NCBI GenBank assembly: GCA_017538365.1 | Contig: JAFYIZ010000032.1 | Location: 1 to 64,000, forward strand | Source of the DNA: a bacterium | GTDB lineage: Bacteria > UBP6 > UBA1177 | DNA: 64,000 nt | Reading direction: 5' to 3' | Part shown: in pieces, positions 1 to 64,000 of the stretch | How the letters are laid out: each line of letters opens with the position of its first letter | Position numbering within the stretch: position 1 is the stretch's first letter | Notes under the pieces: generated by a model | What the model saw: only the letters and a program-made list of their open reading frames with translations | Databases searched by the model: none | What the model was told of the DNA's origin: nothing | Translations under genes and position numbers: made by a program

Positions 1-697
1 CTTTGCTTCCTCCTTCTGAAACAACAGGAGAGAGAAACAAATCTTTTTCGGCAAAAAAACTGAGTGCCAGGAATATTTCGTTATCATTTTTTGACGCCGG
101 ATCTTTGAGGATCGTCATATATGTATCGTGCGCCAGTATCTGCGGATCGGCATGCTGCATGACAGTTTCGGGTTGCATTCCGCGGGTCACGGCGTATTCG
201 AACATCCAGTTTTTAAGGTGCATTTTTAAAAGCGTGTCGGCAAAACCTGAATTTACGAATCCGGTTTCAAAATCGGCCATTTTTTTCAGAGTTTCTTCAG
301 GTGTTTCAGCGCCGATACCGCACAGCAGCTCGCTGAGATAGAGGTATGCAAAAGGAGATTCTATAGGCTGAAAGTTGCCTTTTCTCGCCGAAGTTCTCCA
401 AGTGAAATATTTTCTCAGCTGAGTAAGTGTAAGATCGTGGTAAGCCGGCGAAAAGTACGTGCATTTTCCGCTCCAGCCATCGTAGTCATCCTCGAAATCC
501 TTCATAAATTCACCTTGACGGATGAAATTCTTTTTTTGCTGCTCAAAAGAGCCGTCGCCGTATTCGTAAAGCTGCATCATCTGCCAGATTTTTGCCGGTA
601 TCTCAGGATCGTTCAGTTCCGATGCGGTGATGACGGTATCTTTATATTGATTTTCGTTTAAATTGGACGAGTTTTCGAGAATGATCTCTTTTGTCAT
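1..697 (-). CDS. TerB N-terminal-domain protein, C-terminus cut by window edge
   Basis: An open frame runs leftward from an ATG at 697 to the window edge without a stop, so only about 232 N-terminal residues are visible. Around residues 70-115 it reads YFSPAYHDLTLTQLRKYF, then WRTSARKGNF and SPFAYLYLSELLCGIG. This matches the TerB_N domain pattern (Tyr-rich, 'QLRxYFxWRT', 'YLYLxEL'). TerB_N proteins are usually large, with a TerB-like C-terminal half, and have no firm biochemical role; some are linked to stress or phage-defence islands. It begins 12 nt after the pyrG stop on the same strand, so it is probably co-transcribed. The SD is weak. The family call is from recalled motif similarity; the C-terminal domain cannot be seen. 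Confidence 0.7.
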   Translation of the reverse strand, partial: MTKEIILENSSNLNENQYKDTVITASELNDPEIPAKIWQMMQLYEYGDGSFEQQKKNFIRQGEFMKDFEDDYDGWSGKCTYFSPAYHDLTLTQLRKYFTWRTSARKGNFQPIESPFAYLYLSELLCGIGAETPEETLKKMADFETGFVNSGFADTLLKMHLKNWMFEYAVTRGMQPETVMQHADPQILAHDTYMTILKDPASKNDNEIFLALSFFAEKDLFLSPVVSEGGSK

Positions 698-709
698 GCA
701 GCCTGAAGA

Positions 710-2356
710 TTATTTTTTCTCTTTTTTTCTTGCGAGCGCCGCCTTTACAAGACCGTTGAAAAGAGGATGCGGATCGGTCGGTCTGCTTTTGAATTCGGGG
801 TGGAACTGGCATGCTTCAAAGTATGGATGGTTGTCGAGCTCTATCATTTCGACAAGTTTGCCGTCAGGCGAAGTTCCGACAATTTTTAATCCAGCTTTTT
901 CCAACTCTTCGCGGAAGCGGCTTTCATAGTTGAATTCGTAGCGGTGGCGGTGGCGTTCGCTGATAGATTCGCTTTTGTAGAGTTTTGCAGCCACCGAACC
1001 TTTTTTGAGGTTGCACGGATATGCGCCGAGCCTCATCGTGCCGCCTTTTGCGGTGACTTTTTTCTGCTCGTCCATGAGATCGATTACCGGGTGTTTCGTC
1101 TTCGGGTCGAATTCAGTTGAGTTCGCATCTTTCCAGCCGAGAACGTTCCTCGCGTATTCGATTACGCAGCACTGCATGCCGAGGCAGATCCCGAGGAGCG
1201 GGACTTTGTTTTCACGGGCGTATCTTATCGCGATGCACTTGCCGTTTACGCCTCTTGTGCCGAAGCCGCCGGGGATCAGGATTCCGTCGACTTTTTTGAG
1301 GATGTTTTTATTCTTTTCAAGGTCTTCAGCTTCGATGCATTCGACGTGGACTTTTGCGTTGTTCGCCATTCCCGCGTGCTGAAGCGCTTCGTGGACAGAT
1401 TTGTATGCGTCTCTTATCGCGATGTATTTGCCGACGAGCGCGATCGTGCATTCGTATTTCGGCTTTGTAGCCTTGCGGACAAGTGTATCCCACTCTGTGT
1501 GGATGACAGGTTTTATCGGAAGTTTGAGCTGCTCTAAAATTCTGAGGTCGAGTTCCTGCTTCAAAAGTTCGCGCGGAACCGAATAAACTGAATCGGTGAC
1601 GTCTTTTTCTTCGATAACGCACTCTTTGCGGACGTTGCAGAAAAGAGCCAGTTTTTCAAGGTGTTCCTTAGGTATCGTCATTTCGGTGCGGCAGACAAGG
1701 ATATCGGGAATGATACCGATGTTTCTGAGCTCGGCGACAGAGTGCTGCGAAGGTTTTGTCTTAAGTTCTCCAGCAGCTTTGAGGTAAGGAACCAGCGTCA
1801 GGTGGACGAAGCAGCTGTTTTCGGGGCCTACTTCAAATCTGAACTGACGCGCAGCCTCCAAAAACGGAAGCGATTCGATGTCGCCTGCAACTCCGCCGAT
1901 CTCGCAGAGAACTATGTCTGCACCGCTTTCTGCAGCAGAACGGAATGCGTCTTTGATCTCGTTCGTGATGTGCGGAACGACCTGAACCGTGCCGCCAAGA
2001 TATTTTCCGGCGCGCTCTTTCGCGATGACCGAAGAATAAATTCTGCCGGAAGTGTAGCTTGAAGCCTTCGTGCAGTGGACACCTGCGAAACGCTCGTAGT
2101 GGCCGAGGTCGAGGTCAGTCTCGTAGCCGTCATCGGTGACAAAAACTTCGCCGTGCTGATACGGGCTCATCGTTCCGGGATCGACATTGAGATAAGGGTC
2201 GAGTTTCTGCATGAAAACCTGATATCCGCGGCTTTTCAGAATGAGGGCAAGTGACGCCGAAGTTATTCCTTTTCCTAAGGAACTCACGACTCCGCCCGTG
2301 ATGAAAATGTACTTTGTCTGCTTTTTGCCTTTCGGTGATACGGTTTTTTTCTGCAT
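710..2356 (-). CDS. pyrG: CTP synthase
   Basis: Converts UTP to CTP using ATP and glutamine, the last step of pyrimidine nucleotide synthesis; cytoplasmic. The 548-residue product has the N-terminal synthase domain ([46 protein letters not shown]) and a C-terminal class I glutamine amidotransferase domain with nucleophile Cys in [15 protein letters not shown] and the His/Glu pair in FHPEFKSRP. Length is normal for the family. I chose ATG 2356 ([10 protein letters not shown]) over an upstream in-frame ATG at 2386 because AAGGGAG lies about 6 nt before it. A TTGTCT-16-TACTCT promoter lies at 2408-2435. The TerB_N gene follows 12 nt downstream. Confidence 0.97.
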
Positions 2357-2407
2357 AACTTTCTCCCTTGAAAAAAATGTTGCCAAAAATGTTTAAAGAG
2401 CCTGCAT

Positions 2408-2435
2408 AGAGTATGGATTTTTTGTCGAAAGACAA
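2408..2435 (-). promoter_or_regulatory. Putative pyrG promoter with small hairpin
   Basis: On the minus strand TTGTCT (2435-2430) and TACTCT (2413-2408) are separated by 16 bp, about 50 nt upstream of the pyrG ATG. The -35 box overlaps a perfect 5-bp hairpin TTGTC-GAAA-GACAA (2422-2435) with a GAAA loop. The hairpin could be an operator arm or chance. No pyrG-type attenuator is obvious. Confidence 0.4.
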
Positions 2436-2454
2436 GAATTCGGAGACGGTTTTT

Positions 2455-3489
2455 TTACTTTTTTATGCAGCGGACATGGTATGAATACCCGGTAGAAGCA
2501 TAATTTATCAGAGAGGTAGAGAATACGATGCGCCATGCATTCATGCTGTTATACAGACTTGATGACCATAAAATGTCTGTATCTCCCAATTTGCTGTATG
2601 TGCCGGATGAGGATGCTGTGCAGGCATTACAGTTGTTGTTGCAGCCGTAAACTATGCAGCCTTCTCCGATCTTGCATTCTGTATTGCTTGATTCGGTGCC
2701 GGGACAATTTCGAATCAAAGTTCTGAGTTGGCCGATATTCGGCAGTTCCCATGAACCTATCGGGTAGCCGCCTTCATTCAAAGTGTTGCAGTAGGTTTCT
2801 GCGTCAGCCAGTTTATATTGACTGCTTGAGAGAGTTGACCAGATCAAGTTGCTTGACGTCGACGAATCTTTGCAGACGGTCGTAATTCCCGGGTAGCATT
2901 CCGGCAGTTCGGTGTCTGCGTCAGCGTCTTCATCCGGAGTAGAATCCGCGTCGTCATCGTCGGTTTCAATATCATAATCAGTCTGAATGTCGTCATCAGT
3001 CAAATCGTTGTCTGTTTCGGGGTCAATATCACTGTCATTTATCGGTTCGTAATCTTCATCTGTAATCTGTGGAAAATCATCGTCGGATGACGGAGTTTCC
3101 GAATCATTGTCAGCGGGTGTAGTGTCGTCATCGTTTACCGGTTCGGGATCGTTATCGGTTGCAGGATCAGTCGGATTCGTTGGTTCAGTCGGATCAGTCG
3201 GGTTGGTCGGATCAGTCGGGTTGGTCGGATCAGTCGGGTTGGTCGGCTCGGTAGTGGGTTCAGTTGTTGGTTCTGTCGTGGGCTCGGTCGTTGGCTCAGT
3301 AGTCGGCTCTGTCGTCGGCTCAGTCGGAGCATCGGGAAGCGTATCGCCCGTTGTATCCGAATTTCCGTCAGGCACTGTGTCTGCCGTGTCGTTGTCCAAA
3401 AAATCCTCTTCGTCTTCATCTTCTGGAATGCACGCCGAAACGAACAAAAGCGCCAAAATTAAAACCGCGATCATCTGTAATTTTTTCAT
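2455..3489 (-). CDS. DUF1566 (Lcl C-terminal) lipoprotein with Thr/Pro/Glu linker
   Basis: Predicted outer-surface lipoprotein of 344 residues. An N-terminal signal (MKKLQMIAVLILALLFVSAC) ends in lipobox VSAC. It is followed by an acidic stretch, a (PTEPT/NPTDPT) repeat linker of about 55 residues, an Asp-rich segment, and a C-terminal globular domain of about 140 residues. That domain carries WSTLSS, ADAETYCNTLNEGG, WELPNIGQLRTLI, ILWSSSLY and YHVRCIKK, the pattern of DUF1566/Lcl_C modules common in secreted proteins. Several Cys in the domain suggest disulfides. Two ATGs are adjacent at the start; ATG 3489 is spaced best from GAGG. Function unknown; probably surface adhesion or substrate contact. 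Confidence 0.8.
   Translation of the reverse strand: MKKLQMIAVLILALLFVSACIPEDEDEEDFLDNDTADTVPDGNSDTTGDTLPDAPTEPTTEPTTEPTTEPTTEPTTEPTTEPTNPTDPTNPTDPTNPTDPTEPTNPTDPATDNDPEPVNDDDTTPADNDSETPSSDDDFPQITDEDYEPINDSDIDPETDNDLTDDDIQTDYDIETDDDDADSTPDEDADADTELPECYPGITTVCKDSSTSSNLIWSTLSSSQYKLADAETYCNTLNEGGYPIGSWELPNIGQLRTLIRNCPGTESSNTECKIGEGCIVYGCNNNCNACTASSSGTYSKLGDTDILWSSSLYNSMNAWRIVFSTSLINYASTGYSYHVRCIKK
3160..3330 (-). repeat. In-gene tandem repeat coding Thr/Pro/Glu/Asp linker
   Basis: Tandem 12-18 bp units encode TEPT and NPTDPT repeats within the DUF1566 lipoprotein. At the DNA level 18-bp units such as GGTTGGTCGGATCAGTCG recur almost unchanged three times, then 12-15 bp GTCGTCGGCTCAGTA-like units. 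Such repeats are prone to length change by slippage. Confidence 0.85.
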
Positions 3490-3557
3490 CATCGACCTCA
3501 TAAACAAATAAAAACGAACAATTATAAGAAGAAAGTTTTAAAAATAAATGATAAATA

Positions 3558-3585
3558 TTGAAAAATTGCTGTTCAAAATTATACT
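3558..3585 (+). promoter_or_regulatory. Putative purB promoter
   Basis: TTGAAA (3558-3563), 16-bp spacer, TATACT (3580-3585), 28 nt before the purB ATG. It lies in the divergent space shared with the minus-strand DUF1566 lipoprotein. Confidence 0.6.
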
Positions 3586-3612
3586 TCCGCGAATTTGTTT
3601 TAGGAGGACGCA

Positions 3613-4992
3613 ATGGATAATCTGCACGCTATTTCGGTTGTTGACGGGCGTTATGCGAAACACACCGATGAACTCAGGGATATTTTTTCGGAATACGGTC
3701 TTATCAGGCATCGTGTTTTTGTCGAAGTCGAATGGCTGAAATTCATACTTTCAAAGCTCGGTTTTGACGATGCGCCGCAGGGTGTGATTGATGCGATTGA
3801 CGCGATTTACACAGGTTTCAACACTGAAAGCGGACTTATGGTGAAAAAGTTTGAATCGGTTACGAACCACGATGTGAAATCAGTTGAATACTACGTCAAA
3901 GATCAGCTCGAAAACCGCGGTCTCGGGCACTTGAAAGAGTGGGTTCATTTCTGCTGCACTTCGGAAGACATCAACAACACTTCCTACGCTCTGATGATCA
4001 AAAAAGGAAAGAAAATAGTCTGCGATACTTTGAGGGAAGTGCTTGAAAAGATTGAAACTCTGGCTCGTGACAACAAAGCTGTTCCGATGATGGCCCGCAC
4101 ACACGGCCAGCCTGCGACTCCGACGACCGTCGGCAAGGAATTCATAAATTTTGCGGCACGTTTCAGACGCGAACTCGATATCCTCGAAAAAATCGAAGTA
4201 GAGTGCAAATTCAGCGGTGCGACGGGTAACTGGAACGCTCACGTTGCGGCAAAACCAGATGTCGACTGGTTGAAAGCGGCTGAAAATTTCATTTCAAATT
4301 CTCTTGGCGCAAAACCGCTCATCTGGACTACGCAGATAAACAATTATCACTATATTTCCGAGATTTTCCACGCACTTATACGCATCTGCTCGACGCTCAT
4401 CGACATGGATAGAGACATCTGGACCTACATTTCGCTTGCTTATTTCAAGCAGAAACCGAAAGAGGGAGAAGTCGGATCTTCCACGATGCCGCATAAAATC
4501 AATCCGATTGATTTTGAAAACAGTGAAGGAAATTCGGGAGTTGCGATTTCTCTTATGGAACATCTGAGCACGAAACTTCTCAATTCGAGGCTTCAGCGCG
4601 ACCTTACCGATTCGACGGTTCTTAGAAATATCGGCATCATTTTCGGATATATTCTGATAAGCCTTAAAAACTGTAAAAAAGGTTTGTCGAAAATCGAAGT
4701 CAACTATCCGAAAATAGCCGAAGATCTTGAAGAAAATCTCGAACTTCTGGCTGAACCGGTGCAGACCGTCATGAGGGTTTACGGCGAAGAAAATCCTTAC
4801 GAAAAGCTGAAAGGGCTTACCCGCGGCAAAAAAATTGAAAGAAAAGCGCTTGATGAATTTATCGATTCGCTTGAAAAAGTTCCGGCTGATGTCAAAGAAA
4901 AACTCAAAAAACTCACTCCTTCGACATACCTCGGAATTGCCGAAAAACTTGTTGATGAATATTTTGCAAGATTGGGTGAAAAAAGTGAATAA
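3613..4992 (+). CDS. purB: Adenylosuccinate lyase
   Basis: Catalyses two fumarate-releasing steps: SAICAR to AICAR in purine synthesis, and adenylosuccinate to AMP. The 459-residue length fits the longer E. coli-type PurB. Motifs include CTSEDINNTSYALM, ARTHGQPATPTT and the fumarase/lyase signature GSSTMPHKINPIDFENSEGN with the catalytic-loop Ser. Start ATG is preceded by TAGGAGGA at good spacing. The next gene, an EEP-fold lipoprotein, starts inside its last codons, so the two are translationally coupled although functionally unrelated. Confidence 0.96.
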   Translation: MDNLHAISVVDGRYAKHTDELRDIFSEYGLIRHRVFVEVEWLKFILSKLGFDDAPQGVIDAIDAIYTGFNTESGLMVKKFESVTNHDVKSVEYYVKDQLENRGLGHLKEWVHFCCTSEDINNTSYALMIKKGKKIVCDTLREVLEKIETLARDNKAVPMMARTHGQPATPTTVGKEFINFAARFRRELDILEKIEVECKFSGATGNWNAHVAAKPDVDWLKAAENFISNSLGAKPLIWTTQINNYHYISEIFHALIRICSTLIDMDRDIWTYISLAYFKQKPKEGEVGSSTMPHKINPIDFENSEGNSGVAISLMEHLSTKLLNSRLQRDLTDSTVLRNIGIIFGYILISLKNCKKGLSKIEVNYPKIAEDLEENLELLAEPVQTVMRVYGEENPYEKLKGLTRGKKIERKALDEFIDSLEKVPADVKEKLKKLTPSTYLGIAEKLVDEYFARLGEKSE

Positions 4993-6115
4993 GTCTCAGT
5001 TTTTAATGATAAAAGTCTTTGTTGCGGTTCTTTTTTCAGTTTTCATTTTTTGTGTTTCGGGTTGTGAAGAAACCTATGAAAACACGGAAAATACCGATGT
5101 CGTTGATCCGACCGATACAACGGAACCGACCGAGCCGACCGATTCTACCGAACCGACAGTCGATCCTACAGAACCTACTGATCCGACCGATCCGACTGAG
5201 TCTACTGAACCGACAGTTGATCCGACAGAACCGACTGAACCTACAGAACCTACTGAGCCGGAAGATCCCTGCCTCGCAGTGGATGCTGAAAAGATAAATT
5301 CAGTAGTTATCGGTACTTATAACACTCACCTCTTTTTTGATAAAATCTGCGATTCAGGCTACTGCTCAAGTTCCGATTTCGAAAGTGTTCCGAGCAATTC
5401 GGAGTATAACAGCAAATTAAAAGATCTTGCCGATTCGGTGAAAAAAATCGGTGCAGACATAATTCTATTGCAGGAAGTCGAAAAAGAGTCGTGTCTTAAA
5501 GATTTGTTCGAAAAATCAGATACTTACGATGAATTTTTCCTGGGCGAAAAAGGAACGTCGGCTTCTGTCGATACCGGCGTTATGACGAAAGGGAAGATTA
5601 CATACAAAAACAAGCACACCGAATCGATTGAATGTGCCGAATGCGATGGCGGCAAAACCACCTTTTCACGCGCTTTTCTTGAAACCCATATCGAACTGGG
5701 ATGCAGAAAAATCATAGTTTTTTCGGCTCATTTCAAGTCAAAGGCTGACGACGATGCTCCGAGACGTCTTGCTGAAGCAGCCGCTGCTGCGAAAATTCTC
5801 AAGAAGACTGCTGAAAAATATCCTGATGCGCTTATCGTCATGGGCGGGGACCTCAACGACGAGCCGGGAAGCGACACACTGGAATCTTTTGAACAAGAAT
5901 CCTCGTTCTTGAGAGTCGCTAATGAACTTTCAACAAAGGATCAGGCTACTTACTCTTATCGCGGCAATGCGATCGCAATCGACCATATTTTCTGGGTTAA
6001 AAGCTCTCTCGGGTCCTACAAACAAAGCTCAGCCGAAGTCGTAAAAGACGCTCCGAGTACCTATTCTTTAGGTTCTTCCGACCACGCCGCTCTGAAAGCG
6101 ACATTCGAATTCTAA
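4985..6115 (+). CDS. Endonuclease/exonuclease/phosphatase-family lipoprotein
   Basis: A lipoprotein (about 376 residues) with signal FVAVLFSVFIFCVSGC, a TEPT/PTDPTE linker of about 50 residues, and a C-terminal DNase I-like (EEP) domain. Domain motifs: IGTYNTHLFFD, GADIILLQEVEKES (metal-binding Glu), VFSAHFKSK (catalytic His), MGGDLNDEPGS (Asp-x-Asn), AIDHIFW and GSSDHAALKATF (final Asp-His). Substrate could be nucleic acid, phospholipid or another phosphoester. I prefer GTG 4985 because GGGTGA sits just before it; ATG 5006 has no SD. The frame overlaps purB by 8 nt. The linker suggests the enzyme is held away from the outer surface or in the periplasm. Confidence 0.82.
   Translation: MNKSQFLMIKVFVAVLFSVFIFCVSGCEETYENTENTDVVDPTDTTEPTEPTDSTEPTVDPTEPTDPTDPTESTEPTVDPTEPTEPTEPTEPEDPCLAVDAEKINSVVIGTYNTHLFFDKICDSGYCSSSDFESVPSNSEYNSKLKDLADSVKKIGADIILLQEVEKESCLKDLFEKSDTYDEFFLGEKGTSASVDTGVMTKGKITYKNKHTESIECAECDGGKTTFSRAFLETHIELGCRKIIVFSAHFKSKADDDAPRRLAEAAAAAKILKKTAEKYPDALIVMGGDLNDEPGSDTLESFEQESSFLRVANELSTKDQATYSYRGNAIAIDHIFWVKSSLGSYKQSSAEVVKDAPSTYSLGSSDHAALKATFEF
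5106..5262 (+). repeat. In-gene tandem repeat coding TEPT/TDPT linker
   Basis: Degenerate 9-15 bp units built on CCGACNGANCC encode about 50 residues of Thr/Pro/Glu/Asp linker. The composition is the same as in the neighbouring DUF1566 lipoprotein, which points to recombination or a shared secretion-linker style. Confidence 0.8.
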
Positions 6116-6116
6116 G

Positions 6117-7031
6117 ATGTTCAAATTTGTTGCCGCAACACAGAAACCGCTGATAATTCCGGTGTTTATCCCTCATTTGGGCTGCAAGAGGCTGTGTGCT
6201 TTCTGCAACCAGCGCGATGTTACGGGAGTTACAGAACCGACACTTGAAGATGTCGAAAACGCCGTAAAAAGTTATCTTTCGTGGTCAAAACCGCGCGAAA
6301 GGAGAGAAATTTCGTTCTACGGCGGTACTTTTACGGCACTTCCGCACGAAAAAATGATGAACTACATCAGAAAAGGGGTTGAATTTATCGAAAACGGCAA
6401 AGTTGACGCTCTGCGCTGCTCGACAAGGCCTGACGAAATCGATGAAGAGCGCGCCGGAATCCTGAAAAGCAGTCATTTTGAAGTGGTTGAGCTCGGAGTT
6501 CAGAGCATGTCGGAATCTCTTCTTGAAAAAATGAGGCGCGGACACTCTGCGGAATGTGTTGAAAATGCGGTCAGACTCCTGAAAAATGCCGGAATTTCGG
6601 TCGGTCTGCAGTTTATGACGGGTTTTCCTTATGAAAATGAAGAAGATGTCGAAATTTCAGCAAAATCCCTCGAAGTTCTGCGTCCCGATTTTATAAGAAT
6701 TTATCCTTTTGTGCCGCTTAAAAATACGCCTGTCGAGCGTGAAATTTCATCGGGAAGCGTGCAGATGAGTAGCGTTGAAACGATTCTTGAAAGAACAGTG
6801 ACACTTTTTCTTGCCGCGATGAAACTTGCAATTCCCGTGATTCGAATCGGTCTGCCTCAAAGCAGCGATGTTCCCGAAATTTATCCCGCCAATCTTTTCC
6901 AAGTCGTTGTCGCAAAAGCAATATCACGCCTTGCAAAAGAAGGTGAAACCGAATTTTTTATTCCTGAAAACTTTGAAACAAGTTTCAATATGGCGAAAAA
7001 AGAGTTTCCGTTTATTGGAAGAAAAATCTGA
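6117..7031 (+). CDS. Elp3-like radical SAM protein
   Basis: Radical SAM enzyme of 304 residues. The cluster motif is CKRLCAFC (CxxxCxxC, around residues 24-31), preceded by IIPVFIPHLG and followed by FYGGTFTALP, CSTRPDEID, VVELGVQSMSESLL and GLQFMTGFPYENEED. These match the Elp3/YhcC-like branch that also includes HemN-like proteins. The exact substrate is not known; Elp3-like members modify tRNA wobble uridine, but no acetyltransferase domain is present. It starts 1 nt after the EEP lipoprotein stop and ends 8 nt from the convergent frameshifted lipoprotein gene. Confidence 0.8.
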   Translation: MFKFVAATQKPLIIPVFIPHLGCKRLCAFCNQRDVTGVTEPTLEDVENAVKSYLSWSKPRERREISFYGGTFTALPHEKMMNYIRKGVEFIENGKVDALRCSTRPDEIDEERAGILKSSHFEVVELGVQSMSESLLEKMRRGHSAECVENAVRLLKNAGISVGLQFMTGFPYENEEDVEISAKSLEVLRPDFIRIYPFVPLKNTPVEREISSGSVQMSSVETILERTVTLFLAAMKLAIPVIRIGLPQSSDVPEIYPANLFQVVVAKAISRLAKEGETEFFIPENFETSFNMAKKEFPFIGRKI

Positions 7032-7039
7032 AGTGATTT

Positions 7040-7938
7040 TTATCTTGCTTCGGGTAAGTCTGCGTTATTCTGTTTGGTGAATTCAGCGTCCATAGCTGAA
7101 AGAACACCGTTGCTGATGGTGACATCGAATTCCATTCCATCTGCTGAAACGTGGGCTGCGCCGTTGTCGTAATCGCCGGAAGTAACCGTGAATTCGCCTT
7201 CTGCTGTGATTTTATCCTCGGGTTCTCTGCCGTCTGCTACAGAATAAACTTTGCTGCTTGTTACTACCAGAGTGTTGTCGTCAAAGAGGAAGATAGCTTC
7301 GATCTTTATTTTGTCTGTATCTTCTTCTGTTAAGGAGTACCATGCGGCAAGAGTTTTTTCGGCGTAAGCGTTCGGAAAATATGCTGTAGCTTTCTCTGTA
7401 AATTCCGATTCGCCGCCTTCGTTTCCTTCGCCGTTTTCTGCGTTTTCTTCTGCTTCAGCGCAGTATTTTGTGTAATCCAGTACTGCCTGCGTGCACTCTT
7501 CTTCCTTGCTGGTATCTTTGCATTCAAATTTTTTGCCGTCTACTTCATACCAGTAGCTGTTATCTGTAGTGCAGGTTTTGATAGTTTTGCCGCCACAGGT
7601 ATCGGGATCTGTGGTCGTAACGCAAGTCGCACCGTCTTCTTCATCGTAATCGATGCCGGTGTCGAAGCAGTAGTTGGAAAGGTCGTAAGCCGCTTTTGTG
7701 CAGTCATCGTCTTTTCCGCATTCGAATTTTTTACCCGTTCCTTCGACTTCATACCATGATTTGTCGTCTTCCGAGCAGAGTTTGACATCGTGTCCTTTGC
7801 ACTGTTCCTCTCTCCAGAATTCTGCACAGTATTTTTTTCCGTCATAGGTAACACCGTCGCCGTAAGGTCGGCACCGCCGCATGAAACCATCATAAATGCT
7901 GCAGCAAACATAGCTGCGAAAACCAAGAATTTTTTCAT
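7040..7938 (-). pseudogene. Cys-rich lipoprotein gene with an apparent frameshift
   Basis: ATG 7938, with AAGGAGAG before it, encodes a clear lipoprotein signal (MKKFLVFAAMFAAAFMMVSC) but that frame runs into unrelated sequence. The rest of the protein is in another frame, open from about 7890 to the stop at 7040. It shows two related modules of about 45 residues, with CSEDDKSWYEVEGTGKKFEC and CTTDNSYWYEVDGKKFEC, each ending in a YC pair, then a C-terminal domain without Cys (YFPNAYAEKTLAAWYS, FLFDDNTLVVTSSKVYSV). Joining the frames needs a -1 shift. An A7 run on the coding strand at 7838-7832 forms the in-phase heptamer A AAA AAT. Assembly error, homopolymer contraction (a pseudogene or phase switch) and recoding are all possible. 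Function unknown. Confidence 0.65.
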
Positions 7939-8073
7939 TTTTCTCTCCTTAAAAAAGTTGGTAATATTCAAAACCTTAAATAAACAAAAAAACGCTGAAT
8001 TTTAGGAACTACCGTCGGAAATGCAAGAATTTTTTGCCGTCATCCTGAAATCTCGATTTTATTTTAGAAAAAC

Positions 8074-8101
8074 TTGAAAATAGTTTTAAAATTTATATAG
8101 T
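8074..8101 (+). promoter_or_regulatory. Putative promoter of the VirB5-like gene
   Basis: TTGAAA (8074-8079), 16-bp spacer, TATAGT (8096-8101), 25 nt before ATG 8127. It lies in the divergent region with the minus-strand lipoprotein. Confidence 0.55.
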
Positions 8102-8126
8102 GATTCGTTTTTTTGAGAGGTCGGTT

Positions 8127-8990
8127 ATGAAAATTGTTATTTTTATTTTGTGTTTTTCCGCGACTTTTTTTCTTTCGGCGCAGGTTGTTGTCGAAAGTCC
8201 GGAGACCGACGCGCTTCTTGCAACACAGATGATTATGATAAACGAACTTGCAATCAGCAGCCGTGCCTCTGAGACGGAGCGCTTTGTCGAATATCTGGGG
8301 CAGTTTGCAGAAATTATTTCTGAGATAAAAAAGAGGGGCGAAGAGGCTGCGAAAGTGCTGCAGATCGGGCGCGAACTTAAAAACAAAAGTGCAGGAGAGT
8401 GGCTTTCGGAAGTCGAAAAGGGACTTGAAAAAGTTTATCCCGATCTTGGAGAAGTCGCCGGATTTGTTTCGGAAGCAGGCGGAAAAGCTGCAAGTGCCGG
8501 AAAGTATGCCGGTTATGTTTCAAGCTGGAGCAGAAAACTCGGAGAATACCACGACAAGCTTTTGGAAAATTACGGAAACCACACGGTTTTTCCTGAGCTT
8601 TTTCCCGCCGCGGCAAAATCAGGCAAAGATTTTATACACGGCGAAAGTTCGCAGAAAATCGTCCACAAAGCGTGGCTGGAATCGGGAATGGAATACGAGA
8701 TGAAAAACGATGCGGTACGCGGCGAAATGTTCAGGCATTATTATGAAGAATATATGAAAAGTGCGAAAGAAAACGACAACATCGAGGCTCTGGGGCTCGC
8801 AAACCTGATGCAGAGTTCGTATATTTCAGCCGAAACGCTTGAACACATACGCAAAAACCTTGATCTGAAGGTGATGAAAGAGCAGTTCGACCGCGATTCT
8901 GCAGGATCGTATCTCCAGTTTTTGAGGGAGGAAAACAAGGAAAAAGATTCGCAGAAAAGTGAGAGGAAAAAGAGTATTTTCGGGCTTTGA
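8127..8990 (+). CDS. Exported helical protein, weak VirB5/TrbJ resemblance
   Basis: A 287-residue protein with signal peptide MKIVIFILCFSATFFLSA and a largely helical mature part. The order is a long N-terminal helix region (LLATQMIMINELAISS), a Gly/Ala-rich centre, and a C-terminal helical hairpin (NIEALGLANLMQSSYISAET). The layout and the C-terminal 'AL..AN.....' segment recall VirB5/TrbJ pilus-tip proteins of type IV secretion. Similarity is by shape only and could be wrong. ATG 8127 is chosen (GAGAGGTCGG before it). The gene after it is a lytic transglycosylase overlapping the stop, as virB1-like and virB5-like genes often cluster. No other secretion gene is present. Confidence 0.45.
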   Translation: MKIVIFILCFSATFFLSAQVVVESPETDALLATQMIMINELAISSRASETERFVEYLGQFAEIISEIKKRGEEAAKVLQIGRELKNKSAGEWLSEVEKGLEKVYPDLGEVAGFVSEAGGKAASAGKYAGYVSSWSRKLGEYHDKLLENYGNHTVFPELFPAAAKSGKDFIHGESSQKIVHKAWLESGMEYEMKNDAVRGEMFRHYYEEYMKSAKENDNIEALGLANLMQSSYISAETLEHIRKNLDLKVMKEQFDRDSAGSYLQFLREENKEKDSQKSERKKSIFGL

Positions 8991-9574
8991 GGTGGATTTT
9001 GCTTTTTGCCGTGCTTTTCATCTTTTTTTCAAGTGTTGACATGTCAGCCGCAAAGATGATTGATGCTGAATATTCGGGCATTATCGAAGAAGCGGTGAAA
9101 AAATATCCCTACATTTCGGCAGACGGCAGCAGAAAAATCATTGATCCCGCGCTGATAAAGGCTGTGATTTATGTCGAATCGCGCGGAAAGCCGGATGCAA
9201 AGAGCGGGGCAGGGGCTTACGGACTCACGCAGATAATGCCTCAAACTGCGAAACTTCTGGGCTGCGATTACAAAACTTTGAATGTGCCGGAAAACGCGGT
9301 CGGGTGCTCGGTGAAATTTCTGGCGGCGCTTTTAACTTATAATAAAGGTGACATTACAAAGACGCTTTCGGGCTACAACGGCGGAACTTACTCGACCGAG
9401 ACAAAGCCGACCGAAAAGAATGGAAGGCTCGCTGGAAAAATTTACGAAAATCCTGAAACAAAACGCTATGTTGTGTCGGTTTTAAGAATGTTTGAGTTCT
9501 TCAAAGGCTTTGGAAAAAACGAAAAAATGCAAGTAAAATCAAATATTTGTCTCAGTTTGTGGAAAAAATGTTGA
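8987..9574 (+). CDS. Lytic transglycosylase (SLT fold)
   Basis: Cleaves peptidoglycan glycan strands in the periplasm. An N-terminal hydrophobic signal (WILLFAVLFIFFSSVDMSAA) precedes an SLT domain with DPALIKAVIYVESRGKPDAK (catalytic Glu in ES), GAYGLTQIMPQTAKLLG and LSGYNGGTYS. At 195 residues it is the small, VirB1-like size. There is no ATG at the front: TTG 8987 overlaps the previous stop, and TTG 8999 has GAGGTGG before it, so the true start could be either. The pairing with the preceding helical exported protein suggests local wall remodelling for an envelope machine. The 3' end contains the promoter of the tRNA-Val operon. Confidence 0.82.
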   Translation: MRWILLFAVLFIFFSSVDMSAAKMIDAEYSGIIEEAVKKYPYISADGSRKIIDPALIKAVIYVESRGKPDAKSGAGAYGLTQIMPQTAKLLGCDYKTLNVPENAVGCSVKFLAALLTYNKGDITKTLSGYNGGTYSTETKPTEKNGRLAGKIYENPETKRYVVSVLRMFEFFKGFGKNEKMQVKSNICLSLWKKC

Positions 9575-9599
9575 CATCAGTGTCGGATTTGATTATAAA
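9571..9599 (+). promoter_or_regulatory. Promoter of the tRNA-Val/thrS translation operon
   Basis: TTGACA (9571-9576), 17-bp spacer, TATAAA (9594-9599): near-consensus sigma-70 promoter, 26 bp before the tRNA-Val 5' end. The -35 box lies inside the end of the lytic transglycosylase gene. Confidence 0.8.
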
Positions 9600-9625
9600 G
9601 CGCGGCAATTTTCTTGTTCATGTGT

Positions 9626-9700
9626 GGGCTCGTAGCTCAGCGGGAGAGCACTGCTTTGACGTAGCAGGGGTCAGTGGTTCGATCCCACTCGGGCCTACCA
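9626..9700 (+). tRNA. tRNA-Val (anticodon GAC)
   Basis: Cloverleaf visible: acceptor GGGCTCG/CGGGCCT (with G-U pairs), D arm GCTC/GAGC, anticodon stem CTGCT/AGCAG around loop TTGACGT (anticodon GAC), T arm AGTGG-TTCGATC-CCACT, discriminator A and encoded CCA. It is the first gene of the thrS transcript, 19 nt before the thrS ATG, so processing of the tRNA 3' end also frees the thrS leader. Confidence 0.95.
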
Positions 9701-9719
9701 TGTTTCTTTTGAGGTTGAT

Positions 9720-11633
9720 ATGTTTGAAGTAATACTTCCCGACGGGAATAAAATCGAATCCGAAATTTCTGAAAACTGGTTATCGTTCATAAAGCGTGTA
9801 ATAGGCGAAGGTCTTGCCAAAGCGGCAGTTGCCGTTTCGATAAACGACAAGCTCGTCGATGTTACCGCTGAAGTCGAATCGGGCAATATGTCGGTCATCA
9901 CGATGAAGATGCCTGAAGGTGTTGCAATCATGCGCCACTCCGCATCACACATCATGGCTGACGCAGTCCAGAAACTTTTTCCGGGCACGAAAGTCACGAT
10001 CGGTCCTTCGATAGAGAACGGTTTTTATTACGATTTTGATTCACCCCACCGTTTTTCGGTAGATGATTTCGAAGCTATCGAAAAGAAGATGGCCGAAATC
10101 GTAAAAGGCAAATTTCCTTTTATGAGAAAGGTCGTCACAAAAGAAGCGGCAATCGAGCTTTTCACCAAAATGGGTGAAAATTATAAGGTCGAAATCATTG
10201 AAGATTTGGGCGAACCGTTTGTTTCTCTCTACTACCACGGCGATTTTGTTGATCTCTGTCGCGGTCCTCACGTTCCGAACACCGGTTTTGTAAAGGCTTT
10301 CAAACTTATGTCGGTAGCAGGTGCGTACTGGAGAGGAGATGAAAACAGAAATATGCTTCAGAGAATCTATGCGACGGCGTTTCCGAACAAGGAATCTCTG
10401 GACGAATATCTCAAGATGCTCGAAGAAGCGAAAGAGAGAGACCACAGAAAAATCGGTGCAGACCTTGATCTGTTCGCATTTTCCGAAAATGTCGGCGGCG
10501 GACTCGTTCTCTGGACTCCGAACGGCGGCATAGTCAGAACGGTCATCGAGAATTTCTGGAGAAAACAGCACGTAAGAAACGGATATAACCTGGTTTTCAC
10601 TCCGCACATCGGAAGAAGCCTTCTCTGGGAAACGAGCGGACACCTCGGTTTCTACAAAGACGGAATGTACAATCCGATGGATATAGACGGCGAAGATTAT
10701 TACGTAAAACCGATGAACTGCCCGTTCCACGTAATGCTCTACAAGAGAAAAAAATGGAGCTATCGTGAATTCCCGTTCAGATGGGCTGAACTCGGCACGG
10801 TTTACAGATATGAAAAATCGGGAACTCTCAACGGTTTGAAGCGTGTCCGCGGGTTCACACAGGACGATGCGCACCTTTTCTGCAGGCTTGACCAGCTTGA
10901 AGACGAGATCAAACGCGTTCTCGATTTCTCACTTTTCATGCTGAAGAGTTTTGAATTCGAAAGTTTCAAACTTTTCCTCAGCACCCGTCCGAAAGAGTAT
11001 GTCGGCGAGATCGAAGTCTGGAACAAGGCTGAAGGCGCTTTGAAAGATGTTCTCGAAGCATCAGGACTTCCTTGGGAAATTCAGGAAGGCGACGGCGCGT
11101 TCTACGGTCCGAAAATCGATATAAACATCACAGATTCGATCGGCAGACTGTGGCAGCTTTCGACGGTTCAGGTCGATTTCAACCTGCCGGAAAGATTCGA
11201 TATTTCCTATGTCGGCGAAGACGGTCAGGAACATCGTCCGATCATGCTTCACAGGGCTCTGCTCGGTTCGATAGAGCGTTTCTTCGGTGTTCTTATCGAG
11301 CACTTCAAAGGCGCTTTCCCGATGTGGCTCGCTCCGGTTCAGGTCGCAGTTCTTCCGGTTTCCGAAAAACATGCTGAAACTGCTGATAAATTCATTCAGA
11401 AACTTGTCGAAACCGGAATCAGAGTCAAACTTGACGACAGAAACGAAAAAGTTGGATATAAAATTCGCGAATGGTCTGTTCAGAAAGTTCCTTACATCGT
11501 TGTAATAGGCGACAACGAAGCCGATCTCAAGACAATCACTGTCAGAAAGAGAGGCGGAGAACAGGAAACTTTTGCAACGGAAGATTTCCTTGCTAAGTTG
11601 AACTCTGAAAATTACAACGGAGTCTACTATTGA
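9720..11633 (+). CDS. thrS: Threonyl-tRNA synthetase
   Basis: Charges tRNA-Thr. The 637-residue product has an N-terminal TGS domain (MFEVILPDGNKIESE), the editing domain with HSASHIMADAVQKLFPG and the Cys in VDLCRGPHVPNTG, the class II catalytic core (zinc Cys in MNCPFHVMLYK; motif 2 RWAELGTVYRYEKSG and VRGFTQDDAHLFC; motif 3 LHRALLGSIERFFG), and an anticodon-binding domain (LDDRNEKVGYKIREW). ATG 9720 has TGAGGTTG before it. The stop overlaps the infC start. No operator-like tRNA mimic is evident; the real tRNA-Val precedes it. Confidence 0.97.
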   Translation: MFEVILPDGNKIESEISENWLSFIKRVIGEGLAKAAVAVSINDKLVDVTAEVESGNMSVITMKMPEGVAIMRHSASHIMADAVQKLFPGTKVTIGPSIENGFYYDFDSPHRFSVDDFEAIEKKMAEIVKGKFPFMRKVVTKEAAIELFTKMGENYKVEIIEDLGEPFVSLYYHGDFVDLCRGPHVPNTGFVKAFKLMSVAGAYWRGDENRNMLQRIYATAFPNKESLDEYLKMLEEAKERDHRKIGADLDLFAFSENVGGGLVLWTPNGGIVRTVIENFWRKQHVRNGYNLVFTPHIGRSLLWETSGHLGFYKDGMYNPMDIDGEDYYVKPMNCPFHVMLYKRKKWSYREFPFRWAELGTVYRYEKSGTLNGLKRVRGFTQDDAHLFCRLDQLEDEIKRVLDFSLFMLKSFEFESFKLFLSTRPKEYVGEIEVWNKAEGALKDVLEASGLPWEIQEGDGAFYGPKIDINITDSIGRLWQLSTVQVDFNLPERFDISYVGEDGQEHRPIMLHRALLGSIERFFGVLIEHFKGAFPMWLAPVQVAVLPVSEKHAETADKFIQKLVETGIRVKLDDRNEKVGYKIREWSVQKVPYIVVIGDNEADLKTITVRKRGGEQETFATEDFLAKLNSENYNGVYY

Positions 11634-12184
11634 TGAAGCCTGCTAAGCCGGAATCAGGCAATTCGGCACAGCCTGCACCTGGTCTTGTAAACGAGACCAT
11701 AAAATCACCAACGATGCGGGTGGTTGCTCCCACGGGCGAAGTGCTGGGTGTTCTTACAAAACGGGAAGCTTTGGAAAAAGCTAGAGAATTTGGGCTGGAT
11801 CTCGTCTGTGTTTCCCCAAACACGGATCCTGTAGTATGTAAGATAATGGATTTCGGAAAGCATCTTTACAAGTTAAAGAAAAAAGCCAAAAAAGCTAAGG
11901 CAAATCAGGTGGTTGTTGAAATTAAAGAGCTTAAGATCCGTCCGAACACCGATACTCACGACCTTATGACGAAAGTCCGTCAGGCCAAAAAGTTTCTTGA
12001 GGACGGAAACAAGGTCAAATTCACTGTTTTTTTCAGAGGCAGAGAAATCATGTTTGCTGAAAAAGCGTTGGAAAATCTTAACATTATTGTTAAGGAACTC
12101 GGCGGAGAAGATGAGCTCGCGATAGAATTGGATAGTGTTGTTAAAAATAAAAAAATGACAATGTTGGTAGCGCAAAAAAATTAA
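11633..12184 (+). CDS. infC: Translation initiation factor IF-3
   Basis: Binds the 30S subunit and checks start-codon pairing. The 183-residue protein carries a short disordered N-terminus, the N-domain (VLGVLTKREALEKAREFGLD, VCKIMDFGKHLYK), a basic linker, and the C-domain (KELKIRPNTDTHDLMTK, VKFTVFFRGREI). The ATG at 11633 overlaps the thrS stop by one base (TGATG). Many bacteria use AUU or other rare starts here for self-regulation; an in-frame TTG immediately before the ATG could be used, but the ATG is the simple choice. Followed by rpmI and rplT in the classic order. Confidence 0.95.
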   Translation: MKPAKPESGNSAQPAPGLVNETIKSPTMRVVAPTGEVLGVLTKREALEKAREFGLDLVCVSPNTDPVVCKIMDFGKHLYKLKKKAKKAKANQVVVEIKELKIRPNTDTHDLMTKVRQAKKFLEDGNKVKFTVFFRGREIMFAEKALENLNIIVKELGGEDELAIELDSVVKNKKMTMLVAQKN

Positions 12185-12196
12185 GGAGAATTTGTT

Positions 12197-12394
12197 ATGC
12201 CGAAAATGAAAACTAATAGAGCTGCTGCGAAAAGAATCAAATCGAACGGCAGCGGTAAATTGAAAAGATGGCATCCTTTCAAAAGCCACATCCTTACGAA
12301 AAAAACCCGCAAGAGAAAAAGAGATCTGAGAAAGGGCGCATACATCGAAACATGCGATATGCCGCAGATGAAGAAACTTCTTCCGTATCTTTAA
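12197..12394 (+). CDS. rpmI: Ribosomal protein bL35
   Basis: A 65-residue basic protein: [40 protein letters not shown]. Full family length. SD AAGGAGAA before ATG. Placed between infC and rplT as usual. In many bacteria L20 represses this pair by binding the mRNA; I did not find a clear L20-binding structure in the 12-nt infC-rpmI gap. Confidence 0.97.
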
Positions 12395-12406
12395 TAGGAG
12401 ACAGAA

Positions 12407-12757
12407 ATGAGAGTAAAAAGAGGATTTAAAGCCAATAGAAGAAGAGCTACGATACTCAAAGCCGCAAAAGGCAACTATATGGCAAGATCGAGAAGATACA
12501 GAGTTGCCAAGGAAACCGTAGAAAGAGGCTGGGCGTATGCGTTCGCTCACAGAAAACTTAAAAAGAGAGATTTCAGAAAACTCTGGATTACGAGAATCAA
12601 TTCCGCAGTCAGAGAAAGAGGTCTTTCATACTCGAAATTCATGGATATGATTCATAAGGCAAATATTGACATTGACAGAAAGGTTCTTGCTTACCTCGCA
12701 GCTGAAGATCCGAAAGCTTTCGACAGAATCATAGAAGAAGCTAAAGGCGTTAACTGA
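12407..12757 (+). CDS. rplT: Ribosomal protein bL20
   Basis: A 116-residue large-subunit protein needed early in 50S assembly; often autorepressor of the infC-rpmI-rplT operon. The sequence opens MRVKRGFKANRRRATILKAA and continues KRDFRKLWITRINSAVRERG, SYSKFMDMIHKANIDIDRKV. SD TAGGAGAC before ATG. Confidence 0.97.
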   Translation: MRVKRGFKANRRRATILKAAKGNYMARSRRYRVAKETVERGWAYAFAHRKLKKRDFRKLWITRINSAVRERGLSYSKFMDMIHKANIDIDRKVLAYLAAEDPKAFDRIIEEAKGVN

Positions 12758-12773
12758 TTAATTGGGGGAAAAA

Positions 12774-13058
12774 ATGAGTGTAACAAAAGTTGAACTTGCA
12801 GATTTCGTTTACGAGCAGATGAAAATCGATAAAAAATATGCATCGGAACTCGTTGATATGTTCTTCGAAGAGCTGAAAGACACTCTTGCAAAAGACGGCG
12901 AGATCCAGCTCAGCGGTTTCGGCAAATTCACCGTTAAGGAAAAGAAAGAGAGAAGAGGACGCAATCCTCAGACCAAAAAACCCTTGACGATCAGCAAAAG
13001 AAGAGTTGCGACTTTCCATCACAGTCAGGTGCTGAAAGACAGGCTCAACAACAAGTAA
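12774..13058 (+). CDS. ihfA: IHF/HU-family DNA-bending protein
   Basis: A 94-residue HU/IHF-fold protein that bends DNA in the nucleoid. It has the family core (VELADFVYEQMKIDKKYASE, GEIQLSGFGKFTVKEK, RRGRNPQTKKPLTISKRRVA), with the Pro-containing beta arm 'GRNPQT'. The position after rplT is where ihfA sits in many genomes, usually after pheST, which is missing here; HU-type function cannot be excluded. GGGGGAA precedes ATG 12774, better than the in-frame TTG 12762. Confidence 0.85.
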   Translation: MSVTKVELADFVYEQMKIDKKYASELVDMFFEELKDTLAKDGEIQLSGFGKFTVKEKKERRGRNPQTKKPLTISKRRVATFHHSQVLKDRLNNK

Positions 13059-13075
13059 GTTGTTCCTTATAAGGT

Positions 13076-13153
13076 CGGGATGTAGCGCAGTCTGGGTAGC
13101 GTACCTGAATGGGGTTCAGGTGGTCGCTGGTTCAAATCCAGTCATCCCGACCA
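13076..13153 (+). tRNA. tRNA-Pro (anticodon GGG)
   Basis: Cloverleaf visible: acceptor CGGGATG/CATCCCG, anticodon stem CCTGA/TCAGG around loop ATGGGGT (anticodon GGG), T arm GCTGG-TTCAAAT-CCAGT (terminal pair weak), A discriminator and encoded CCA. It lies 17 nt after the ihfA-like stop and 13 nt before the surE ATG, inside the same transcription unit. Confidence 0.94.
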
Positions 13154-13166
13154 TTTTTTGTTTATA

Positions 13167-13943
13167 ATGACTAAAAAGATTTTTCTTACAAACGATGACG
13201 GAATTTATGCCGCAGGTTTGTCGGCTTTGGAAAATTCGGCGTCGAAGAGAAATCTTTCCTGCTTTATTTCCGCACCGCTAAACGAACAGAGCGGAGCCGG
13301 TCATTCGATAACTCTGGGTTCTCCTCTCAGAGTTTCAAAGTTTTCTGAAAATCGTTTTGCCGTTCACGGAACGCCGACCGATGCAGTCTATATCGGTTTA
13401 AACGCTTTGATGGGGGAAAAGCCTCTTTTTGCCGTTTCCGGCATTAATAAAGGGGGAAATTTAGGTGACGATATAACTTATTCCGGCACTGTTTCGGCTG
13501 CAATGGAAACTTTTTACGACGGAATAACTTCGTTTGCCGTTTCTCTTTACATCACCGATTTCGCAGCGTTCAAAAACGAGACTTTTGCAGTATGCGCCGA
13601 TTTCTTTTTTGATGAAATTCTTCCGGAAATTGAAAAAAAGATAGGAAAATCCGAGCTTTACGAAAACCCTAAACTTTTTAATATCAACATTCCGGAAACT
13701 ATCGCAAAGTCTGGCAAAGTTCCGATAAAATGGACTCCTTTCGGCAAAAGACTCTACGGTGGCGACGTTTTAAAACGGGTCGATCCGCGCGGAAAAGAGT
13801 ATTATTGGATCGGCGGCGACCAGTTCGGTTTTGCCGATATTGACGGCAGCGACTGTCACGAAATAAGACGCGGTTGTGCGACTATAACACCGGTCTCGCT
13901 TGATTTTACCGATGAAAAAACTCTCGAAAAAATAAGAGGTTAA
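13167..13943 (+). CDS. surE: 5'-nucleotidase SurE
   Basis: Metal-dependent 5'(3')-nucleotidase acting on nucleoside monophosphates in stationary-phase survival. Motifs: FLTNDDGIYAAGLSALE (metal Asp-Asp), APLNEQSGAGHSIT, HGTPTDAVYIGL, SGINKGGNLGDDITYSGTVS. About 258 residues, normal for SurE. ATG 13167 is only 13 nt after the tRNA-Pro CCA and no SD can be seen, so tRNA processing would leave an almost leaderless mRNA; TTG 13158 in frame is an alternative. Confidence 0.93.
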   Translation: MTKKIFLTNDDGIYAAGLSALENSASKRNLSCFISAPLNEQSGAGHSITLGSPLRVSKFSENRFAVHGTPTDAVYIGLNALMGEKPLFAVSGINKGGNLGDDITYSGTVSAAMETFYDGITSFAVSLYITDFAAFKNETFAVCADFFFDEILPEIEKKIGKSELYENPKLFNINIPETIAKSGKVPIKWTPFGKRLYGGDVLKRVDPRGKEYYWIGGDQFGFADIDGSDCHEIRRGCATITPVSLDFTDEKTLEKIRG

Positions 13944-13944
13944 A

Positions 13945-14907
13945 ATGGAAAAGCTCACTTTTAAAAAGGCACTTATGGCTACTCCGGGGCCGAATTCCTG
14001 GAAAGAGGCGATAATTCTTGCAATAACTGGGCTCTGCATGGGAGCTGCAAACGTCATTCCCGGCGTTTCGGGCGGAACGATCGCGCTTATCGCGGGAATC
14101 TATCAGAAACTTCTTGCCGCGATCAAATCTTTTGACGCCGAATGCGTGAAAAAGCTGCTTTCTTTCGATATCAAAGGAGCGGTTGCGCACCTCCACACCC
14201 GTTTTCTTGCAGTTCTTTTCTTCGGTGTCGCCGTTGCGATAGTTTCGCTAGCGCACATTATGAAATTTTTGCTCAACGAGTGCCCCGAGCCGACATACAG
14301 CCTTTTTTACGGTCTTATCGCTGCTTCGATCTATGTCGTCGGCAAAACGATAAAATGGCGTATTCCCGAAGTTATTTCGATACTTGCAGGAACTGTCGCG
14401 GCTTATTTCCTGGTCGGGCTCATTCCGGTTGAGACTCCGAACGGCCTCTGGTTCATTTTCCTCTGCGGCGTTCTCAGCATCTGCGCGATGATCCTTCCCG
14501 GCATAAGCGGTGCTTTCATTCTGCTTGTCCTCAAAAAGTATGAATACATCATCGAGGCTGTTAAAAATCCGTTCAGCTTGAACAGCATTCTTGTCCTCGT
14601 TGTTTTCTGCATCGGCTGCGGCGCAGGTCTCATCGGATTTTCGCGCTTTTTCAACTGGCTTCTGACCAAATGGCATTCCGTGACGCTTGCGTTTCTCACC
14701 GGTCTCATGGCTGGTTCGCTGCGCAGCATCTGGCCGTGGAAAGGCGAAGCCGTTGTTGAAATTGTCAGCGGAAAGGAGAAAATCGTGTCTCAGGCGAATG
14801 TCTTTCCGGAAAGTTTCGGCGGATATTTTTTCCTCTGCATCGCACTTATGATTGTAGGTGTCGTTTTGATAGTCGTCCTTGACAGAATTTCGGAAAAACA
14901 CGGATAA
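13945..14907 (+). CDS. DUF368 membrane protein (PopT-type polyprenyl-phosphate transporter)
   Basis: A polytopic inner-membrane protein of 320 residues with about eight to ten hydrophobic segments. The two DUF368 hallmarks are GLCMGAANVIPGVSGGTIAL near the N-terminus and ILPGISGAFILLVLKKYEYI in the centre, an inverted-repeat arrangement. DUF368 proteins (PopT) have been reported to recycle undecaprenyl phosphate across the membrane for wall synthesis; that role here is inferred from family. It starts 1 nt after surE. Confidence 0.87.
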   Translation: MEKLTFKKALMATPGPNSWKEAIILAITGLCMGAANVIPGVSGGTIALIAGIYQKLLAAIKSFDAECVKKLLSFDIKGAVAHLHTRFLAVLFFGVAVAIVSLAHIMKFLLNECPEPTYSLFYGLIAASIYVVGKTIKWRIPEVISILAGTVAAYFLVGLIPVETPNGLWFIFLCGVLSICAMILPGISGAFILLVLKKYEYIIEAVKNPFSLNSILVLVVFCIGCGAGLIGFSRFFNWLLTKWHSVTLAFLTGLMAGSLRSIWPWKGEAVVEIVSGKEKIVSQANVFPESFGGYFFLCIALMIVGVVLIVVLDRISEKHG

Positions 14908-14910
14908 TTA

Positions 14911-15615
14911 TTGAATTTTTTGTTGGAGATAACTTTGAGGGAACACTCATTTGTTACGAATTATCTGAATAATCCTTACTCTTCGGTGCTTTCGGTTTCG
15001 GGAAACACGAAGGTCATAACGGCGCTTTCGCTTGATTTCAAAGTTCCTCCGCACGTAAAAAGCGGCGGCTGGCTCACGGCAGAATATTCGCTTCTTCCCG
15101 GCTCGACAAATGTCAGAAGTGCCCGTGAAAGGACAAAGATTTCAGGTAGAACTGCAGAAATCCAGCGTCTGATAGGGCGCTCGCTCAGGATGGCTGTTGA
15201 TCTCGAAAAAATTCCCGGAATCACGATGCTTATCGACTGCGATGTTCTGGAAGCAGACGGTGGAACGCGCACCGCTTCGGTAAACGGCGGAATGCTTGCG
15301 GTAGCGCTTGCATGCAGAAAGCTGGTCGAAGAAGGCGCAGTTCCCGAAAATCCGCTTAAAAACTGGATCGGAGCCATAAGCGGCGGCGTTATTGACGGCG
15401 AAGTCGTGATCGATCTGGACTATGAAAAAGATTCCCGCGCAGATACCGATTTTAATTTTGTTTTTTCTGAAAACGGCAATATAATCGAACTTCAGGGAAC
15501 AGCCGAGAGAGTTCCTCTCGACGATGCAAGGTTCTTTGAATTGTTGAATAAATCACGTGAAAATGTGAAAGAGATTATAGCTGAAATGAAATCAATCGCA
15601 GGATTTGCAAAATGA
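14911..15615 (+). CDS. rph: Ribonuclease PH
   Basis: Phosphorolytic 3'-5' exoribonuclease trimming tRNA 3' ends. Family motifs: SVLSVSGNTKVITALSLDFK, GWLTAEYSLLPGSTNVRSAR, GRTAEIQRLIGRSLRMAVDL, DCDVLEADGGTRTASVNGG, ELQGTAERVPLDDARF. The usual N-terminal RxDGR element before 'xITLR' is absent, and no ATG is available. TTG 14911 keeps the ITLRE strand; TTG 14935 has the better SD (TTGGAG) but cuts it. The length of 234 (or 226) residues is slightly short for the family. The stop overlaps the next ATG (ATGA). Confidence 0.9.
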   Translation: MNFLLEITLREHSFVTNYLNNPYSSVLSVSGNTKVITALSLDFKVPPHVKSGGWLTAEYSLLPGSTNVRSARERTKISGRTAEIQRLIGRSLRMAVDLEKIPGITMLIDCDVLEADGGTRTASVNGGMLAVALACRKLVEEGAVPENPLKNWIGAISGGVIDGEVVIDLDYEKDSRADTDFNFVFSENGNIIELQGTAERVPLDDARFFELLNKSRENVKEIIAEMKSIAGFAK

Positions 15616-16622
15616 TCATTGTTGTAAAAAAGGGAACAAACGAAGAATTTTTGGACAATATAAGAGAGACGCTCACGGCGAACGGAATGTCTTTCTATGT
15701 TCTGCAGGGTTCGAGCTATGTGCTTATTCCCGTTACCGGAGATCTTACGACTTCCGATGTCGGACGTTTCAAGTCTCTGCCCGGAGTAGAACGGATAATC
15801 AACATTTCGAAACCTTATTACATGGCGTCCAAACATTATCGTGAAAAAAGCGTCGTCGACTTGGGTGACGGTGTTTCAATCGGCGAAGATTTTACAATAA
15901 TGTCAGGGCCTTGCAGCGTTGAAAGTGCAGATTCCCTTGATAAAATAGCGGCTTTTCTTTCAGGTTTGGGAGTCAAAATCCTTCGCGGCGGCACGTTCAA
16001 AATGAGGACTTCGCCTTATTCTTTCCAGGGTTTGGGCGAAAACGGCGTTAAAATCCTGAATGAGACTGCCAAAAGATACAATATGAAATCTGTTTCCGAG
16101 ATAGTTGACGTCAGACACATTGATCTTTTCGAGCAGTATATCGACATCATTCAGGTCGGTGCGAGAAACATGATGAATTTTGCCCTTCTCAAAGAGCTCG
16201 GAAAGTGCAGCAAGCCGATCCTGCTCAAGCGTTCGGCAAATGCGACGATTGACGAATTTCTGTCGAGTGCCGAATACATCATGGCGGAAGGTAACGAAAA
16301 CATCATTCTCTGTGAGCGCGGAATCACTTCGTTCGACGATTCGACGCGCGGCATCGTGAATATTGCGGCTATCCCGATAATAAAAGGTTTAACGCATCTT
16401 CCGCTGATTCTGGACCCGTCGCACAGTGTCGGCAATTTCAAGTATGTTCCGGTCGTTTCTGAAGCGGCTGTCGTTTTAGGAGCTGACGGTCTTATTATTG
16501 AAACCCATTACAATCCGACAAATGCTCTTTCTGACGGTTTCCAGTCTCTGAATTTCGAACATTTCGAATCGATGTATAGGAAGATTCTCAAACTTCGCGA
16601 ATTTAAAAAAGAAAATCTTTAA
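15612..16622 (+). CDS. aroF: 3-deoxy-7-phosphoheptulonate (DAHP) synthase, type I-beta
   Basis: First step of the shikimate pathway: phosphoenolpyruvate plus erythrose 4-phosphate to DAHP. The 336 residues comprise an N-terminal ferredoxin-like regulatory domain (MIIVVKKGTNEEFLDNIRET, residues 1-75) and a TIM barrel (FTIMSGPCSVESADSLDKIA, LRGGTFKMRTSPYSFQGLG, IIQVGARNMMNFALLKELG, PILLKRSANATIDEFLSSAE, LPLILDPSHSVGNF). The regulatory domain suggests feedback by an aromatic product such as Tyr or Phe. The ATGA overlap couples it to rph. It ends only 5 nt from a convergent gene with no terminator between. Confidence 0.94.
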   Translation: MIIVVKKGTNEEFLDNIRETLTANGMSFYVLQGSSYVLIPVTGDLTTSDVGRFKSLPGVERIINISKPYYMASKHYREKSVVDLGDGVSIGEDFTIMSGPCSVESADSLDKIAAFLSGLGVKILRGGTFKMRTSPYSFQGLGENGVKILNETAKRYNMKSVSEIVDVRHIDLFEQYIDIIQVGARNMMNFALLKELGKCSKPILLKRSANATIDEFLSSAEYIMAEGNENIILCERGITSFDDSTRGIVNIAAIPIIKGLTHLPLILDPSHSVGNFKYVPVVSEAAVVLGADGLIIETHYNPTNALSDGFQSLNFEHFESMYRKILKLREFKKENL

Positions 16623-16627
16623 ATATT

Positions 16628-17374
16628 TCAGTATTTCCTGGGTTTCGGTCTCGGCGGAGGCGGCGGAAGATTACCCGGATTTTCGTCAATTATGCCGTTG
16701 CAGTTGTTGTCAAGTCTGTCGAAATGCTCATAAGCTCCCGGATAAATTTCGGGGTTGTTGTCGTTGCAGTCGCCGGTTTTTTCGGCTCTGAAAATGCCGT
16801 CAGCCTTGCATAGACATTTGCTGTCATCGCCGATTCCGAATCCGTCGCCGTCGCTGTCGCGGTAGAACGGTCTGCAGTTTGCGACATTTTCACCTTCGTC
16901 AACGATGCCGTTACAGTTGTCGTCAAGTTCGTTGCATATCTCTTTTGCGTCGGGGTGGATTTTCGGATTGCTGTCGTTGCAGTCGCCTCTTTCGAGTGCG
17001 CGGAAATCGCCTTCCGATACGCACAGGCAGCGGTATTCGTCGGTTCCGAATCCGTCGTAGTCTTTATCTTTGTAGTATCTGTTGCAGTCTTTTGCGTTTT
17101 CAGGATCAACAATGCCGTCGCAGTTGTCGTCAATTCCGTTGCAGAGTTCTTCCGCTTTAGGGTTTACGTAGCGGTTGTTGTCGTTACAGTCGCCGCCTTT
17201 GCGCGAGTATCCTGTCTGAATATCGTCGTCGTCGGAACATTCATAGTCGAAAACCGCTTTTTCACTGCCGAAGCCGTCACCGTCGCGGTCAACAAAGAGA
17301 ACGCATTTTGCCGAAACCGGAAGGAACACGCCCAAAATTGCGACAGAGAGAAAAATTTTTGCCGGATTCATCAT
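16628..17374 (-). CDS. Secreted MopE-like protein with Asp/Cys metal-binding repeats
   Basis: A 248-residue exported protein (signal around IFLSVAILGVFLPVSA) built from three copies of about 62 residues: GDCNDNN..P.A.E.CN..DDNCDGIVD, preceded by DRDGDGFG and a CLC or Cys pair. This is the 'putative metal-binding motif' repeat of MopE and many myxobacterial surface proteins; the D-x-D-G-D-G-F loops look like calcium sites. It ends in a Pro-rich tail (PPPPPRPKPRKY). The start overlaps the stop of the upstream YkgJ-like gene (ATGA), so the two are coupled. The role is presumably surface calcium or metal binding; not established. Confidence 0.8.
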   Translation of the reverse strand: MMNPAKIFLSVAILGVFLPVSAKCVLFVDRDGDGFGSEKAVFDYECSDDDDIQTGYSRKGGDCNDNNRYVNPKAEELCNGIDDNCDGIVDPENAKDCNRYYKDKDYDGFGTDEYRCLCVSEGDFRALERGDCNDSNPKIHPDAKEICNELDDNCNGIVDEGENVANCRPFYRDSDGDGFGIGDDSKCLCKADGIFRAEKTGDCNDNNPEIYPGAYEHFDRLDNNCNGIIDENPGNLPPPPPRPKPRKY

Positions 17375-17808
17375 TTTTTTGCCTGCAGAAGTTGATTTTT
17401 CATATTTTCAAGCCGTTTTTTAGCCCACTCTTTTTTGCGGTCAACGGCCAGATAAGTGAGAAGTTCTTCCGCCGTGTTGAAAATCGTCCCTTCGAGTCTT
17501 TTGATGCTGTCAAAGTGGCAGCCCTCCTCTTCGGGCGGATATTCGCGGCACAAATCGGGGCGTGCTTCGTAAATTCTGCATCGGTTTGATTCGTTCAGGT
17601 TTTCGCACTTTCCCATGACGAGAATAGACCAGAAATGTCCGTTTTTCAGAATTTTGATGTTGGGATTGAAAAGCCACCAGATTATTTCATCGAAACGATC
17701 TTCCGAGCGCGGCTCTTTTTCGATATCAATCGTGACATACCGGCAGCACATTCCGTTGCAGAAACGGCAATCGTCACCGTTAAAGTACATCTCCTGCTTT
17801 TTTGACAT
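17371..17808 (-). CDS. YkgJ-family cysteine-cluster protein
   Basis: A 145-residue protein with the YkgJ Cys cluster: CRFCNGMCCRY near the N-terminus and, further on, KCENLNESNRCRIYEARPDL, CREYPP and EEEGCHF. YkgJ (UPF0153) proteins probably bind zinc or an Fe-S centre; their function is not known. No signal peptide. It lies 2 nt after the mraY stop on the same strand. Confidence 0.8.
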   Translation of the reverse strand: MSKKQEMYFNGDDCRFCNGMCCRYVTIDIEKEPRSEDRFDEIIWWLFNPNIKILKNGHFWSILVMGKCENLNESNRCRIYEARPDLCREYPPEEEGCHFDSIKRLEGTIFNTAEELLTYLAVDRKKEWAKKRLENMKNQLLQAKK

Positions 17809-17810
17809 AA

Positions 17811-18905
17811 CTACCTGAATTTAATGGTGATAAGAGCCAAAGCCGCCATGATTGCGCTTACTATCCAGAACCTTGTAACGATCTTCGCTTCGGCCATTCC
17901 CTGATGCTGGTAGTGGTGATGCAGCGGCGCGCGGTAAAGAATTCTGCGGTGCATTTTGAAGCCGATATTTTCCTGAACGAAAGTCGAGGTGATTTCAATT
18001 ACGAAAATCGCACCGGCAATGATATAGACCACTTCCTGCCTGATTAAAACTGCGGCAGTTCCCATCGTTCCACCGAGGAAAAGGCTTCCCATATCGCCCA
18101 TGAAAACTTCCGCAGGGTGCGAGTTGAACCACAGAAAACCGATTCCGGCTCCCACTATCGCGCCGCAGAAAACGGCGATTTCACCGCTTCCCGGAATGTA
18201 TTCGTAAAGCAGGTGCTGCGCCTGAATCTTGTTTCCGACGATGTATGCGAAAACGCCTAAAACGATAAAGACAAATACCGAAGGAACTATCGTGAGACCG
18301 TCCATGCCGTCTGCGAAATTTACCGCATTGGCAGAGTAGACGATGATGAAAACTATCCAGAGTGCCGTGAGAACGGTCGAGCTGAACAGAAATCCTTTAA
18401 AAAACGGGAACTGGAATGAGTTCGCCACTTCGGCGGGAAGCGGAGATATTGCCGGAGTGAGGACGAAAACGGCAAGGAACACGCCGAAAAGGATCTGAAT
18501 CGTGTATTTCGCAAAGCGGGAAAGCCCTTCGTCGGCATCTTTCCCTTTGATTTTCTTGTAGTCGTCGATCGCTCCGAAAAGAGCGAACCAGAACGCACTC
18601 GCAAGAAGTGCCCAGATAAACGGGTTTGCAAGGTCGCACCAGAGCAGGGCACTGCCGATTCCCGTGATGAAAATCAGAATTCCGCCCAACATCGGAGTTC
18701 CCGTTTTTTTCTGCGAATTTATTTCTCCGTAGCTTCTTTCAAACGAACGGAATCCGTGCCTGTAAAGCGCGTTGATAAGCGGTCTGCCGATGATAAGCGA
18801 AAGGAAAAACGCCGTTACGAAAGCGATCAGGGTTCTCGAGGAAAGGTATTTGAAAACTGCGAATCCACCTGCTCCGAAAACCGATTTGAAGATCGCGTAT
18901 ATCAT
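17811..18905 (-). CDS. mraY: Phospho-MurNAc-pentapeptide transferase
   Basis: Makes lipid I from UDP-MurNAc-pentapeptide and undecaprenyl phosphate at the inner membrane. The 364-residue polytopic protein has KKTGTPMLGGILIF, the catalytic ALFGAIDDYKKIKGK, NAVNFADGMDGLTI and FLWFNSHPAEVFMGDMGSLF with LHHHYQHQG near the end. SD AGGAG before the ATG. The start overlaps the murG stop by 4 nt, an unusual murG-mraY order compared with the mraY-murD-ftsW-murG dcw cluster. Confidence 0.96.
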   Translation of the reverse strand: MIYAIFKSVFGAGGFAVFKYLSSRTLIAFVTAFFLSLIIGRPLINALYRHGFRSFERSYGEINSQKKTGTPMLGGILIFITGIGSALLWCDLANPFIWALLASAFWFALFGAIDDYKKIKGKDADEGLSRFAKYTIQILFGVFLAVFVLTPAISPLPAEVANSFQFPFFKGFLFSSTVLTALWIVFIIVYSANAVNFADGMDGLTIVPSVFVFIVLGVFAYIVGNKIQAQHLLYEYIPGSGEIAVFCGAIVGAGIGFLWFNSHPAEVFMGDMGSLFLGGTMGTAAVLIRQEVVYIIAGAIFVIEITSTFVQENIGFKMHRRILYRAPLHHHYQHQGMAEAKIVTRFWIVSAIMAALALITIKFR

Positions 18906-20902
18906 GATTTTTTCTCCTGTGAAATAAGTTCAATGAGCGAATTATACTCTTTTTTCAGCTCGTATTCAGTTGTGTATCCGTTGCTTGTTATGAGGATTCT
19001 GTCGATTTCCGCGGCAGCTGCGCTTTTGTCGAGAACCCCTCTTTTTATGAGGATTTCAAAGGCCTGAAGAATCGCCATACGCACTTTCCAGACGGCATCG
19101 AAATAGAGTTTCGAGAAGTGCTTCAGCAGATTTCCGGTATCTGTCGAAATCTGTGCCGCCGCAAGGATTGCCTCGACTCTCACTTCAAAGCAGTGGTCAG
19201 TCATGTTTTTAAAGAGCAGATCCATAAATTTTCCGCGTTCGTTTTCGCTGATTCCGAAGTGTCCCGCAAACGCCGGAATGCACTTTTCAGCCGAAAAACG
19301 GGTTTCGTAGTATGGATTTTCAAGCCCCGAAACTATTGCATTGAAAAGGTCTTCGCGCCTGCCTGTCTCGCAGACAAGAGTGAGCTGCTTCAAAGCCACG
19401 AAAGCGTCTCTGCTCAAGAACGGCGCGCTGTTTTTATTCGAGGCATACTTGATTATGAGCGGAATGACTTCGGCGTATCCCAGGATTCCCGAAGAGCGGC
19501 ATGCACGTGCCTTGATGACAGGATTGTGAGACGAGAAAAGCATGTCGATTTTGTTTTTTATGAGTTTCACTTCGTCAGCTTCGAGCGGCTTTTCGGCGCC
19601 GTTTTTTGTTTTCTGCAGAAACTTTTCAAGGCTTGTCGAATTGAGCCCTAAAACGCGGTCGTTCACAAATTCAGTTCCCTTTATTTCAGCAGGTTTTTCG
19701 CCGAGGCGGCAGAGATAAAGCAGGTTTTTGACGATTATTTCAGCCGGATTTCCCGGGAAAATGTTCTTTGCGGCTTCCGACATTTCTTCAAGTTTGAGCT
19801 TGCTCTCTCTTAATCTCGAGACAGTTTCGCAGAATTCGCCTGCATCGGCAAACGCGATGTCGATTCCGTTCAGAGGATCGGTTCTTTCATAAATTACCGC
19901 AGCAGCTCCGGCCCGTTCGATAAATCTTGCATTGCCGATCTGGTGGTCGTTTCCGATGTTGCTTATCGGAATTATGAGTGAAGGCTTGCCCTGACGGCAC
20001 ACTTCGACGATTGAACCCGCTCCGGCCCTGATTACAAGCAGATCCGACGCGGCGTAGTAAAGCCCCATATTGTCGATGAAATCGCGGAGGATATATCTCT
20101 TTTTTGCATCTCCCAGATTCTGTTTTTCCAGAATTTCGGAAACATCGTTGAAACCGTGGTATTCATAAACTTTGCCGAAAGGCTTGCCTGCACCGTTGAT
20201 TATCCAGGTGTTCGGATCTTCAAGAAGTTTCTTTGCCGAATTTGCCAGAACTCGGTTGATCGTGCGCGATCCCTGCGAGCCGCCGAAAGCGAAAATGACA
20301 AATGCATCGTCCGGAATTTCGAGTTCTTTACGCGCCGCAGCCCTTTCTTCAAGCGCAATCGAACTTCTTACCGGGTATCCCGAGAAAAATCCTTTGTTTT
20401 TCGGCAGGTGCCTTATCGTTTCCGAGAACGATACCGCAACTTTGTCAGCCGCTTTAGCCGCCGCTTTGTTCATTTTTCCGAGATCGGTATTCGATTCGTG
20501 GATCATGATTTTCGTTTTGAAGAGCCCGAATGTCGCCTTGCGCAGTATCCATGCGGCAAAAACGGTGGGCGCACTTACGAATCCGCCCGTTGCGAAAACA
20601 GCAATGGGTCTGATTTTAAGCAGGAGCAGAGCCGCCTTCGAAAGCCCGAAAAACATCGTCATCGCGAATTTCAGCAGAGAAACAGGCGATTTACCCTGCG
20701 GAAGAGGCGCGCTTTTCACGAATTTAAGCGGAATCCCCGCTTTCGGGACCATGTGCGCTTCGGCTTTGTTTTTAACGCCGATGTAGGTGATTTCAGCTTC
20801 GGGAAGAGTTTTTTTGAGCTCGGCTGCGACTGCAAGAGCGGGGCTGACGTGACCGCCGCTGCCGCCGCCCGTGAAGATGAATTTTATCTTTTTTTCTTTC
20901 AT
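18902..20902 (-). CDS. murG: MurG glycosyltransferase fused to a C-terminal HEAT-repeat domain
   Basis: N-terminal residues 1-about 370 are a MurG: FIFTGGGSGGHVSPALAVAA, ALLLLKIRPIAVFATGGFVS, KIMIHESNTDLGKMN, FAFGGSQGSRTINRVL, LVIRAGAGSIVEVCRQGKPS, NDHQIGNARFIERAGAA. It adds GlcNAc to lipid I to form lipid II at the cytoplasmic face. The protein is 666 residues, about 300 longer than ordinary MurG. The tail (about 420-660) consists of helical pairs such as NPVIKARACRSSGILGYAEV, ENPYYETRFSAEKCIPAFAG and CFEVRVEAILAAAQIS, typical of HEAT/PBS-like repeats. The tail may dock other wall-synthesis or division proteins (inference). Followed by mraY with a 4-nt overlap. Confidence 0.93.
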   Translation of the reverse strand: MKEKKIKFIFTGGGSGGHVSPALAVAAELKKTLPEAEITYIGVKNKAEAHMVPKAGIPLKFVKSAPLPQGKSPVSLLKFAMTMFFGLSKAALLLLKIRPIAVFATGGFVSAPTVFAAWILRKATFGLFKTKIMIHESNTDLGKMNKAAAKAADKVAVSFSETIRHLPKNKGFFSGYPVRSSIALEERAAARKELEIPDDAFVIFAFGGSQGSRTINRVLANSAKKLLEDPNTWIINGAGKPFGKVYEYHGFNDVSEILEKQNLGDAKKRYILRDFIDNMGLYYAASDLLVIRAGAGSIVEVCRQGKPSLIIPISNIGNDHQIGNARFIERAGAAAVIYERTDPLNGIDIAFADAGEFCETVSRLRESKLKLEEMSEAAKNIFPGNPAEIIVKNLLYLCRLGEKPAEIKGTEFVNDRVLGLNSTSLEKFLQKTKNGAEKPLEADEVKLIKNKIDMLFSSHNPVIKARACRSSGILGYAEVIPLIIKYASNKNSAPFLSRDAFVALKQLTLVCETGRREDLFNAIVSGLENPYYETRFSAEKCIPAFAGHFGISENERGKFMDLLFKNMTDHCFEVRVEAILAAAQISTDTGNLLKHFSKLYFDAVWKVRMAILQAFEILIKRGVLDKSAAAAEIDRILITSNGYTTEYELKKEYNSLIELISQEKKS

Positions 20903-20964
20903 AGAACCTCTTTTTGTACAAAAAACCGATGCTTTTTAACAAAAATAAAGAATATTACAAGTAA

Positions 20965-21204
20965 TTAGAAGAAGGTGCTAGTCAAGAAAAAGTGGACACG
21001 AAAAATTCTGCTGTGTTCACGATCGATCATGGAACGCTTGTAATCTAATCCCATTTTATCCCAAGTTGCTTGCACTTTTTTTAGCCATTCATCTTCAACA
21101 CTGAGCTGACCAATCTGCTTCAAGTATCTTTCTTCTTTGATTTCATTGGCCTTTTTCTCTTTGAAACTCGTGTCGTTGAATATCTCCGGAAGATGCTCCA
21201 GTAA
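20965..21204 (-). pseudogene. IS3-family transposase remnant
   Basis: An open frame of 80 codons without a start. It reads EHLPEIFNDTSFKEKK, then RYLKQIGQLSVEDEWLKKVQ, then GLDYKRSMIDREHS. The pattern 'Y.QIGQL.VE..WLKK' is the C-terminal leucine-zipper end of IS3-group OrfA, and 'R..MID.EH' resembles the start of OrfB, here in one frame. Both ends of the element and the DDE catalytic part are missing. It fills most of the gap of about 325 bp upstream of murG and abuts a copy of the TGACAC operator block at 21202. The family call is by recalled motif. Confidence 0.6.
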
Positions 21205-21218
21205 GATGGTTTGAAAAC

Positions 21219-21231
21219 TGACACGGTGTCA
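21219..21231. promoter_or_regulatory. TGACACGGTGTCA palindrome (orphan copy)
   Basis: A perfect TGACAC-G-GTGTCA palindrome within a stretch (21202-21235) that matches the right half of the operator blocks at 22055-22088 and 25043-25076. Its last three bases are the stop codon of the minus-strand AlkD-like gene. No plus-strand gene follows, so it looks like a displaced or broken copy of the block. Confidence 0.65.
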
Positions 21232-21906
21232 GGATAACTTCAGACCCTTCAAGTAGATTTTCTGCTCAGCAGTGATTCTGAAACTTTCAATAGCCTTTTG
21301 AATAGTTTTGTTGTGTACCCACGGCGAAAGCCTTTTGTTTTCGAGATATTTGACTGTCGGATCCCACTGCTTGGCAAGAGCCGTCGCAAAAAACCACGCG
21401 ATCATCATGTTGATGTAGTATTCATCGCTTTTTACTGCTGCGGGAATTTGAAGGAACTCTTCGCGGAAATCCCCGTCAAGAAAATGGCTCATCAGCATTT
21501 TTATGCCGAAGCGGCAGGTGTAAACATCTCTGCTTTTTGCCCAACTCTTTATTTTTACAAGCAGTTTTTCTCTGTTTTTCTTGAATGATTTCGGAGACAT
21601 CGTATCGCAGACAGCCCAATTGTTGACAAAAGGCAGAAAGCGTTCGGTCTCAGCCAGACATTCATCGAGATCCTTCATTTCAGAGATAAAGATCCCGTGA
21701 AGAAGGTTTTCCTCTAAGAACCTGTGCGGCAGAGTTTTCATCAAATCAGCCGCCTCACCGTTCATGAGAAGCTCTTTGGCGATGTCTCTGAGTATCGGGA
21801 TGCGGACTCCGATAATTGAACTGCGATCTATTGTCGGCAGAAGTTTTGCCTGAAAATCGGCAAAAGATCTGTCCTGTAATTTCATCAACTTAGCAACTAT
21901 ATCCAT
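21229..21906 (-). CDS. AlkD-like DNA alkylation repair HEAT protein
   Basis: A 225-residue all-helical protein of the DNA alkylation repair (AlkD) family, which removes N3/N7-alkylpurines from DNA. Motifs: LMKLQDRSFADFQAKLLPTI, IIGVRIPILRDIAKELL, FLPFVNNWAVCDTMSPKSF, RFGIKMLMSHFL and MMIAWFFATALAKQW. ATG 21906 is the natural family start; TTG 21918 follows GGAGG closely and adds four residues. It stands alone between an IS remnant and the redox operon, facing the other way, and its stop codon lies in a copy of the operon's operator. That suggests a replacement or insertion at the island edge. Confidence 0.85.
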   Translation of the reverse strand: MDIVAKLMKLQDRSFADFQAKLLPTIDRSSIIGVRIPILRDIAKELLMNGEAADLMKTLPHRFLEENLLHGIFISEMKDLDECLAETERFLPFVNNWAVCDTMSPKSFKKNREKLLVKIKSWAKSRDVYTCRFGIKMLMSHFLDGDFREEFLQIPAAVKSDEYYINMMIAWFFATALAKQWDPTVKYLENKRLSPWVHNKTIQKAIESFRITAEQKIYLKGLKLS

Positions 21907-22010
21907 CTCAAGAACCAAATGCCTCCGTGACTCTTGTCTGCCAGAAAATCTGCGCCATTTTATTCAGGAATAAGAAAATGTCTGCTTTTTGCAGTTTTTT
22001 TTGCTAAAAA

Positions 22011-22084
22011 TGACACACTGTCAAAATAAAACTTGACACGGTGTCAACTTTGTTTAAGATGGCTCGAAACCTGACACGGTGTCA
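22011..22084 (+). promoter_or_regulatory. Promoter with three TGACAC-type operators, copy A
   Basis: Three 13-bp palindromes: TGACACACTGTCA (22011-22023), TGACACGGTGTCA (22034-22046) and TGACACGGTGTCA (22072-22084). A promoter TTGACA (22033-22038), 16 bp, TAAGAT (22055-22060) has its -35 box inside the second palindrome, and the third lies just after the -10. Binding there should block transcription of the flavodoxin-led operon. A TetR-family regulator at the operon end (33891) is the likely binder. Confidence 0.75.
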
Positions 22085-22122
22085 GGATAGTTCTGGTTTT
22101 TTGGAATTTGATCGGAGGAATC

Positions 22123-22770
22123 ATGAAATTAAGAAAATCATTTGTTTTTACAGCATTTTTGGCACTTGTTTTGTGCGGCATCTGCATGACTTTATCGGCT
22201 AAAAACACAAATACGGAGAAAAAGACAATGGAAAACACCAACAAAAACCGCAAAGTCCTCGTCGCTTACTTTTCGAGGACAGGCGAGCAGTATTCAGTCG
22301 GCAACATCAGTGAGGGAAACACAGCAATAATCGCAAAAATGATAGCTGCAAAAACGGGCGGCGACCTTTTTGAGATCAAGGTGGCGAAAGACAACTACCC
22401 GAAAGGTTACACCGCGCTCACCGAGTATGCGAAAGAGGAAAAACAGAAGAAGGCGAGACCTGAGATCGTCGGAAAAGTCGCGAAATTCGCAGACTACGAC
22501 ACCGTTTTCATCGGTTATCCGAACTGGTGGAGCGATATGCCGATGCCGGTATATACGTTTCTTGAAAGCTATGATTTTACTAACAAAAACGTCGTTCCTT
22601 TCTGCACCCACGAGGGCAGTGGGATCGGCGGCACCGAAAACAACGTCAAAAACGCGGCGAAAGGTTCCAAACCCCTGAAAGGTTTCGCGATTTACGGTCA
22701 CACCGCGCAGAACGAAAGGGCAGAAGCCGAGAAAAAAGTTTCGCAGTGGCTGAAAGAGATAGGGTTTTAA
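22123..22770 (+). CDS. Flavodoxin-like protein with N-terminal signal peptide
   Basis: FMN-binding one-electron carrier or quinone/nitro reductase of the Flavodoxin_4 type. The enzyme part starts at Met36: VLVAYFSRTGEQYSVGN (phosphate loop), GGDLFEIKV, DYDTVFIGYPNWWSDMPMPV and PFCTHEGSGIGGTENNV. Before it lies a Sec signal (SFVFTAFLALVLCGICMTLSA) and a short polar linker ending NTEKKTM. ATG 22123 follows GGAGG; a second SD (GGAG) and ATG at 22228 could give a cytoplasmic form. The leader is repeated in the CMD-cupin gene. First gene of the redox operon. Confidence 0.85.
   Translation: MKLRKSFVFTAFLALVLCGICMTLSAKNTNTEKKTMENTNKNRKVLVAYFSRTGEQYSVGNISEGNTAIIAKMIAAKTGGDLFEIKVAKDNYPKGYTALTEYAKEEKQKKARPEIVGKVAKFADYDTVFIGYPNWWSDMPMPVYTFLESYDFTNKNVVPFCTHEGSGIGGTENNVKNAAKGSKPLKGFAIYGHTAQNERAEAEKKVSQWLKEIGF
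22215..22230 (+). promoter_or_regulatory. Internal SD and ATG at leader/flavodoxin junction
   Basis: GGAG at 22215-22218 is 9 nt before ATG 22228, in frame, exactly where the flavodoxin domain begins (MENTNKNRKVLVAYFS). It would produce a leaderless protein from the same mRNA. Confidence 0.5.
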
Positions 22771-22811
22771 ACTGACACGGTTCGGGAAAACAACTATTTA
22801 AGGAGGATTTC

Positions 22812-23858
22812 ATGCAATACACGGAATTGGGCAGCACGGGGATCAAGGTGTCGCGTATCTGCGTCGGCGGAATGAGTTTCGGAGAGGCGTCGGAGAGATT
22901 TCACCAATGGACTCTGAATCAGGCTGACACACAGAAAATGATCGAACACGCCTATAGTTTAGGAGTGAATTTCATTGATACAGCAAACTGCTACAGCTTT
23001 GGCACAAGCGAAGAATACATCGGAAAGTCGCTCAAAAATCTCGGGATCGGACGCGATAAGATAGTGCTTGCGTCAAAAGTCTACTTTAATGAGGGCAAGC
23101 TCTCAAAAGCAGCGATTCTGCGCGAAATTGACGGAACGCTCTCACGGCTCGGTATGGACTATCTCGATCTCTATCAGATCCACCGTTTCGATTATTCAAC
23201 TCCGGTCGAAGAGACTATGGAGACGCTTGACAGTCTCGTCAAAGCAGGGAAGGTCAGGGCTATCGGTGCGAGTGCCATGTACGGCTATCAGTTCCACAAT
23301 ATGCAGATCGCGGCAGAGAAAAACGGTTGGACTAAATTCTCAACTATGCAGAATCATTATAATCTTCTTTACCGCGAGGATGAGCGCGAACTTATTCCGG
23401 TATGCAGACAGTACGGAGTTTCGCTTATTCCTTACAGCCCGCTTGCCGGCGGTCATCTTGCGCATAAAGGCTGGGAATCGGGAAGCAGACGTTCTCAAAC
23501 AGATAAAGTTATCCGCGACAAATACGATTCCGAAATGGAAAACAACCTCGAAATCATCGCAAAAGTGGCTGAACTGGCTGAAAAATACAGTGTTACGATG
23601 ACTGAGATCGCACTCGCATGGCATTTCAAAAAAGGAGTGGCTTCTCCGATCGTCGGTGCAACAAGCATGGCGCATTTCGATGATGCAGTCAGAGCAGTCG
23701 ATCTGAAACTGTCTGAAGATGATGCAAAAACACTCGAAAGTGTCTACAAGCCGCACAAAATAACGGGTGCTCTCAGCGAAGAAAGCGGCGATAAGAATTT
23801 CGACAGGATAACAGCAAAAAATAATAAAAAACCTGACACGGTGTCAACTTTTGTGTAG
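22812..23858 (+). CDS. Aldo/keto reductase
   Basis: NAD(P)H-dependent carbonyl reductase with a TIM barrel, 348 residues, cytoplasmic. The catalytic tetrad is visible: Asp and Tyr in NFIDTANCYSFGTSEEYIGK, Lys in VLASKVYF, His in YQIHRFD. Further motifs: GYQFHNMQIAA, MQNHYNLLYREDERELIPVC, ASPIVGATSMAHFDDAV. Closest in style to YajO/YghZ-like members. SD AAGGAGG before ATG. The last codons (PDTVSTFV) are encoded by a TGACACGGTGTCA palindrome, so the operator has become part of the reading frame. A half-site TGACACGG lies upstream at 22773. Confidence 0.92.
   Translation: MQYTELGSTGIKVSRICVGGMSFGEASERFHQWTLNQADTQKMIEHAYSLGVNFIDTANCYSFGTSEEYIGKSLKNLGIGRDKIVLASKVYFNEGKLSKAAILREIDGTLSRLGMDYLDLYQIHRFDYSTPVEETMETLDSLVKAGKVRAIGASAMYGYQFHNMQIAAEKNGWTKFSTMQNHYNLLYREDERELIPVCRQYGVSLIPYSPLAGGHLAHKGWESGSRRSQTDKVIRDKYDSEMENNLEIIAKVAELAEKYSVTMTEIALAWHFKKGVASPIVGATSMAHFDDAVRAVDLKLSEDDAKTLESVYKPHKITGALSEESGDKNFDRITAKNNKKPDTVSTFV
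23834..23846. promoter_or_regulatory. TGACACGGTGTCA palindrome in AKR 3' end
   Basis: A perfect copy of the operator, 43 nt before the first possible start of the metallo-beta-lactamase-fold gene and inside the aldo/keto reductase reading frame. CTGACA overlapping it could serve as a -35 for an internal promoter; the -10 is unclear. Confidence 0.6.
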
Positions 23859-23888
23859 TTTCGTTTCTGCTGCAGTGTTATTTTTTAT

Positions 23889-24995
23889 ATGTGGGTGAAA
23901 GTTTTAACAATGATATTTAAGAAGAAAAAACGAATGATTATTATTTCGATTCTCTTTTTAGTTCTGCTTGTTTTAGGGCTGACAAGTGTGTTGTTTCTGA
24001 ATCAGGCGAGTTTCGGGCGGATCCCGCATGGAAAGCGGCTTGAGCGCATCAAACACTCTCCCAATTACGACGGCAGCGGTTTCGTAAACGAGGAAAAAAC
24101 GGTCACAATGACGGGAGACCGCAGTTTTTTGGAGGTCTGGAACGATTTCTTCTTCGGCGACAAGTCGAAAACTGTGCCAACTGAACCGATGAATGTCATC
24201 AAAACGGATCTGAAATCGCTTCCCGGTGAGCGCGACTGGATCGTCTGGTTCGGCCATTCCTCGTATCTGATGAACCTTTCCGGCAAAAAAGTGCTCGTCG
24301 ATCCGATATTTTATAAGGCATCACCTGTGAGTTTCGTGAACAAAATGTTCGACGGGACTGATGTCTACAAGCCTGACGACATGCCTGACATCGATTTTTT
24401 GGTGATAACGCACGACCACTGGGATCATCTTGACTATCAGGCGGTTAGTGAGCTTGAGCCGCGTGTGAAAAAAGTCGTGACCGCTCTCGGTGTCGGCGAA
24501 CACCTTGAATACTGGGGATATCCTGCGGAAAAACTCACTGAACTCGACTGGCGGGAGTCTGCCGATTTTGGAGAGGGATTCAGTGTTACCGCGACTCCGG
24601 CACGCCATTTTTCGGGGCGGGATCTGCACCTCAACAAGACTTTGTGGGCATCATTCGTCATTGTTTCACCGAAGCGGACAGTCTGGATCGACGGCGATTC
24701 AGGCTACGGCAGGCACTTTGCCGAAATAGGCGGAAAATTCAAAAATATCGACCTCGCCATCCTCGAAAACGGCCAGTACAATAAGGATTGGTCGCAGATC
24801 CACACTATGCCTGAAGAATTGGGCAGAATAATGAAGGATCTTAACGCCAGACGCTACATGACAGTGCACCATTCACGCTTCTGCCTGAGCGACCATCCGT
24901 ATTGGGAACCGCTTGAAAACGCTAAACGCGCTGCCGCAGAATCAGGCAAACCTGTTCTGATGCCGCAGATGGGCGAAGTCGTTTATTTGGAATAA
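23889..24995 (+). CDS. Membrane-anchored metallo-beta-lactamase-fold hydrolase (NAPE-PLD/UlaG-like)
   Basis: A 368-residue protein with an N-terminal transmembrane anchor (MIIISILFLVLLVLGLTSVL) and a metallo-beta-lactamase fold facing the periplasm. Metal motifs: WFGHSSYLMN, VLVDPIF, LVITHDHWDHLDYQAV (HxHxDH), TPARHFSGRD, IDGDSGYG, VHHSRFCL. The WFGHSS/ATPARHFSGR pattern is that of the NAPE-phospholipase D/UlaG group, which hydrolyse phosphodiesters or lactones; the substrate is unknown. There are several possible starts (ATG 23889, 23910, 23934), none with a strong SD. Lies 30 nt after the aldo/keto reductase, downstream of an operator palindrome. Confidence 0.85.
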   Translation: MWVKVLTMIFKKKKRMIIISILFLVLLVLGLTSVLFLNQASFGRIPHGKRLERIKHSPNYDGSGFVNEEKTVTMTGDRSFLEVWNDFFFGDKSKTVPTEPMNVIKTDLKSLPGERDWIVWFGHSSYLMNLSGKKVLVDPIFYKASPVSFVNKMFDGTDVYKPDDMPDIDFLVITHDHWDHLDYQAVSELEPRVKKVVTALGVGEHLEYWGYPAEKLTELDWRESADFGEGFSVTATPARHFSGRDLHLNKTLWASFVIVSPKRTVWIDGDSGYGRHFAEIGGKFKNIDLAILENGQYNKDWSQIHTMPEELGRIMKDLNARRYMTVHHSRFCLSDHPYWEPLENAKRAAAESGKPVLMPQMGEVVYLE

Positions 24996-24998
24996 ACC

Positions 24999-25072
24999 TG
25001 ACATGATGTCAAAATAGAACTTGACGCGGTGTCAATTTTGTTTAAGATGGCTTGAAACCCGACACGGTGTCA
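24999..25072 (+). promoter_or_regulatory. Promoter with three TGACAC-type operators, copy B
   Basis: Palindromes TGACATGATGTCA (24999-25011), TGACGCGGTGTCA (25022-25034) and CGACACGGTGTCA (25060-25072) surround TTGACG (25021-25026), 16 bp, TAAGAT (25043-25048). The geometry is the same as in copy A; the palindromes have drifted slightly, so regulator affinity may differ. It sits inside the gene series and gives the CMD-cupin gene and those after it their own regulated start. Confidence 0.72.
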
Positions 25073-25110
25073 GGATAATCGGTTCTTTTTTAATTTGATC
25101 GGAGGCAACT

Positions 25111-25959
25111 ATGAAAAAGATTTTCATTGCATTTTTGGCACTTGTTTTTTGCAGCATTTGCCTTGATTTATCGGCTAAACCTTCAAATACGGAGAAAAAG
25201 ACAATGACAAAAGTAGTTCAGACTGCGGGGCGGGACAACCTCGGCTCTTTCGCGCCGGAATTCGCCCATTTCAACGACGATGTCCTTTTCGGCGAGAACT
25301 GGAATAATGCTGACATTTCACTTAAAACGAGGAGCATCATCACGGTCGTAGCCCTGATGTCGCAGGGGATAACCGATTCTTCGATGAAACACCACCTTCA
25401 GAACGCTAAAAACAACGGCGTTACAAAGGAAGAGATCGCCGCTGTTATAACCCACACCGCGTTTTATGCAGGCTGGCCCAAGGCGTGGGCAACATTCAAT
25501 CTCGCAAAAGAGATCTGGAACGAAAAAGCTCCCGCAATGAGCGAAAAGGATAAGTACGCGCAGACAATAATGTTCCCGATAGGCGTTCCGAACACAGCTT
25601 ATGCGAAGTATTTCATCGGGCAGAGCTATCTTTCTCCGGTTTCTACCAGCCAGGTGAAGATTTTCAACGTCACTTTCGAGCCGAAATGCCGCAACAACTG
25701 GCACATCCACCACGCGAAAACGGGCGGCGGACAGATGCTTATCGCAGTCGGCGGCAGAGGATTTTATCAGGAATGGGGCAAAAAACCGATAGAGATGAAG
25801 CCAGGAGATGTCATCAATATTCCGGCAAACGTCAAACACTGGCACGGCGCGGCTCCCGACAGCTGGTTTTCGCATCTCGCAATCGAGATCGACGGCACCG
25901 AAACTTCGAACGAATGGCTCGAACCGGTGAATGATGCGGAATACGGGAAACTGAAATAA
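25111..25959 (+). CDS. Exported carboxymuconolactone decarboxylase-like/cupin fusion
   Basis: A 282-residue two-domain protein. A signal peptide (KIFIAFLALVFCSICLDLSA) and linker NTEKKTM are followed by a CMD domain (residues 40-150: DISLKTRSIITVVALMSQGI, HLQNAKNNGVTKEEIAAVIT, FYAGWPKAWATF). A cupin follows (about 185-270: CRNNWHIHHAKTGGGQMLIA, MKPGDVINIPANVKHWHGAA) with His metal ligands. The CMD part lacks the AhpD CxxC pair, so peroxidase chemistry is unlikely. Such CMD-cupin fusions are common in gut anaerobes and their substrate is unknown. GGAGG precedes the ATG; an internal GGAG-ATG at 25204 marks the domain start. Confidence 0.85.
   Translation: MKKIFIAFLALVFCSICLDLSAKPSNTEKKTMTKVVQTAGRDNLGSFAPEFAHFNDDVLFGENWNNADISLKTRSIITVVALMSQGITDSSMKHHLQNAKNNGVTKEEIAAVITHTAFYAGWPKAWATFNLAKEIWNEKAPAMSEKDKYAQTIMFPIGVPNTAYAKYFIGQSYLSPVSTSQVKIFNVTFEPKCRNNWHIHHAKTGGGQMLIAVGGRGFYQEWGKKPIEMKPGDVINIPANVKHWHGAAPDSWFSHLAIEIDGTETSNEWLEPVNDAEYGKLK
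25191..25206 (+). promoter_or_regulatory. Internal SD and ATG at leader/CMD junction
   Basis: GGAG at 25191-25194, 9 nt before in-frame ATG 25204 (MTKVVQTAGRDNLGSF), the position where homologous leaderless CMD-cupin proteins would begin. Confidence 0.5.
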
Positions 25960-25968
25960 GGAGGAAAA

Positions 25969-26574
25969 ATGAAAAAATTTTTTATTATTTTTGCGGTTTT
26001 AGTATTCTCGCTCGTCTCATGCGGCGAAAAGGAGGAAACTATGAAAAAGGAGGAAGTTATGTCGTTTGCTGAATTGGCTCAAAAAAGGTATTCCGTCAGA
26101 AGTTATGCCCCGAAACCTGTTGAACAGGATAAGATAGAGGCGATATTGGAGGCTGGGAATATGGCTCCGACAGCCAAAAATCTTCAGCCGCAGAGGATCT
26201 ATGTGCTGAAAAGCAAAGAATCGCTTGAAAAGTTGTCTGCACTCACCCCGATGGGATTCAATGCGCCGGTCGTGCTGATGATCGCATACAATGAGGATGA
26301 AGAGTGGAAAAACCCGCTGCAGGAGGGGATCCATTCCGGGATCGAGGATGCAAGCATCGTTGCAAGCCATATTATGTTCAGAGCGACCGAACTCGGGCTT
26401 GGAAGCTGCTGGGTCAACTACTTCGCAAACGATGAACTGAAAAAAGCGTTCGCCCTTCCCGAGAATGAAAAGATCGTGCTGCTGATGCCGATAGGGTATC
26501 CGGCTGAAAACTCGGAACCTTCGTCGAGGCACTCAGAGAAAAAGCCGTTAAGTGAAACAGTGAAGTATTTATAG
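25969..26574 (+). CDS. Nitroreductase-family lipoprotein
   Basis: FMN-dependent nitroreductase fold, 201 residues. The enzyme part begins at Met31: MSFAELAQKRYSVRSYAPKP, AILEAGNMAPTAKNLQPQRI, DASIVASHIMFRATELGLGS and VLLMPIGYPAENSEPSSRHS. In front is a lipoprotein signal (MKKFFIIFAVLVFSLVSC) with lipobox LVSC, then GEKEETMKKEEV. Lipidated nitroreductases are unusual. Two internal SD-ATG pairs (26031-26043 and 26049-26061) precede the enzyme start. AAGGAGGA precedes ATG 25969. The electron donor could be the operon's flavodoxin or flavin reductase (inference). Confidence 0.85.
   Translation: MKKFFIIFAVLVFSLVSCGEKEETMKKEEVMSFAELAQKRYSVRSYAPKPVEQDKIEAILEAGNMAPTAKNLQPQRIYVLKSKESLEKLSALTPMGFNAPVVLMIAYNEDEEWKNPLQEGIHSGIEDASIVASHIMFRATELGLGSCWVNYFANDELKKAFALPENEKIVLLMPIGYPAENSEPSSRHSEKKPLSETVKYL
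26031..26061 (+). promoter_or_regulatory. Two internal SD-ATG pairs before the nitroreductase domain
   Basis: GGAGG (26031-26035) then ATG 26041, and AGGAGG just before ATG 26059, both in frame. ATG 26059 opens MSFAELAQKRYSVRSY, the normal nitroreductase N-terminus. The lysine/glutamate codons of the linker naturally make SD-like sequence, so the signal may be partly coincidental. Confidence 0.5.
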
Positions 26575-26618
26575 AGGTTTAAATAGGATTTTAGAAACGA
26601 AACAAATTGGAGGATCTT

Positions 26619-27176
26619 ATGAGAAAGGAATTTGAAAAAGGATTCTTGACACCGCAACCGGTTTTTATCGTTGCGACTTACGATGAGAAAGGAAACGTAG
26701 ACGCTATGAACGCGGCCTGGTGCGGCCAGGTAGGTCTCAATCAGCTTTCGATCTCTCTTTCACCGCACACGACCACGGAAAATTTGAAAAATCAAAAGGC
26801 TTTCACGGTAAGTTTTGCGACAAAACCGCAGATAGAAGCTTGTGATTATGTCGGTATCGTGTCGCTTTCAAAAGTCAAAAACAAAATGGAAAAAAGCGGT
26901 TTTACGGTAACCAAAAGCGGCAAAGTGAACGCACCGATAATCGATCAGCTTCCTGTCGCCATTGAGTGCAAAGTGCTCTCGATCACTGAAGAATACGGCG
27001 AAACGCGCGTTGTCGGCGAGATCGTCGGAATGAGTGCTGATGAAAGCGTTCTGACCAATGGCAAAGTCGATCTGGACAAACTCCAGCCAGTAATGTTCGA
27101 TTCTTCAATCCTCTGCTACCGCGAGATCGGCGCGAATGTCGGCGGCGCATGGAATGTCGGCAAAAAACTTATGTGA
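26619..27176 (+). CDS. Flavin reductase-like FMN-binding protein
   Basis: A 185-residue split-barrel flavin reductase: FLTPQPVFIVATYDEKGNVD, AMNAAWCGQVGLNQLSISLS, NLKNQKAFTVSFATKPQIEA, PVAIECKVLSITEEYGETRV. It may reduce FMN with NAD(P)H or act as a flavin-bound oxidoreductase. No signal peptide, in contrast to its neighbours. ATG 26619 has GGAGG 5 nt upstream; the in-frame codon at 26607 is too early. Confidence 0.88.
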   Translation: MRKEFEKGFLTPQPVFIVATYDEKGNVDAMNAAWCGQVGLNQLSISLSPHTTTENLKNQKAFTVSFATKPQIEACDYVGIVSLSKVKNKMEKSGFTVTKSGKVNAPIIDQLPVAIECKVLSITEEYGETRVVGEIVGMSADESVLTNGKVDLDKLQPVMFDSSILCYREIGANVGGAWNVGKKLM

Positions 27177-27199
27177 TCTTTTGTGAACGATGCCAACAG

Positions 27200-27256
27200 A
27201 TGAAAGTCGAACAGTTCGTGATGGCTTACAAAGTGAAAAAGGTAACTGATCAATAA
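27200..27256 (+). pseudogene. Possible decayed N-terminal gene fragment
   Basis: ATG 27200 opens an 18-codon frame (MKVEQFVMAYKVKKVTDQ) that stops at 27254. The opening resembles the start of a family of small acetoacetate decarboxylase-like proteins I recall from anaerobes (KVEQFVMAYKVEQDR...). It may be the stump of a deleted operon gene; equally it may be chance. It fills the 93-nt gap between flavin reductase and ABM genes. Confidence 0.25.
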
Positions 27257-27269
27257 AAGGGAAACTAAC

Positions 27270-27677
27270 ATGAAAAATCTAATATTTTTACTGATTTTGA
27301 GCCTGTTTTCGGCGGTGTGGGCGGAGGCGAAACCTGCTGAAAAATACGGAGATCTTGTAGTCCGCATCGCCGAGATCGAAGTCTATCCGAAGTGGCTCGA
27401 TGCATATCTTGCTGCTGCCAGAACGGTCGGAGCCGAGTCTGTCGCAAAAGAAGAAGGTGTCATCTGCATTTTCCCGATGCAGATGAAGGAAAAGCCGAAC
27501 ATTATCCGCATTATCGAGATCTACCGCAGCGAAGAAGCCTACAAAGCGCATCTCCAGACACCCCATTTCCGCACCTACAAAGAGGGAACACCACACATGA
27601 TCAAATCGCTCAAACTTGTGCCGATGTCTCCGCTTGACGCTGAAAACATGGGCTTGATATTTAAAAAACTTAGATGA
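27270..27677 (+). CDS. Exported antibiotic-biosynthesis-monooxygenase (ABM) domain protein
   Basis: A 135-residue protein with signal peptide KNLIFLLILSLFSAVWAEA and a ferredoxin-like ABM dimer domain (VVRIAEIEVYPKWLDAYLAA, EEGVICIFPMQMKEKPNIIR, IIEIYRSEEAYKAHLQTPHF). ABM/YgiN-type proteins act on quinones or polyketides without a cofactor. Export is a shared theme of this operon. SD GGGAAAC before ATG. Followed 15 nt later by the hydrolase. Confidence 0.82.
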   Translation: MKNLIFLLILSLFSAVWAEAKPAEKYGDLVVRIAEIEVYPKWLDAYLAAARTVGAESVAKEEGVICIFPMQMKEKPNIIRIIEIYRSEEAYKAHLQTPHFRTYKEGTPHMIKSLKLVPMSPLDAENMGLIFKKLR

Positions 27678-27692
27678 TTTAAGGAGACTGAA

Positions 27693-28781
27693 ATGAAAAA
27701 AATTCTCATTATTTTTGCAGCATTGATTTTTGCTGTCATTTCCTGCGGCGACAAGCAGGAATCAAAAACAAATGAAAAGGGAGGAGAAGGCATGGATGCG
27801 GTCAAAAAGTCTGTTGAACCGGAAAAGAGAGAGGAACACTACACTTTTGAGCTTGCGGAAGGAGTGATCCGCACGAAAGTCCGCTTCAAAAACCACTTCG
27901 GGATAGAACTTGCCGGTGATCTCTACACTCCGGCTGATGCTGCGGCTAATGGTAATGCGGCAATCGCGGTGAGCGGCCCTTTCGGAGCTGTCAAGGAACA
28001 GTCGAGCGGTCTTTATGCCAACGAAATGGCAAAGAGAGGCTTCATCGCGCTTGCTTTTGACCCTTCGTTTACAGGCGAAAGTGCGGGAGAGCCCCGTTAT
28101 ATGAACAGTCCCGACATCAATACAGAAGATTTCATGGCGGCAGTCGATTTTCTTTCAACACGTGACAACATCGATCCTAAAAAAATAGGCATCATCGGCA
28201 TCTGCGGCTGGGGCGGAATGGCTCTCAATACGGCTGCGATCGATACGAGGATTAAGGCGACGGTCGCAAGCACGATGTATGATATGAGTCGCGTCACTGC
28301 AAACGGCTACAATGACAGCGCGGATTCAGCCGATGCAAGGAACGAAGCACGCAAAGCCATGATGGCGCAGAGGATCGAAGACTTCAAAAAAGGAAGCTAC
28401 AAACTTGCAGGCGGTGTCATTGATCCGCTTCCCGAGGATGCTCCGCAGTTCGTGAAGGATTACTACGCATACTACAAAACTCCGCGCGGCTACCACGAAC
28501 GCTCGCTCAATTCAAACGGCGGATGGAACGTCACGGCTGCGACGTCGCTTCTCAACACGAAACTTTTGTCTTATGCCGATGAGATCAGGAGTTCCGTCCT
28601 CATCATCCACGGCGAAAATGCTCACAGCAGATACTTCAGCGAGACGGCGTTCAAAAAACTCGAAGGCGACAACAAGGAACTGATGATAATTCCCGGCGCG
28701 AACCATGTTGATCTTTACGACAACCTTGAAAAGATCCCGTTCGGAAAATTGGACGAGTTTTTCAGGAAGAATCTGAAGTAG
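27693..28781 (+). CDS. Alpha/beta hydrolase lipoprotein (DLH-like)
   Basis: A 362-residue protein. Lipoprotein signal MKKILIIFAALIFAVISC (lipobox VISC), linker GDKQESKTNEKGGEG, then an alpha/beta hydrolase: KNHFGIELAGDLYTPADAAA, GLYANEMAKRGFIALAFDPS, DPKKIGIIGICGWGGMAL, IRSSVLIIHGENAHSRYFSE, GANHVDLYDNLEKIPF (His). The nucleophile elbow reads GICGWGG with Cys rather than GxSxG, as in dienelactone-hydrolase relatives. Substrate unknown. The leader closely resembles that of the nitroreductase. An internal GGAGGAGAAGGC-ATG at 27792 marks the domain start. Confidence 0.83.
   Translation: MKKILIIFAALIFAVISCGDKQESKTNEKGGEGMDAVKKSVEPEKREEHYTFELAEGVIRTKVRFKNHFGIELAGDLYTPADAAANGNAAIAVSGPFGAVKEQSSGLYANEMAKRGFIALAFDPSFTGESAGEPRYMNSPDINTEDFMAAVDFLSTRDNIDPKKIGIIGICGWGGMALNTAAIDTRIKATVASTMYDMSRVTANGYNDSADSADARNEARKAMMAQRIEDFKKGSYKLAGGVIDPLPEDAPQFVKDYYAYYKTPRGYHERSLNSNGGWNVTAATSLLNTKLLSYADEIRSSVLIIHGENAHSRYFSETAFKKLEGDNKELMIIPGANHVDLYDNLEKIPFGKLDEFFRKNLK
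27780..27794 (+). promoter_or_regulatory. Internal SD and ATG at leader/hydrolase junction
   Basis: GGGAGGAG (27780-27786) followed by in-frame ATG 27792 (MDAVKKSVEPEKREE), just ahead of the folded hydrolase domain. Confidence 0.5.
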
Positions 28782-28798
28782 AAAAATCAGGAGGAAAA

Positions 28799-29335
28799 AT
28801 GAAAAAAGTATTGATTTTATCAGGCAGTCCGCGAAAAGGCGGCAACTCGGATACTCTCTGCGATGAATTCATGCGCGGGGCAATCGAGGCTGGCAACGAA
28901 GTTGAGAAGATACGCGTCAGCGAGAAAAAGATCGGCTACTGCACAGGCTGCTACTACTGCCAGAAATCGGGCGGCGTGTGCGCCATCAAAGACGACATGA
29001 ACGAACTCCTGCAGAAAATGATAGACGCTGATGTCATCGTGCTTGCAAGTCCGGTCTATTTCTATTCGATCGACGCACAGCTCAAGACCGTGATCGACAG
29101 GACTGTGGCACGCTGGCTTGAAGTCAAAAACAAGGAATTTTATTACATCGCGACAAGCGCCGATAAGGATCCGAAGTCGCAGGAGCGCACGATCGAGTGT
29201 TTCCGCGGATATGCAGACTGTGTCGAAGGCGCTGTCGAAAAAGGTGTGATATATGCGACCGGTGTTTACCAGAAAGGCGAGATCCAGAACAGCCCCGCTT
29301 TGAAAGAAGCTTATGAGATGGGAAGAAAAGTGTAA
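28799..29335 (+). CDS. NADPH-dependent FMN reductase-like iron-sulfur flavoprotein
   Basis: A 178-residue flavodoxin-fold protein: MKKVLILSGSPRKGGNSDTL (FMN phosphate loop), GYCTGCYYCQKSGGVCAIKD (CxxCxxCx5C, possible Fe-S site), DVIVLASPVYFYSIDAQLKT. The pattern matches the archaeal-type ISF / NADPH-dependent FMN reductase family, which passes electrons between ferredoxin and FMN. No leader sequence. AGGAGGA before ATG. Followed 4 nt later by larE. Confidence 0.87.
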   Translation: MKKVLILSGSPRKGGNSDTLCDEFMRGAIEAGNEVEKIRVSEKKIGYCTGCYYCQKSGGVCAIKDDMNELLQKMIDADVIVLASPVYFYSIDAQLKTVIDRTVARWLEVKNKEFYYIATSADKDPKSQERTIECFRGYADCVEGAVEKGVIYATGVYQKGEIQNSPALKEAYEMGRKV

Positions 29336-29339
29336 GTGC

Positions 29340-30164
29340 ATGCGTGATCCTGCTCTTGAAAATAAACTTTCGGCTTTGCGTAAGTTCTTCCGCTTGTACG
29401 GAAATGCCGCGATAGCCTTTTCCGGCGGGGTCGATTCGACTTTTCTGCTTAAAGTTGCGCATGACGAACTCGGTGAAAAAGTGCTGGCTGTAAGTGCTGT
29501 ATCCGTACTTTCCCCGAAGCATGAAACTGAGGCGGCTGCGGCATTCTGCAAGAAAGAGGGGATAAGGCTCGTCACTATTCAGATCGATCCGCTGAAAATC
29601 CACGGATTTAAAAACAATCCAGAAAACCGCTGCTACATCTGCAAAAAAGAAATATTCAGTAAAATCAGAAGTTTGGCTTTGGAAAACGGAATTTACACGG
29701 TCTGCGACGGAAGCAACGCCGACGACACTGGCGACTACCGCCCCGGAATGCAGGCTTTAGCTGAGCTCGGTATCAAAAGTCCGCTTCTGGAGTGTGGATT
29801 TACGAAAAGCGAGATCCGTGAACTTTCAAAAGAGATCGGTCTTCCGAGCTGGAACAAACCGAGCGCGGCCTGCCTTGCGTCACGATTCGTCTACGGAGAG
29901 GAAATAACCGCTGAAAAACTGCAAATGGTCGAAAATGCGGAAGATTTTCTGCAAGAACTTGGCTTTAGACAAAAGCGTGTCAGGATCCACGGCGATAATC
30001 TGGCACGTATTGAGGTCATGCCGGAAGATTTTGAGAAAATTCTAAACGCAAAAGAAAAAATCAATAATTATTTTAGAAGTTTAGGCTTTAAATACGTGAC
30101 GCTTGACATTCAGGGTTTCAGAAGCGGAAGTATGAACGAGGTGATTAAAAATGAGCGGAATTGA
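29340..30164 (+). CDS. larE: LarE, sulfur transferase of nickel-pincer cofactor synthesis
   Basis: Adenylates and thiolates the pyridinium dicarboxylate carboxylates, giving up its own cysteine sulfur in the studied LarE. PP-loop ATPase motif AIAFSGGVDSTFLLKVAHDE; ICKKEIFSKI; CDGSNADDTGDYRPGMQALA; conserved sulfur Cys in PSAACLASRF. Length 274 residues, normal. The frame is open further upstream, but ATG 29340 lies just after the preceding stop; the SD is modest (GGGAAGAAAAG). It overlaps larB by 14 nt. Confidence 0.93.
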   Translation: MRDPALENKLSALRKFFRLYGNAAIAFSGGVDSTFLLKVAHDELGEKVLAVSAVSVLSPKHETEAAAAFCKKEGIRLVTIQIDPLKIHGFKNNPENRCYICKKEIFSKIRSLALENGIYTVCDGSNADDTGDYRPGMQALAELGIKSPLLECGFTKSEIRELSKEIGLPSWNKPSAACLASRFVYGEEITAEKLQMVENAEDFLQELGFRQKRVRIHGDNLARIEVMPEDFEKILNAKEKINNYFRSLGFKYVTLDIQGFRSGSMNEVIKNERN

Positions 30165-30831
30165 TGCATTGAAATTCGCGGAACTCGATACTGAGCGCAA
30201 AAAGCGGACGGGATTTCCCGAAGTCGTTTTCTGTCAGGGGAAAAAGGACGATTTTCTGAAAGATATTTTCGCAAAACTATATGCCGCAAACGGCGAAGTT
30301 CTGGGAACACGGGCGACTGCAGAGCAGTTCGAGATCGTGAAAAGCGTCATAGCAAATGCTGAATACGACGAGGTCTCGCGTATTATCACGGCAAGAGAAA
30401 ACGAGAAAAAACTTGTAGGTAATATCGCGGTATGTACTGCGGGAACGGCTGATATTCCGGTGGCGGAAGAGGCTGCAAGGACGGCTGAATTTTTTGGCAG
30501 TTTTGTTAGTAGAATCTACGATGTCGGCGTGAGCGGGATCCACAGACTTCTTTCAAAAACCGAGATTTTAAACAAGGCTAACTGCATCATCGCGATAGCC
30601 GGAATGGAAGGAGCTTTGGCGAGCGTCATCGGCGGACTTGTTTCGGTTCCCGTGATAGCAGTCCCGACTTCGGTGGGCTACGGAGCAAGCTTTGAAGGGC
30701 TTTCGGCACTGCTCACAATGATAAATTCATGCGCGAACGGCATTTCGGTAGTCAACATCGATAACGGCTTCGGCGCAGGATATGTCGCGACTCAGATAAA
30801 CTTTTTGGCAGAGAGGGGAAAGACAAAATGA
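30151..30831 (+). CDS. larB: LarB, NaAD carboxylase/hydrolase of nickel-pincer cofactor synthesis
   Basis: Carboxylates nicotinic acid adenine dinucleotide and hydrolyses it to pyridinium-3,5-dicarboxylate mononucleotide. PurE-like fold: DTERKKRTGFPEVVFCQGKK, NIAVCTAGTADIPVAEEA, YDVGVSGIHRLL, IIAIAGMEGALASVIGGLVS, PTSVGYGASFEGLSALLTMI. Full length at 226 residues. ATGA overlap with larC. Confidence 0.94.
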   Translation: MSGIDALKFAELDTERKKRTGFPEVVFCQGKKDDFLKDIFAKLYAANGEVLGTRATAEQFEIVKSVIANAEYDEVSRIITARENEKKLVGNIAVCTAGTADIPVAEEAARTAEFFGSFVSRIYDVGVSGIHRLLSKTEILNKANCIIAIAGMEGALASVIGGLVSVPVIAVPTSVGYGASFEGLSALLTMINSCANGISVVNIDNGFGAGYVATQINFLAERGKTK

Positions 30832-32093
30832 AGGGAAAAAACTTATATTTCGAGTGCACTTCGGGAATAAGCGGAGACATGGCGGTTGCCGCACTTCTTG
30901 ATCTTGGTGCGGATAGAGAAAAACTTCTCAAAGTGCTTGGATCTATTCCCGCAGACGGATTCAAAGTTGAGATCTCGGATGTTGTGAAAAATGGTGTAAA
31001 GTGCTGTGATTTCAATGTTATCCTTGATGAAAAGCACGAAAATCACGACCACGATACCGATTATCTTTTCGGGCACAAGCACCAGCACGTGCATCATCAC
31101 CACGAACACAGGAATTTAGGCGACATCCTGCATATAATCGAACACACAGAACTGAATGAAAACGCTAAAAATTTAGCCGGAAAAATTTTCAGAATAGTCG
31201 CAGTTGCCGAATCCAAAGCGCACGGTGTCGCGCTTGAAGAAGTCCACTTCCACGAAGTCGGCGCGATAGATTCGATAGTCGATATCGTCGCGTTTGCTTT
31301 CTGCTTCGATGATCTGGGCATTGAGCGCGTTTTCATTCCGGTACTCACTGAAGGAATGGGCGAGATCCGCTGCCAGCACGGGATTTTGCCGATACCTGTC
31401 CCCGCAGTCGTGAACATCGTGCAGGAATACGGATTTTCTTTGAAAATTACCGACACGAAAGCTGAACTCGTGACACCGACCGGTGCTGCGATAGCTGCGG
31501 CAGTCCGGACTGACGAGACACTTCCGAAAGAATTCAAAATAACGAAAATAGGGCTCGGCGCAGGAAAAAGAAACTACGAAAAACCGAGTATTCTCAGAGC
31601 TTTTCTGATCGAAGTTTCTGAAGAAACGACTGCCGCCGAAAAAAATAAAGAACCCGCAAATGAAGTGATGAAACTGGAAGCCAATATCGACGATTCGACA
31701 GGCGAAGAGCTCGGTTTCGCTATGGAGCAGCTTTTTGAAGCGGGAGCACTCGATGTTTTCTACACACCCTGCTTCATGAAGAAAAACCGCCCGGCATACA
31801 TGCTGACAGTCCTCTGCAAAAACGAGGATCGTGAAAAAATGGAAGAGATAATTTTCAATCAGACAACGACCATCGGGATCCGCCGCACCAAAACCGAAAG
31901 AAGCGTCCTCGAGCGCGAGACACTTCTCATCGATACACCCTATGGAGAAGTGAGGATCAAACTTGTGAACCACAACAACCGGAAACGTTTTGCCCCAGAA
32001 TACGAAGATGTCGCCGTAATAAGCAGGCGTACAGGCATCTCTTTCGGCAAAATATACAATGAACTTGTGGCTTTCTGCAGATCGCAGTTTTAA
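30828..32093 (+). CDS. larC: LarC, nickel insertase of nickel-pincer cofactor synthesis
   Basis: CTP-dependent insertion of nickel into the pincer nucleotide. The 421-residue protein is a single uninterrupted frame; in Lactobacillus plantarum larC1/larC2 are joined by frameshifting. Motifs: YFECTSGISGDMAVAALLDL, a His-rich metal-binding loop (HKHQHVHHHHEHR), VHFHEVGAIDSIVDIV, ELVTPTGAAIAAAV, LEANIDDSTGEELGFAMEQL. No LarA-type enzyme is present in the window, so the cofactor's user is not identified here. Confidence 0.95.
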   Translation: MKGKNLYFECTSGISGDMAVAALLDLGADREKLLKVLGSIPADGFKVEISDVVKNGVKCCDFNVILDEKHENHDHDTDYLFGHKHQHVHHHHEHRNLGDILHIIEHTELNENAKNLAGKIFRIVAVAESKAHGVALEEVHFHEVGAIDSIVDIVAFAFCFDDLGIERVFIPVLTEGMGEIRCQHGILPIPVPAVVNIVQEYGFSLKITDTKAELVTPTGAAIAAAVRTDETLPKEFKITKIGLGAGKRNYEKPSILRAFLIEVSEETTAAEKNKEPANEVMKLEANIDDSTGEELGFAMEQLFEAGALDVFYTPCFMKKNRPAYMLTVLCKNEDREKMEEIIFNQTTTIGIRRTKTERSVLERETLLIDTPYGEVRIKLVNHNNRKRFAPEYEDVAVISRRTGISFGKIYNELVAFCRSQF

Positions 32094-32111
32094 ATTTTTA
32101 AGGAGGAAATC

Positions 32112-32483
32112 ATGGCATGTTTTACAGTTCCGCTTGCTGAAGCGGTCGTCGTTTCAACGGCAAAAACAATTGCAAAAAAGGTGGGATGCAGCGAAAAGAC
32201 TCTCGATTTTATCGACAAAAAAGTGGGCTGGCTCGAAAAAATGCTCTACGGCGGCTCTTTTCTGCTTGCGATCGAGCACCTTTACCACGGTGAAATTTCT
32301 GTTTATCCGCCTTTTCTCACGGCACTCAACACGCCGGAGGAAATTCCGGTGATGCTTCACGAAATGGCTACATCGGGAGTCGGAATGGCGCTTCTCACCA
32401 CGGTGGTCTGGGGTGTCATGGTCGGAGTTTCGGCTGTTTTTGAAGGAAAAAAAGCGGAAGCGAAGAGCGAAGGAGGTCTGTAA
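32112..32483 (+). CDS. Small membrane protein of unknown function
   Basis: A 123-residue protein starting MACFTVPLAEAVVVSTAKTI with hydrophobic segments around residues 48-60 and 90-112 (GVGMALLTTVVWGVMVGVSA). I recall similar 'ACF.VP..EAIV' proteins next to DUF362 genes in anaerobes, but no function. AAGGAGGA before ATG. The stop overlaps the next ATG by one base (TAATG), so the two are probably a pair. Confidence 0.7.
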   Translation: MACFTVPLAEAVVVSTAKTIAKKVGCSEKTLDFIDKKVGWLEKMLYGGSFLLAIEHLYHGEISVYPPFLTALNTPEEIPVMLHEMATSGVGMALLTTVVWGVMVGVSAVFEGKKAEAKSEGGL

Positions 32484-32773
32484 TGTGTCTAATTATGACG
32501 ATTCTGACAGCAGTTATCCTCTCAGTTTTTTATTTCCGCGCTGAAAAGCAGGGAAAACAGGCGAAAAGTCTGCTCAATTCGACGCTTATGTTCTGGGGTG
32601 CGGCTCTCATGTGGAGCGTTGACGGCATCGCTTCTCTTCTTGAAGGGGAGCCTTTTTTCGACATCAGCCGCGAAGACACGGTTTTGGGTGCAATAATCGT
32701 CGTTTGCGGACTTGCTGTTTTTGCGTTTCTTACTGCAATGGAAAAACGCGGTGCAAAACTGAAAGCAAACTAA
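32483..32773 (+). CDS. Small membrane protein, partner of the preceding gene
   Basis: A 96-residue protein with three hydrophobic segments (IMTILTAVILSVFYF; LMFWGAALMWSVDGIASLL; VLGAIIVVCGLAVFAFLTAM). GGAGG precedes ATG 32483 inside the end of the previous gene, giving tight coupling. Not recognised. The two proteins could form a membrane anchor or channel next to the DUF362 lipoprotein. Confidence 0.68.
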   Translation: MCLIMTILTAVILSVFYFRAEKQGKQAKSLLNSTLMFWGAALMWSVDGIASLLEGEPFFDISREDTVLGAIIVVCGLAVFAFLTAMEKRGAKLKAN

Positions 32774-32783
32774 GGAGAAAACC

Positions 32784-33881
32784 ATGAAAAAATACTTGTT
32801 TTTGATTGCGATCCTTGCGCTTTTTGCGCTCGCAGCTTGTTCCACATCCGATAAAAAGGATGGAAAATCAAACAGTCCGCAGACTTCAACAGAGCAGCAG
32901 ACCGAAGCTCCCGCTCAGACTGAGCCAACACCAGCTGCTGAAGAAGCTGCAAAACCGGAGGAAAAACCGATGCTTGAACACCAGACTACAGATGAAAACG
33001 CTCCCATTGTCTATTTTATAAAAGACATTTCGCCCGAATCGCTTGTTAAGGCTTTTGACGCACTCGGCTGGACTCCTCAGGGAAAGACAGGAGTCAAGAT
33101 CAGCACGGGTGAATCGGAAAAGTCGAACCACTTAAGGCCCGCTCTGATAAAGGATCTCGTGCAGAAAATAAACGGTACGATAGTCGAGTGCAACACCGCT
33201 TATCCCGGCAACCGCAACACGAATGAGGCACACAGAAACGCACTCAAACAGCGCGGATACCTTGAGATAGCACCATTCGACCTGCTTGATGAGGAAGGGG
33301 AGATGCTTATTCCCATCGAAGGGGCGAAACATTTAGTCAAAGGCGACTATGTCGGCACGCACTTCAAAAATTACGATTCATACCTTGTTCTTTCGCACTT
33401 CAAAGGGCATCAGATGGCGGGATTCGGCGGAGCGATAAAGAACCTTTCGATCGGATTCGGAAGCGGAACGGACGTTGAACACTCGGGAAAAATCTACATC
33501 CATTCGGCTGGTAAGGCGACAAAAGGCTGGGTAACTGCAAAGCAGGTCGATTTCCTCGAATCGATGGCTGAAGCGGCAAAAGGTGTGTGCCAGGCAATGA
33601 ACGGCGGCAAAAACATCGCTTTCGTGAATGTTCTCAACCGTCTGAGCGTTGACTGCGACTGCAACGGAAACCCGGCAGAACCCGACATGCACGATCTCGG
33701 CGTTCTTGCTTCCCTTGATCCGCTGGCGATAGATCAGGCTTCGATAGATATGGTCTACGCGGCGACAGACTCAAAATCACTGAAAGAGCGCATCGAATCA
33801 AGACAGGGACTTCACACACTCGACTATGCAGCTGAAATAGAGCTCGGAAACAGAAATTACAGAATTGTAGAGATAAAGTAG
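32784..33881 (+). CDS. DUF362-domain lipoprotein
   Basis: A 365-residue protein. Lipoprotein signal (MKKYLFLIAILALFALAAC, lipobox LAAC), a linker of about 45 residues rich in Thr/Glu/Pro/Ala, then a DUF362 domain: VKISTGESEKSNHLRPALIK, TAYPGNRNTNEAHRNALKQR, YLVLSHFKGHQMAGFGGAIK, NLSIGFGSG, CDCNGNPAEPDMHDLGVLAS, DPLAIDQASIDMV. Many DUF362 proteins carry a ferredoxin-like domain; this one does not, but has CDC. An internal GGAGG-ATG at 32970 (MLEHQTTDENAPIVYF) marks the domain start. Export would place it in the periplasm. Confidence 0.85.
   Translation: MKKYLFLIAILALFALAACSTSDKKDGKSNSPQTSTEQQTEAPAQTEPTPAAEEAAKPEEKPMLEHQTTDENAPIVYFIKDISPESLVKAFDALGWTPQGKTGVKISTGESEKSNHLRPALIKDLVQKINGTIVECNTAYPGNRNTNEAHRNALKQRGYLEIAPFDLLDEEGEMLIPIEGAKHLVKGDYVGTHFKNYDSYLVLSHFKGHQMAGFGGAIKNLSIGFGSGTDVEHSGKIYIHSAGKATKGWVTAKQVDFLESMAEAAKGVCQAMNGGKNIAFVNVLNRLSVDCDCNGNPAEPDMHDLGVLASLDPLAIDQASIDMVYAATDSKSLKERIESRQGLHTLDYAAEIELGNRNYRIVEIK
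32957..32972 (+). promoter_or_regulatory. Internal SD and ATG at leader/DUF362 junction
   Basis: GGAGG (32957-32961), 8 nt before in-frame ATG 32970, between linker and DUF362 domain. Confidence 0.5.
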
Positions 33882-33890
33882 GAGAAAAAG

Positions 33891-34514
33891 ATGCCCAAAT
33901 TTTCGCAGGAAATCATGAATTCACGCAAGGAAGAGCTCGTTGATGCGTGCGAAAAGCTCTATCAGACAAAGACTTTCAACGAGATAACTTTGAAGGAGAT
34001 AGGGGATACGGCGGAGTTTACGCGCACTGCGATATACAGCTATTTTCAGACAAAAGAGGAGATTTTTTTAGCTCTCTTGCAGCGTGAATACGGAAAGTGG
34101 ATAAAAGAACTTGAAGATATCGAAGCGACGAAGGTGAAACTCACGGCTTCCAAACTTGCAAGAAGGTTCGCCCTTTCGCTTCAGAACAGGGTGCAGCTTT
34201 TGAAACTTCTCAGCATGAACCTCTATGCAATCGAGGAATTGAGCCGCGATGAAAATCTGCTGGAGTTCAAAAAGGTCTACAAAGCCGCTATCGATGCGGT
34301 CGACAGGTGTTTTAAAATGTTCAAGCCGAAAGCGACACAGACCGAAAGTTATGCCTTCAGCTATCAGTTTTTTCCATTCATGTACGGCGTTTATCCTTAT
34401 GTTTTCCCTTCCGAAAAGCAGGCCCGTGCGATGAAAACTGCCGGAATGAAGCTCAAAAAGAGAACAGTCTACCAGCTCGCATATCCGGCGATTCTCAAAA
34501 TGCTCGGGAAATAA
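33891..34514 (+). CDS. TetR/AcrR-family regulator
   Basis: A 207-residue one-component regulator. N-terminal HTH: RKEELVDACEKLYQTKTFNE, ITLKEIGDTAEFTRTAIYSY, FQTKEEIFLALLQREYGKW. The C-terminal helical ligand domain contains FALSLQNRVQLLKLLSMNLY. TAGGAG before ATG. Last gene of the redox series, 9 nt after the DUF362 gene. The 13-bp TGACACGGTGTCA palindromes upstream are of the size and symmetry TetR dimers use, so local autoregulation is likely (inference). Ligand unknown; possibly a quinone, nitroaromatic or aldehyde. Confidence 0.92.
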   Translation: MPKFSQEIMNSRKEELVDACEKLYQTKTFNEITLKEIGDTAEFTRTAIYSYFQTKEEIFLALLQREYGKWIKELEDIEATKVKLTASKLARRFALSLQNRVQLLKLLSMNLYAIEELSRDENLLEFKKVYKAAIDAVDRCFKMFKPKATQTESYAFSYQFFPFMYGVYPYVFPSEKQARAMKTAGMKLKKRTVYQLAYPAILKMLGK

Positions 34515-34524
34515 CCTTTTATCT

Positions 34525-34581
34525 GTCATCTTGAACGAATGTGAAAGATCTCAGAGATTCAACGCTTTAGCTCAGAATGAC
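34525..34581. repeat. GTCATTCTGAG-type dispersed palindrome, copy 1
   Basis: GTCATCTTGAAC at the left and CTCAGAATGAC at the right form an imperfect hairpin between the TetR gene (+) and the convergent CotH gene (-). Related copies lie at 47066-47140 and 55671-55699. Possibly a REP-like element; no T-run suggests it is not a classical terminator. Confidence 0.6.
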
Positions 34582-34595
34582 GCATTGGTGATTTT

Positions 34596-36539
34596 CTACA
34601 AATTGCCTATGAAATTCTCTACAACAGGGATTTTGTTATTGATATTTATTTTCAGATATTCGACATATTCATCAAAAACTTTCACGTTGTTATTCGGAAA
34701 GGTGTTTATGTAATCGTGACGCCCGGTCCAGAGCATTGCATCGTATTTTGCTGCAAGTGCGATTATGCTTCGTATCGTTTCGATTCTCGGCTCAATATCG
34801 ATGAGACCGGAATATTCGTTCCAAAGCTCTTTTGTGCGGGCAATGAATTTGGGAGATTTGAAGAGGGCATTGTAGTAAAGTGCTTCGTTCAGCTGGCATG
34901 ATGCACTTCTGCTGCTTGCCGCAGTATCAAAATCCCATACAGGACCTGCTTTTAAAATGTTGTTTGCGCTGTCGAAAGTAAAAAAATCACTTCTGGGATG
35001 TCCTGAATCCCAGTTGTCCATAATTTCAATTACAAGCCAGAATTTTACCCAGGAATCAATGTCGATAATATCGGAATACGATTCATCGGGCGCAGAGCAG
35101 TTGTTTGAGTCCAATACTACGGTGAAATCAGGGTAAAGCAGTGTTTCGAGATCGTTTATTTTGGATTCCAGCCGTTCAAGTCTGTTCTCTCCGCCGGTTG
35201 TTATTTCATTGTTTTCATCAACCATGTAGTCGTCATTTTTGATCATGTAGGGAAAGTTTCTGATTTTACTTCTGAATCTGAGGGTTTCGTCAAAATAAGT
35301 ATCAATTTCAATAAGATAGTCTTTGTCTTCATCATCTGTCATTTCCGGATTCCCGTCGTTGATGTTGACGCGGTTTTTATCTACTTTGATTGCCTCGCCG
35401 AGCCAGTACAGGCCTTTGTACTTGCCGTTTAGAATGAGATTGACGAATTCGCCGTGAACAGTCCAGTCCAATTCAAAGAGGTTGCTGAAATAAAATGCGA
35501 GTTCGTTTCGCATGAAAGAGCTGTCCCAGTAGTTTGCAAGCAGAACCCAGCGTTTGTGCTTGGGCATTCCCATGATTTCACGGGATTTTTTAAGTTTCAG
35601 TGCATAAGGTTTTTTTGGTTTTTTCCATGATGAATTGCCTCTGCCTTTGATGCTGGTTTCAATTTCGTCGAAGTTCCAGCTTTCGTTGTCCGCTCCGGCA
35701 ATTGACATAGATGCGCCGGTTATCCACTCTTCTTTGGAAGTGATCGCGATTCCGTCGGGAGTGTTGATATACAAAGTAGGAATGCCAGTGTATGCCACGA
35801 TTGCAATTCTGGAAATTGAAGTTTTGCTTTCACCTGTTGGAGTTGCAGCAGTCGCAGCGCAGTAATAGTAATAAATCCCTTTTTCAGTAACTACGGGTGT
35901 TTCAAAAGTCTGATTTGTCGCACTGGGGATCGCAATTCCCGAATCTGCCGAGTTGTCCGGTGTTTCATACCATTGGTAGGTTATTTCGCAGCCGGTCAGT
36001 TTCGCTTCGCATGCGAGGGAAACGCTGCGGCCGTTCGGTGCAATATTCATTTTGACTGGTTGTTTGGTAAATTTAATTGCATTATTGAGGTTGCAGCCGG
36101 AATCGTTAATGATGTCTTCATCAGCAGTAGTTTCATCGTCTGTCAGAACATCTTCGTCATCAGTATCACCGGTCTGAATATCTTCGTCCGTAATATCTTC
36201 GTCAGTCGTTGAATCAAAATCAGCGGCACCGTCCTCATCTTCATTGTCAGTTGTCGGATCGCTGTCTGCGGTCAAATCTTCATCTTCCGTAACATCTTCG
36301 TCTTTTGTCATATCTTCATCTGTCGCGATATCTTCGTCCTCAGAGATCTCTTCGTCTGCTGCGATATCTGTGTCCGTGGCAGTATCATCATCAGTTGTCG
36401 TGTCATAATCCGCAGAAATATCGCTGTCGTTTGTTGTGTTGCTTGAATCGTCGCTCAGGTTCGTTTGGTTTTCAGTGGTTTTGTCGCCGCAGCTGATGAC
36501 AAAGACTAAAAGAAATAAACAAAAAATGACCTTTTTCAT
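34596..36539 (-). CDS. CotH-like kinase-fold lipoprotein, paralog 1
   Basis: A 647-residue lipoprotein (signal KKVIFCLFLLVFVISC). Residues 25-145 form an Asp/Glu/Thr-rich tract; 150-245 an Ig-like domain (CEITYQWYETPDNSADSGIA, GIYYYYCAATAATPTGESKT); the rest is a CotH domain (SIKGRGNSSWKKPKKPYALK, GMPKHKRWVLLANYWDSSFM, RNELAFYFS, NGKYKGLYWLGEAIKVDKNR, AGPVWDFDTAASS). CotH proteins are atypical kinases or spore/surface proteins; in anaerobes they also occur in cellulosome-like surface complexes. A paralog lies directly upstream. The acidic tract may bind calcium. Confidence 0.85.
   Translation of the reverse strand: MKKVIFCLFLLVFVISCGDKTTENQTNLSDDSSNTTNDSDISADYDTTTDDDTATDTDIAADEEISEDEDIATDEDMTKDEDVTEDEDLTADSDPTTDNEDEDGAADFDSTTDEDITDEDIQTGDTDDEDVLTDDETTADEDIINDSGCNLNNAIKFTKQPVKMNIAPNGRSVSLACEAKLTGCEITYQWYETPDNSADSGIAIPSATNQTFETPVVTEKGIYYYYCAATAATPTGESKTSISRIAIVAYTGIPTLYINTPDGIAITSKEEWITGASMSIAGADNESWNFDEIETSIKGRGNSSWKKPKKPYALKLKKSREIMGMPKHKRWVLLANYWDSSFMRNELAFYFSNLFELDWTVHGEFVNLILNGKYKGLYWLGEAIKVDKNRVNINDGNPEMTDDEDKDYLIEIDTYFDETLRFRSKIRNFPYMIKNDDYMVDENNEITTGGENRLERLESKINDLETLLYPDFTVVLDSNNCSAPDESYSDIIDIDSWVKFWLVIEIMDNWDSGHPRSDFFTFDSANNILKAGPVWDFDTAASSRSASCQLNEALYYNALFKSPKFIARTKELWNEYSGLIDIEPRIETIRSIIALAAKYDAMLWTGRHDYINTFPNNNVKVFDEYVEYLKININNKIPVVENFIGNL
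36095..36458 (-). repeat. Asp/Glu-rich coding repeat in CotH paralog 1
   Basis: Degenerate 9-18 bp units coding D-x-D and T-D-E-D motifs (SEDEDIATDEDMTKDEDVTE) form about 120 residues of acidic linker. The paralog at 36547 lacks it, so the tract was gained or lost after duplication. Confidence 0.75.
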
Positions 36540-36546
36540 GCCAACT

Positions 36547-38061
36547 CTACAAATTTTCGATGAACTTGTTCACTACGGAAATTTTTTTGTTCAGGGTCTC
36601 TTTCAAAAAATCGACGTATGCGTCGAAATCCTTCCGGTTTATGCCCGAAGGGTCGTTGCTTTTGCTTCCCCAGAGCATCAAGTCGTACCGCGCGGCTGTG
36701 GAAATAGCATCGCGAGTCGATTCGATAAAGGTTTCAATATCCGTCCGGCTGTAGTATGTGTCCCACAATTCTTTGGTTCTTGCGGTAAACGCCGGAGATT
36801 TGAAAAGGGCGTCGTAGTAAAGCGTGTTCTGCTGTGTGCATGATGAGCGCTGATAAAGTGAAGCCGTTTCGAAATCCCAGACAGGGCCTGCTTTGAAGAT
36901 GTTCTGTATGTTGAAAGTGAAAAAGCAGTCTTCCGGTGTTTCAAGTTTTTTGTTGTCCATGATTTCGTTTACGAGCCAGAATTTTATCCACGAATCTGTG
37001 TCCAGCATAGTTGAGTAACCTTCATTCGGCGCGGAACATGCTGCGGTTTCCATTCCTTCGGTAAAATCAGGGTAAAGCAGCTTTTCCAGAACGTTTATTT
37101 TTGCGTTCAGCCGCTCAAGTCTTCCTTTGCCGCCGCTTGTGATATTACCGTCGTTATCAAGCATCCAGTTTTCGTTTTTGACAATGTAGGGTGTTTTGCG
37201 GATTCCGCTTTGAAAATAGAGCGGATCTGCGGAATCTTCTTCAGTTTCCAGAAGATAGCTTTTGTCGTCATCATTAAAAATATCGAGAGGTTCATAGAGG
37301 TTTACGCGGTTTTCATCGACTTTCACCGTCTCTCCGAACCAGTAAAGCCCTTTGTATTCGCCGTTTAAAACGAGATCGACGAATTCTCCGTGAGGTGTCC
37401 AGCTCATTTTGAATGTTTCGCTAAGATAGAAAGCGGTCTCGTTGCGCATAAAGGATTTGTCGCGGTAGTTTGCAAGCAGAATCCAGCGTTTTTCTTCAGG
37501 CATGCCCATGATTTCGCTGTTTTTCTGAAGTCTTAAGGTGTAGTTTTTTTTCGGGCGCTCCCACGAAGCTGTTCCTTTGCCTTTGATGCTTGTTTTTAAG
37601 TTGTCGAAATCCCAGTTTTCGTCATGTGCTCCGACAACCGAAATCGTTGCATCATCCATCCAGTCTTCGTTTGAAGTGATCTCAACGCCGTCCGGAGTGT
37701 TTAAATAAAGAGTCGGAAGTGCAGTGTATGCCACGCTTGAAACGTTCGATATAGCAGTTTTGCCTTCAACGGTAGCCGTGCAGTAGTAGTAATAAATCCC
37801 CTTTCGATTATATACAGGCGTCGTAAAAATCATATCTGTCGCGCCCTGGACGGCAACACCGGAAGATGTCGAGCCGTCTGTACTTTCATACCACTGGTAA
37901 GTTGCATTTCCGTCTTTTGTTTCCGCTTTGCACGGGATGGCAATGCTGTGAATGTACGGTGCGACATACATATTTTCAGGTGCAATTCCGCTTGAACTGT
38001 CTCCGCAGCCGACAATAATGAAAATAAGTGAAAAAAGCATGCAGAAAGGAAACTTTTTCAC
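36547..38061 (-). CDS. CotH-like kinase-fold lipoprotein, paralog 2
   Basis: A 504-residue lipoprotein (KKFPFCMLFSLIFIIVGC) with the same Ig-like plus CotH layout as its downstream neighbour but without the acidic tract: TYQWYESTDGSTSSGVAVQG, SIKGKGTASWERPKKNYTLR, GMPEEKRWILLANYRDKSFM, NGEYKGLYWFGETVKVDENR, AGPVWDFETASLYQRSSC. Clear tandem duplication; the two stops and starts are 7 nt apart. Both have the conserved 'KGLYW.GE..K.D.NR' and 'GPVWDF' elements of the kinase-like core. Confidence 0.85.
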   Translation of the reverse strand: MKKFPFCMLFSLIFIIVGCGDSSSGIAPENMYVAPYIHSIAIPCKAETKDGNATYQWYESTDGSTSSGVAVQGATDMIFTTPVYNRKGIYYYYCTATVEGKTAISNVSSVAYTALPTLYLNTPDGVEITSNEDWMDDATISVVGAHDENWDFDNLKTSIKGKGTASWERPKKNYTLRLQKNSEIMGMPEEKRWILLANYRDKSFMRNETAFYLSETFKMSWTPHGEFVDLVLNGEYKGLYWFGETVKVDENRVNLYEPLDIFNDDDKSYLLETEEDSADPLYFQSGIRKTPYIVKNENWMLDNDGNITSGGKGRLERLNAKINVLEKLLYPDFTEGMETAACSAPNEGYSTMLDTDSWIKFWLVNEIMDNKKLETPEDCFFTFNIQNIFKAGPVWDFETASLYQRSSCTQQNTLYYDALFKSPAFTARTKELWDTYYSRTDIETFIESTRDAISTAARYDLMLWGSKSNDPSGINRKDFDAYVDFLKETLNKKISVVNKFIENL

Positions 38062-38277
38062 ACAGGGCCTCCCAAATGGTCCGACATACCAAAAACGACA
38101 GATTCTAAAAAAAATCTCAGGAAAAACAAGAGTTTTTGTTTAGATAAAATAATAAAAAATTACTCGGAAAAATTTCTGTTCCGGTGCTTTAAATAATTCT
38201 GAGATACACGTGGATTTTTAAAAAAAACTAAATATAATCGCTTGTTTTTTTCTTTGAATTTTTATTGGAGATCCGAA

Positions 38278-40812
38278 ATGAAAAAGATTTTTCTTATGTT
38301 CGCGCTAATGTTGAGCGTCTTTGCGGTAAACGGTGCGGAACTTTTCTACAGCAACGGAACGAGCCTTACCATGCAAAAGGCCGAAGGTTTCGGTGCAGTC
38401 AGCCGCATCGCTTCAGACGCTTTTGTTCCGAAAAACGAAATTTACCGTCTTAATCTCGGAAAAAAAGTGTTTTCCATTGTGAAAGGCGGCGGTGAACTTC
38501 CCGTTTATTTCCTCGGTGATATGCCGGTTGTAGCTGAAAAAACAATTTTCTGGCGCGGTGAAAAATCTGTCGAATATATGGAAAAAAATTATGGATTGAA
38601 ACTTGTCGAAGTTTTTCCGACTTATCCGCTTTATTCTTTTTCAGTGCAGGGCGACAGCGTTGAAGTTGCCGAAAAAATCGTGAAAAACGGCGACGGTTAC
38701 GCATTCCCCGACCTCGTCCGCGAAACGACTCTCAGATTCATTCCCGAAAAAACTCCGGAAGATCCATATTTTAATATGCAATGGCACCTGCAGAACACAG
38801 GAAAAGTTAAAAATTATGAAGGAAGAGAAATTGAAATACTGAAAAATGCCGATGTGAAATTCATCCAGATGCTTGAATTCCTGAATGCCAATAAAATTGA
38901 GGTCAATACAGACACGAAAATCGCGATAATGGATACCGGAATCGTACCTGATCACGAAGATTTGACCAATATCGAACCCGGTTACGATGCGATAAACGAT
39001 GAAGAAGGCGGTTATCCAGACCTTGACGAGTTGGAACAATATGCCGGTACGCCGTACGTACAGTATCTGGCATCTGCTGTCGGTCACGGAACAACCTGCG
39101 CCGGTGTCAGCGCCGGTGTCGGCAACGATATCGGAATGAGCGGAATGTGCCCGTGGTGCAGACTTTACCCCGTTAGATATCTCGAAGGGTTGCAGGGAAC
39201 GGCTATGTCCGATGCCACGATGATTGATGTTTACGAGCTGTATGTCGAAGATCCCGATATTACGACGATAAACTGCAGTTTCGGCCCGGATTCTTCTTAC
39301 GGAACGATCCCTGTCACACCGGGTGAAGTCGAATCTCATGAAAATTTCATGCAGAACGGAAGAAACGGCAAAGGCGGCGTCATCGTCTACGCTTCAGGAA
39401 ACGACGGAGTTGATTCTTCTTACGAACAACTTCTGGGACACAATTTCACTATTGAAAGAAACGGAAAAGAGTTTACCGACAGAGTCGTAACAGTCAACGC
39501 AGCGAGCGCATGGGATTCGAGAGTCGAATATTCGAATTACGGACCTTTTTCGACTGTTACCGCTCCATCGCTTTCCGAGACTCCGATGGTCGGCATTGCA
39601 ACGACTTCGATTCCTGGTTACGGTGACTATAAATCCGATTACACACTTCTTTTTTCCGGAACTTCCGCAGCCGCTCCCGTTGTTTCCGGCTTTTTCGGTG
39701 CAGTATTCAGTATAAATCCCGAACTTACTCTTGAAGAAGCGATCGAAATTCTGAAGAAAAGTGCAGATAAAATCAATCCCGAAACAGGTCTTTGGGATGA
39801 GAACGGTTTCAGTGTGAAATACGGCTACGGCAGAGTCAATCTTGAAAAGGCGGCTCGTCTCGCAGCAGGCTTGAAAATGTGTGCCGAAGAAAAAGAAGAA
39901 GTCTGCGGAAACCATCTTGATGACGACTGCGACGGCTATGTCGATGAAGGCTGTGCAGAGCCACTTAAAATCGGTCAAGCCTGCGAAAGCAGCGAAGACT
40001 GTCTGACATCTTCACACACTATCGACGATGTCGAATGCTTGAAAGCCCGCCGCTACTGGGCTTTTGAAGGCGGTTACTGTGTTGAAAAGAGCAAAAATGC
40101 TCCGTGTTCCGACGGAACTGTAGCTTTCGATGTCCAGAATAACGAATATTATCTCTGTGCTCTTGAATGCAGTGATGTCAAACCATGTGAAAGAGAAGGT
40201 TACTACTGCACGAACGAAGTGTTGGGAGTTTGTCTGCCGAGCTGCAAGAAAAATTCTGACTGCAACGAGGGTTCATACTGTAACGATGAAGAAAGATGCG
40301 AGAAACTTCCTTCATCAATCGGCGGAAGCTGTAAAGACGACAGTGAATGTGCTGGCGATTTCACAACCTGCAACACCCGGTTCGAAGGCGGCTACTGTAC
40401 GGAACAATGCACCGGTGATGACAGTGAGTGTCCTGACGGCTCAAAATGCGTAACATACGGCAACAGACGTAAAACCACGTCGTGTCTGGCTTCATGCGCT
40501 TCTGATAAGGATTGCAGGACAGACGAAGGTTATCTCTGCCATCCGCAGATTGATTCAAAAAGCGGAGTATGCTACAGAAAGTGCATGGGAGATTCAGACT
40601 GCAACGATGAAAATGCTGTATGTAACGAAAACGGATACTGCGCTTCCGAAAATTGGGAAGGCTGGCCGGAAGAACCTGAAGATAACGATGAAACTTCCGA
40701 CGACGACACAATCGGAAGTACTCCTGACAACGATGAAGAAGATATGACTTATAGCGATGACGCTTCATCCGAGAAGAAAAAAAGCGACGGCTGTTCTGTT
40801 GTCGTGATGTAA
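38278..40812 (+). CDS. Secreted subtilisin-like (S8) protease with Cys-rich repeats
   Basis: An 844-residue exported protease. Signal KKIFLMFALMLSVFAVNGAE; propeptide to about residue 150; S8 domain with catalytic Asp (IAIMDTGIVPDHED), His (VGHGTTCAGV), oxyanion Asn (YASGNDG) and Ser (FSGTSAAAPVVSG). Then a MopE-like motif (CGNHLDDDCDGYVDEGC) and about five Cys-rich repeats (C..DS-C-....C type, e.g. SCKKNSDCNEGSYCNDEERC, SCASDKDCRTDEGYLC). The C-terminus is acidic and ends KKKSDGCSVVVM, a Cys close to the end that could be a processing or anchoring signal. ATG 38278 has GGAG before it. Confidence 0.9.
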   Translation: MKKIFLMFALMLSVFAVNGAELFYSNGTSLTMQKAEGFGAVSRIASDAFVPKNEIYRLNLGKKVFSIVKGGGELPVYFLGDMPVVAEKTIFWRGEKSVEYMEKNYGLKLVEVFPTYPLYSFSVQGDSVEVAEKIVKNGDGYAFPDLVRETTLRFIPEKTPEDPYFNMQWHLQNTGKVKNYEGREIEILKNADVKFIQMLEFLNANKIEVNTDTKIAIMDTGIVPDHEDLTNIEPGYDAINDEEGGYPDLDELEQYAGTPYVQYLASAVGHGTTCAGVSAGVGNDIGMSGMCPWCRLYPVRYLEGLQGTAMSDATMIDVYELYVEDPDITTINCSFGPDSSYGTIPVTPGEVESHENFMQNGRNGKGGVIVYASGNDGVDSSYEQLLGHNFTIERNGKEFTDRVVTVNAASAWDSRVEYSNYGPFSTVTAPSLSETPMVGIATTSIPGYGDYKSDYTLLFSGTSAAAPVVSGFFGAVFSINPELTLEEAIEILKKSADKINPETGLWDENGFSVKYGYGRVNLEKAARLAAGLKMCAEEKEEVCGNHLDDDCDGYVDEGCAEPLKIGQACESSEDCLTSSHTIDDVECLKARRYWAFEGGYCVEKSKNAPCSDGTVAFDVQNNEYYLCALECSDVKPCEREGYYCTNEVLGVCLPSCKKNSDCNEGSYCNDEERCEKLPSSIGGSCKDDSECAGDFTTCNTRFEGGYCTEQCTGDDSECPDGSKCVTYGNRRKTTSCLASCASDKDCRTDEGYLCHPQIDSKSGVCYRKCMGDSDCNDENAVCNENGYCASENWEGWPEEPEDNDETSDDDTIGSTPDNDEEDMTYSDDASSEKKKSDGCSVVVM

Positions 40813-40813
40813 A

Positions 40814-41605
40814 ATGGTTGATCTCAAAGGGAAAAAAGCCCTCATTACCGGTGCTTCGAGCGGTTTCGGAGCCGATTTCGCCGATATCCTTGCCAAAAAG
40901 GGAATGGATTTGATTGTTACGGCGCGCCGCGAAGACAAACTCAATGAACTGAAAGAAAAAATCGTTGAAAAATACGGTGTGAACGTACGTGTCATCGTCA
41001 TGGATCTCACAGGATTCGATGCAGCTGAAAAACTTTATGCCGAAGTGAAGGACGAAAACATCGACATGCTCATAAACAACGCGGGTTACGGTATGTACGG
41101 TTGGTTCGAGCGGCAGGATGCGGCGGCCCTCAACAAAATGGTGCAGCTCAACGTCGTTTCCGCTTTTGTCCTTGCCAATCTTTTTGCAAAGGATTTTTCG
41201 GCAAAAAATTCTGGCTGGATTTTGAATACAGCCTCTTTTGCGGCATTCAATCCAACCCCTTTCTATGCGGTCTACGGTGCAACGAAAGCTTTTCTCATGA
41301 ATTTTTCGGTCGCTCTCCGCACCGAACTCAAAAAACAGGGAAAAAACGTCTGCGTGACTGCGCTCTGCCCAGGTTTTACCGATACTGAATTTGTTCAGAC
41401 TGCCAACCAGAAACGCTCAAAACTTCTCGAAATGATAATCGGCAGAAGCTATCCAGCCGCAGTCGAAGCGGTAAACGCTCTTCTCAAAAACAAGCCTATA
41501 GTTATGCCGCGCTTGATGAACCGGTTCGCCGCACTCTTTCTCCGCTTCCTTCCGAGAAGTGTTGCGGCTGAAGCTGCTTTCATGTCAATCAGGGATAAGG
41601 AATAA
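40814..41605 (+). CDS. Short-chain dehydrogenase/reductase
   Basis: NAD(P)-dependent SDR, 263 residues: ALITGASSGFGADFADILAK (cofactor loop), NNAGYGMYGWFERQD, catalytic Ser in NTASFAAFNP and Tyr-Lys in YAVYGATKAFLM. Arg pair in TARREDK suggests NADP. The C-terminus is basic and may touch the membrane (FAALFLRFLPRS). It starts 1 nt after the protease stop, so is translated by coupling; no functional link to the protease is evident. Confidence 0.9.
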   Translation: MVDLKGKKALITGASSGFGADFADILAKKGMDLIVTARREDKLNELKEKIVEKYGVNVRVIVMDLTGFDAAEKLYAEVKDENIDMLINNAGYGMYGWFERQDAAALNKMVQLNVVSAFVLANLFAKDFSAKNSGWILNTASFAAFNPTPFYAVYGATKAFLMNFSVALRTELKKQGKNVCVTALCPGFTDTEFVQTANQKRSKLLEMIIGRSYPAAVEAVNALLKNKPIVMPRLMNRFAALFLRFLPRSVAAEAAFMSIRDKE

Positions 41606-41658
41606 TTTGTTATTTGATTTGTAAAAATAGTTTAAATTACTGTATTTTTATACTTTTA

Positions 41659-41687
41659 TTGACTTTATTGGTCTAATATGATATAAA
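41659..41687 (+). promoter_or_regulatory. Putative promoter of the AbiE-type operon
   Basis: TTGACT (41659-41664), 17-bp spacer, TATAAA (41682-41687), 24 nt before the antitoxin ATG, in an AT-rich intergenic stretch. Confidence 0.6.
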
Positions 41688-41710
41688 ATGCCGTAAGTGG
41701 AGGTTTTTAA

Positions 41711-42328
41711 ATGAGATTTTATGACTGGCTTTTGAAAAAATACGGCTACAACGAGCCGATTTTTACTAGTGAAATAGAATTCGAGGATTATTCGCGTCCG
41801 TGGATATTCAAAGAATTGAACGAACTTTGCAGAAAGGGGCTGCTCGCCCGCTACGACAAAGGGGTCTGCTACATTCCTAAAACGACTTTTTTAGGTAAAA
41901 CGCTTCTTGATCCGAGAAAAGTCATTGCCAAAAAATATATTTCGTCAAACGGAGATGTTGTCGGATATTATTCAGGAAATACTTTGCTCAACCTTATGGA
42001 TCTCTCCACGCAGATGTCAAACAGCATTGAAATCTACACGAACAATGAAAAAACAAAAATAAGGGAGATCAAAATCGGTTCACAGAAAGTGATCCTGCGG
42101 CGTTCTAGGACAAAAATCACGAAGGAAAACTCAGCTGTCATGCAGCTTTTGGAATTGATGAATTTTACAACAGCTGAATTTTTCGACAAAGAGCGCAAAA
42201 ACATTGTCTGCCGCTTCATAAAAGAAAAAAACATCACACGCAAAATGATAACAGAATACGCGCCGTTTTTCCCGGACAAGGCGCTCCGTAACCTGATAAC
42301 GAGCGAGGTAATATACAGTGTTGCATAA
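41711..42328 (+). CDS. AbiEi-like antitoxin (type IV toxin-antitoxin)
   Basis: A 205-residue protein with an N-terminal winged-helix-like region (FTSEIEFEDYSRPWIFKELN, ELCRKGLLARYDKGVCYIPK) and a C-terminal domain of the AbiEi/DUF6088 type (GYYSGNTLLNLMDLSTQMSN, EIYTNNEKTKIREIKIGSQK, LRRSRTKIT). Such antitoxins repress their own promoter and block the toxin by an unlinked route. SD GTGGAGG. It overlaps the toxin by 11 nt. Recognition rests on size, layout and partner. Confidence 0.78.
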   Translation: MRFYDWLLKKYGYNEPIFTSEIEFEDYSRPWIFKELNELCRKGLLARYDKGVCYIPKTTFLGKTLLDPRKVIAKKYISSNGDVVGYYSGNTLLNLMDLSTQMSNSIEIYTNNEKTKIREIKIGSQKVILRRSRTKITKENSAVMQLLELMNFTTAEFFDKERKNIVCRFIKEKNITRKMITEYAPFFPDKALRNLITSEVIYSVA

Positions 42329-43220
42329 AAACCGTGAGATTTTTGAGGATATTCTGCTTAGAGTTTCATCGGAATACGGCATAGATGCCGCCATTATAGA
42401 AAAGGATTACTATGTCACCCTGCTGCTGAAAAACATTGCCGTACTTGTTCCCGATATCATTTTCAAAGGAGGAACATCTCTGTCGAAATGCTACCGGCTG
42501 ATAGAAAGATTTTCAGAGGACATCGACCTTTCCATATTTGAAGAGGTGAAACCGCCCGAGAGTAAGCGGCGTAAACTGAAAGAGGGGATTCTCAAAGCGA
42601 TAGAAACTTCTGAACTGACGCTTGAGAATAAGGATGATATACGCAGCCGCCGTGATTTTAACCGTTATCTCATCGCATATCCGTCTGTTTTCACTTCGTC
42701 TGCAGTCAAATCCAAACTGATAGTCGAGACCGCTGTTTTTACCGGGATATATCCGACAGAAGTCAAAGATGTCGGAAATTACATTTTTGATTTTCTCAGC
42801 AAAAATAACGCACTTGGTTTTGTCGATACTGACACAATAAGACCCTTTTCGATCAAAGTTCAGAAACCGGAAAGAACATTCATCGACAAGGTTTTTGCTT
42901 TGTGCGACTATCATCTTGCAGGCAGTCACGAGCAGCATTCACGTCACATATACGATATTTATAAACTTTACGAAATCGTTAAACTGGACAAATCCTTGAC
43001 TGAACTCATAAATAAGGTCAGAAATGAACGAAAATTGCTTCAAATGTGCCCTTCTGCGCAGGACGGTGTTGATATAAACGCGCTGCTTGAAGAAATAGTT
43101 GAAAAAGAACCATACAAAGCTGATTACAACAACACGACATATCGGCTCCTGTTCAAAAAAGTGCTGTATGAAGAGGCGATAAAAACTCTCGAAAAAATTT
43201 CGGGACTAAGGATCTTCTAA
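42318..43220 (+). CDS. AbiEii/AbiGii-family nucleotidyltransferase toxin
   Basis: A 300-residue nucleotidyltransferase-like toxin: IEKDYYVTLLLKNIAVLVPD, FKGGTSLSKCYRLIERFSED, IDLSIFEE (GS...DxD-type active site: GGTS and EDIDL) and KVQKPERTFIDKVFALCDYH. AbiEii toxins transfer nucleotides, in some relatives to tRNA 3' ends, causing growth arrest and phage abortion. Start GTG 42318 has GAGG 9 nt upstream and overlaps the antitoxin gene. Complete with no lesions. Confidence 0.85.
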   Translation: MLHKNREIFEDILLRVSSEYGIDAAIIEKDYYVTLLLKNIAVLVPDIIFKGGTSLSKCYRLIERFSEDIDLSIFEEVKPPESKRRKLKEGILKAIETSELTLENKDDIRSRRDFNRYLIAYPSVFTSSAVKSKLIVETAVFTGIYPTEVKDVGNYIFDFLSKNNALGFVDTDTIRPFSIKVQKPERTFIDKVFALCDYHLAGSHEQHSRHIYDIYKLYEIVKLDKSLTELINKVRNERKLLQMCPSAQDGVDINALLEEIVEKEPYKADYNNTTYRLLFKKVLYEEAIKTLEKISGLRIF

Positions 43221-43249
43221 TAAATTTCATAAGATAAAAACAGATTTTT

Positions 43250-43377
43250 GTGAAAAAACGCCTTAAAATTGTCTGGAAAATGTGATTTTTTGCTTAAAAA
43301 TGGCTTAAAAAATGTGAAGAATATGCTAAAAATGGCATGAATTTTGTGATTTAAAGTGAAAATGTGAATAATTACAA
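43250..43377. repeat. 32-bp tandem repeat, about four degenerate units
   Basis: In the 310-nt gap after the AbiE toxin, units of exactly 32 bp beginning GTGA start at 43250, 43282, 43314 and 43346. Shared features are the GTGA start, a central CTTAAAAATGGC-like core and an AT-rich end; unit four is the least similar. There are no spacers, so it is not CRISPR. It may be an iteron-like protein-binding array, an antitoxin-binding site or a decayed element. Confidence 0.6.
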
Positions 43378-43470
43378 TGTTTTAAAATAATGCGTGGGTA
43401 AGTGAACTGAAACGCTGGATTCTTGAGACGAAAATCAAATAAAAATTTCCCCGAACTGTAACCTGCTTAA

Positions 43471-43498
43471 TTGAAAAACATCAAATAATCGTTATATT
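43471..43498 (+). promoter_or_regulatory. Putative promoter of the epimerase gene
   Basis: TTGAAA (43471-43476), 16-bp spacer, TATATT (43493-43498), 33 nt before ATG 43531. Confidence 0.6.
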
Positions 43499-43530
43499 CC
43501 GTTGTTTGTTTTTTTTACTTGGAGGGGAAA

Positions 43531-44535
43531 ATGATAGTTATTACTGGCGCAAGCGGTCATGTAGGCAACAATCTGGTTCGCGAACTCAACAAACGCGGCA
43601 TAAAGCCGAGGATTCTGATTCACGAGGAAACTACGGTCAGAAAGGCGATCGAAGGTCTTGATTTTGAGGAAGTCAAAGGCGATACGAGAGATCTCGAATC
43701 GCTGAAAAAGGCTTTCGAAGGCGCCGATCTCGTCTACAACTGTGCGGCTGCAATTTCAATAAAATGCGGTGTTTACGACAAAATCAAAACGGTCAACGTC
43801 GACGGTGTCCAGAATGTAATCGACGCCTGCATCGCAGACAAAGTCAGAAGGCTCGTTCATGTAAGTTCGATCGAGGCTCTGGGTGATCCGGGTGAAGGCG
43901 TGGTTGCGACTGAAGAACTCGGTTTCAACCCCGACAGAGCGATGCTTGAATACGGTATCACGAAGGCTGAAGGTTCTCTTCTCGTTCAGAAAGCAGTCAA
44001 AGAAGGCAAAATAGACGCAGTAACGGTCTGCCCCGTCGGAATTCTCGGGCCGAACGATTTCCGTCCGTCGCAGATGGGAACGATGGAAATGAACTTCCGT
44101 AAAGGCAAACTTCCCGCTTATCCCGCTTACGGCGGATTCGACTGGGTCGATGTCAGGGACGTTGTCGAAGCGATAATCCTTGCAGGCGAAAAAGGAAAAA
44201 GCGGCGAATTTTATCTTCTCACCGGCGGACACGTCACAAATGACGAAATGATGGGAATCCTTGAAAAACTTTCAGGCAGAAAACGCCCGAAAGTCTCGCT
44301 TCCTTACTGGCTTATGTACACCATGGGATTTTTGGCTGAAAACTGCTTCTACCGCTTTTTCAAAAGCGTTGAACCCGTCATCACCCGCGGCAGTGCAAGG
44401 ATCCTCAAAAGCGATCTCCACGCATCATCCGAAAAGGCGCAGCGTGAGCTCGGAATGAAATTCAGAGGTGTCGAAGAGATCTTCCGTGACCACTACAACT
44501 GGATGGTGGAATACACTTCCGGCAAAAAATCTTAA
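43531..44535 (+). CDS. NAD(P)-dependent epimerase/dehydratase (extended SDR)
   Basis: A 334-residue extended SDR: IVITGASGHVGNNLVRELNK, RILIHEETTVRKAIEG, VYNCAAAISIKCGVYDKIKT, VHVSSIEALGDPGEG (Ser), LEYGITKAEGSLLVQKAVKE (Tyr-x3-Lys), AVTVCPVGILGPNDFRPS, FDWVDVRDVVEAIILAGEKG. Resembles dihydroflavonol-4-reductase/3-beta-HSD-like NAD(P) enzymes. The substrate is unknown. GGAGGGG precedes the ATG. Single-gene unit followed by a palindromic repeat. Confidence 0.88.
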   Translation: MIVITGASGHVGNNLVRELNKRGIKPRILIHEETTVRKAIEGLDFEEVKGDTRDLESLKKAFEGADLVYNCAAAISIKCGVYDKIKTVNVDGVQNVIDACIADKVRRLVHVSSIEALGDPGEGVVATEELGFNPDRAMLEYGITKAEGSLLVQKAVKEGKIDAVTVCPVGILGPNDFRPSQMGTMEMNFRKGKLPAYPAYGGFDWVDVRDVVEAIILAGEKGKSGEFYLLTGGHVTNDEMMGILEKLSGRKRPKVSLPYWLMYTMGFLAENCFYRFFKSVEPVITRGSARILKSDLHASSEKAQRELGMKFRGVEEIFRDHYNWMVEYTSGKKS

Positions 44536-44553
44536 TCATTTTTTGCCGCCTAT

Positions 44554-44611
44554 GCCGCCTGGTTCTTACCGGGATCACGTAATCTCGTGATCTCGGAATC
44601 CCGGAGGCGGC
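44554..44611. repeat. GCCGCC-bounded palindrome with 8-bp period, copy 1
   Basis: Outer arms GCCGCCT (44554-44560) and AGGCGGC (44605-44611), inner arms CCGGGAT (44569-44575) and ATCCCGG (44598-44604). Between them runs an 8-bp period: ACGTAATC, TCGTGATC, TCGGAATC. The same design occurs twice at 53234-53353. It follows the epimerase gene. Confidence 0.65.
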
Positions 44612-44656
44612 GACCGAAATATTGTGATCCCGTCAAGATTCGGCGCGCCTCATTTT

Positions 44657-44684
44657 TTGACTTTTCCCGCTTTTTCATTATAAT
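44657..44684 (+). promoter_or_regulatory. Promoter of the exported protein/purE operon
   Basis: TTGACT (44657-44662), 16-bp spacer, TATAAT (44679-44684), 25 nt before ATG 44710. Confidence 0.65.
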
Positions 44685-44709
44685 CCCGCGTCTTTTTTAG
44701 GAGTGCTTA

Positions 44710-45183
44710 ATGAGACGATTTTTTTCAGTTTTTCTAATTCTCTTTTTTCTTATCCCAATTTTTGCGGAAAGTGCTGAAACAACGCTTCTGACTTTGAAAT
44801 ATCAGGCAACTGCAATAGGCGAAATCTCGCTTGCATACAGGCTTGAAACTTTAACTATGAGCCTTGCTGCGGCAAAAGCTGTAGATAAGGATTATATCAC
44901 GGCGATTCTTGACGAAGTCGATGCAACACTGGAAAACGGAAAAACGATAATTTCAACAAAAAACACTTCACCCGATCAACTCACGAAAGAGATAATTTCG
45001 GCATTCGACCAGCTTCTGAAGTGTTCCGGAGAGATAAAAAAATATTCGTCGGCAGCACCTAAAACTTTGGTGGACGAAGTGTCAAAATGTCTGGAACTTT
45101 CGCATAAAAAGTTGGATCTTTTGAGTGAAATGTATAATAAAAAACAGAATAAAAACAATGCTAATCAGCAGAAACAGAGGTAA
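44710..45183 (+). CDS. Exported helical protein of unknown function
   Basis: A 157-residue protein with signal peptide RRFFSVFLILFFLIPIFAES and an all-helical mature part (LLTLKYQATAIGEISLAYRL, AAAKAVDKDYITAILDEVDA, KCLELSHKKLDLLSEMYNKK). Two Cys may form a disulfide. Not recognised. SD TTAGGAG before ATG. It opens an operon whose next gene (purE) starts 2 nt after its stop; the link to purine synthesis or tRNA modification is unclear. Confidence 0.7.
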   Translation: MRRFFSVFLILFFLIPIFAESAETTLLTLKYQATAIGEISLAYRLETLTMSLAAAKAVDKDYITAILDEVDATLENGKTIISTKNTSPDQLTKEIISAFDQLLKCSGEIKKYSSAAPKTLVDEVSKCLELSHKKLDLLSEMYNKKQNKNNANQQKQR

Positions 45184-45185
45184 AA

Positions 45186-45674
45186 ATGAACAAAGTTATG
45201 ATCATCATGGGCAGCGATTCAGATTGGAAAGTAATGCAGAAAGCGGTTGCTGTTCTAAAGGAATTCGGCGTTGATTTTGAAGTTCACGTAAGTTCGGCGC
45301 ACAGAACACCCGAAAAAACGGTCGCTTTGGTCGAAAATTTCGACGGTTCGTGCTTTATTGCCGGCGCCGGTGCTGCGGCTCACCTTGCAGGAGTCGTTGC
45401 GGCTCATACAACAAAACCTGTAATTGCTGTTCCGCTTGATTCGGGTGCGCTTCACGGTCTTGACGCGCTTTATGCGACAGTCCAGATGCCTTCAGGTGTT
45501 CCGGTTGCGACTATGGCGATCGACGGCGCGAAAAATGCAGGTCTTTTTGCTGTTCAGATTCTTGCTTTGAACAATGCTGGACTTGCTGAAAAACTTGCCG
45601 CATACAAGAGCAAAATGAAAGATGAAGTTGAAGTAAAAGATAATAAAATTCAAGACTTGGCGTGTGAGGTGTAG
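45186..45674 (+). CDS. purE: N5-CAIR mutase, class I PurE
   Basis: Interconverts N5-CAIR and CAIR in purine synthesis. The 162-residue protein has VMIIMGSDSDWKVMQKAVAV, VHVSSAHRTPEKT (catalytic His), IAGAGAAAHLAGVVAAHTTK, PLDSGALHGLDALYATVQMP and SGVPVATMAIDGAKNAGLFA. The SSAHRTP and AAHLAGVVA elements place it with class I. No PurK is nearby. Confidence 0.93.
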   Translation: MNKVMIIMGSDSDWKVMQKAVAVLKEFGVDFEVHVSSAHRTPEKTVALVENFDGSCFIAGAGAAAHLAGVVAAHTTKPVIAVPLDSGALHGLDALYATVQMPSGVPVATMAIDGAKNAGLFAVQILALNNAGLAEKLAAYKSKMKDEVEVKDNKIQDLACEV

Positions 45675-45675
45675 T

Positions 45676-46308
45676 ATGGAGATTCTTTCAATCGAAGAAG
45701 CTGCGTGGAAAGTCAGAAACGGTCAGGTTATCGCATATCCGACTGAAACGGTCTACGGTCTGGGCTCGATAATTTTTGAAGAAGAACCTGTCATGAGAAT
45801 CAAGCAGATCAAAGGAATTGCGGCTAACAAACCGCTTTCCGTTCTCATTTCGAACAACAAAAAAGAGGAGATGCTTTCGGAACTTATCGAAGGTTTTCTC
45901 CCAGTTGCTCAGAGACTTGCGAAATTTTTCTGGCCGGGCCCGCTTACCATTATCCACGAATGCAGACCCGATCTTCCCGATTTTATAACAGGTGGAACAG
46001 GTTATGTCGGAATACGCTGCTCACCATACTCTTTTGTCAATAGTTTCATAGACTTAGTCGGTCATCCGATTGTCAGCACGAGTGCGAATATTACCGGTCA
46101 GGCTCCGGCTACGAACTATACCGACGTTTTTTCGTACTTTGACGGTTCTATCGACGGTGTTCTCATCTGCGACGACTCGATTTCGCTTGAGCATCACGCA
46201 AGTCCGACGAACATTCCTTCGACGATTGTCAGAGTCGAACACCACAATTTTGAAATACTCCGTGAAGGGGCGATCAAAAAAGAAGATATTTTCAGAAAAA
46301 TCCTTTAA
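45676..46308 (+). CDS. Threonylcarbamoyl-AMP synthase (TsaC/Sua5 family)
   Basis: First step of t6A37 tRNA modification: threonine, bicarbonate and ATP to threonylcarbamoyl-AMP. The 210-residue YrdC-domain protein has GQVIAYPTETVYGLGSI, IKGIAANKPLSVLISN, FFWPGPLTIIHECRP, YVGIRCSPYSFVNSFIDLVG, HPIVSTSANITGQAPATNYT. There is no Sua5 C-terminal domain, so it is TsaC-sized. ATG 45676 follows GAGG and sits 1 nt after the purE stop. Confidence 0.9.
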   Translation: MEILSIEEAAWKVRNGQVIAYPTETVYGLGSIIFEEEPVMRIKQIKGIAANKPLSVLISNNKKEEMLSELIEGFLPVAQRLAKFFWPGPLTIIHECRPDLPDFITGGTGYVGIRCSPYSFVNSFIDLVGHPIVSTSANITGQAPATNYTDVFSYFDGSIDGVLICDDSISLEHHASPTNIPSTIVRVEHHNFEILREGAIKKEDIFRKIL

Positions 46309-46310
46309 TT

Positions 46311-47075
46311 ATGGTTCTGCCTGATCTTACTTTAAATAAAATCTATAATGAAAACACTGAGTTGTATCAAAGCAGAAACGGGTATCGCTTCAATTCCGAT
46401 TCAATGATTCTGTCTTGGTTCGTGAATAGAACCTGTTCTGGTTTTAACTCTGAAAACTCAGCACTTGAGATAGGGGCAGGGAGCGGAATAGTTTCTATCG
46501 TTCTCAAAAGACGCGGCTTTCTGCCGAAAATCGACTGCGTTGAAATTCAAAAATCTCTTTGCGAAATTCTCGAAAAAAATATCGAAAAAAACTCTCTTTC
46601 AAATGAAATTGCAGCGTTTTGTGCCGATTTTGCCGATTTTGCCAATACTAAAAGGAAAAAATACGATCTCGTTTTCGTAAATCCGCCGTATTTTGCCAAA
46701 GAAAGCGGTCACTTGAGCTCTGATTCCGAAAAAACGCTTGCCAAACACGAAGTTGCGGGAAGCCTTGCCGATTTTTTCGAAATTTCGAAAAACATTCTGC
46801 GTAAAGGTGGAAAATTTATTGTGATTTTCCCCGCTTCGAGAGTGCAGTTCGCTCTTTTTTCGGCTGCAAAATCGGGTTACACTTTGAAAAACATCGCCTT
46901 TTTCCGTGAAAACGCCTCGACAAAACCGGCAACTTTCGCCGCATCATTTGTTTTAGGCAGTGAAACCGCACTTTTTTCCCTTTCCGACGCCGAAATTTTC
47001 GAACTCCGTGATTCTGATGGGGAATATTCTGAGATCGGAATGGAAATAATGTATGAAAATAAACCGTCATTCTGA
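46311..47075 (+). CDS. TrmN6-like tRNA adenine methyltransferase
   Basis: SAM-dependent methyltransferase of 254 residues: YRFNSDSMILSWFV, ALEIGAGSGIVSIVLKRRG (SAM loop), VEIQKSLCEILEKNIEKNSL, YDLVFVNPPYFAKESG (NPPY catalytic motif), GGKFIVIFPASRVQFAL. The layout matches TrmN6/YfiC, which methylates A37 of tRNA-Val. It follows the TsaC-like gene, so two tRNA-37 modification enzymes are linked. Its last codon and stop lie inside a GTCATTCTGAG repeat. Confidence 0.87.
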   Translation: MVLPDLTLNKIYNENTELYQSRNGYRFNSDSMILSWFVNRTCSGFNSENSALEIGAGSGIVSIVLKRRGFLPKIDCVEIQKSLCEILEKNIEKNSLSNEIAAFCADFADFANTKRKKYDLVFVNPPYFAKESGHLSSDSEKTLAKHEVAGSLADFFEISKNILRKGGKFIVIFPASRVQFALFSAAKSGYTLKNIAFFRENASTKPATFAASFVLGSETALFSLSDAEIFELRDSDGEYSEIGMEIMYENKPSF

Positions 47076-47140
47076 GTATTTCACGTCATTCTGAGTGAAA
47101 CGAAGAATCTCAGAGATGTTTCGCATCCGCTCAACATGAC
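47066..47140. repeat. GTCATTCTGAG-type dispersed palindrome, copy 2
   Basis: GTCATTCTGAG occurs at 47066-47076 and again at 47085-47095, followed by AACGAAGAATCTCAGAGATG and a closing CTCAACATGAC (47130-47140) that pairs with the opening. The first copy supplies the stop codon of the methyltransferase gene. Confidence 0.65.
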
Positions 47141-47230
47141 GGAAAGTAGTAACAAAAATTGTTTTCACAGGTTGACTTTCACGAATATTGCACTAAAAAA
47201 ATAGCTGCAACTTAGAATTCGGAGGTTTTT

Positions 47231-47665
47231 ATGAGCGAAAATTACAAAGAAAAAGAAACGGCGGCTGCTCAGGAAGTTATCGACAACGGTGCAAAGTATT
47301 CAAAGCACTTCAGCGAAGATTCATTTTTCAGCAAGATAGTTGAATACGGCAAAACTGCCGGAACGAAAGTCGTTTTTGCGGCACTTCTTCTTTTCTATGC
47401 GATGAAAAGCGACAAAATGCCGATGACTGAAAAGGCTCTTGTTGTCGCCGCTCTCGGATACTTCATCCTTCCGATCGATCTCATTCCCGATTTTATTCCT
47501 GTTGTAGGATATGCCGACGACTTGACGGCGCTTTATGTCGCGCTTAAAAAGGTTACATCCTATATTGACAACGAAATAATAAATCAGGCGAAAGACAAAC
47601 TTTCCGGCTGGTTCGGCAGCGTTGATGAAAACGACATCCAGAGTGTCTTGAATATCCTGCTGTAA
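47231..47665 (+). CDS. YkvA-type DUF1232 membrane protein
   Basis: A 144-residue protein with the DUF1232 signature in the C-terminal half (MPMTEKALVVAALGYFILPI, DLIPDFIPVVGYADDLTALY). Function unknown; the central hydrophobic hairpin suggests membrane contact. SD TCGGAGG before ATG. A weak TTGACT at 47172 could be its -35. It ends 2 nt before holA. Confidence 0.85.
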   Translation: MSENYKEKETAAAQEVIDNGAKYSKHFSEDSFFSKIVEYGKTAGTKVVFAALLLFYAMKSDKMPMTEKALVVAALGYFILPIDLIPDFIPVVGYADDLTALYVALKKVTSYIDNEIINQAKDKLSGWFGSVDENDIQSVLNILL

Positions 47666-47667
47666 CC

Positions 47668-48690
47668 ATGAAAAACTATCCGCCATCGATAAAAGATTTC
47701 ATTGATTTCGGCTGCAGCGGCGGGATTTTCTTTGTCCACTGCCCGGAGCGCTATGTTTTGAAGACGATGAAAGCGGAGATTGCCGCTTTGTCAAACGGTG
47801 AAAACGGTGTCGAAGTGTGTTTCTTCGATGCCGGCGAAAACAAAAACGCAGTCACGGATGCCGTCGGTTATGCAAGCGAAATGACGATTTTTGCAACCTG
47901 CAGAATAGTTCTTCTCGATATTCCCGAAAAAATTACCGAAACGGATCAGAAAATCCTGGAAAAATATATAGATTCCTGTGAAACGGCGAACTTTCTGATA
48001 GTCTTTCTGAATGAAGTTGACAAAAGACTTAAGTTTTTCAAATCACTGCAGAAAATGACGAAAATCTATTTTCCGGTTCCGCTTCCTTCTCCGGTTGAAC
48101 TCAAAAATTTCATAAAGAGTGAATTTCAGCCGTTTTCGCCTGATGAAAACCTTGTTGCATTTTTCTTAAACGGCGCCAATCAGGATATGTTTTTCATCCA
48201 CAACGAGATCGAAAAATTAAAACTTTACGCCGAAGCGAAGCAGATAAAAGCGATGACTTACGACGCGGTGTCGGTTGTTCTCAACGATCTCAGCGAGCAG
48301 GTGATTTTCAAGATCATGGATTTTCTCGTTTCGGGAAAAAAGGCGGCGGCGATTTCGCTTTACCGCGAAACTCTGATTGTTGAGGCTGAACAGAAAGTCA
48401 ATCCGGTTATGATTTCAATGTTTTTCAAGCATTTCAAGGCGCTTATGCAGATAAAAATCATGGCTCACGAAGGGAGAACAGGCGAAATTTCATCTTATCT
48501 CGCCGCTTCGAAAGTCTTTTATCTGCGCGGAAACGCATCGGCGGTCGCTGCAAAATACAAAAATTCGACCATTCTTCAGGCGTTGAAACGCATTTCAAAA
48601 ATAGAATTCGGCATGAAAGGAGCCGCCGAAACCGGAACTAGTGAAACCAACATCGAAATCGAACGCTTCATGTCCGAATTTTTCCTTTAA
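47668..48690 (+). CDS. holA: DNA polymerase III delta subunit-like protein
   Basis: Clamp-loader subunit that opens the sliding clamp. The 340-residue protein shows the weakly conserved HolA pattern: CSGGIFFVHCPERYVLKTMK, ATCRIVLLDIPEKITETDQK, LIVFLNEVDKRLKFFKSLQK, QDMFFIHNEIEKLKLYAEAK, SEQVIFKIMDFLVSGKKAAA, MISMFFKHFKALMQIKIMAH, NASAVAAKYKNSTILQALKR. The 'IFKIMDFL..GKK' and final helical domain are typical. It has no SD of its own, but starts 2 nt after the DUF1232 gene. Confidence 0.82.
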   Translation: MKNYPPSIKDFIDFGCSGGIFFVHCPERYVLKTMKAEIAALSNGENGVEVCFFDAGENKNAVTDAVGYASEMTIFATCRIVLLDIPEKITETDQKILEKYIDSCETANFLIVFLNEVDKRLKFFKSLQKMTKIYFPVPLPSPVELKNFIKSEFQPFSPDENLVAFFLNGANQDMFFIHNEIEKLKLYAEAKQIKAMTYDAVSVVLNDLSEQVIFKIMDFLVSGKKAAAISLYRETLIVEAEQKVNPVMISMFFKHFKALMQIKIMAHEGRTGEISSYLAASKVFYLRGNASAVAAKYKNSTILQALKRISKIEFGMKGAAETGTSETNIEIERFMSEFFL

Positions 48691-48704
48691 TTCCTATTCA
48701 ATTT

Positions 48705-48732
48705 TTGACTTCAATCATCTTTGTGCTATATT
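48705..48732 (+). promoter_or_regulatory. Promoter of the glyQ-glyS-lysS operon
   Basis: TTGACT (48705-48710), 16-bp spacer, TATATT (48727-48732), 28 nt before the glyQ ATG. Confidence 0.7.
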
Positions 48733-48760
48733 CGCGCGCTAATTTTTTTGGGAGGCCGAA

Positions 48761-49618
48761 ATGAAGGGACTTACCTTTCAGGAAATGATCGTAAGACTTG
48801 AAAAATTCTGGATGGAACGCGGCTGCATACTGGTTCAGCCGTGGGATCTGGAAATGGGTGCCGGAACTTTCCACCCCGCGACGTTTTTCTACGCGCTCAA
48901 TCCGGCGAATATAAGCTCAGTTTACGTCCAGCCGTCGCGCAGACCGACAGACGGCAGATACGGCGAAAGCCCGAACAGGATGCAGAGGTTCTACCAGCTT
49001 CAGGTGCTCATAAAACCCAGTCCTCAGGATGCTCAGAGGCTTTATCTCGAGAGTCTCAAAGTTATCGGGATCGACCCTGCGGAACACGATATCCGTTTTG
49101 TTGAAGACGACTGGGAAAGCCCGACGCTCGGCGCATGGGGTCTCGGCTGGGAAGTCTGGCTCGACGGAATGGAGATCAGCCAGTTCACATACTTCCAGCA
49201 GGTTGGCGGCATCGATCTGAAGCCGGTTCCGGTCGAACTCACCTACGGCCTGGAGAGGATCTGCATGTATCTGCAGGGCGTTGAAAATGTCTATGATCTT
49301 CAGTGGAACGACAAGATCACATACGGAACGGTGCACAAGATGGATGAAGTCGAATTTTCGACTTTTAACTTCAAGGAAGCTCCGGTCGAGGATTTCTTCG
49401 CTTTTTTCGACAAATACGAGAAGATCTCGAAGGAACTCATCGAAAAGTCGCTTCCGCGCCCCGCTTACGAATTCTGCATAAAGGCAAGCCACGCGTTCAA
49501 CATTCTTGATGCGAGAAGCGCGATATCGGTAACCGAAAGGCAGAGATACATCATGCGCATCAGAGATCTTGCGTGCGCCGCGGCTACTAAATACGTCGAA
49601 AGTTTTAAGGAGGGATAA
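48761..49618 (+). CDS. glyQ: Glycyl-tRNA synthetase alpha subunit
   Basis: Catalytic subunit of the bacterial alpha2-beta2 GlyRS, 285 residues: [121 protein letters not shown] before ATG. The glyS ATG follows the stop directly. Confidence 0.97.
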
Positions 49619-51664
49619 ATGTCGGATTTTATTTTTGAGATCGGTTACGAAGAGTTTCCTGCAAGTTTTATTCTTCCTTTCGTTTCCCAGCTTAAGGAAA
49701 AGATACTTTCAGACCTCGAAAAACAGAGGATAACCGTTGAAAACTGCAAAGAATTTTCGACTTGCTCAAGAACTGCTCTCGTCTGCACGGGGCTACCCGA
49801 AAGGCAGCCCGATGTCCGCGAAAAAGTCACGGGTGCACCGAAAAAAGTTGCGTTGAATCCTGACGGAACCCTTTCCAAAGCGGGCGAAGCATTTTTGGCT
49901 AAGAACAAGATCACAGACTATTTCTTTGAAGATAGCGAAAAAGGCGAAGTCATCGCGGGATATGTTGAAGAGAAGGGAAAAGAGCTTTCTGAAGTTATCA
50001 CTCCCGTCGTAAAAGCGGCACTACATGCTGCAAACTTCAAAAAAAGCATGCGCTGGGCTGACAATTCTTTTGCATTCGCAAGACCTATCAGATGGATCCT
50101 TCTTTCGATCAACGGAAAGCCGGTCGAAGATGATTTTGAAGGGATAAAATTCTCGGTGACTTCATTCGGACACCGCTTCCTTTCAAACGGAGCTTTGCAG
50201 GTAAACGCGCAGAACTATTGCGAAATTCTTGAAGCTCACTACATTTTTGCAGATAGAGATAAAAGACGTGAATACATCAAATCAGAAGTTCTGAATAAGG
50301 CCTCCGAACTCGGACTCACGGCCAATATAGACGAGAATCTGCTTGATGAAGTTACCGACATGGTCGAATATCCGCATGTAGTCATCGGCAACATTCCCGA
50401 AAAATACAAAGATCTGCCGGTAGAACTCGTTGTCAAAGTCCTCAAAAAGGATCAGAGATACTTCACTCTCTGCGACAAAGATTCGAAAGTCGTCAAGTTC
50501 GCAAGCGTCCTCAACAACATTCCGCGTAACGATTCGCTCGTTGTCGAAGGAAACGAAAAAGTAGTATCTGCCCGTCTTTCCGATGCGGCGTTTTACTTCA
50601 ACGACGACCTGAATAAAGACTTCGCAGCCCTTTACGAAAGGCTCAAAGGAGTCCTTTTCCAGAAGGATCTCGGAACTTACAGCGACAAAGTCAACAGGAT
50701 TTGCGACATAGCTATGTTTATCGCAGACAAATACTTTCCACATCATATTTGTACTCTTCTTAACCTTAAGAAAGCAGGGGAAATGATCAAAAACGACCTC
50801 GTAACTGGCGTTGTTTTTGAATTTCCCGACCTTCAGGGGATCATGGGCAGATATTATGCAAGACACGCAGGTTTTGAAAGCGATGTATGCGAAGCGATGT
50901 ACGAGCACTACCTCCCGATAAACGCAGGAGACGAACTTCCGAAAACGGAGATCGGCACTATTTTGAGCATGGCTGATAAAATTGACACGATCGTCGGCGG
51001 ATTCATGGCGGGAATGAAGCCCAGCGGCTCCAAAGACAAGTTCGCTATCCGCAGAAACGCGATCGGATTCCTCACCGTTGCACAGAATTACAGCCTCAAT
51101 ATCAAGGAAGTCGTCGATTTCGCATGGGAACTCGTTAAACCGCGCATCAAAAATCTGAAAGACGAGATGAAGCAGGAGATAATCGATTTTATCGTTGCAA
51201 GATACAGCGCAGTTTTAAGTTTCGATACCCCTGTCATCCAGGCTGCAGCGGCACGTGACGCAGAACTTCCGAAAACAGTCGCAAAACGTGCAGAGACCAT
51301 CGCAAGAGTCCTCAAGGAAAGCGACATTTCGGGCCTTGTCCAACTTTACAAACGCGGCTGCAACATACTGAAAAAACAGGAAGTCGTGCTCGGTGAAGTC
51401 AACGAATCGCTTTTCGAACAGGATGAAGAGAAAAAACTTTTCGCAGAAGTCTGCAAAGTCGAAAACGAGATAAAGACCATGAGCGACAACTTCGATATCG
51501 CGATGAAGATCCTCTCGCTCAAACCGGCGCTTGACGCATTTTTCGATGCTGTCTTCGTAATGCACGATGACCTCAAGATCAGAGCGAACAGAATGAACCT
51601 CATCGGCAAAGTTACCGGTCTGGTCGCAGAACACATCGGTGAAATAAGCTTTTTGAATATTTAA
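49619..51664 (+). CDS. glyS: Glycyl-tRNA synthetase beta subunit
   Basis: tRNA-binding subunit of alpha2-beta2 GlyRS, 681 residues: FEIGYEEFPASFILPFVSQL, FSTCSRTALVCTGLPERQPD, MRWADNSFAFARPIRWILLS, TSFGHRFLSNGALQVNAQNY, VKVLKKDQRYFTLCDKDSKV, FVKVNRICDIAMF-like HD segment, IGTILSMADKIDTIVGGFMA, DKFAIRRNAIGFLTVAQNYS. The start codon abuts the glyQ stop; SD AAGGAGGG lies within glyQ. Confidence 0.97.
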   Translation: MSDFIFEIGYEEFPASFILPFVSQLKEKILSDLEKQRITVENCKEFSTCSRTALVCTGLPERQPDVREKVTGAPKKVALNPDGTLSKAGEAFLAKNKITDYFFEDSEKGEVIAGYVEEKGKELSEVITPVVKAALHAANFKKSMRWADNSFAFARPIRWILLSINGKPVEDDFEGIKFSVTSFGHRFLSNGALQVNAQNYCEILEAHYIFADRDKRREYIKSEVLNKASELGLTANIDENLLDEVTDMVEYPHVVIGNIPEKYKDLPVELVVKVLKKDQRYFTLCDKDSKVVKFASVLNNIPRNDSLVVEGNEKVVSARLSDAAFYFNDDLNKDFAALYERLKGVLFQKDLGTYSDKVNRICDIAMFIADKYFPHHICTLLNLKKAGEMIKNDLVTGVVFEFPDLQGIMGRYYARHAGFESDVCEAMYEHYLPINAGDELPKTEIGTILSMADKIDTIVGGFMAGMKPSGSKDKFAIRRNAIGFLTVAQNYSLNIKEVVDFAWELVKPRIKNLKDEMKQEIIDFIVARYSAVLSFDTPVIQAAAARDAELPKTVAKRAETIARVLKESDISGLVQLYKRGCNILKKQEVVLGEVNESLFEQDEEKKLFAEVCKVENEIKTMSDNFDIAMKILSLKPALDAFFDAVFVMHDDLKIRANRMNLIGKVTGLVAEHIGEISFLNI

Positions 51665-51674
51665 GGAGACAAAA

Positions 51675-53207
51675 ATGGCTGAAAACAAAGCTCAGGAACC
51701 AAAAACCGTTCCGCAAATGGATGAAAACGAGATCATCGCCCGCAAAAAAGAGAAAGTAAATACACTGAGAGCAGAGGGGATCCACCCTTACGCAAACAGT
51801 TTTGCTCCCGATTCGACTGTCGAAAAGGTCGTTGAATACTGCAAAACACAGACCAAAGAAGAGCTTGAGCAGACTGGAAAACCGCTTGAATTCGCAGTTG
51901 CAGGCCGTATTATGTTCCTGCGCATCATGGGAAAACTCGCTTTCGCGAACCTCAAGGACGAAACGGGTTCGATCCAGATTCTTTTTGCAAAAGACTTCCT
52001 CGGTGAAGACTTCGCGAAATTCAAAAAGGCATTCGATGTCGGCGATATAGTCTGGGTAAAAGGCGAAGTTTTCGTTACGAGAACGGGCGAATACTCGATC
52101 CTGGCGCACAAAACCGAGCTCCTTACCAAAAATATCAGGCCGCTTCCCGAGAAATTTCACGGACTTACCGATAAAGAGCTCCGCTACAGACAGCGTTACC
52201 TTGACCTCATTATGAACGACGATGTCCGCGAAACTTTCAAAAAGAGAGTGAAGATCATCAATTTCATCAGAAACTACATGAATAACGCAGGTTTCATGGA
52301 AGTCGAAACTCCGATGATGCACCCCTTGGTAAGCGGCGCGGCGGCAAAACCCTTCATCACGCACCACAACGCGCTCGACATCCCGCTTTACATGAGGATT
52401 GCTCCCGAGTGTTACCTCAAAAGGCTTCTTGTCGGCGGCCTCGGAAAAGTTTACGAGATCAACCGCAATTTCAGAAACGAAGGTATGGACCTCAAACATA
52501 ACCCCGAATTCACGATGATGGAATTCTACTGGCCTTATGCAACCTATGAAGACCAGATCCGCTTCACGCAGGAAATGATCAGCAAGCTCTGCATCGAGAT
52601 CAACGGAACGACCGAAGTCGAATACGACGGAATGAAGATTGATTTCAAAACTCCGTGGAACAGAATGACAGTCGAAGAAAGCATAGTAAAATCAGGCGTA
52701 TGCACAGAAGATGATCTCAAAGACAGAGGAAAACTGATCGAGATAGGTGTTAAAAACGGTCTTGACAAAGCGACGCTTGAAGGAATGTCGAGATACAAAA
52801 TAATCATGGAATTCTTTGACAATTTCGTCGAAGAACACCTCATCCAGCCCACTTTCATCACCAAATATCCGACCGAAGTTAGCCCGCTCGCACGCAGAAA
52901 CGACGTAGATCCGGAATACACTGACAGATTCGAACTTTTCGTCGCAGGAAGAGAACTTTCCAACGCCTTCAGCGAGCTCAACGACCCGAAACAGCAGTAC
53001 GATTCGTTCGCAGCTCAGGTCGAAGCAAAGAAAGCAGGCGATGACGAGACCGTCGACATGGACAGCGACTACATCCGCGCTCTCGAATACGGAATGCCGC
53101 CGGCAGCTGGACAGGGCATCGGCATTGACAGACTCGTCATGCTCATGACCAATTCGCCGAGCATCCGTGATGTCATTCTTTTCCCCACAATGAAACCGGA
53201 AAAATAA
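51675..53207 (+). CDS. lysS: Lysyl-tRNA synthetase, class II
   Basis: Charges tRNA-Lys. The 510-residue protein has an N-terminal OB-fold (FAVAGRIMFLRIMGKLAFAN) and class II core: motif 1 NAGFMEVETPMMHPLVSGAA, motif 2 INRNFRNEGMDLKHNPEFTM, and motif 3 GQGIGIDRLVMLMTNSPSIR. SD AAGGAGAC before ATG. Last gene of the unit; convergent with the EF-G-like gene and separated from it by about 234 nt of palindromic repeats. Confidence 0.97.
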   Translation: MAENKAQEPKTVPQMDENEIIARKKEKVNTLRAEGIHPYANSFAPDSTVEKVVEYCKTQTKEELEQTGKPLEFAVAGRIMFLRIMGKLAFANLKDETGSIQILFAKDFLGEDFAKFKKAFDVGDIVWVKGEVFVTRTGEYSILAHKTELLTKNIRPLPEKFHGLTDKELRYRQRYLDLIMNDDVRETFKKRVKIINFIRNYMNNAGFMEVETPMMHPLVSGAAAKPFITHHNALDIPLYMRIAPECYLKRLLVGGLGKVYEINRNFRNEGMDLKHNPEFTMMEFYWPYATYEDQIRFTQEMISKLCIEINGTTEVEYDGMKIDFKTPWNRMTVEESIVKSGVCTEDDLKDRGKLIEIGVKNGLDKATLEGMSRYKIIMEFFDNFVEEHLIQPTFITKYPTEVSPLARRNDVDPEYTDRFELFVAGRELSNAFSELNDPKQQYDSFAAQVEAKKAGDDETVDMDSDYIRALEYGMPPAAGQGIGIDRLVMLMTNSPSIRDVILFPTMKPEK

Positions 53208-53233
53208 TCAACAAATTTTAATTTCCATTCTTG

Positions 53234-53294
53234 CGCGCCGCAAAAATACCGTAATACCGTGATTACGTGATAACGTGATCCCGAAGGCGGCGCG
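53234..53294. repeat. GC-bounded palindrome with 8-bp period, copy 2
   Basis: Perfect 8-bp outer arms CGCGCCGC (53234-53241) and GCGGCGCG (53287-53294) enclose ACCGTAAT, ACCGTGAT, TACGTGAT, AACGTGAT: four 8-bp units in a row. Same architecture as 44554-44611. Confidence 0.7.
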
Positions 53295-53311
53295 TGATTC
53301 TAGAAAAAATC

Positions 53312-53353
53312 GGCGGCGGTCGTTATCCCGAGATTGCGAGTTTTGCCGCCGCC
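53312..53353. repeat. GC-bounded palindrome, copy 3
   Basis: Arms GGCGGCGG (53312-53319) and CCGCCGCC (53346-53353) enclose TCGTTATC, CCGAGATT, GCGAGTTT, a looser version of the 8-bp period. It lies directly beside copy 2 in the lysS/EF-G-like convergent gap. Confidence 0.6.
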
Positions 53354-53427
53354 AAATAAAAAAATCCCCTCGCCTGCATTTGCTCCCTTCGCCACAATGG
53401 AGAAGGGGCGGGATGAGGTCGAGGGGG
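53354..53427 (-). terminator. Putative rho-independent terminator of the EF-G-like gene
   Basis: On the minus strand a long GC-rich imperfect hairpin (arms CCCCTCG at 53366-53372 and CGAGGGG at 53420-53426, with inner pairing around CTCCCTTCGCC and GGAGAAGGGGCGGG) is followed by ATTTTTTTATTT. It lies 14 nt past the EF-G-like stop. In the plus direction there is no T-run, so lysS may not end here. Confidence 0.55.
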
Positions 53428-53441
53428 AAAAGGGTCAAAAA

Positions 53442-55511
53442 CTATTCGTCTTTGTTGTCTTTGTTTGCTTCGTATTCTTCGATGATCTTCTTCTGGATGT
53501 CAGCAGGAACCTGTTCGTAGTGGTCGTATTTGATGGTGTAGGTTCCGCGGCCGTTTGTCATCGAACGGAGCTGCGTCGAATATCCGTGAACTTCTTTCAA
53601 AGGAACGAGCGCTTTGATGACGGTGAGTCTGCCTTCGCTCTCCATACCCTGCGGTTTACCGCGGCGGCTGGAGATATCGCCCATTACAGAGCCTGCGAAT
53701 TCTTCAGGAACGGTGATCTTGATCTCGTAGATGGGTTCAAGAATGATCGGGTTAGCTCTCTTTACGGCGTCTTTGAAAGCCATCTGAGCAGCTTTTTTGA
53801 ATGCGACTTCCTTACTGTCGACCGGGTGTTCCTTACCGTCGTTGAGTGTTACTTTGCAGTTGATGAATTTGCAGCCCGAAAGAACGCCTTCAGCGAGAAC
53901 TTCGCGGATACCTTTTTCAACTGCGGGGATGAATCTGCCGGAGATTACGCCGCCGACGATAGCGTCAACGAATTCGAATTCGCTTTCGCTGTTCGGTTCG
54001 AGAACGATGTTGACTTCTGCGAATTCGCCCGATCCGCCCGACTGTTTTTTGTGGCGGTAACGTGCTTCCGCTTTTCCCTTGATCGTTTCTCTGTATGGGA
54101 TTCTCGGTTCAAGTATTTTAACGTCAAGTCCGAACTGGTTCTTGATTTTCTTTGCCAGAACTTCGAGGTGAAGTTCGCCGAGACCGTCAACGAAAAGCTG
54201 TTTGAGCTCGGGATCGTTGACCATTCTGAAGGATGCGTCTTCGATCTGCATCTTTTTGATTGCAGCAGCGACTTTATCGGTATCTTCCTTCGAAGCACCT
54301 GCGAATGCGCCGCGGACGATAGCTTCAGGCCATTCAATGAGCGGGAACGGATAAACTTCAGCAGCTTTGTTGTCGGAGAACTGGTCGCCCGTTTTGCTGT
54401 TTTTGAGTTTAACGGTTACAGCGATCTGACCTGCAACGACGTTTTTGATCGGGAATCTGTCTTTGCCTCTCGTGTAGAAAAGCTGACCGAATTTTTCAGC
54501 CGATGCAGAGGACATGTTGTAAACATCTGCGCCTTCTGCAAGGTTGCCCTGGAGAAGTTTGAACGCGTAGACTTCGCCGAACTGCGGGATCGAGTTGACT
54601 TTGAAGATGATACCTTTCGTTACGGAATCGTCGTTCGTGTCGATTTCGCCTTCGCCGAACTGCATGATTTTTCCTTCCGGTGACGGGAAGAAATCAACTA
54701 CTGAATCAAGAACGATGTCAACGCCGATGCCTTTGTTCGGAGCGCCGAAGAATACCGGATAGATAGTTCCGTTCGAGAAAGCCTTGTGGAGACCGGTGTT
54801 GATTTCTTCTTCCGAAAGTGAACCTTCGTCAAAGTATTTGGTCATAAGCTCTTCATCGCTCTCTGCGACTGCTTCCATGAGCTTTTCCTTGAGTTCAGCA
54901 ACTTTGTCTGCGAACTGAGCCGGGATCTCGCCTTCCGAAGCTCTTTTGCCGTTTGCGTATTTGACGAGTTTGCCTTTGAAAATGTCGATGATCGAATCAG
55001 CGTTCTGGCCTGTTGCAGCCGGGTAGGTGATAGGAGCGAGCGAAATTTCGAGCTCTTTTGCGATGCTGTCGAAAGCCGATTCAAGGTTTATGTTGTCACG
55101 GTCTACTTCGTTGATGAAGAAAGCGATCGATTTTCCGAGTCTTTTTGCAAGTTTGAAAGCCTTTTCAGTTCCAGCGTCGATGCCGGTCGAGCCTTCAACT
55201 GTAAGAAGAGCCGCTTCGCAGAAAGGCATTGAAGCTGCAAGTTCGCCGCCGAAATCGAAGTATCCGGGAGTATCGATGAAGGTGAGGAGATTCTGTTTGT
55301 ACTCAACGGAGTTGATTGATGCGGAAATTGAAATTCCTCTGTTCTTTTCTTCTTCGGTGAAGTCCGAAACGGTGTTGCCGTCAGTGACAGTTCCCTGTCT
55401 GTTGATTGCGCCTGCGTTGTAAAGCAGCGATTCTACGAGAGTCGTTTTTCCCGATGTGCCGTGTCCAGCGACACAGACGTTGCGTAAAGAGCTTTTGTTG
55501 AAATCAGCCAT
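53442..55511 (-). CDS. EF-G-like translational GTPase (paralog type)
   Basis: A 689-residue EF-G relative with all five domains. G1 is GHGTSGKTTLVESLLYNAGA rather than the AHIDAGKTT of main EF-G; G3 DTPGYFDF; G4 reads FINEVDRDN, where the usual NKxD lysine is Glu. Domain IV contains GGSGEFAEVNIVLEP and domain V contains GDISSRRGKPQGMESEGRLT. These features fit the 'EF-G-like / FusA2' group, whose role (recycling, stress or ribosome assembly) is not settled. GGAGGAAC before ATG. A 7-bp hairpin lies in the leader (55569-55593). Confidence 0.88.
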   Translation of the reverse strand: MADFNKSSLRNVCVAGHGTSGKTTLVESLLYNAGAINRQGTVTDGNTVSDFTEEEKNRGISISASINSVEYKQNLLTFIDTPGYFDFGGELAASMPFCEAALLTVEGSTGIDAGTEKAFKLAKRLGKSIAFFINEVDRDNINLESAFDSIAKELEISLAPITYPAATGQNADSIIDIFKGKLVKYANGKRASEGEIPAQFADKVAELKEKLMEAVAESDEELMTKYFDEGSLSEEEINTGLHKAFSNGTIYPVFFGAPNKGIGVDIVLDSVVDFFPSPEGKIMQFGEGEIDTNDDSVTKGIIFKVNSIPQFGEVYAFKLLQGNLAEGADVYNMSSASAEKFGQLFYTRGKDRFPIKNVVAGQIAVTVKLKNSKTGDQFSDNKAAEVYPFPLIEWPEAIVRGAFAGASKEDTDKVAAAIKKMQIEDASFRMVNDPELKQLFVDGLGELHLEVLAKKIKNQFGLDVKILEPRIPYRETIKGKAEARYRHKKQSGGSGEFAEVNIVLEPNSESEFEFVDAIVGGVISGRFIPAVEKGIREVLAEGVLSGCKFINCKVTLNDGKEHPVDSKEVAFKKAAQMAFKDAVKRANPIILEPIYEIKITVPEEFAGSVMGDISSRRGKPQGMESEGRLTVIKALVPLKEVHGYSTQLRSMTNGRGTYTIKYDHYEQVPADIQKKIIEEYEANKDNKDE

Positions 55512-55568
55512 CTGTTCCTCCTATATTGGCTAAAAAAATAACAATTATCAGCTGTTAAGTCATTCCCG

Positions 55569-55593
55569 ATGCCGGAAAACATTATGCCGGCAT
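55569..55593. promoter_or_regulatory. Hairpin in the EF-G-like leader
   Basis: ATGCCGG (55569-55575) and CCGGCAT (55587-55593) form a 7-bp stem with an 11-nt loop, 58 nt upstream of the EF-G-like ATG. Could be an operator or an mRNA structure. Confidence 0.35.
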
Positions 55594-55670
55594 AGAAAGT
55601 CCGCTAAAAGCGCGAAATATTACTCTTTTTTTGATTTATTGCAATTATTTTTTATTTTATGACGAAATAT

Positions 55671-55699
55671 GTCATTCTGGGCGTAGCGAAGAATCTACG
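55671..55699. repeat. GTCATTCTGAG-type dispersed repeat, half copy
   Basis: GTCATTCTGGGCGTAGCGAA followed by GAATCTACG matches the left half of the family seen at 34525 and 47085. It overlaps the stop codon of the AAA+/Fis-type gene. Confidence 0.55.
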
Positions 55700-56429
55700 G
55701 GTTTTTCAGTTTCAGTTTTTTGATTTTCTGCGTCAGTGTGTTGCGGTGGACGCTTAGGAATTCAGCCGTTTTCGAGACCGAGCCGCCGCAGTATTTCAGC
55801 GCCTCTTCGATGAAAACTCCTTCGACCGAATCTATGAAAAGCTGGTATATTTTTCCTGCGTTCGATTCTTTGCCGAGGTCATCGAAAAGGTTTCCGATTT
55901 TAGCCCTTAAAATCTCGGTCGCGCTGTAGTTTGAAAGGATTTTTCCGATATTCTGGTAAGGCAGCAGTTTGTAGCCGTCTTCGGTGCCGACAACCCGTTT
56001 GAGTTCCTGGATGTTGAACGGCCACCAGTAGGATGAAAGCAGATGAAGCGCGTCTTTTTCATACCAGCGCGTCGAGACTACGCCGCCTTCCTGAATGAAA
56101 TATTCGATAAGTTCCGACATGTCGGCTTTTCTTTCACGAAGAGGCAGAAGCCAGAGCGAAGCAGAGAATTTTTCGGCACGCATATCGAAAAGAGCGCGGT
56201 TTTCGGTAATGAAAACAAGGCCGTTTTTTCTGAAATCCTCGATTTTTTTTACGCGGATGATGTTTTTTTCAGCTTCGTCTCTGCCTATTTTCGAGGCGAT
56301 GAGCCCTGCCAGAAAGCCTTTTCCTGTTCCCGGTTCGCCGCCGATGAGATAAGTTCCTCCAGGCTCGGCGCTGCGCAGAAGTTTGCGCATCTCTTTTGCA
56401 GTTTCGCTTTGTCCAAGAATTTTCTTCAT
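55695..56429 (-). CDS. Compact AAA+ protein with Fis-type HTH, no GAFTGA loop
   Basis: A 244-residue reduced relative of sigma-54 activators: Walker A GGEPGTGKGFLAGLIA, Walker B-like NGLVFITENRALFD, WLLPLRERKADMSELIEYFI, and a C-terminal Fis-type HTH (EGVFIEEALKYCGGSVSKTA, EFLSVHRNTLTQKIKKLKL). The GAFTGA sigma-54 contact loop and the usual N-terminal receiver or sensor domain are missing, so it probably does not activate sigma-54 polymerase. It overlaps dus by 4 nt. This resembles the dusB-fis operon order of enterobacteria, so it may act as a nucleoid-type DNA-binding protein (inference). Confidence 0.78.
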   Translation of the reverse strand: MKKILGQSETAKEMRKLLRSAEPGGTYLIGGEPGTGKGFLAGLIASKIGRDEAEKNIIRVKKIEDFRKNGLVFITENRALFDMRAEKFSASLWLLPLRERKADMSELIEYFIQEGGVVSTRWYEKDALHLLSSYWWPFNIQELKRVVGTEDGYKLLPYQNIGKILSNYSATEILRAKIGNLFDDLGKESNAGKIYQLFIDSVEGVFIEEALKYCGGSVSKTAEFLSVHRNTLTQKIKKLKLKNP

Positions 56430-57337
56430 AATTTTATCTCAAAGAAATCTTCAATGATTTCAATAACTTTTTTAATATCGTTGTCGAGGTCGAAAATTGA
56501 TTTTCTGAACTCGGCGCTTCCGTGAAATCCTGTCGAATACCAGGAAGCATGCCGTCTGATCATTGTGTGGGCGGTTTTCGTGTCGAGTTCCATGTAATAG
56601 CGGAAATGTTTTGCCATCATCTCCTTTTTTTCTTCGTCACTTACCGTTTTGCCTTTAAGTTCGCGGAAGATCCACGGTTTCCCGAGTGCGCCGCGCCCGA
56701 CCATGACTCCTGCGATCTTTGTTCCGCTGAATCTGTCGAGATCGCCAATCTGCCTGATGTCACCTGAATGAAAGACAGGAATCGGAAGTTTTTCGGCAAG
56801 TTCTATTGAAACATCGAAATCGCAGGTTCCGGCTGTAAACATATCTGTTCTGAGACGCGGGTGTATTGTGAGAAAGTCGGCTCCGTTGTCGACCGCCTCG
56901 GCTGCACACCGCTCGTAATTCGGAGTCTTGAATCCTTTTCGTATCTTGACTGATATCGGAAGATCGGTGACTTTTCGTAGAGTTTTTACGATTTTTCCAA
57001 GTCTTTCCGGGTCATCCATAAGAGCCGAGCCTGCCCGCGCCGCGACGACTTTTCTCACCGGACACCCTGCATTTATGTCAATTCCGGCAGGTTTTACCAG
57101 TTCCAGAATCTTTTCGGCAGCCTCTTTCATGACCTCGGGATCACCGCCGAAAAACTGCAGAAAAGTCTTAGGCTCGTTTTTGTCTATTTCTGAAAGTGAA
57201 ATTGTTTTTCTGTTTCGCAGAGTAACTGCTTTTGCTGAAATCATCTCACTGAAACATGCGTCGGCACCGCCTTCATAGCAAAGCATCCTGAATTCTTTTG
57301 AAGTTATTTCCGCGAGAGGGGCAAGATATATTTCCAA
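56426..57337 (-). CDS. dus: tRNA-dihydrouridine synthase
   Basis: FMN enzyme reducing specific tRNA uridines. From a TTG at 57337: EIYLAPLAEITSKEFRMLCY, FLQFFGGDPEVMKEAAEKIL, GIDINAGCPVRKVVAARAGS (catalytic Cys), LPISVKIRKGFKTPNYERCA, FLTIHPRLRTDMFTAG, VMVGRGALGKPWIFRELKGK. About 303 residues, normal for Dus. The frame is open upstream to 57409, but EIYLAPLAEIT is the usual N-terminus and no ATG is placed well; AGGCGGTG before TTG may be the SD. Upstream of the AAA+/Fis gene in a dus-fis-like order. Confidence 0.92.
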   Translation of the reverse strand: MEIYLAPLAEITSKEFRMLCYEGGADACFSEMISAKAVTLRNRKTISLSEIDKNEPKTFLQFFGGDPEVMKEAAEKILELVKPAGIDINAGCPVRKVVAARAGSALMDDPERLGKIVKTLRKVTDLPISVKIRKGFKTPNYERCAAEAVDNGADFLTIHPRLRTDMFTAGTCDFDVSIELAEKLPIPVFHSGDIRQIGDLDRFSGTKIAGVMVGRGALGKPWIFRELKGKTVSDEEKKEMMAKHFRYYMELDTKTAHTMIRRHASWYSTGFHGSAEFRKSIFDLDNDIKKVIEIIEDFFEIKL

Positions 57338-57430
57338 AACGCACCGCCTGAAAGATTGCACAAAAAACTGTGCTTTATAGCATAAAATCCGATCACTGCA
57401 AATCTGCATGGATTTTCCTGAAAAAACAAC

Positions 57431-57436
57431 TATAAT
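57431..57436 (+). promoter_or_regulatory. Putative -10 box of the histidine kinase operon
   Basis: TATAAT 32 nt before ATG 57468. A weak TGGATT lies 16 bp upstream as a possible -35. It lies in the divergent space with dus. Confidence 0.4.
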
Positions 57437-57467
57437 GCTCTGCTTTTTTGTTTTTCAGAGGTTCGAT

Positions 57468-59279
57468 ATGCCGTTAAGCATAAGAAAAGGCTATGACAAA
57501 GAGTTGCTGAAAAAATTTGATATAGACAATGATTTCAGCAATTTCAAAAGGTCGATGCACATTTCCGCAGCGCTTACTGTCATAAATTTTCCGCTTCTGC
57601 TGCTGGATATTTACAGGTATCTCTATTCTCGGGAGCTTTTTTCACAGTTCGGCTACACTGAAGTGAGCGTATTGCACCTGCTTTCGTGCATTTTTTATCC
57701 TGCGATGCTGATTGTGGGCAAAGTCAAGACCGGAAACGGGACTCTTCCGCCTGAAAATCCGTTTTACAAATATTTCTGGCGGATATTTTTCTCATCGGCA
57801 TACCTTTATGCGCTTGCGGCTTCCGCACCGTGTCTTGCTCTGTATCAGAATCTTACGACACTGTTTGTCGCCATTCTTGTTCTTGCATCATCTTTCAAGA
57901 TAAGGCTGAGAGAATATCTTGCCCATTCGGTGCTTTTATGCATTGCCGATCTTCTTTCCGTCTGGTTTTATGTGCCGGCTGTCAGGGAAATTTACCCGGG
58001 AATAATTTCAGATATCACGAGTACGGTAATCGTCGCCGTCTGCATCAACTATATAGCTTACAGCGAATCTCTTAAATCTTTCCTCAACAAAATCAATTTT
58101 GAAAAGGAACAGGCTGAAAAAATCGTCGAGAGGGAAGCAAACAAGGCGAAATCGGAGTTCCTGGCAAACATGAGCCACGAAATCAGAACGCCGATAAACG
58201 GTGTTTACGGAATGCTTTCGATGCTTCAGGAAGAGCCGGTGACCGAAAATCAGAAAGAGTATATCAAGTACGCCAAATCAAGCTGTGAAGTGCTTATCAA
58301 CATAGTGAACGACCTTTTCGACATGGTTCTGATCAAGTCCGGGAAAATCGTTCTTGACAACAAACCCTATTCTCCGGCTGAACTTGTGAATGCCTCGGTT
58401 TCAACAGTGAATTACCGGAAAACGAAGGATATAGATTTCAGGATAAGTATCGACAGCTCTCTTCCGAAGTTCGTAGTAGGCGATAAAAACAGAGTGGCGC
58501 AGATTCTCAACAATCTCCTTTCTAATGCGTGGAAATTTACGTCCGGCGGGAGCATTTCGGTCGACTGCCGCAGAATAATAGAGGAAAACTGCGAATTTAT
58601 CCGTTTTGAAGTTAAAGATACCGGCATCGGAATCCCTGACGACAAAATCAATTTCGTTTTTGACCGTTTCTTTCAGATCGATTCCAGTCCCAAAAAGCAG
58701 TACGGCGGTGCCGGACTCGGACTTGCCATCTGCAAAAATCTTGTCGAGATTATGAACGGAAAGATTTCCGTCAGATCGAACAGTCCTGAAGCGGGAACAA
58801 CGTTTGCTTTCCTGCTTCCTCTGATTCTTCCGGATGAAAGCTGGGAAAAAGCTGAAACGCAGTATGGGGCTCTTCCGAAGTATTTCCTCGCCGGAAAGAG
58901 CGTGCTTTGTGCCGAAGACAACGAGACAAACCTTAAATTTATAACGAATATTCTGAGCAGAGAGGGTGCAAATGTACGTACTGCTTCTGACGGAAAGATT
59001 GCACTCGGCATAATGGAAAAAAACGATTTTGACATTGTTCTGCTCGACATCAGGATGCCTGTCATGGACGGTATAGAAACGATAAAAAACATCAGAGAAT
59101 TTGAAAAGAACGGAGGAGGTTACACTCCTGTAATTGCTGTTACGACCTACACGATGAAGAAAAACCGTGATATGATAATGAGTAACGGTTTCGACGGATA
59201 TTTGTCAAAACCTTTTTCCGAAGCCGATCTGATGCATGAAATTTATAACAATATCAACAAAAAACGGAGTTCAGAATGA
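57468..59279 (+). CDS. Hybrid sensor histidine kinase with receiver domain
   Basis: A 603-residue membrane sensor. Residues about 25-195 contain around six hydrophobic segments (VINFPLLLLDIYRYLY, LYALAASAPCLALYQNL, ITSTVIVAVCINYIAY) with no extended periplasmic loop. A coiled coil leads to HisKA (EFLANMSHEIRTPINGVYGM, phospho-His) and HATPase_c (LNNLLSNAWKFTSGG, DTGIGIPDDK, GGAGLGLAICKNLVEIMNG). A receiver domain closes the protein (VLCAEDNETNLKFITNILSR, phospho-Asp in LLDIRMPVMDG, Lys in GYLSKPFS). No DNA-binding partner is adjacent. AGAGG before ATG. It overlaps the next gene by 4 nt. Confidence 0.93.
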   Translation: MPLSIRKGYDKELLKKFDIDNDFSNFKRSMHISAALTVINFPLLLLDIYRYLYSRELFSQFGYTEVSVLHLLSCIFYPAMLIVGKVKTGNGTLPPENPFYKYFWRIFFSSAYLYALAASAPCLALYQNLTTLFVAILVLASSFKIRLREYLAHSVLLCIADLLSVWFYVPAVREIYPGIISDITSTVIVAVCINYIAYSESLKSFLNKINFEKEQAEKIVEREANKAKSEFLANMSHEIRTPINGVYGMLSMLQEEPVTENQKEYIKYAKSSCEVLINIVNDLFDMVLIKSGKIVLDNKPYSPAELVNASVSTVNYRKTKDIDFRISIDSSLPKFVVGDKNRVAQILNNLLSNAWKFTSGGSISVDCRRIIEENCEFIRFEVKDTGIGIPDDKINFVFDRFFQIDSSPKKQYGGAGLGLAICKNLVEIMNGKISVRSNSPEAGTTFAFLLPLILPDESWEKAETQYGALPKYFLAGKSVLCAEDNETNLKFITNILSREGANVRTASDGKIALGIMEKNDFDIVLLDIRMPVMDGIETIKNIREFEKNGGGYTPVIAVTTYTMKKNRDMIMSNGFDGYLSKPFSEADLMHEIYNNINKKRSSE

Positions 59280-60346
59280 AGAAAACAGCTCTCATTTTTA
59301 TCTTGTTAGCCTTTATTTTCGCGGCATGCGGAAGTGAAAGCGAGGAAGAAACCAATGTAAATGACAATGAGAATGAAAACACGGAAAATCCTGACGATTC
59401 TCTTCCTGATGTGATAATTGACAACGGGCAGGAAACACCTGACGAAGAAGCCGAGGAGACGCCGGAATCATTCTGTTATGCCGGCGGTGCCATTCTTTAC
59501 GAAGGTGCAACCCAGTTCAAATTGTGTCCTGGCGACAATGAAAAATTCCAGAAACAGCTCTGCAAAAACGGAAAATGGGTCGATGAAGGCGACTGCGTTT
59601 CGGGAAGTGTCACGATTGCTGCCGGTTCTTTCAAAATGGGTTGCGACAAAGAAGTCGAAGGAAACTGCCCGGAAGATACGGTTCCGGTTCACGAAGTAGC
59701 GCTTTCAAGCTATGTTATGGACAAATTCGAAGTGCCGGTCGAACTTTTCGAGCTCTGTATCGCCGAAAATGTCTGCACAAATGATGATCCTGAAAAACCG
59801 CACTACCGCACATCATCTGATTTGTATCAGTGCAACATAGGAAACCCCGACAGGAAAAATCATCCTGCGAACTGCATTACATGGTACGGTGCGAAAGCTT
59901 ACTGCGAATGGATCGGAAAGCGTCTTCCGACCGAAGCTGAGTGGGAAAATGCCGCGAAATCGGGCAAAGTGCAGATCTATCCGTGGGGAAACACGCCAGT
60001 TGCAAGCTGTGACAACACCGTAATGAAAGGGAACGCGAACGGATGCGGTTCAAATACGACTTCTCCGATCGGCTCGAAAGCTGCAGGGGTTTCGGAACAG
60101 GGGATTTTCGACCTTTCGGGAAATGTCGCAGAATATACGAGCGACTGGTATGAAAAGAAGTTCTATTCAACTGAAGAAGCGTCAAAAGCCGACACGCAGG
60201 GACCGGCAGAGCCGGAAAAAGACAAATCCAAAGTTATCCGCGGCGGTTCGTATATCTACGACGAAAGCCATGCGCGCTCGTCGTACAGAGGTTCGGCTAA
60301 ACTTGATGCCATGGATACTGACTTCGGTTTCAGATGTGTAAAATAG
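59276..60346 (+). CDS. Formylglycine-generating-enzyme-like (SUMF1) lipoprotein
   Basis: A 356-residue lipoprotein ([17 protein letters not shown]), acidic linker (Asn/Asp/Glu-rich), a small Cys-containing region ([18 protein letters not shown]), then a SUMF1/FGE-sulfatase domain: [107 protein letters not shown]. Most bacterial homologs are not sulfatase activators but surface or sensory domains. ATGA overlap with the histidine kinase suggests a joint role in envelope sensing (inference). Confidence 0.87.
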
Positions 60347-60357
60347 CGGAGCAAAAA

Positions 60358-61959
60358 ATGCAGAGTGAAAAATTTCCGCTTGTTTTCGCAGGTCACGTCG
60401 ACCACGGCAAAAGCACGATAATCGGCAGACTTTTGAGTGAAACGGGAAGCCTTCCCGAAGGAAAACTCGAAGCGATAAAAAATTATTGCAAACTTAATTC
60501 GCGCCCGTTTGAATACGCCTTTCTCATCGACGCGCTCAAGGACGAGCAGTCGCAGGGGATAACGATCGATACGGCAAGAGTCTTTTTCAGCACGAAAAAG
60601 CGTGATTTCGTAATCATTGACGCTCCCGGACACATCGAATTTTTGAAAAACATGGTAACCGGAGCGAGTAGGGCGGAAGCGGCTTTCTTAGTAATTGCGG
60701 CTGACGAGGGAGTCCGCGAAAATTCAAGGCGCCACGGCTATATGCTCTCGATTCTGGGAATCAGGCAGATCGTCGTTTTAGTCAACAAAATGGATCTCGT
60801 CGGCTACTCCGAAGAAGTTTTCAACAGAATTAAAGAAGAATACACAGCTTTTCTTGATGAAATAGGGATAAAACCGCTCGGTTTTGTTCCGGTAAGCGGC
60901 ATAAACGGCGTGAACATCAGTTCTAAAAGTCCCGAAACACCTTGGTATGACGGCAGAACGCTTTATGAATTCCTCGATGTTTTCAAAGCGAAGGAACACA
61001 GCGCGAAACAGCCTTTCAGAATGTTTCTGCAGGATATTTACCGCTTCACAGAAAGCGGCGACAACCGCAGGATCTATGCCGGAACGGTGAACAGTGGCAC
61101 GTTGAAAAAAGGTGATGAAGTCGTTTTTTATCCGTCAGGCAAAAAAATCAGAATTGCAAGAATCGAGACATTTCCTGAAAGTGACAAAACCTCGGTCGAA
61201 GCAGGGTTTACCGCAGGTTTCACGCTTGAGGAACAGATTTATGCAACCCGCGGAGAACTTGTTGCAAAAGCCGGAGAGCCTGCGCCGCAGAGCGCATCAC
61301 GCTTCAAAGCTGCTGTATTCTGGCTTGGAAGCGAGCCCTTGAGCAAAAACCGCACATACTTCATCAAAGTCGGAACTGCGAGGACGACTTTGAGACTTGT
61401 TGAAGTTTCAAAACTCATCGACACCTCTTCACTTGAAAGCAAAACAGGGGACGAAGTAGGGAAGTTCGAGGCTGCCGAGTGCGTTTTCGAAGCAGGTAAG
61501 CCTATTGCATTCGATCTAATCGGCGACAATCAGGAAACGGGAAGATTCGTAATCGTTGGAGACTACGAAATCAGAGGCGGCGGAATAATCCTCGAACCCT
61601 TATCCGATGCACCTTTTGCGGCAAAAATCGACGAGTCAGAAAGAGAGCGCAGATTCGGTCACAAAGCGGCCGTTATCGCCGTTAAAGATGAAAAATTCGC
61701 AGTAGAACTTGAAAAAAGCCTTTTCGCTCTTGGTGCTTTCGTCTGTTATTTCCCCGATCTCGACATATCTAGAAGCCTGCATGAACTGGAGCTTCTGATG
61801 AAGTCGGGAATGCTGGTTATCGTTAAATCTGACAGCGACGATTCAGAAAACCTCAAAAATGCTCAAAACCTAGTATTCATGCACCTTTCAGAGGACAAAA
61901 ACGGCTCAGTCGAAGCCGCAGTGAACGAACTCAGAACTTCGGGAATACTTTCTCTTTAG
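60358..61959 (+). CDS. cysN: CysN-type sulfate adenylyltransferase GTPase with vestigial APS-kinase tail
   Basis: Large, GTP-hydrolysing subunit of ATP sulfurylase. G1 [20 protein letters not shown]; switch [17 protein letters not shown]3 [21 protein letters not shown]4 [14 protein letters not shown]. Domains II and III follow ([20 protein letters not shown]). After about residue 440 comes [20 protein letters not shown] and [20 protein letters not shown], which line up with the N-terminal half of CysC but have lost the P-loop. CysD is absent nearby. GGAG before ATG 60358, 11 nt after the FGE-like stop. 533 residues. Confidence 0.88.
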
Positions 61960-61973
61960 TTTCGGAGGAGAAA

Positions 61974-62825
61974 ATGCCGAATCCAAAAAACATATCGATT
62001 TTTGAAGACACCGTGGATCTTGTGCAGAACACGAAACGCCTGCAGGATTCCGTTGCAGCAAGTCTGAGATCACAAAAATTCATCGCGGAAAACGATTCCG
62101 TACCTGACGGAAGTCTTATCAGACGCTTTGAAGAGCCTGCGCAAATCATCGTGAGCAAAAAACGCACCTTCGAAGCGGCTTCCGCCTACACGGGAAGGGG
62201 AGAAAAGGTGTGTGTGCTCAATTTCGCATCCGCATCAAATCCGGGAGGCGGAGTGGTAAACGGCTCCAGTGCGCAGGAAGAGTCTTTGTGCCGGGTCTCC
62301 ACGCTTTATTTTACGCTCGATACCGACGAAAACTGGAAGCGCTTCTACAAGCCGCACAGAATGAGTCATGACCCGATCCACAACGACGATATCATCTACA
62401 CACCAAACATTGTCGTATTCAAAACGGACTCTTCTGATCCTAAGCGCATGCCGGAAAGCGACTGGTTTAACTGCGATGTTATCACCTGCGCCGCACCTAA
62501 TCTGCGCGAAAATCCGCTCAACCGCTATGACAATGGCGACGGATGCGAACGCCTTCTGCTTTCTGATGAGGAACTTGTCAGCGTCCACAGAAAACGCGAC
62601 AGACGGATCTTTGATGTCGCCGTGCATAATAAAGTTGATGTCCTTGTTTTGGGTGCTTTCGGCTGCGGAGCATTCAGAAACAGCCCTGCCGTTGTGGCAG
62701 ACGTAATGCTTATGCTCGCAAAGGAATACGAACACGCCTTCAAAACGATCGAGTTCGCAGTGTACTGCCCGCCCTTCGACGACACGAATTACCGCATTTT
62801 TGCGGAACGGGCAAATAAAATGTAA
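61974..62825 (+). CDS. Bacterial-type poly(ADP-ribose) glycohydrolase (TIGR02452/DUF2263)
   Basis: A 283-residue macrodomain-like protein that removes ADP-ribose polymers or units. The PARG signature GGG...QEE is present in NFASASNPGGGVVNGSSAQE followed by ESLCRVSTLYFTL; VITCAAPNLRENPLN and VLVLGAFGCGAFRNSPAVVA complete the fold. Cytoplasmic; no signal. SD TCGGAGG. It follows CysN by 14 nt, so may share its transcript. The native ADP-ribosylated target is unknown. Confidence 0.9.
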   Translation: MPNPKNISIFEDTVDLVQNTKRLQDSVAASLRSQKFIAENDSVPDGSLIRRFEEPAQIIVSKKRTFEAASAYTGRGEKVCVLNFASASNPGGGVVNGSSAQEESLCRVSTLYFTLDTDENWKRFYKPHRMSHDPIHNDDIIYTPNIVVFKTDSSDPKRMPESDWFNCDVITCAAPNLRENPLNRYDNGDGCERLLLSDEELVSVHRKRDRRIFDVAVHNKVDVLVLGAFGCGAFRNSPAVVADVMLMLAKEYEHAFKTIEFAVYCPPFDDTNYRIFAERANKM

Positions 62826-62912
62826 ATACCACAGATTCTGCGAAAACTCAAAAATCAAAGAATAATTTGACTTTTCCGATAATAACTATAATCATTATGT
62901 TCAGTTAATTAC

Positions 62913-62931
62913 GTGAGAATTTTATTCTCAC
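62913..62931. repeat. Hairpin upstream of the Y1 transposase (possible left end)
   Basis: GTGAGAAT-TTT-ATTCTCAC: perfect 8-bp stem with a 3-nt loop, 23 nt before the transposase ATG. Y1 transposases of the IS200/IS605 group recognise such subterminal hairpins. Confidence 0.55.
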
Positions 62932-62954
62932 TTTGGTCTAGAGTTAACCAAGTT

Positions 62955-63956
62955 ATGACCAACGAAACTTTCACATGGCTGCAGCCCGGTGCATGGCGCA
63001 AACCGATTATTGTACATGCAACAATGGTTGCAAAAGACCGCCAGCCGCTTTTCGGCAAACTTGGTCACGACGGTCGTTGTGCTGTGGTGGAAAAATCCCC
63101 ATTAGGCTGGATTCTCATAAAACAGCAGCAGCGGATGCTTGAATTGTGTCCCGAAATAAAAATTCTCGCCGACAAAGTGATGCCTGATCACCACCACATG
63201 GTTTTGCAGGTAATGCGTTCCATAAGAAGAAGCATAAAAGAAGTCGTGCGCGGCTATATGCAGGGCTGCAAAGCCGAAGCTCTGAAGTTGGGATTTGATG
63301 AAAATATTTATGATGCACCGCCGTTTTACCGTGTTCTTTCGCACAAAGGACAGTTGAAAGCGATGATAGAATACGTTTACGCCAATGCAGAACGTGCATG
63401 GTTGCGCAAACAGAATCCCGATCTTTTCCGCATTCACCGTCAGACAGAAATCAGCGGTTTGGTGTTTACATCTCTTGGTAACCATTTTCTGCTGAATTGG
63501 CCTGATCGTCAGTTCGTGGAAATGTCACGAAGCTGTTCGGATGAAGAAATTAAACAGCGGTTGCAATACATATTGACGGCGGCGCAAAACGGTGCTGTTA
63601 CTTACACGGCGGCAATCAGTAAGGGCGAACAGATAGTTGCTCGCACATTGCGGGAACAAGGCATGCAGCTGGTCGTTTTGCTAAGCGACGGTTTTCCGAG
63701 CGAAGGTTCTCCGCATGAAAAGTATTACAAGCCAGGAGGCCTTTATTTTGAAGCATGTTCAAAAGGACAGTTGCTGCTTTTGGAGCCGACGCTGCAGACT
63801 ATTGCTTCGCCCTTGATTAGCGCGGCAGCAGAAAAAACGCTTCGGCAAAAGGCGGAAGAAAAACATATTGCTTACAAGCCAGTTTCCGCATCAACGCAGC
63901 GTTACCGTTTCGTGGCGTTAAATGAAATTGGAAAATTTATAATTAAAGACGGATAA
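62955..63956 (+). CDS. Y1 (HUH) REP-associated tyrosine transposase with C-terminal extension
   Basis: A 333-residue protein. The N-terminal Y1 domain (about 1-165) has HATMVAKDRQPLFGK, the HUH-like MPDHHHMVLQVM, and the helix with catalytic Tyr (KAMIEYVYANAERAWLRKQN). The C-terminal part (KQRLQYILTAAQNGAVTYTA, GEQIVARTLREQGMQLVVLL, GGLYFEACSKGQLLLLEP) resembles the Rossmann-like extension of Bacteroidetes-style RAYTs. Hairpins flank the gene at 62913-62931 and 63948-63964. No SD; the ATG was chosen by the start of homology. It could act on its own hairpins or on dispersed palindromes. Confidence 0.8.
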   Translation: MTNETFTWLQPGAWRKPIIVHATMVAKDRQPLFGKLGHDGRCAVVEKSPLGWILIKQQQRMLELCPEIKILADKVMPDHHHMVLQVMRSIRRSIKEVVRGYMQGCKAEALKLGFDENIYDAPPFYRVLSHKGQLKAMIEYVYANAERAWLRKQNPDLFRIHRQTEISGLVFTSLGNHFLLNWPDRQFVEMSRSCSDEEIKQRLQYILTAAQNGAVTYTAAISKGEQIVARTLREQGMQLVVLLSDGFPSEGSPHEKYYKPGGLYFEACSKGQLLLLEPTLQTIASPLISAAAEKTLRQKAEEKHIAYKPVSASTQRYRFVALNEIGKFIIKDG

Positions 63957-63964
63957 AATCCGTC
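63948..63964. repeat. Hairpin at the transposase 3' end (possible right end)
   Basis: GACGGAT-AAA-ATCCGTC: perfect 7-bp stem with a 3-nt loop spanning the stop codon of the Y1 transposase. Its sequence differs from the left hairpin, but geometry (3-nt loop, perfect stem) is the same. Confidence 0.55.
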
Positions 63965-64000
63965 GGAAAAGACTGAACTGATTATTTGATTCTTACTAAC

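Follow-up and report, generated by a model that had tools for sequence, protein, structure and literature searches.

Why should two unrelated enzymes encoded within a few kilobases of each other open with the same stretch of regulatory and signal-peptide DNA? The case comes from bacterium UBA1177 of the candidate phylum UBP6, whose group consists of uncultured rumen bacteria, and lies in a 64,000-nucleotide stretch (GCA_017538365.1, contig JAFYIZ010000032.1, positions 1-64,000, forward strand), here called the window. Block A (22011-22230) and block B (24999-25206) were 80% identical over about 210 bp (196 bits, E ~1e-52), compared with 31.9 bits for the best match of block A among 20 shuffled windows (approximate dinucleotide shuffle). 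Both contain three palindromic operators at identical spacings of 23 and 38 bp, a TTGACR-16-TAAGAT promoter, a Shine-Dalgarno sequence, signal-peptide codons and the tail ACGGAGAAAAAGACAATG, with the longest exact run being the 23-nt tail CAAATACGGAGAAAAAGACAATG, which itself contains a Shine-Dalgarno sequence (Table 1).

The likeness ends at the ATG opening the Flavodoxin_4 enzyme in one gene and the CMD-cupin enzyme in the other. Ungapped identity dropped to 23% in the 60 nt past this ATG, the mature parts of the two genes showed 46% DNA identity, which equals background, and Pfam assigns Flavodoxin_4 and CMD + Cupin_2 to unrelated folds. The preliminary description had proposed a duplicated operator-promoter-signal-peptide block of about 210 bp whose similarity stops where the enzyme domains begin, and the alignment bears out both points; as no similarity runs through the enzymes, simple tandem gene duplication does not describe the pair.

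Table 1. Coordinates of the features discussed, in window positions.
Feature	Position	Strand	Basis or remark
Block A operators	op1 22011-22023 (variant), op2 22034-22046, op3 22072-22084	+	TGACACNGTGTCA
Block A promoter	22033-22060: -35 TTGACA 22033-22038 (overlaps op2), 16-nt spacer, -10 TAAGAT 22055-22060	+	sequence; layout matches module consensus
Block A Shine-Dalgarno GGAGG	22114-22118	+	sequence
Flavodoxin signal peptide + linker MKLRKSFVFTAFLALVLCGICMTLSAKNTNTEKKTM	22123-22230	+	predicted by eye and hydropathy
Internal Shine-Dalgarno GGAG (22215-22218) + ATG (22228-22230) at signal peptide/enzyme joint of flavodoxin	22215-22230	+	
Flavodoxin_4 enzyme body	22228-22770	+	Pfam PF12682, E 5e-26
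Block B operators (variants)	24999-25011, 25022-25034, 25060-25072	+	
Block B promoter	25021-25048: -35 TTGACG 25021-25026, 16-nt spacer, -10 TAAGAT 25043-25048	+	sequence
CMD-cupin predicted signal peptide + linker MKKIFIAFLALVFCSICLDLSAKPSNTEKKTM	25111-25206	+	internal GGAG 25191-25194, ATG 25204-25206
CMD + Cupin_2 enzyme body	25204-25959	+	Pfam PF02627, PF07883
Truncated third module copy (-10 region + op3)	21202-21236	+	91% to block A positions 45-79
Single exact operator	23834-23846	+	overlaps aldo/keto reductase gene 3' end, upstream of MBL-fold gene
Nitroreductase predicted lipoprotein signal peptide + linker MKKFFIIFAVLVFSLVSCGEKEETMKKEEVM	25969-26061	+	two Shine-Dalgarno-ATG joints, ATG at 26041 and 26059
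DLH-type hydrolase predicted lipoprotein signal peptide + linker	27693-27794	+	signal-peptide family also of nitroreductase and Cyclophil_like2
TetR1 (TetR_N + TetR_C_34), candidate regulator of operator	33891-34514	+	Pfam

Are the two blocks an isolated pair? Across 15 UBA1177-like genomes, all of them metagenome-assembled (one, G013, with 6% contamination), the exact operator occurred in 13, at 1-26 copies per genome; it was found neither in other genera nor with a reversed-pattern control, and was non-coding in 155 of 158 cases at the loci examined. In 13 of the 15 genomes, near-identical modules of operator and promoter stand before 21 gene families, with their main concentration in an island of redox and stress enzymes whose gene order is shuffled. 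The further copies in relatives envisaged by the preliminary description are thus present, with other enzymes behind them; many modules have promoters of their own and non-homologous cargo, and in one relative (G009) a 91% copy of the operator-promoter part stands before a Cyclophil_like2 lipoprotein. Some genes carry operators without a signal peptide, and the type-1 flavodoxin of most relatives lacks the operator but has the signal-peptide tail; the linkage between the two parts is thus not constant. A literature search with the operator sequence found no paper. HcpR sites read TTGAC-N4-GTCAA; an HcpR/CRP-type site was rejected by reasoning only, because the palindrome is odd-centred and its TTGAC and GTCAA halves stand 5 nt apart.

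Signal-peptide DNA is shared as well. By sequence and hydropathy, the N-termini resemble Sec or lipoprotein signals, and five family pairs of non-homologous genes in the island set showed start-spanning DNA similarity of at least 60 bits (up to 255), compared with no such pair and a maximum of 48 bits in 400 kb of control DNA (twenty 20-kb stretches from three genomes), a set smaller than the island set in both genes and genomes. The 5' part of the nitroreductase signal peptide shares homology with that of the hydrolase in the relative G008 (255-bit start-spanning match to L069:2244), and a hydrolase and a cyclophilin-like gene have 59 identical nucleotides of signal-peptide DNA. Conversely, a flavodoxin that is 89-98% conserved begins, depending on the species, with one of two unrelated signal peptides. 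Ortholog-swap statistics were based on a permissive threshold and pooled different flavodoxin subfamilies, and we relied solely on inspected alignments.

Within the window, the flavodoxin signal-peptide DNA is common to the CMD-cupin gene and to orthologues in four relatives (G007, G008, G012 and G017). Its 5' half is 75% identical to that of the CMD-cupin gene versus 60% to other flavodoxins, and its 3' half is 97-100% identical to flavodoxins versus 90% to the CMD-cupin gene of the same genome. Read from these identities, the flavodoxin gene looks like a CMD-cupin-like front end reaching to mid signal peptide, joined to an older flavodoxin signal-peptide tail. Shared copies end variously, in the signal-peptide n-region, at the lipobox or at the enzyme ATG.

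We favor, at a probability of roughly 75%, a reassortment of 5' cassettes within a genus-specific regulon, with blocks A and B as two copies of one cassette comprising operators, promoter, leader, ribosome-binding site and signal peptide. Recombination within regulatory DNA, or within signal-peptide DNA that is already shared, would exchange gene 5' ends inside the island, leaving non-homologous enzymes with a common front end and orthologous enzymes with differing ones. TetR1 would repress the promoter from op2 and op3 until an inducer releases it, and the enzymes would be destined for the periplasm or, as lipoproteins, a membrane. Several signal peptides would have joined their enzymes ahead of the original ATG and its ribosome-binding site, which is then translated as the linker.

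The joints themselves speak to this last step. A median internal Shine-Dalgarno score of at least 5 at the linker ATG was reached by 9 of 25 island families, but by only 1 of 36 control families, and the linker ATG coincides with the enzyme start or falls close to it. Against synonymous shuffles encoding the same residues, the linkers scored 56 versus 35, a value reached in 0 of 4,000 shuffles, although the resulting P value is optimistic because the ten linkers were chosen from an earlier list of joints. It looks as if export tags had been fused upstream of each enzyme's old start. Such a start might also still be used, with each mRNA giving an exported and a cytosolic enzyme, a tentative addition to 5'-cassette reassortment that the family counts, the excess over shuffles and the ATG position all favor. 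Against it, the joint could be a relic of fusion, and the type-2 flavodoxin, having no ATG at its enzyme start, need not rely on a second form. More speculative still is the full picture of a regulon built by exchanging operator-promoter-signal-peptide cassettes upstream of intact starts, in which one stress-induced mRNA would yield both enzyme forms and swaps would retune induction and location together. Literature searches found no direct precedent for dual localisation by internal initiation or for exported flavodoxins or nitroreductases; a related paper concerns periplasmic FMN supply (PMC4767422).

The front ends could instead have arisen by tandem duplication of whole genes followed by enzyme replacement, or by insertion of a gene inside the signal-peptide region. 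The nitroreductase gene occupies the place of the G008 hydrolase gene directly behind the CMD-cupin gene, and the homologous DNA extends from the CMD tail on into the signal-peptide region, in line with this account; by itself, however, it leaves unexplained why flavodoxin orthologues have two unrelated signal peptides and why operator-promoter modules differ in their ends. We regard it as unlikely in place of 5'-cassette transfer, of which it would give the same product, and it may be one of the routes.

The preliminary description had spoken of a mobile expression-and-export cartridge. The cartridge part stands, as a regulator site and an export signal do lie before different enzymes, but a site-specific or transposable element inserting before genes is very improbable. 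The many near-identical operator-module copies within one genus, the overlap of some copies with the 3' ends of upstream genes and the shuffled gene order of the island would suit an element of this kind; against it, searches of plasmids, phages, viral contigs and the other genera (28 phylum genomes) did not recover the cassette, its copies end at differing places, and the island holds no phage-type integrase, PF00589 tyrosine recombinases being absent from it and numbering just two in this genome (contigs C17 and C36). Synteny breakpoints fell within 60 nt of an operator in 24% of cases, versus 6% for random and 30% for random intergenic positions. Given the confinement to one genus, the lack of an island integrase and breakpoints not operator-biased beyond intergenic DNA, recombinational exchange within the enzyme island fits better than a mobile element. 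Operators were also considered as recombination hot spots and rejected, being enriched relative to random positions and not relative to random intergenic ones. Chance convergence, whereby shared regulator sites and general signal-peptide constraints make unrelated genes alike, is most improbable: operators are under common selection, signal peptides are alike at the protein level and control genes reach 48 bits, but the five main pairs score far above control signal-peptide genes, the hydrolase and cyclophilin-like genes share their long identical run, and blocks A and B match at synonymous positions, leader and linker too, down to the exact tail.

Which protein would read the operators? TetR1 orthologues occur in 13 of the 15 genomes, and an operator lies directly upstream of TetR1 in three (G008, G016 and G006), an arrangement of the autoregulation type. 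This co-occurrence, together with the upstream operators, makes TetR1 the candidate that probably controls the regulon. It was not found in the operator-bearing genome G017, and no operator was found in G005 or G010, both 72-77% complete, though TetR1 is present there. TetR2 and one further TetR also adjoin operators. TetR2 and an Rrf2-type regulator were rejected as general regulators, each being present in just some operator-bearing genomes.

The preliminary description knew of no comparable system, yet two close precedents exist: the terminal reassortment described for secreted effectors, and vsa switching in mycoplasmas. The former was reportedly set out by Stavrinides et al. in 2006 for effectors delivered by a type III or type IV secretion system. 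As two papers describe it, terminal reassortment fuses a secretion-signal terminus to unrelated functional sequences, giving chimeras that share just that terminus (PMC5675462, PMC6460904). Here too, unrelated proteins share a homologous signal-bearing terminus, in five family pairs, but the signals are of apparent Sec or lipoprotein type and are accompanied by a TetR-type operator-promoter, the cargo consists of metabolic or stress enzymes, and the joints appear to retain old start sites. The phase-variable vsa/vpma/vsp lipoproteins of mycoplasmas likewise have conserved 5' UTR and signal-peptide DNA, switched by site-specific inversion among the related members of surface lipoprotein gene families, with the Xer1 recombinase in M. 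agalactiae (PMC2268961). The island shares the conserved 5' and signal-peptide DNA; in contrast, the PF00589 search revealed no dedicated recombinase at the locus, no silent copies were seen, the cargo is non-homologous and no single expression site serves related, otherwise silent genes. As in an ordinary TetR-family regulon, a common palindromic operator lies over the -35 and by the -10 before many stress genes, and the regulator gene has its own operator in three genomes, but the copied leader and signal-peptide DNA exceeds what shared regulation needs.

If a joined cassette is repeatedly placed before unrelated enzymes, the timing and destination of an enzyme could change in one evolutionary step, tying a change of regulation to a change of location. 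The gain of export signals by bacterial cytosolic enzymes is rarely caught in the act, and this one genus combines unrelated enzymes with shared front ends, orthologues with differing signal peptides and joints keeping an apparent old ribosome-binding site. Fusion upstream of the old start would be a concrete route, one by which an enzyme could still be produced for both locations. A signal-peptide linker ending in a Shine-Dalgarno sequence and an ATG is a signature for which bacteria at large can be screened.

The window also holds features beyond the preliminary description: the Shine-Dalgarno sequence within the shared tail, the signal-peptide sharing of nitroreductase and hydrolase, single operators at 21219 and 23834, and the third module copy, which has no signal peptide behind it and overlaps the 3' end of a DNA-alkylation-repair gene.

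Alignment bore out the preliminary description of two near-duplicate stretches before the flavodoxin and CMD-cupin genes (blocks A and B): they share 80% identity and score 196 bits, compared with a top score of 31.9 bits for block A in a shuffled-window control (n = 20). Both contain three operators of the form TGACACNGTGTCA (op1 to op3), spaced by 23 and 38 bp, together with TTGACR-16-TAAGAT, a Shine-Dalgarno (SD) sequence, signal-peptide codons and an identical 23-nt tail. Similarity is lost past the ATG (22228 and 25204), as had been claimed, and the enzymes 3' of the blocks are a Flavodoxin_4 protein (A) and a CMD plus Cupin_2 protein (B).

Window features (positions 1-64,000 of contig JAFYIZ010000032.1)
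Feature	Position	Remarks
Truncated third module copy	21202-21236	
Block A	22011-22230	
Single operator	23834	overlap with upstream gene 3' end: 23834-23858
Block B	24999-25206	
larE-larB-larC	29313-32093	nickel-pincer cofactor synthesis; end of enzyme island; NCBIfam
TetR1	33891-34514	TetR_N, TetR_C_34

We compared 290-bp start regions, in non-homologous gene pairs only, within each of two sets: 522 genes (208 families) of the island, a shuffled region of stress-enzyme genes, and 310 control genes (237 families) in 400 kb from elsewhere in three of the same genus genomes. Five island family pairs scored at least 60 bits across the start codon (maximum 255 bits) and none of the control pairs did (maximum 48 bits); the island set holds more gene pairs, yet its scores lie far outside the control range. 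Besides flavodoxin with CMD-cupin, the pairs were nitroreductase (25969) with the hydrolase of G008 (G-numbers denote genomes of the window's genus), which have a common signal peptide; this hydrolase with the G013 Cyclophil_like2 protein (59 identical nt); nitroreductase with Cyclophil_like2; and hydrolase with a membrane flavodoxin, matching mostly within the operator region. The nitroreductase occupies the exact place of the hydrolase gene in G008, and part of their score comes from the orthologous CMD-cupin tail upstream.

Orthologous flavodoxins also differ in their front ends. Across nine genomes the body is 89-98% identical, preceded by a ...LSAKNTNTEKKTM signal peptide in the window's genome (G000), G007, G008, G012 and G017 (type 1) and by an unrelated one, without Met at the enzyme start, in G009, G011, G013 and G015 (type 2). 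The type-2 gene and the G014 hydrolase have 84 bp in common, a match that stops after the tenth signal-peptide codon. No operator lies directly upstream of the type-1 flavodoxins of G007, G008, G012 and G017. The signal peptide of the G000 flavodoxin resembles a hybrid: the 5' half matches CMD-cupin at 75% versus other flavodoxins at 60%, and the 3' half matches flavodoxins at 97-100% versus G000 CMD at 90%. On the simplest reading, recombination within an older shared tail would have given the G000 flavodoxin an operator, a promoter and a 5' signal-peptide half of the CMD type; exchange in the opposite direction, from the flavodoxin to CMD-cupin, is possible.

The shared tail ACGGAGAAAAAGACAATG comprises an SD sequence and start codon at the boundary between signal peptide and enzyme, with AAAGGAGGAAACTATG, GAAGGAGGAAAGAAGATG and CTAAGGAGGAAACAATG at further such joints. 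Median SD scores of at least 5 occurred in 9/25 island versus 1/36 control signal-peptide protein families; the flavodoxin/CMD joint scored only 4. Ten linkers gave a summed score of 56, versus a mean of 35 after synonymous shuffling (56 reached in 0/4000 shuffles), but were chosen from the joint list, making the unselected family count the safer figure. Because of this signal, and because cytosolic relatives in other bacteria (loci L142, L143) begin at about this point, the likeliest history is that export signals were joined on upstream of start sites that already existed. Flavodoxins of other lineages (L140, L141) bear unrelated N-terminal hydrophobic segments ending ...NNNGGEIM and ...NNGGKTM, which suggests that this kind of joint, with a ribosome-binding site that is translated, also exists beyond the genus.

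The operator is repeated and genus-specific. Exact TGACACNGTGTCA occurs 1-26 times per genome in 13 of 15 genus genomes, the other two being 72-77% complete, and is absent from the four genomes sampled from other genera in the family; reversed TGACACNGTGTCA is absent from all of these genomes. In the fetched loci, 155/158 operators are non-coding, despite 77% of the sequence being coding. Modules (operators plus promoter) number 73, before 21 gene families, and leader DNA is likewise common to them. From the layout of their consensus, judged by eye as CCTGACACGRTGTCAAAATAAAAAWTTGACACGGTGTCATTTTTRTTTATYCTGACACGGTGTCRGGATAAGTTCGTTTTT, op2 covers the -35 and op3 adjoins the -10. Some operators overlap upstream gene 3' ends (L027:5614; L025:13366 and 14901; one in the window), extending the protein C-terminus by residues such as DTVSK or DTVSTFV, as though the ends of these genes had been overwritten by modules.

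The cassette (module, leader, SD and signal-peptide codons) had been described as looking mobile. As far as tested it is not a mobile element: searches of known plasmids, phages, viral contigs and 28 genomes of the phylum did not find it in any of the first three or in other genera, a search for PF00589 tyrosine recombinases had no match in the island, and breakpoints in gene order lie no nearer to operators than randomly drawn intergenic sites do. Terminal reassortment, as outlined in PMC5675462 and PMC6460904, fuses secretion signals to unrelated sequence; the cassette works the same way, but with another kind of export signal and cargo. In Mycoplasma vsa and vpma, site-specific inversion places or shares the DNA of promoter and signal peptide among members of a lipoprotein family (PMC2268961); the cassette lacks defining features of these systems.

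Judged from sequence, TetR1 has about an even chance of being the operator's regulator. It is present in 13/15 genus genomes, and in G008, G016 and G006 its gene follows directly on an operator (three copies in G008); against it count that it was not found in G017 and that both incomplete genomes without operators have it. TetR2, closely matched only in G008, G012 and G017, has operators upstream in G008 and G012.

The source genome measures 2.32 Mb (97.6% complete). Its flavodoxin-bearing near relatives are rumen MAGs, UBP6_UBA1177 among them, and the ruminant UBP6 genomes of PMC7820578 were all assigned to genus UBA1177. In or adjoining the island lie flavodoxins, CMD and MBL-fold proteins, a DLH-type hydrolase, Cyclophil_like2, nitroreductase, iron-type alcohol dehydrogenase, hydroxylamine reductase, DinB, a methylated-DNA methyltransferase and larE, larB and larC, a set which suggests that the island deals with electrophiles, with nitro or quinone compounds and with DNA alkylation. 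In relatives the module can stand before any of the three lar genes. Within the island, hydroxylamine reductase (hybrid cluster protein) adjoins a CRP-family regulator (L065:10582-13057). An exported ABM-domain protein has an amidohydrolase domain between signal peptide and ABM in G008 (L083:5755-7149), compared with G014 (L074:5518-5970). In two larger G014 proteins (L073:5932-7356 and 7376-8806) a flavodoxin part lies towards the C-terminus, preceded in one of them by a DUF4405 domain (Pfam).
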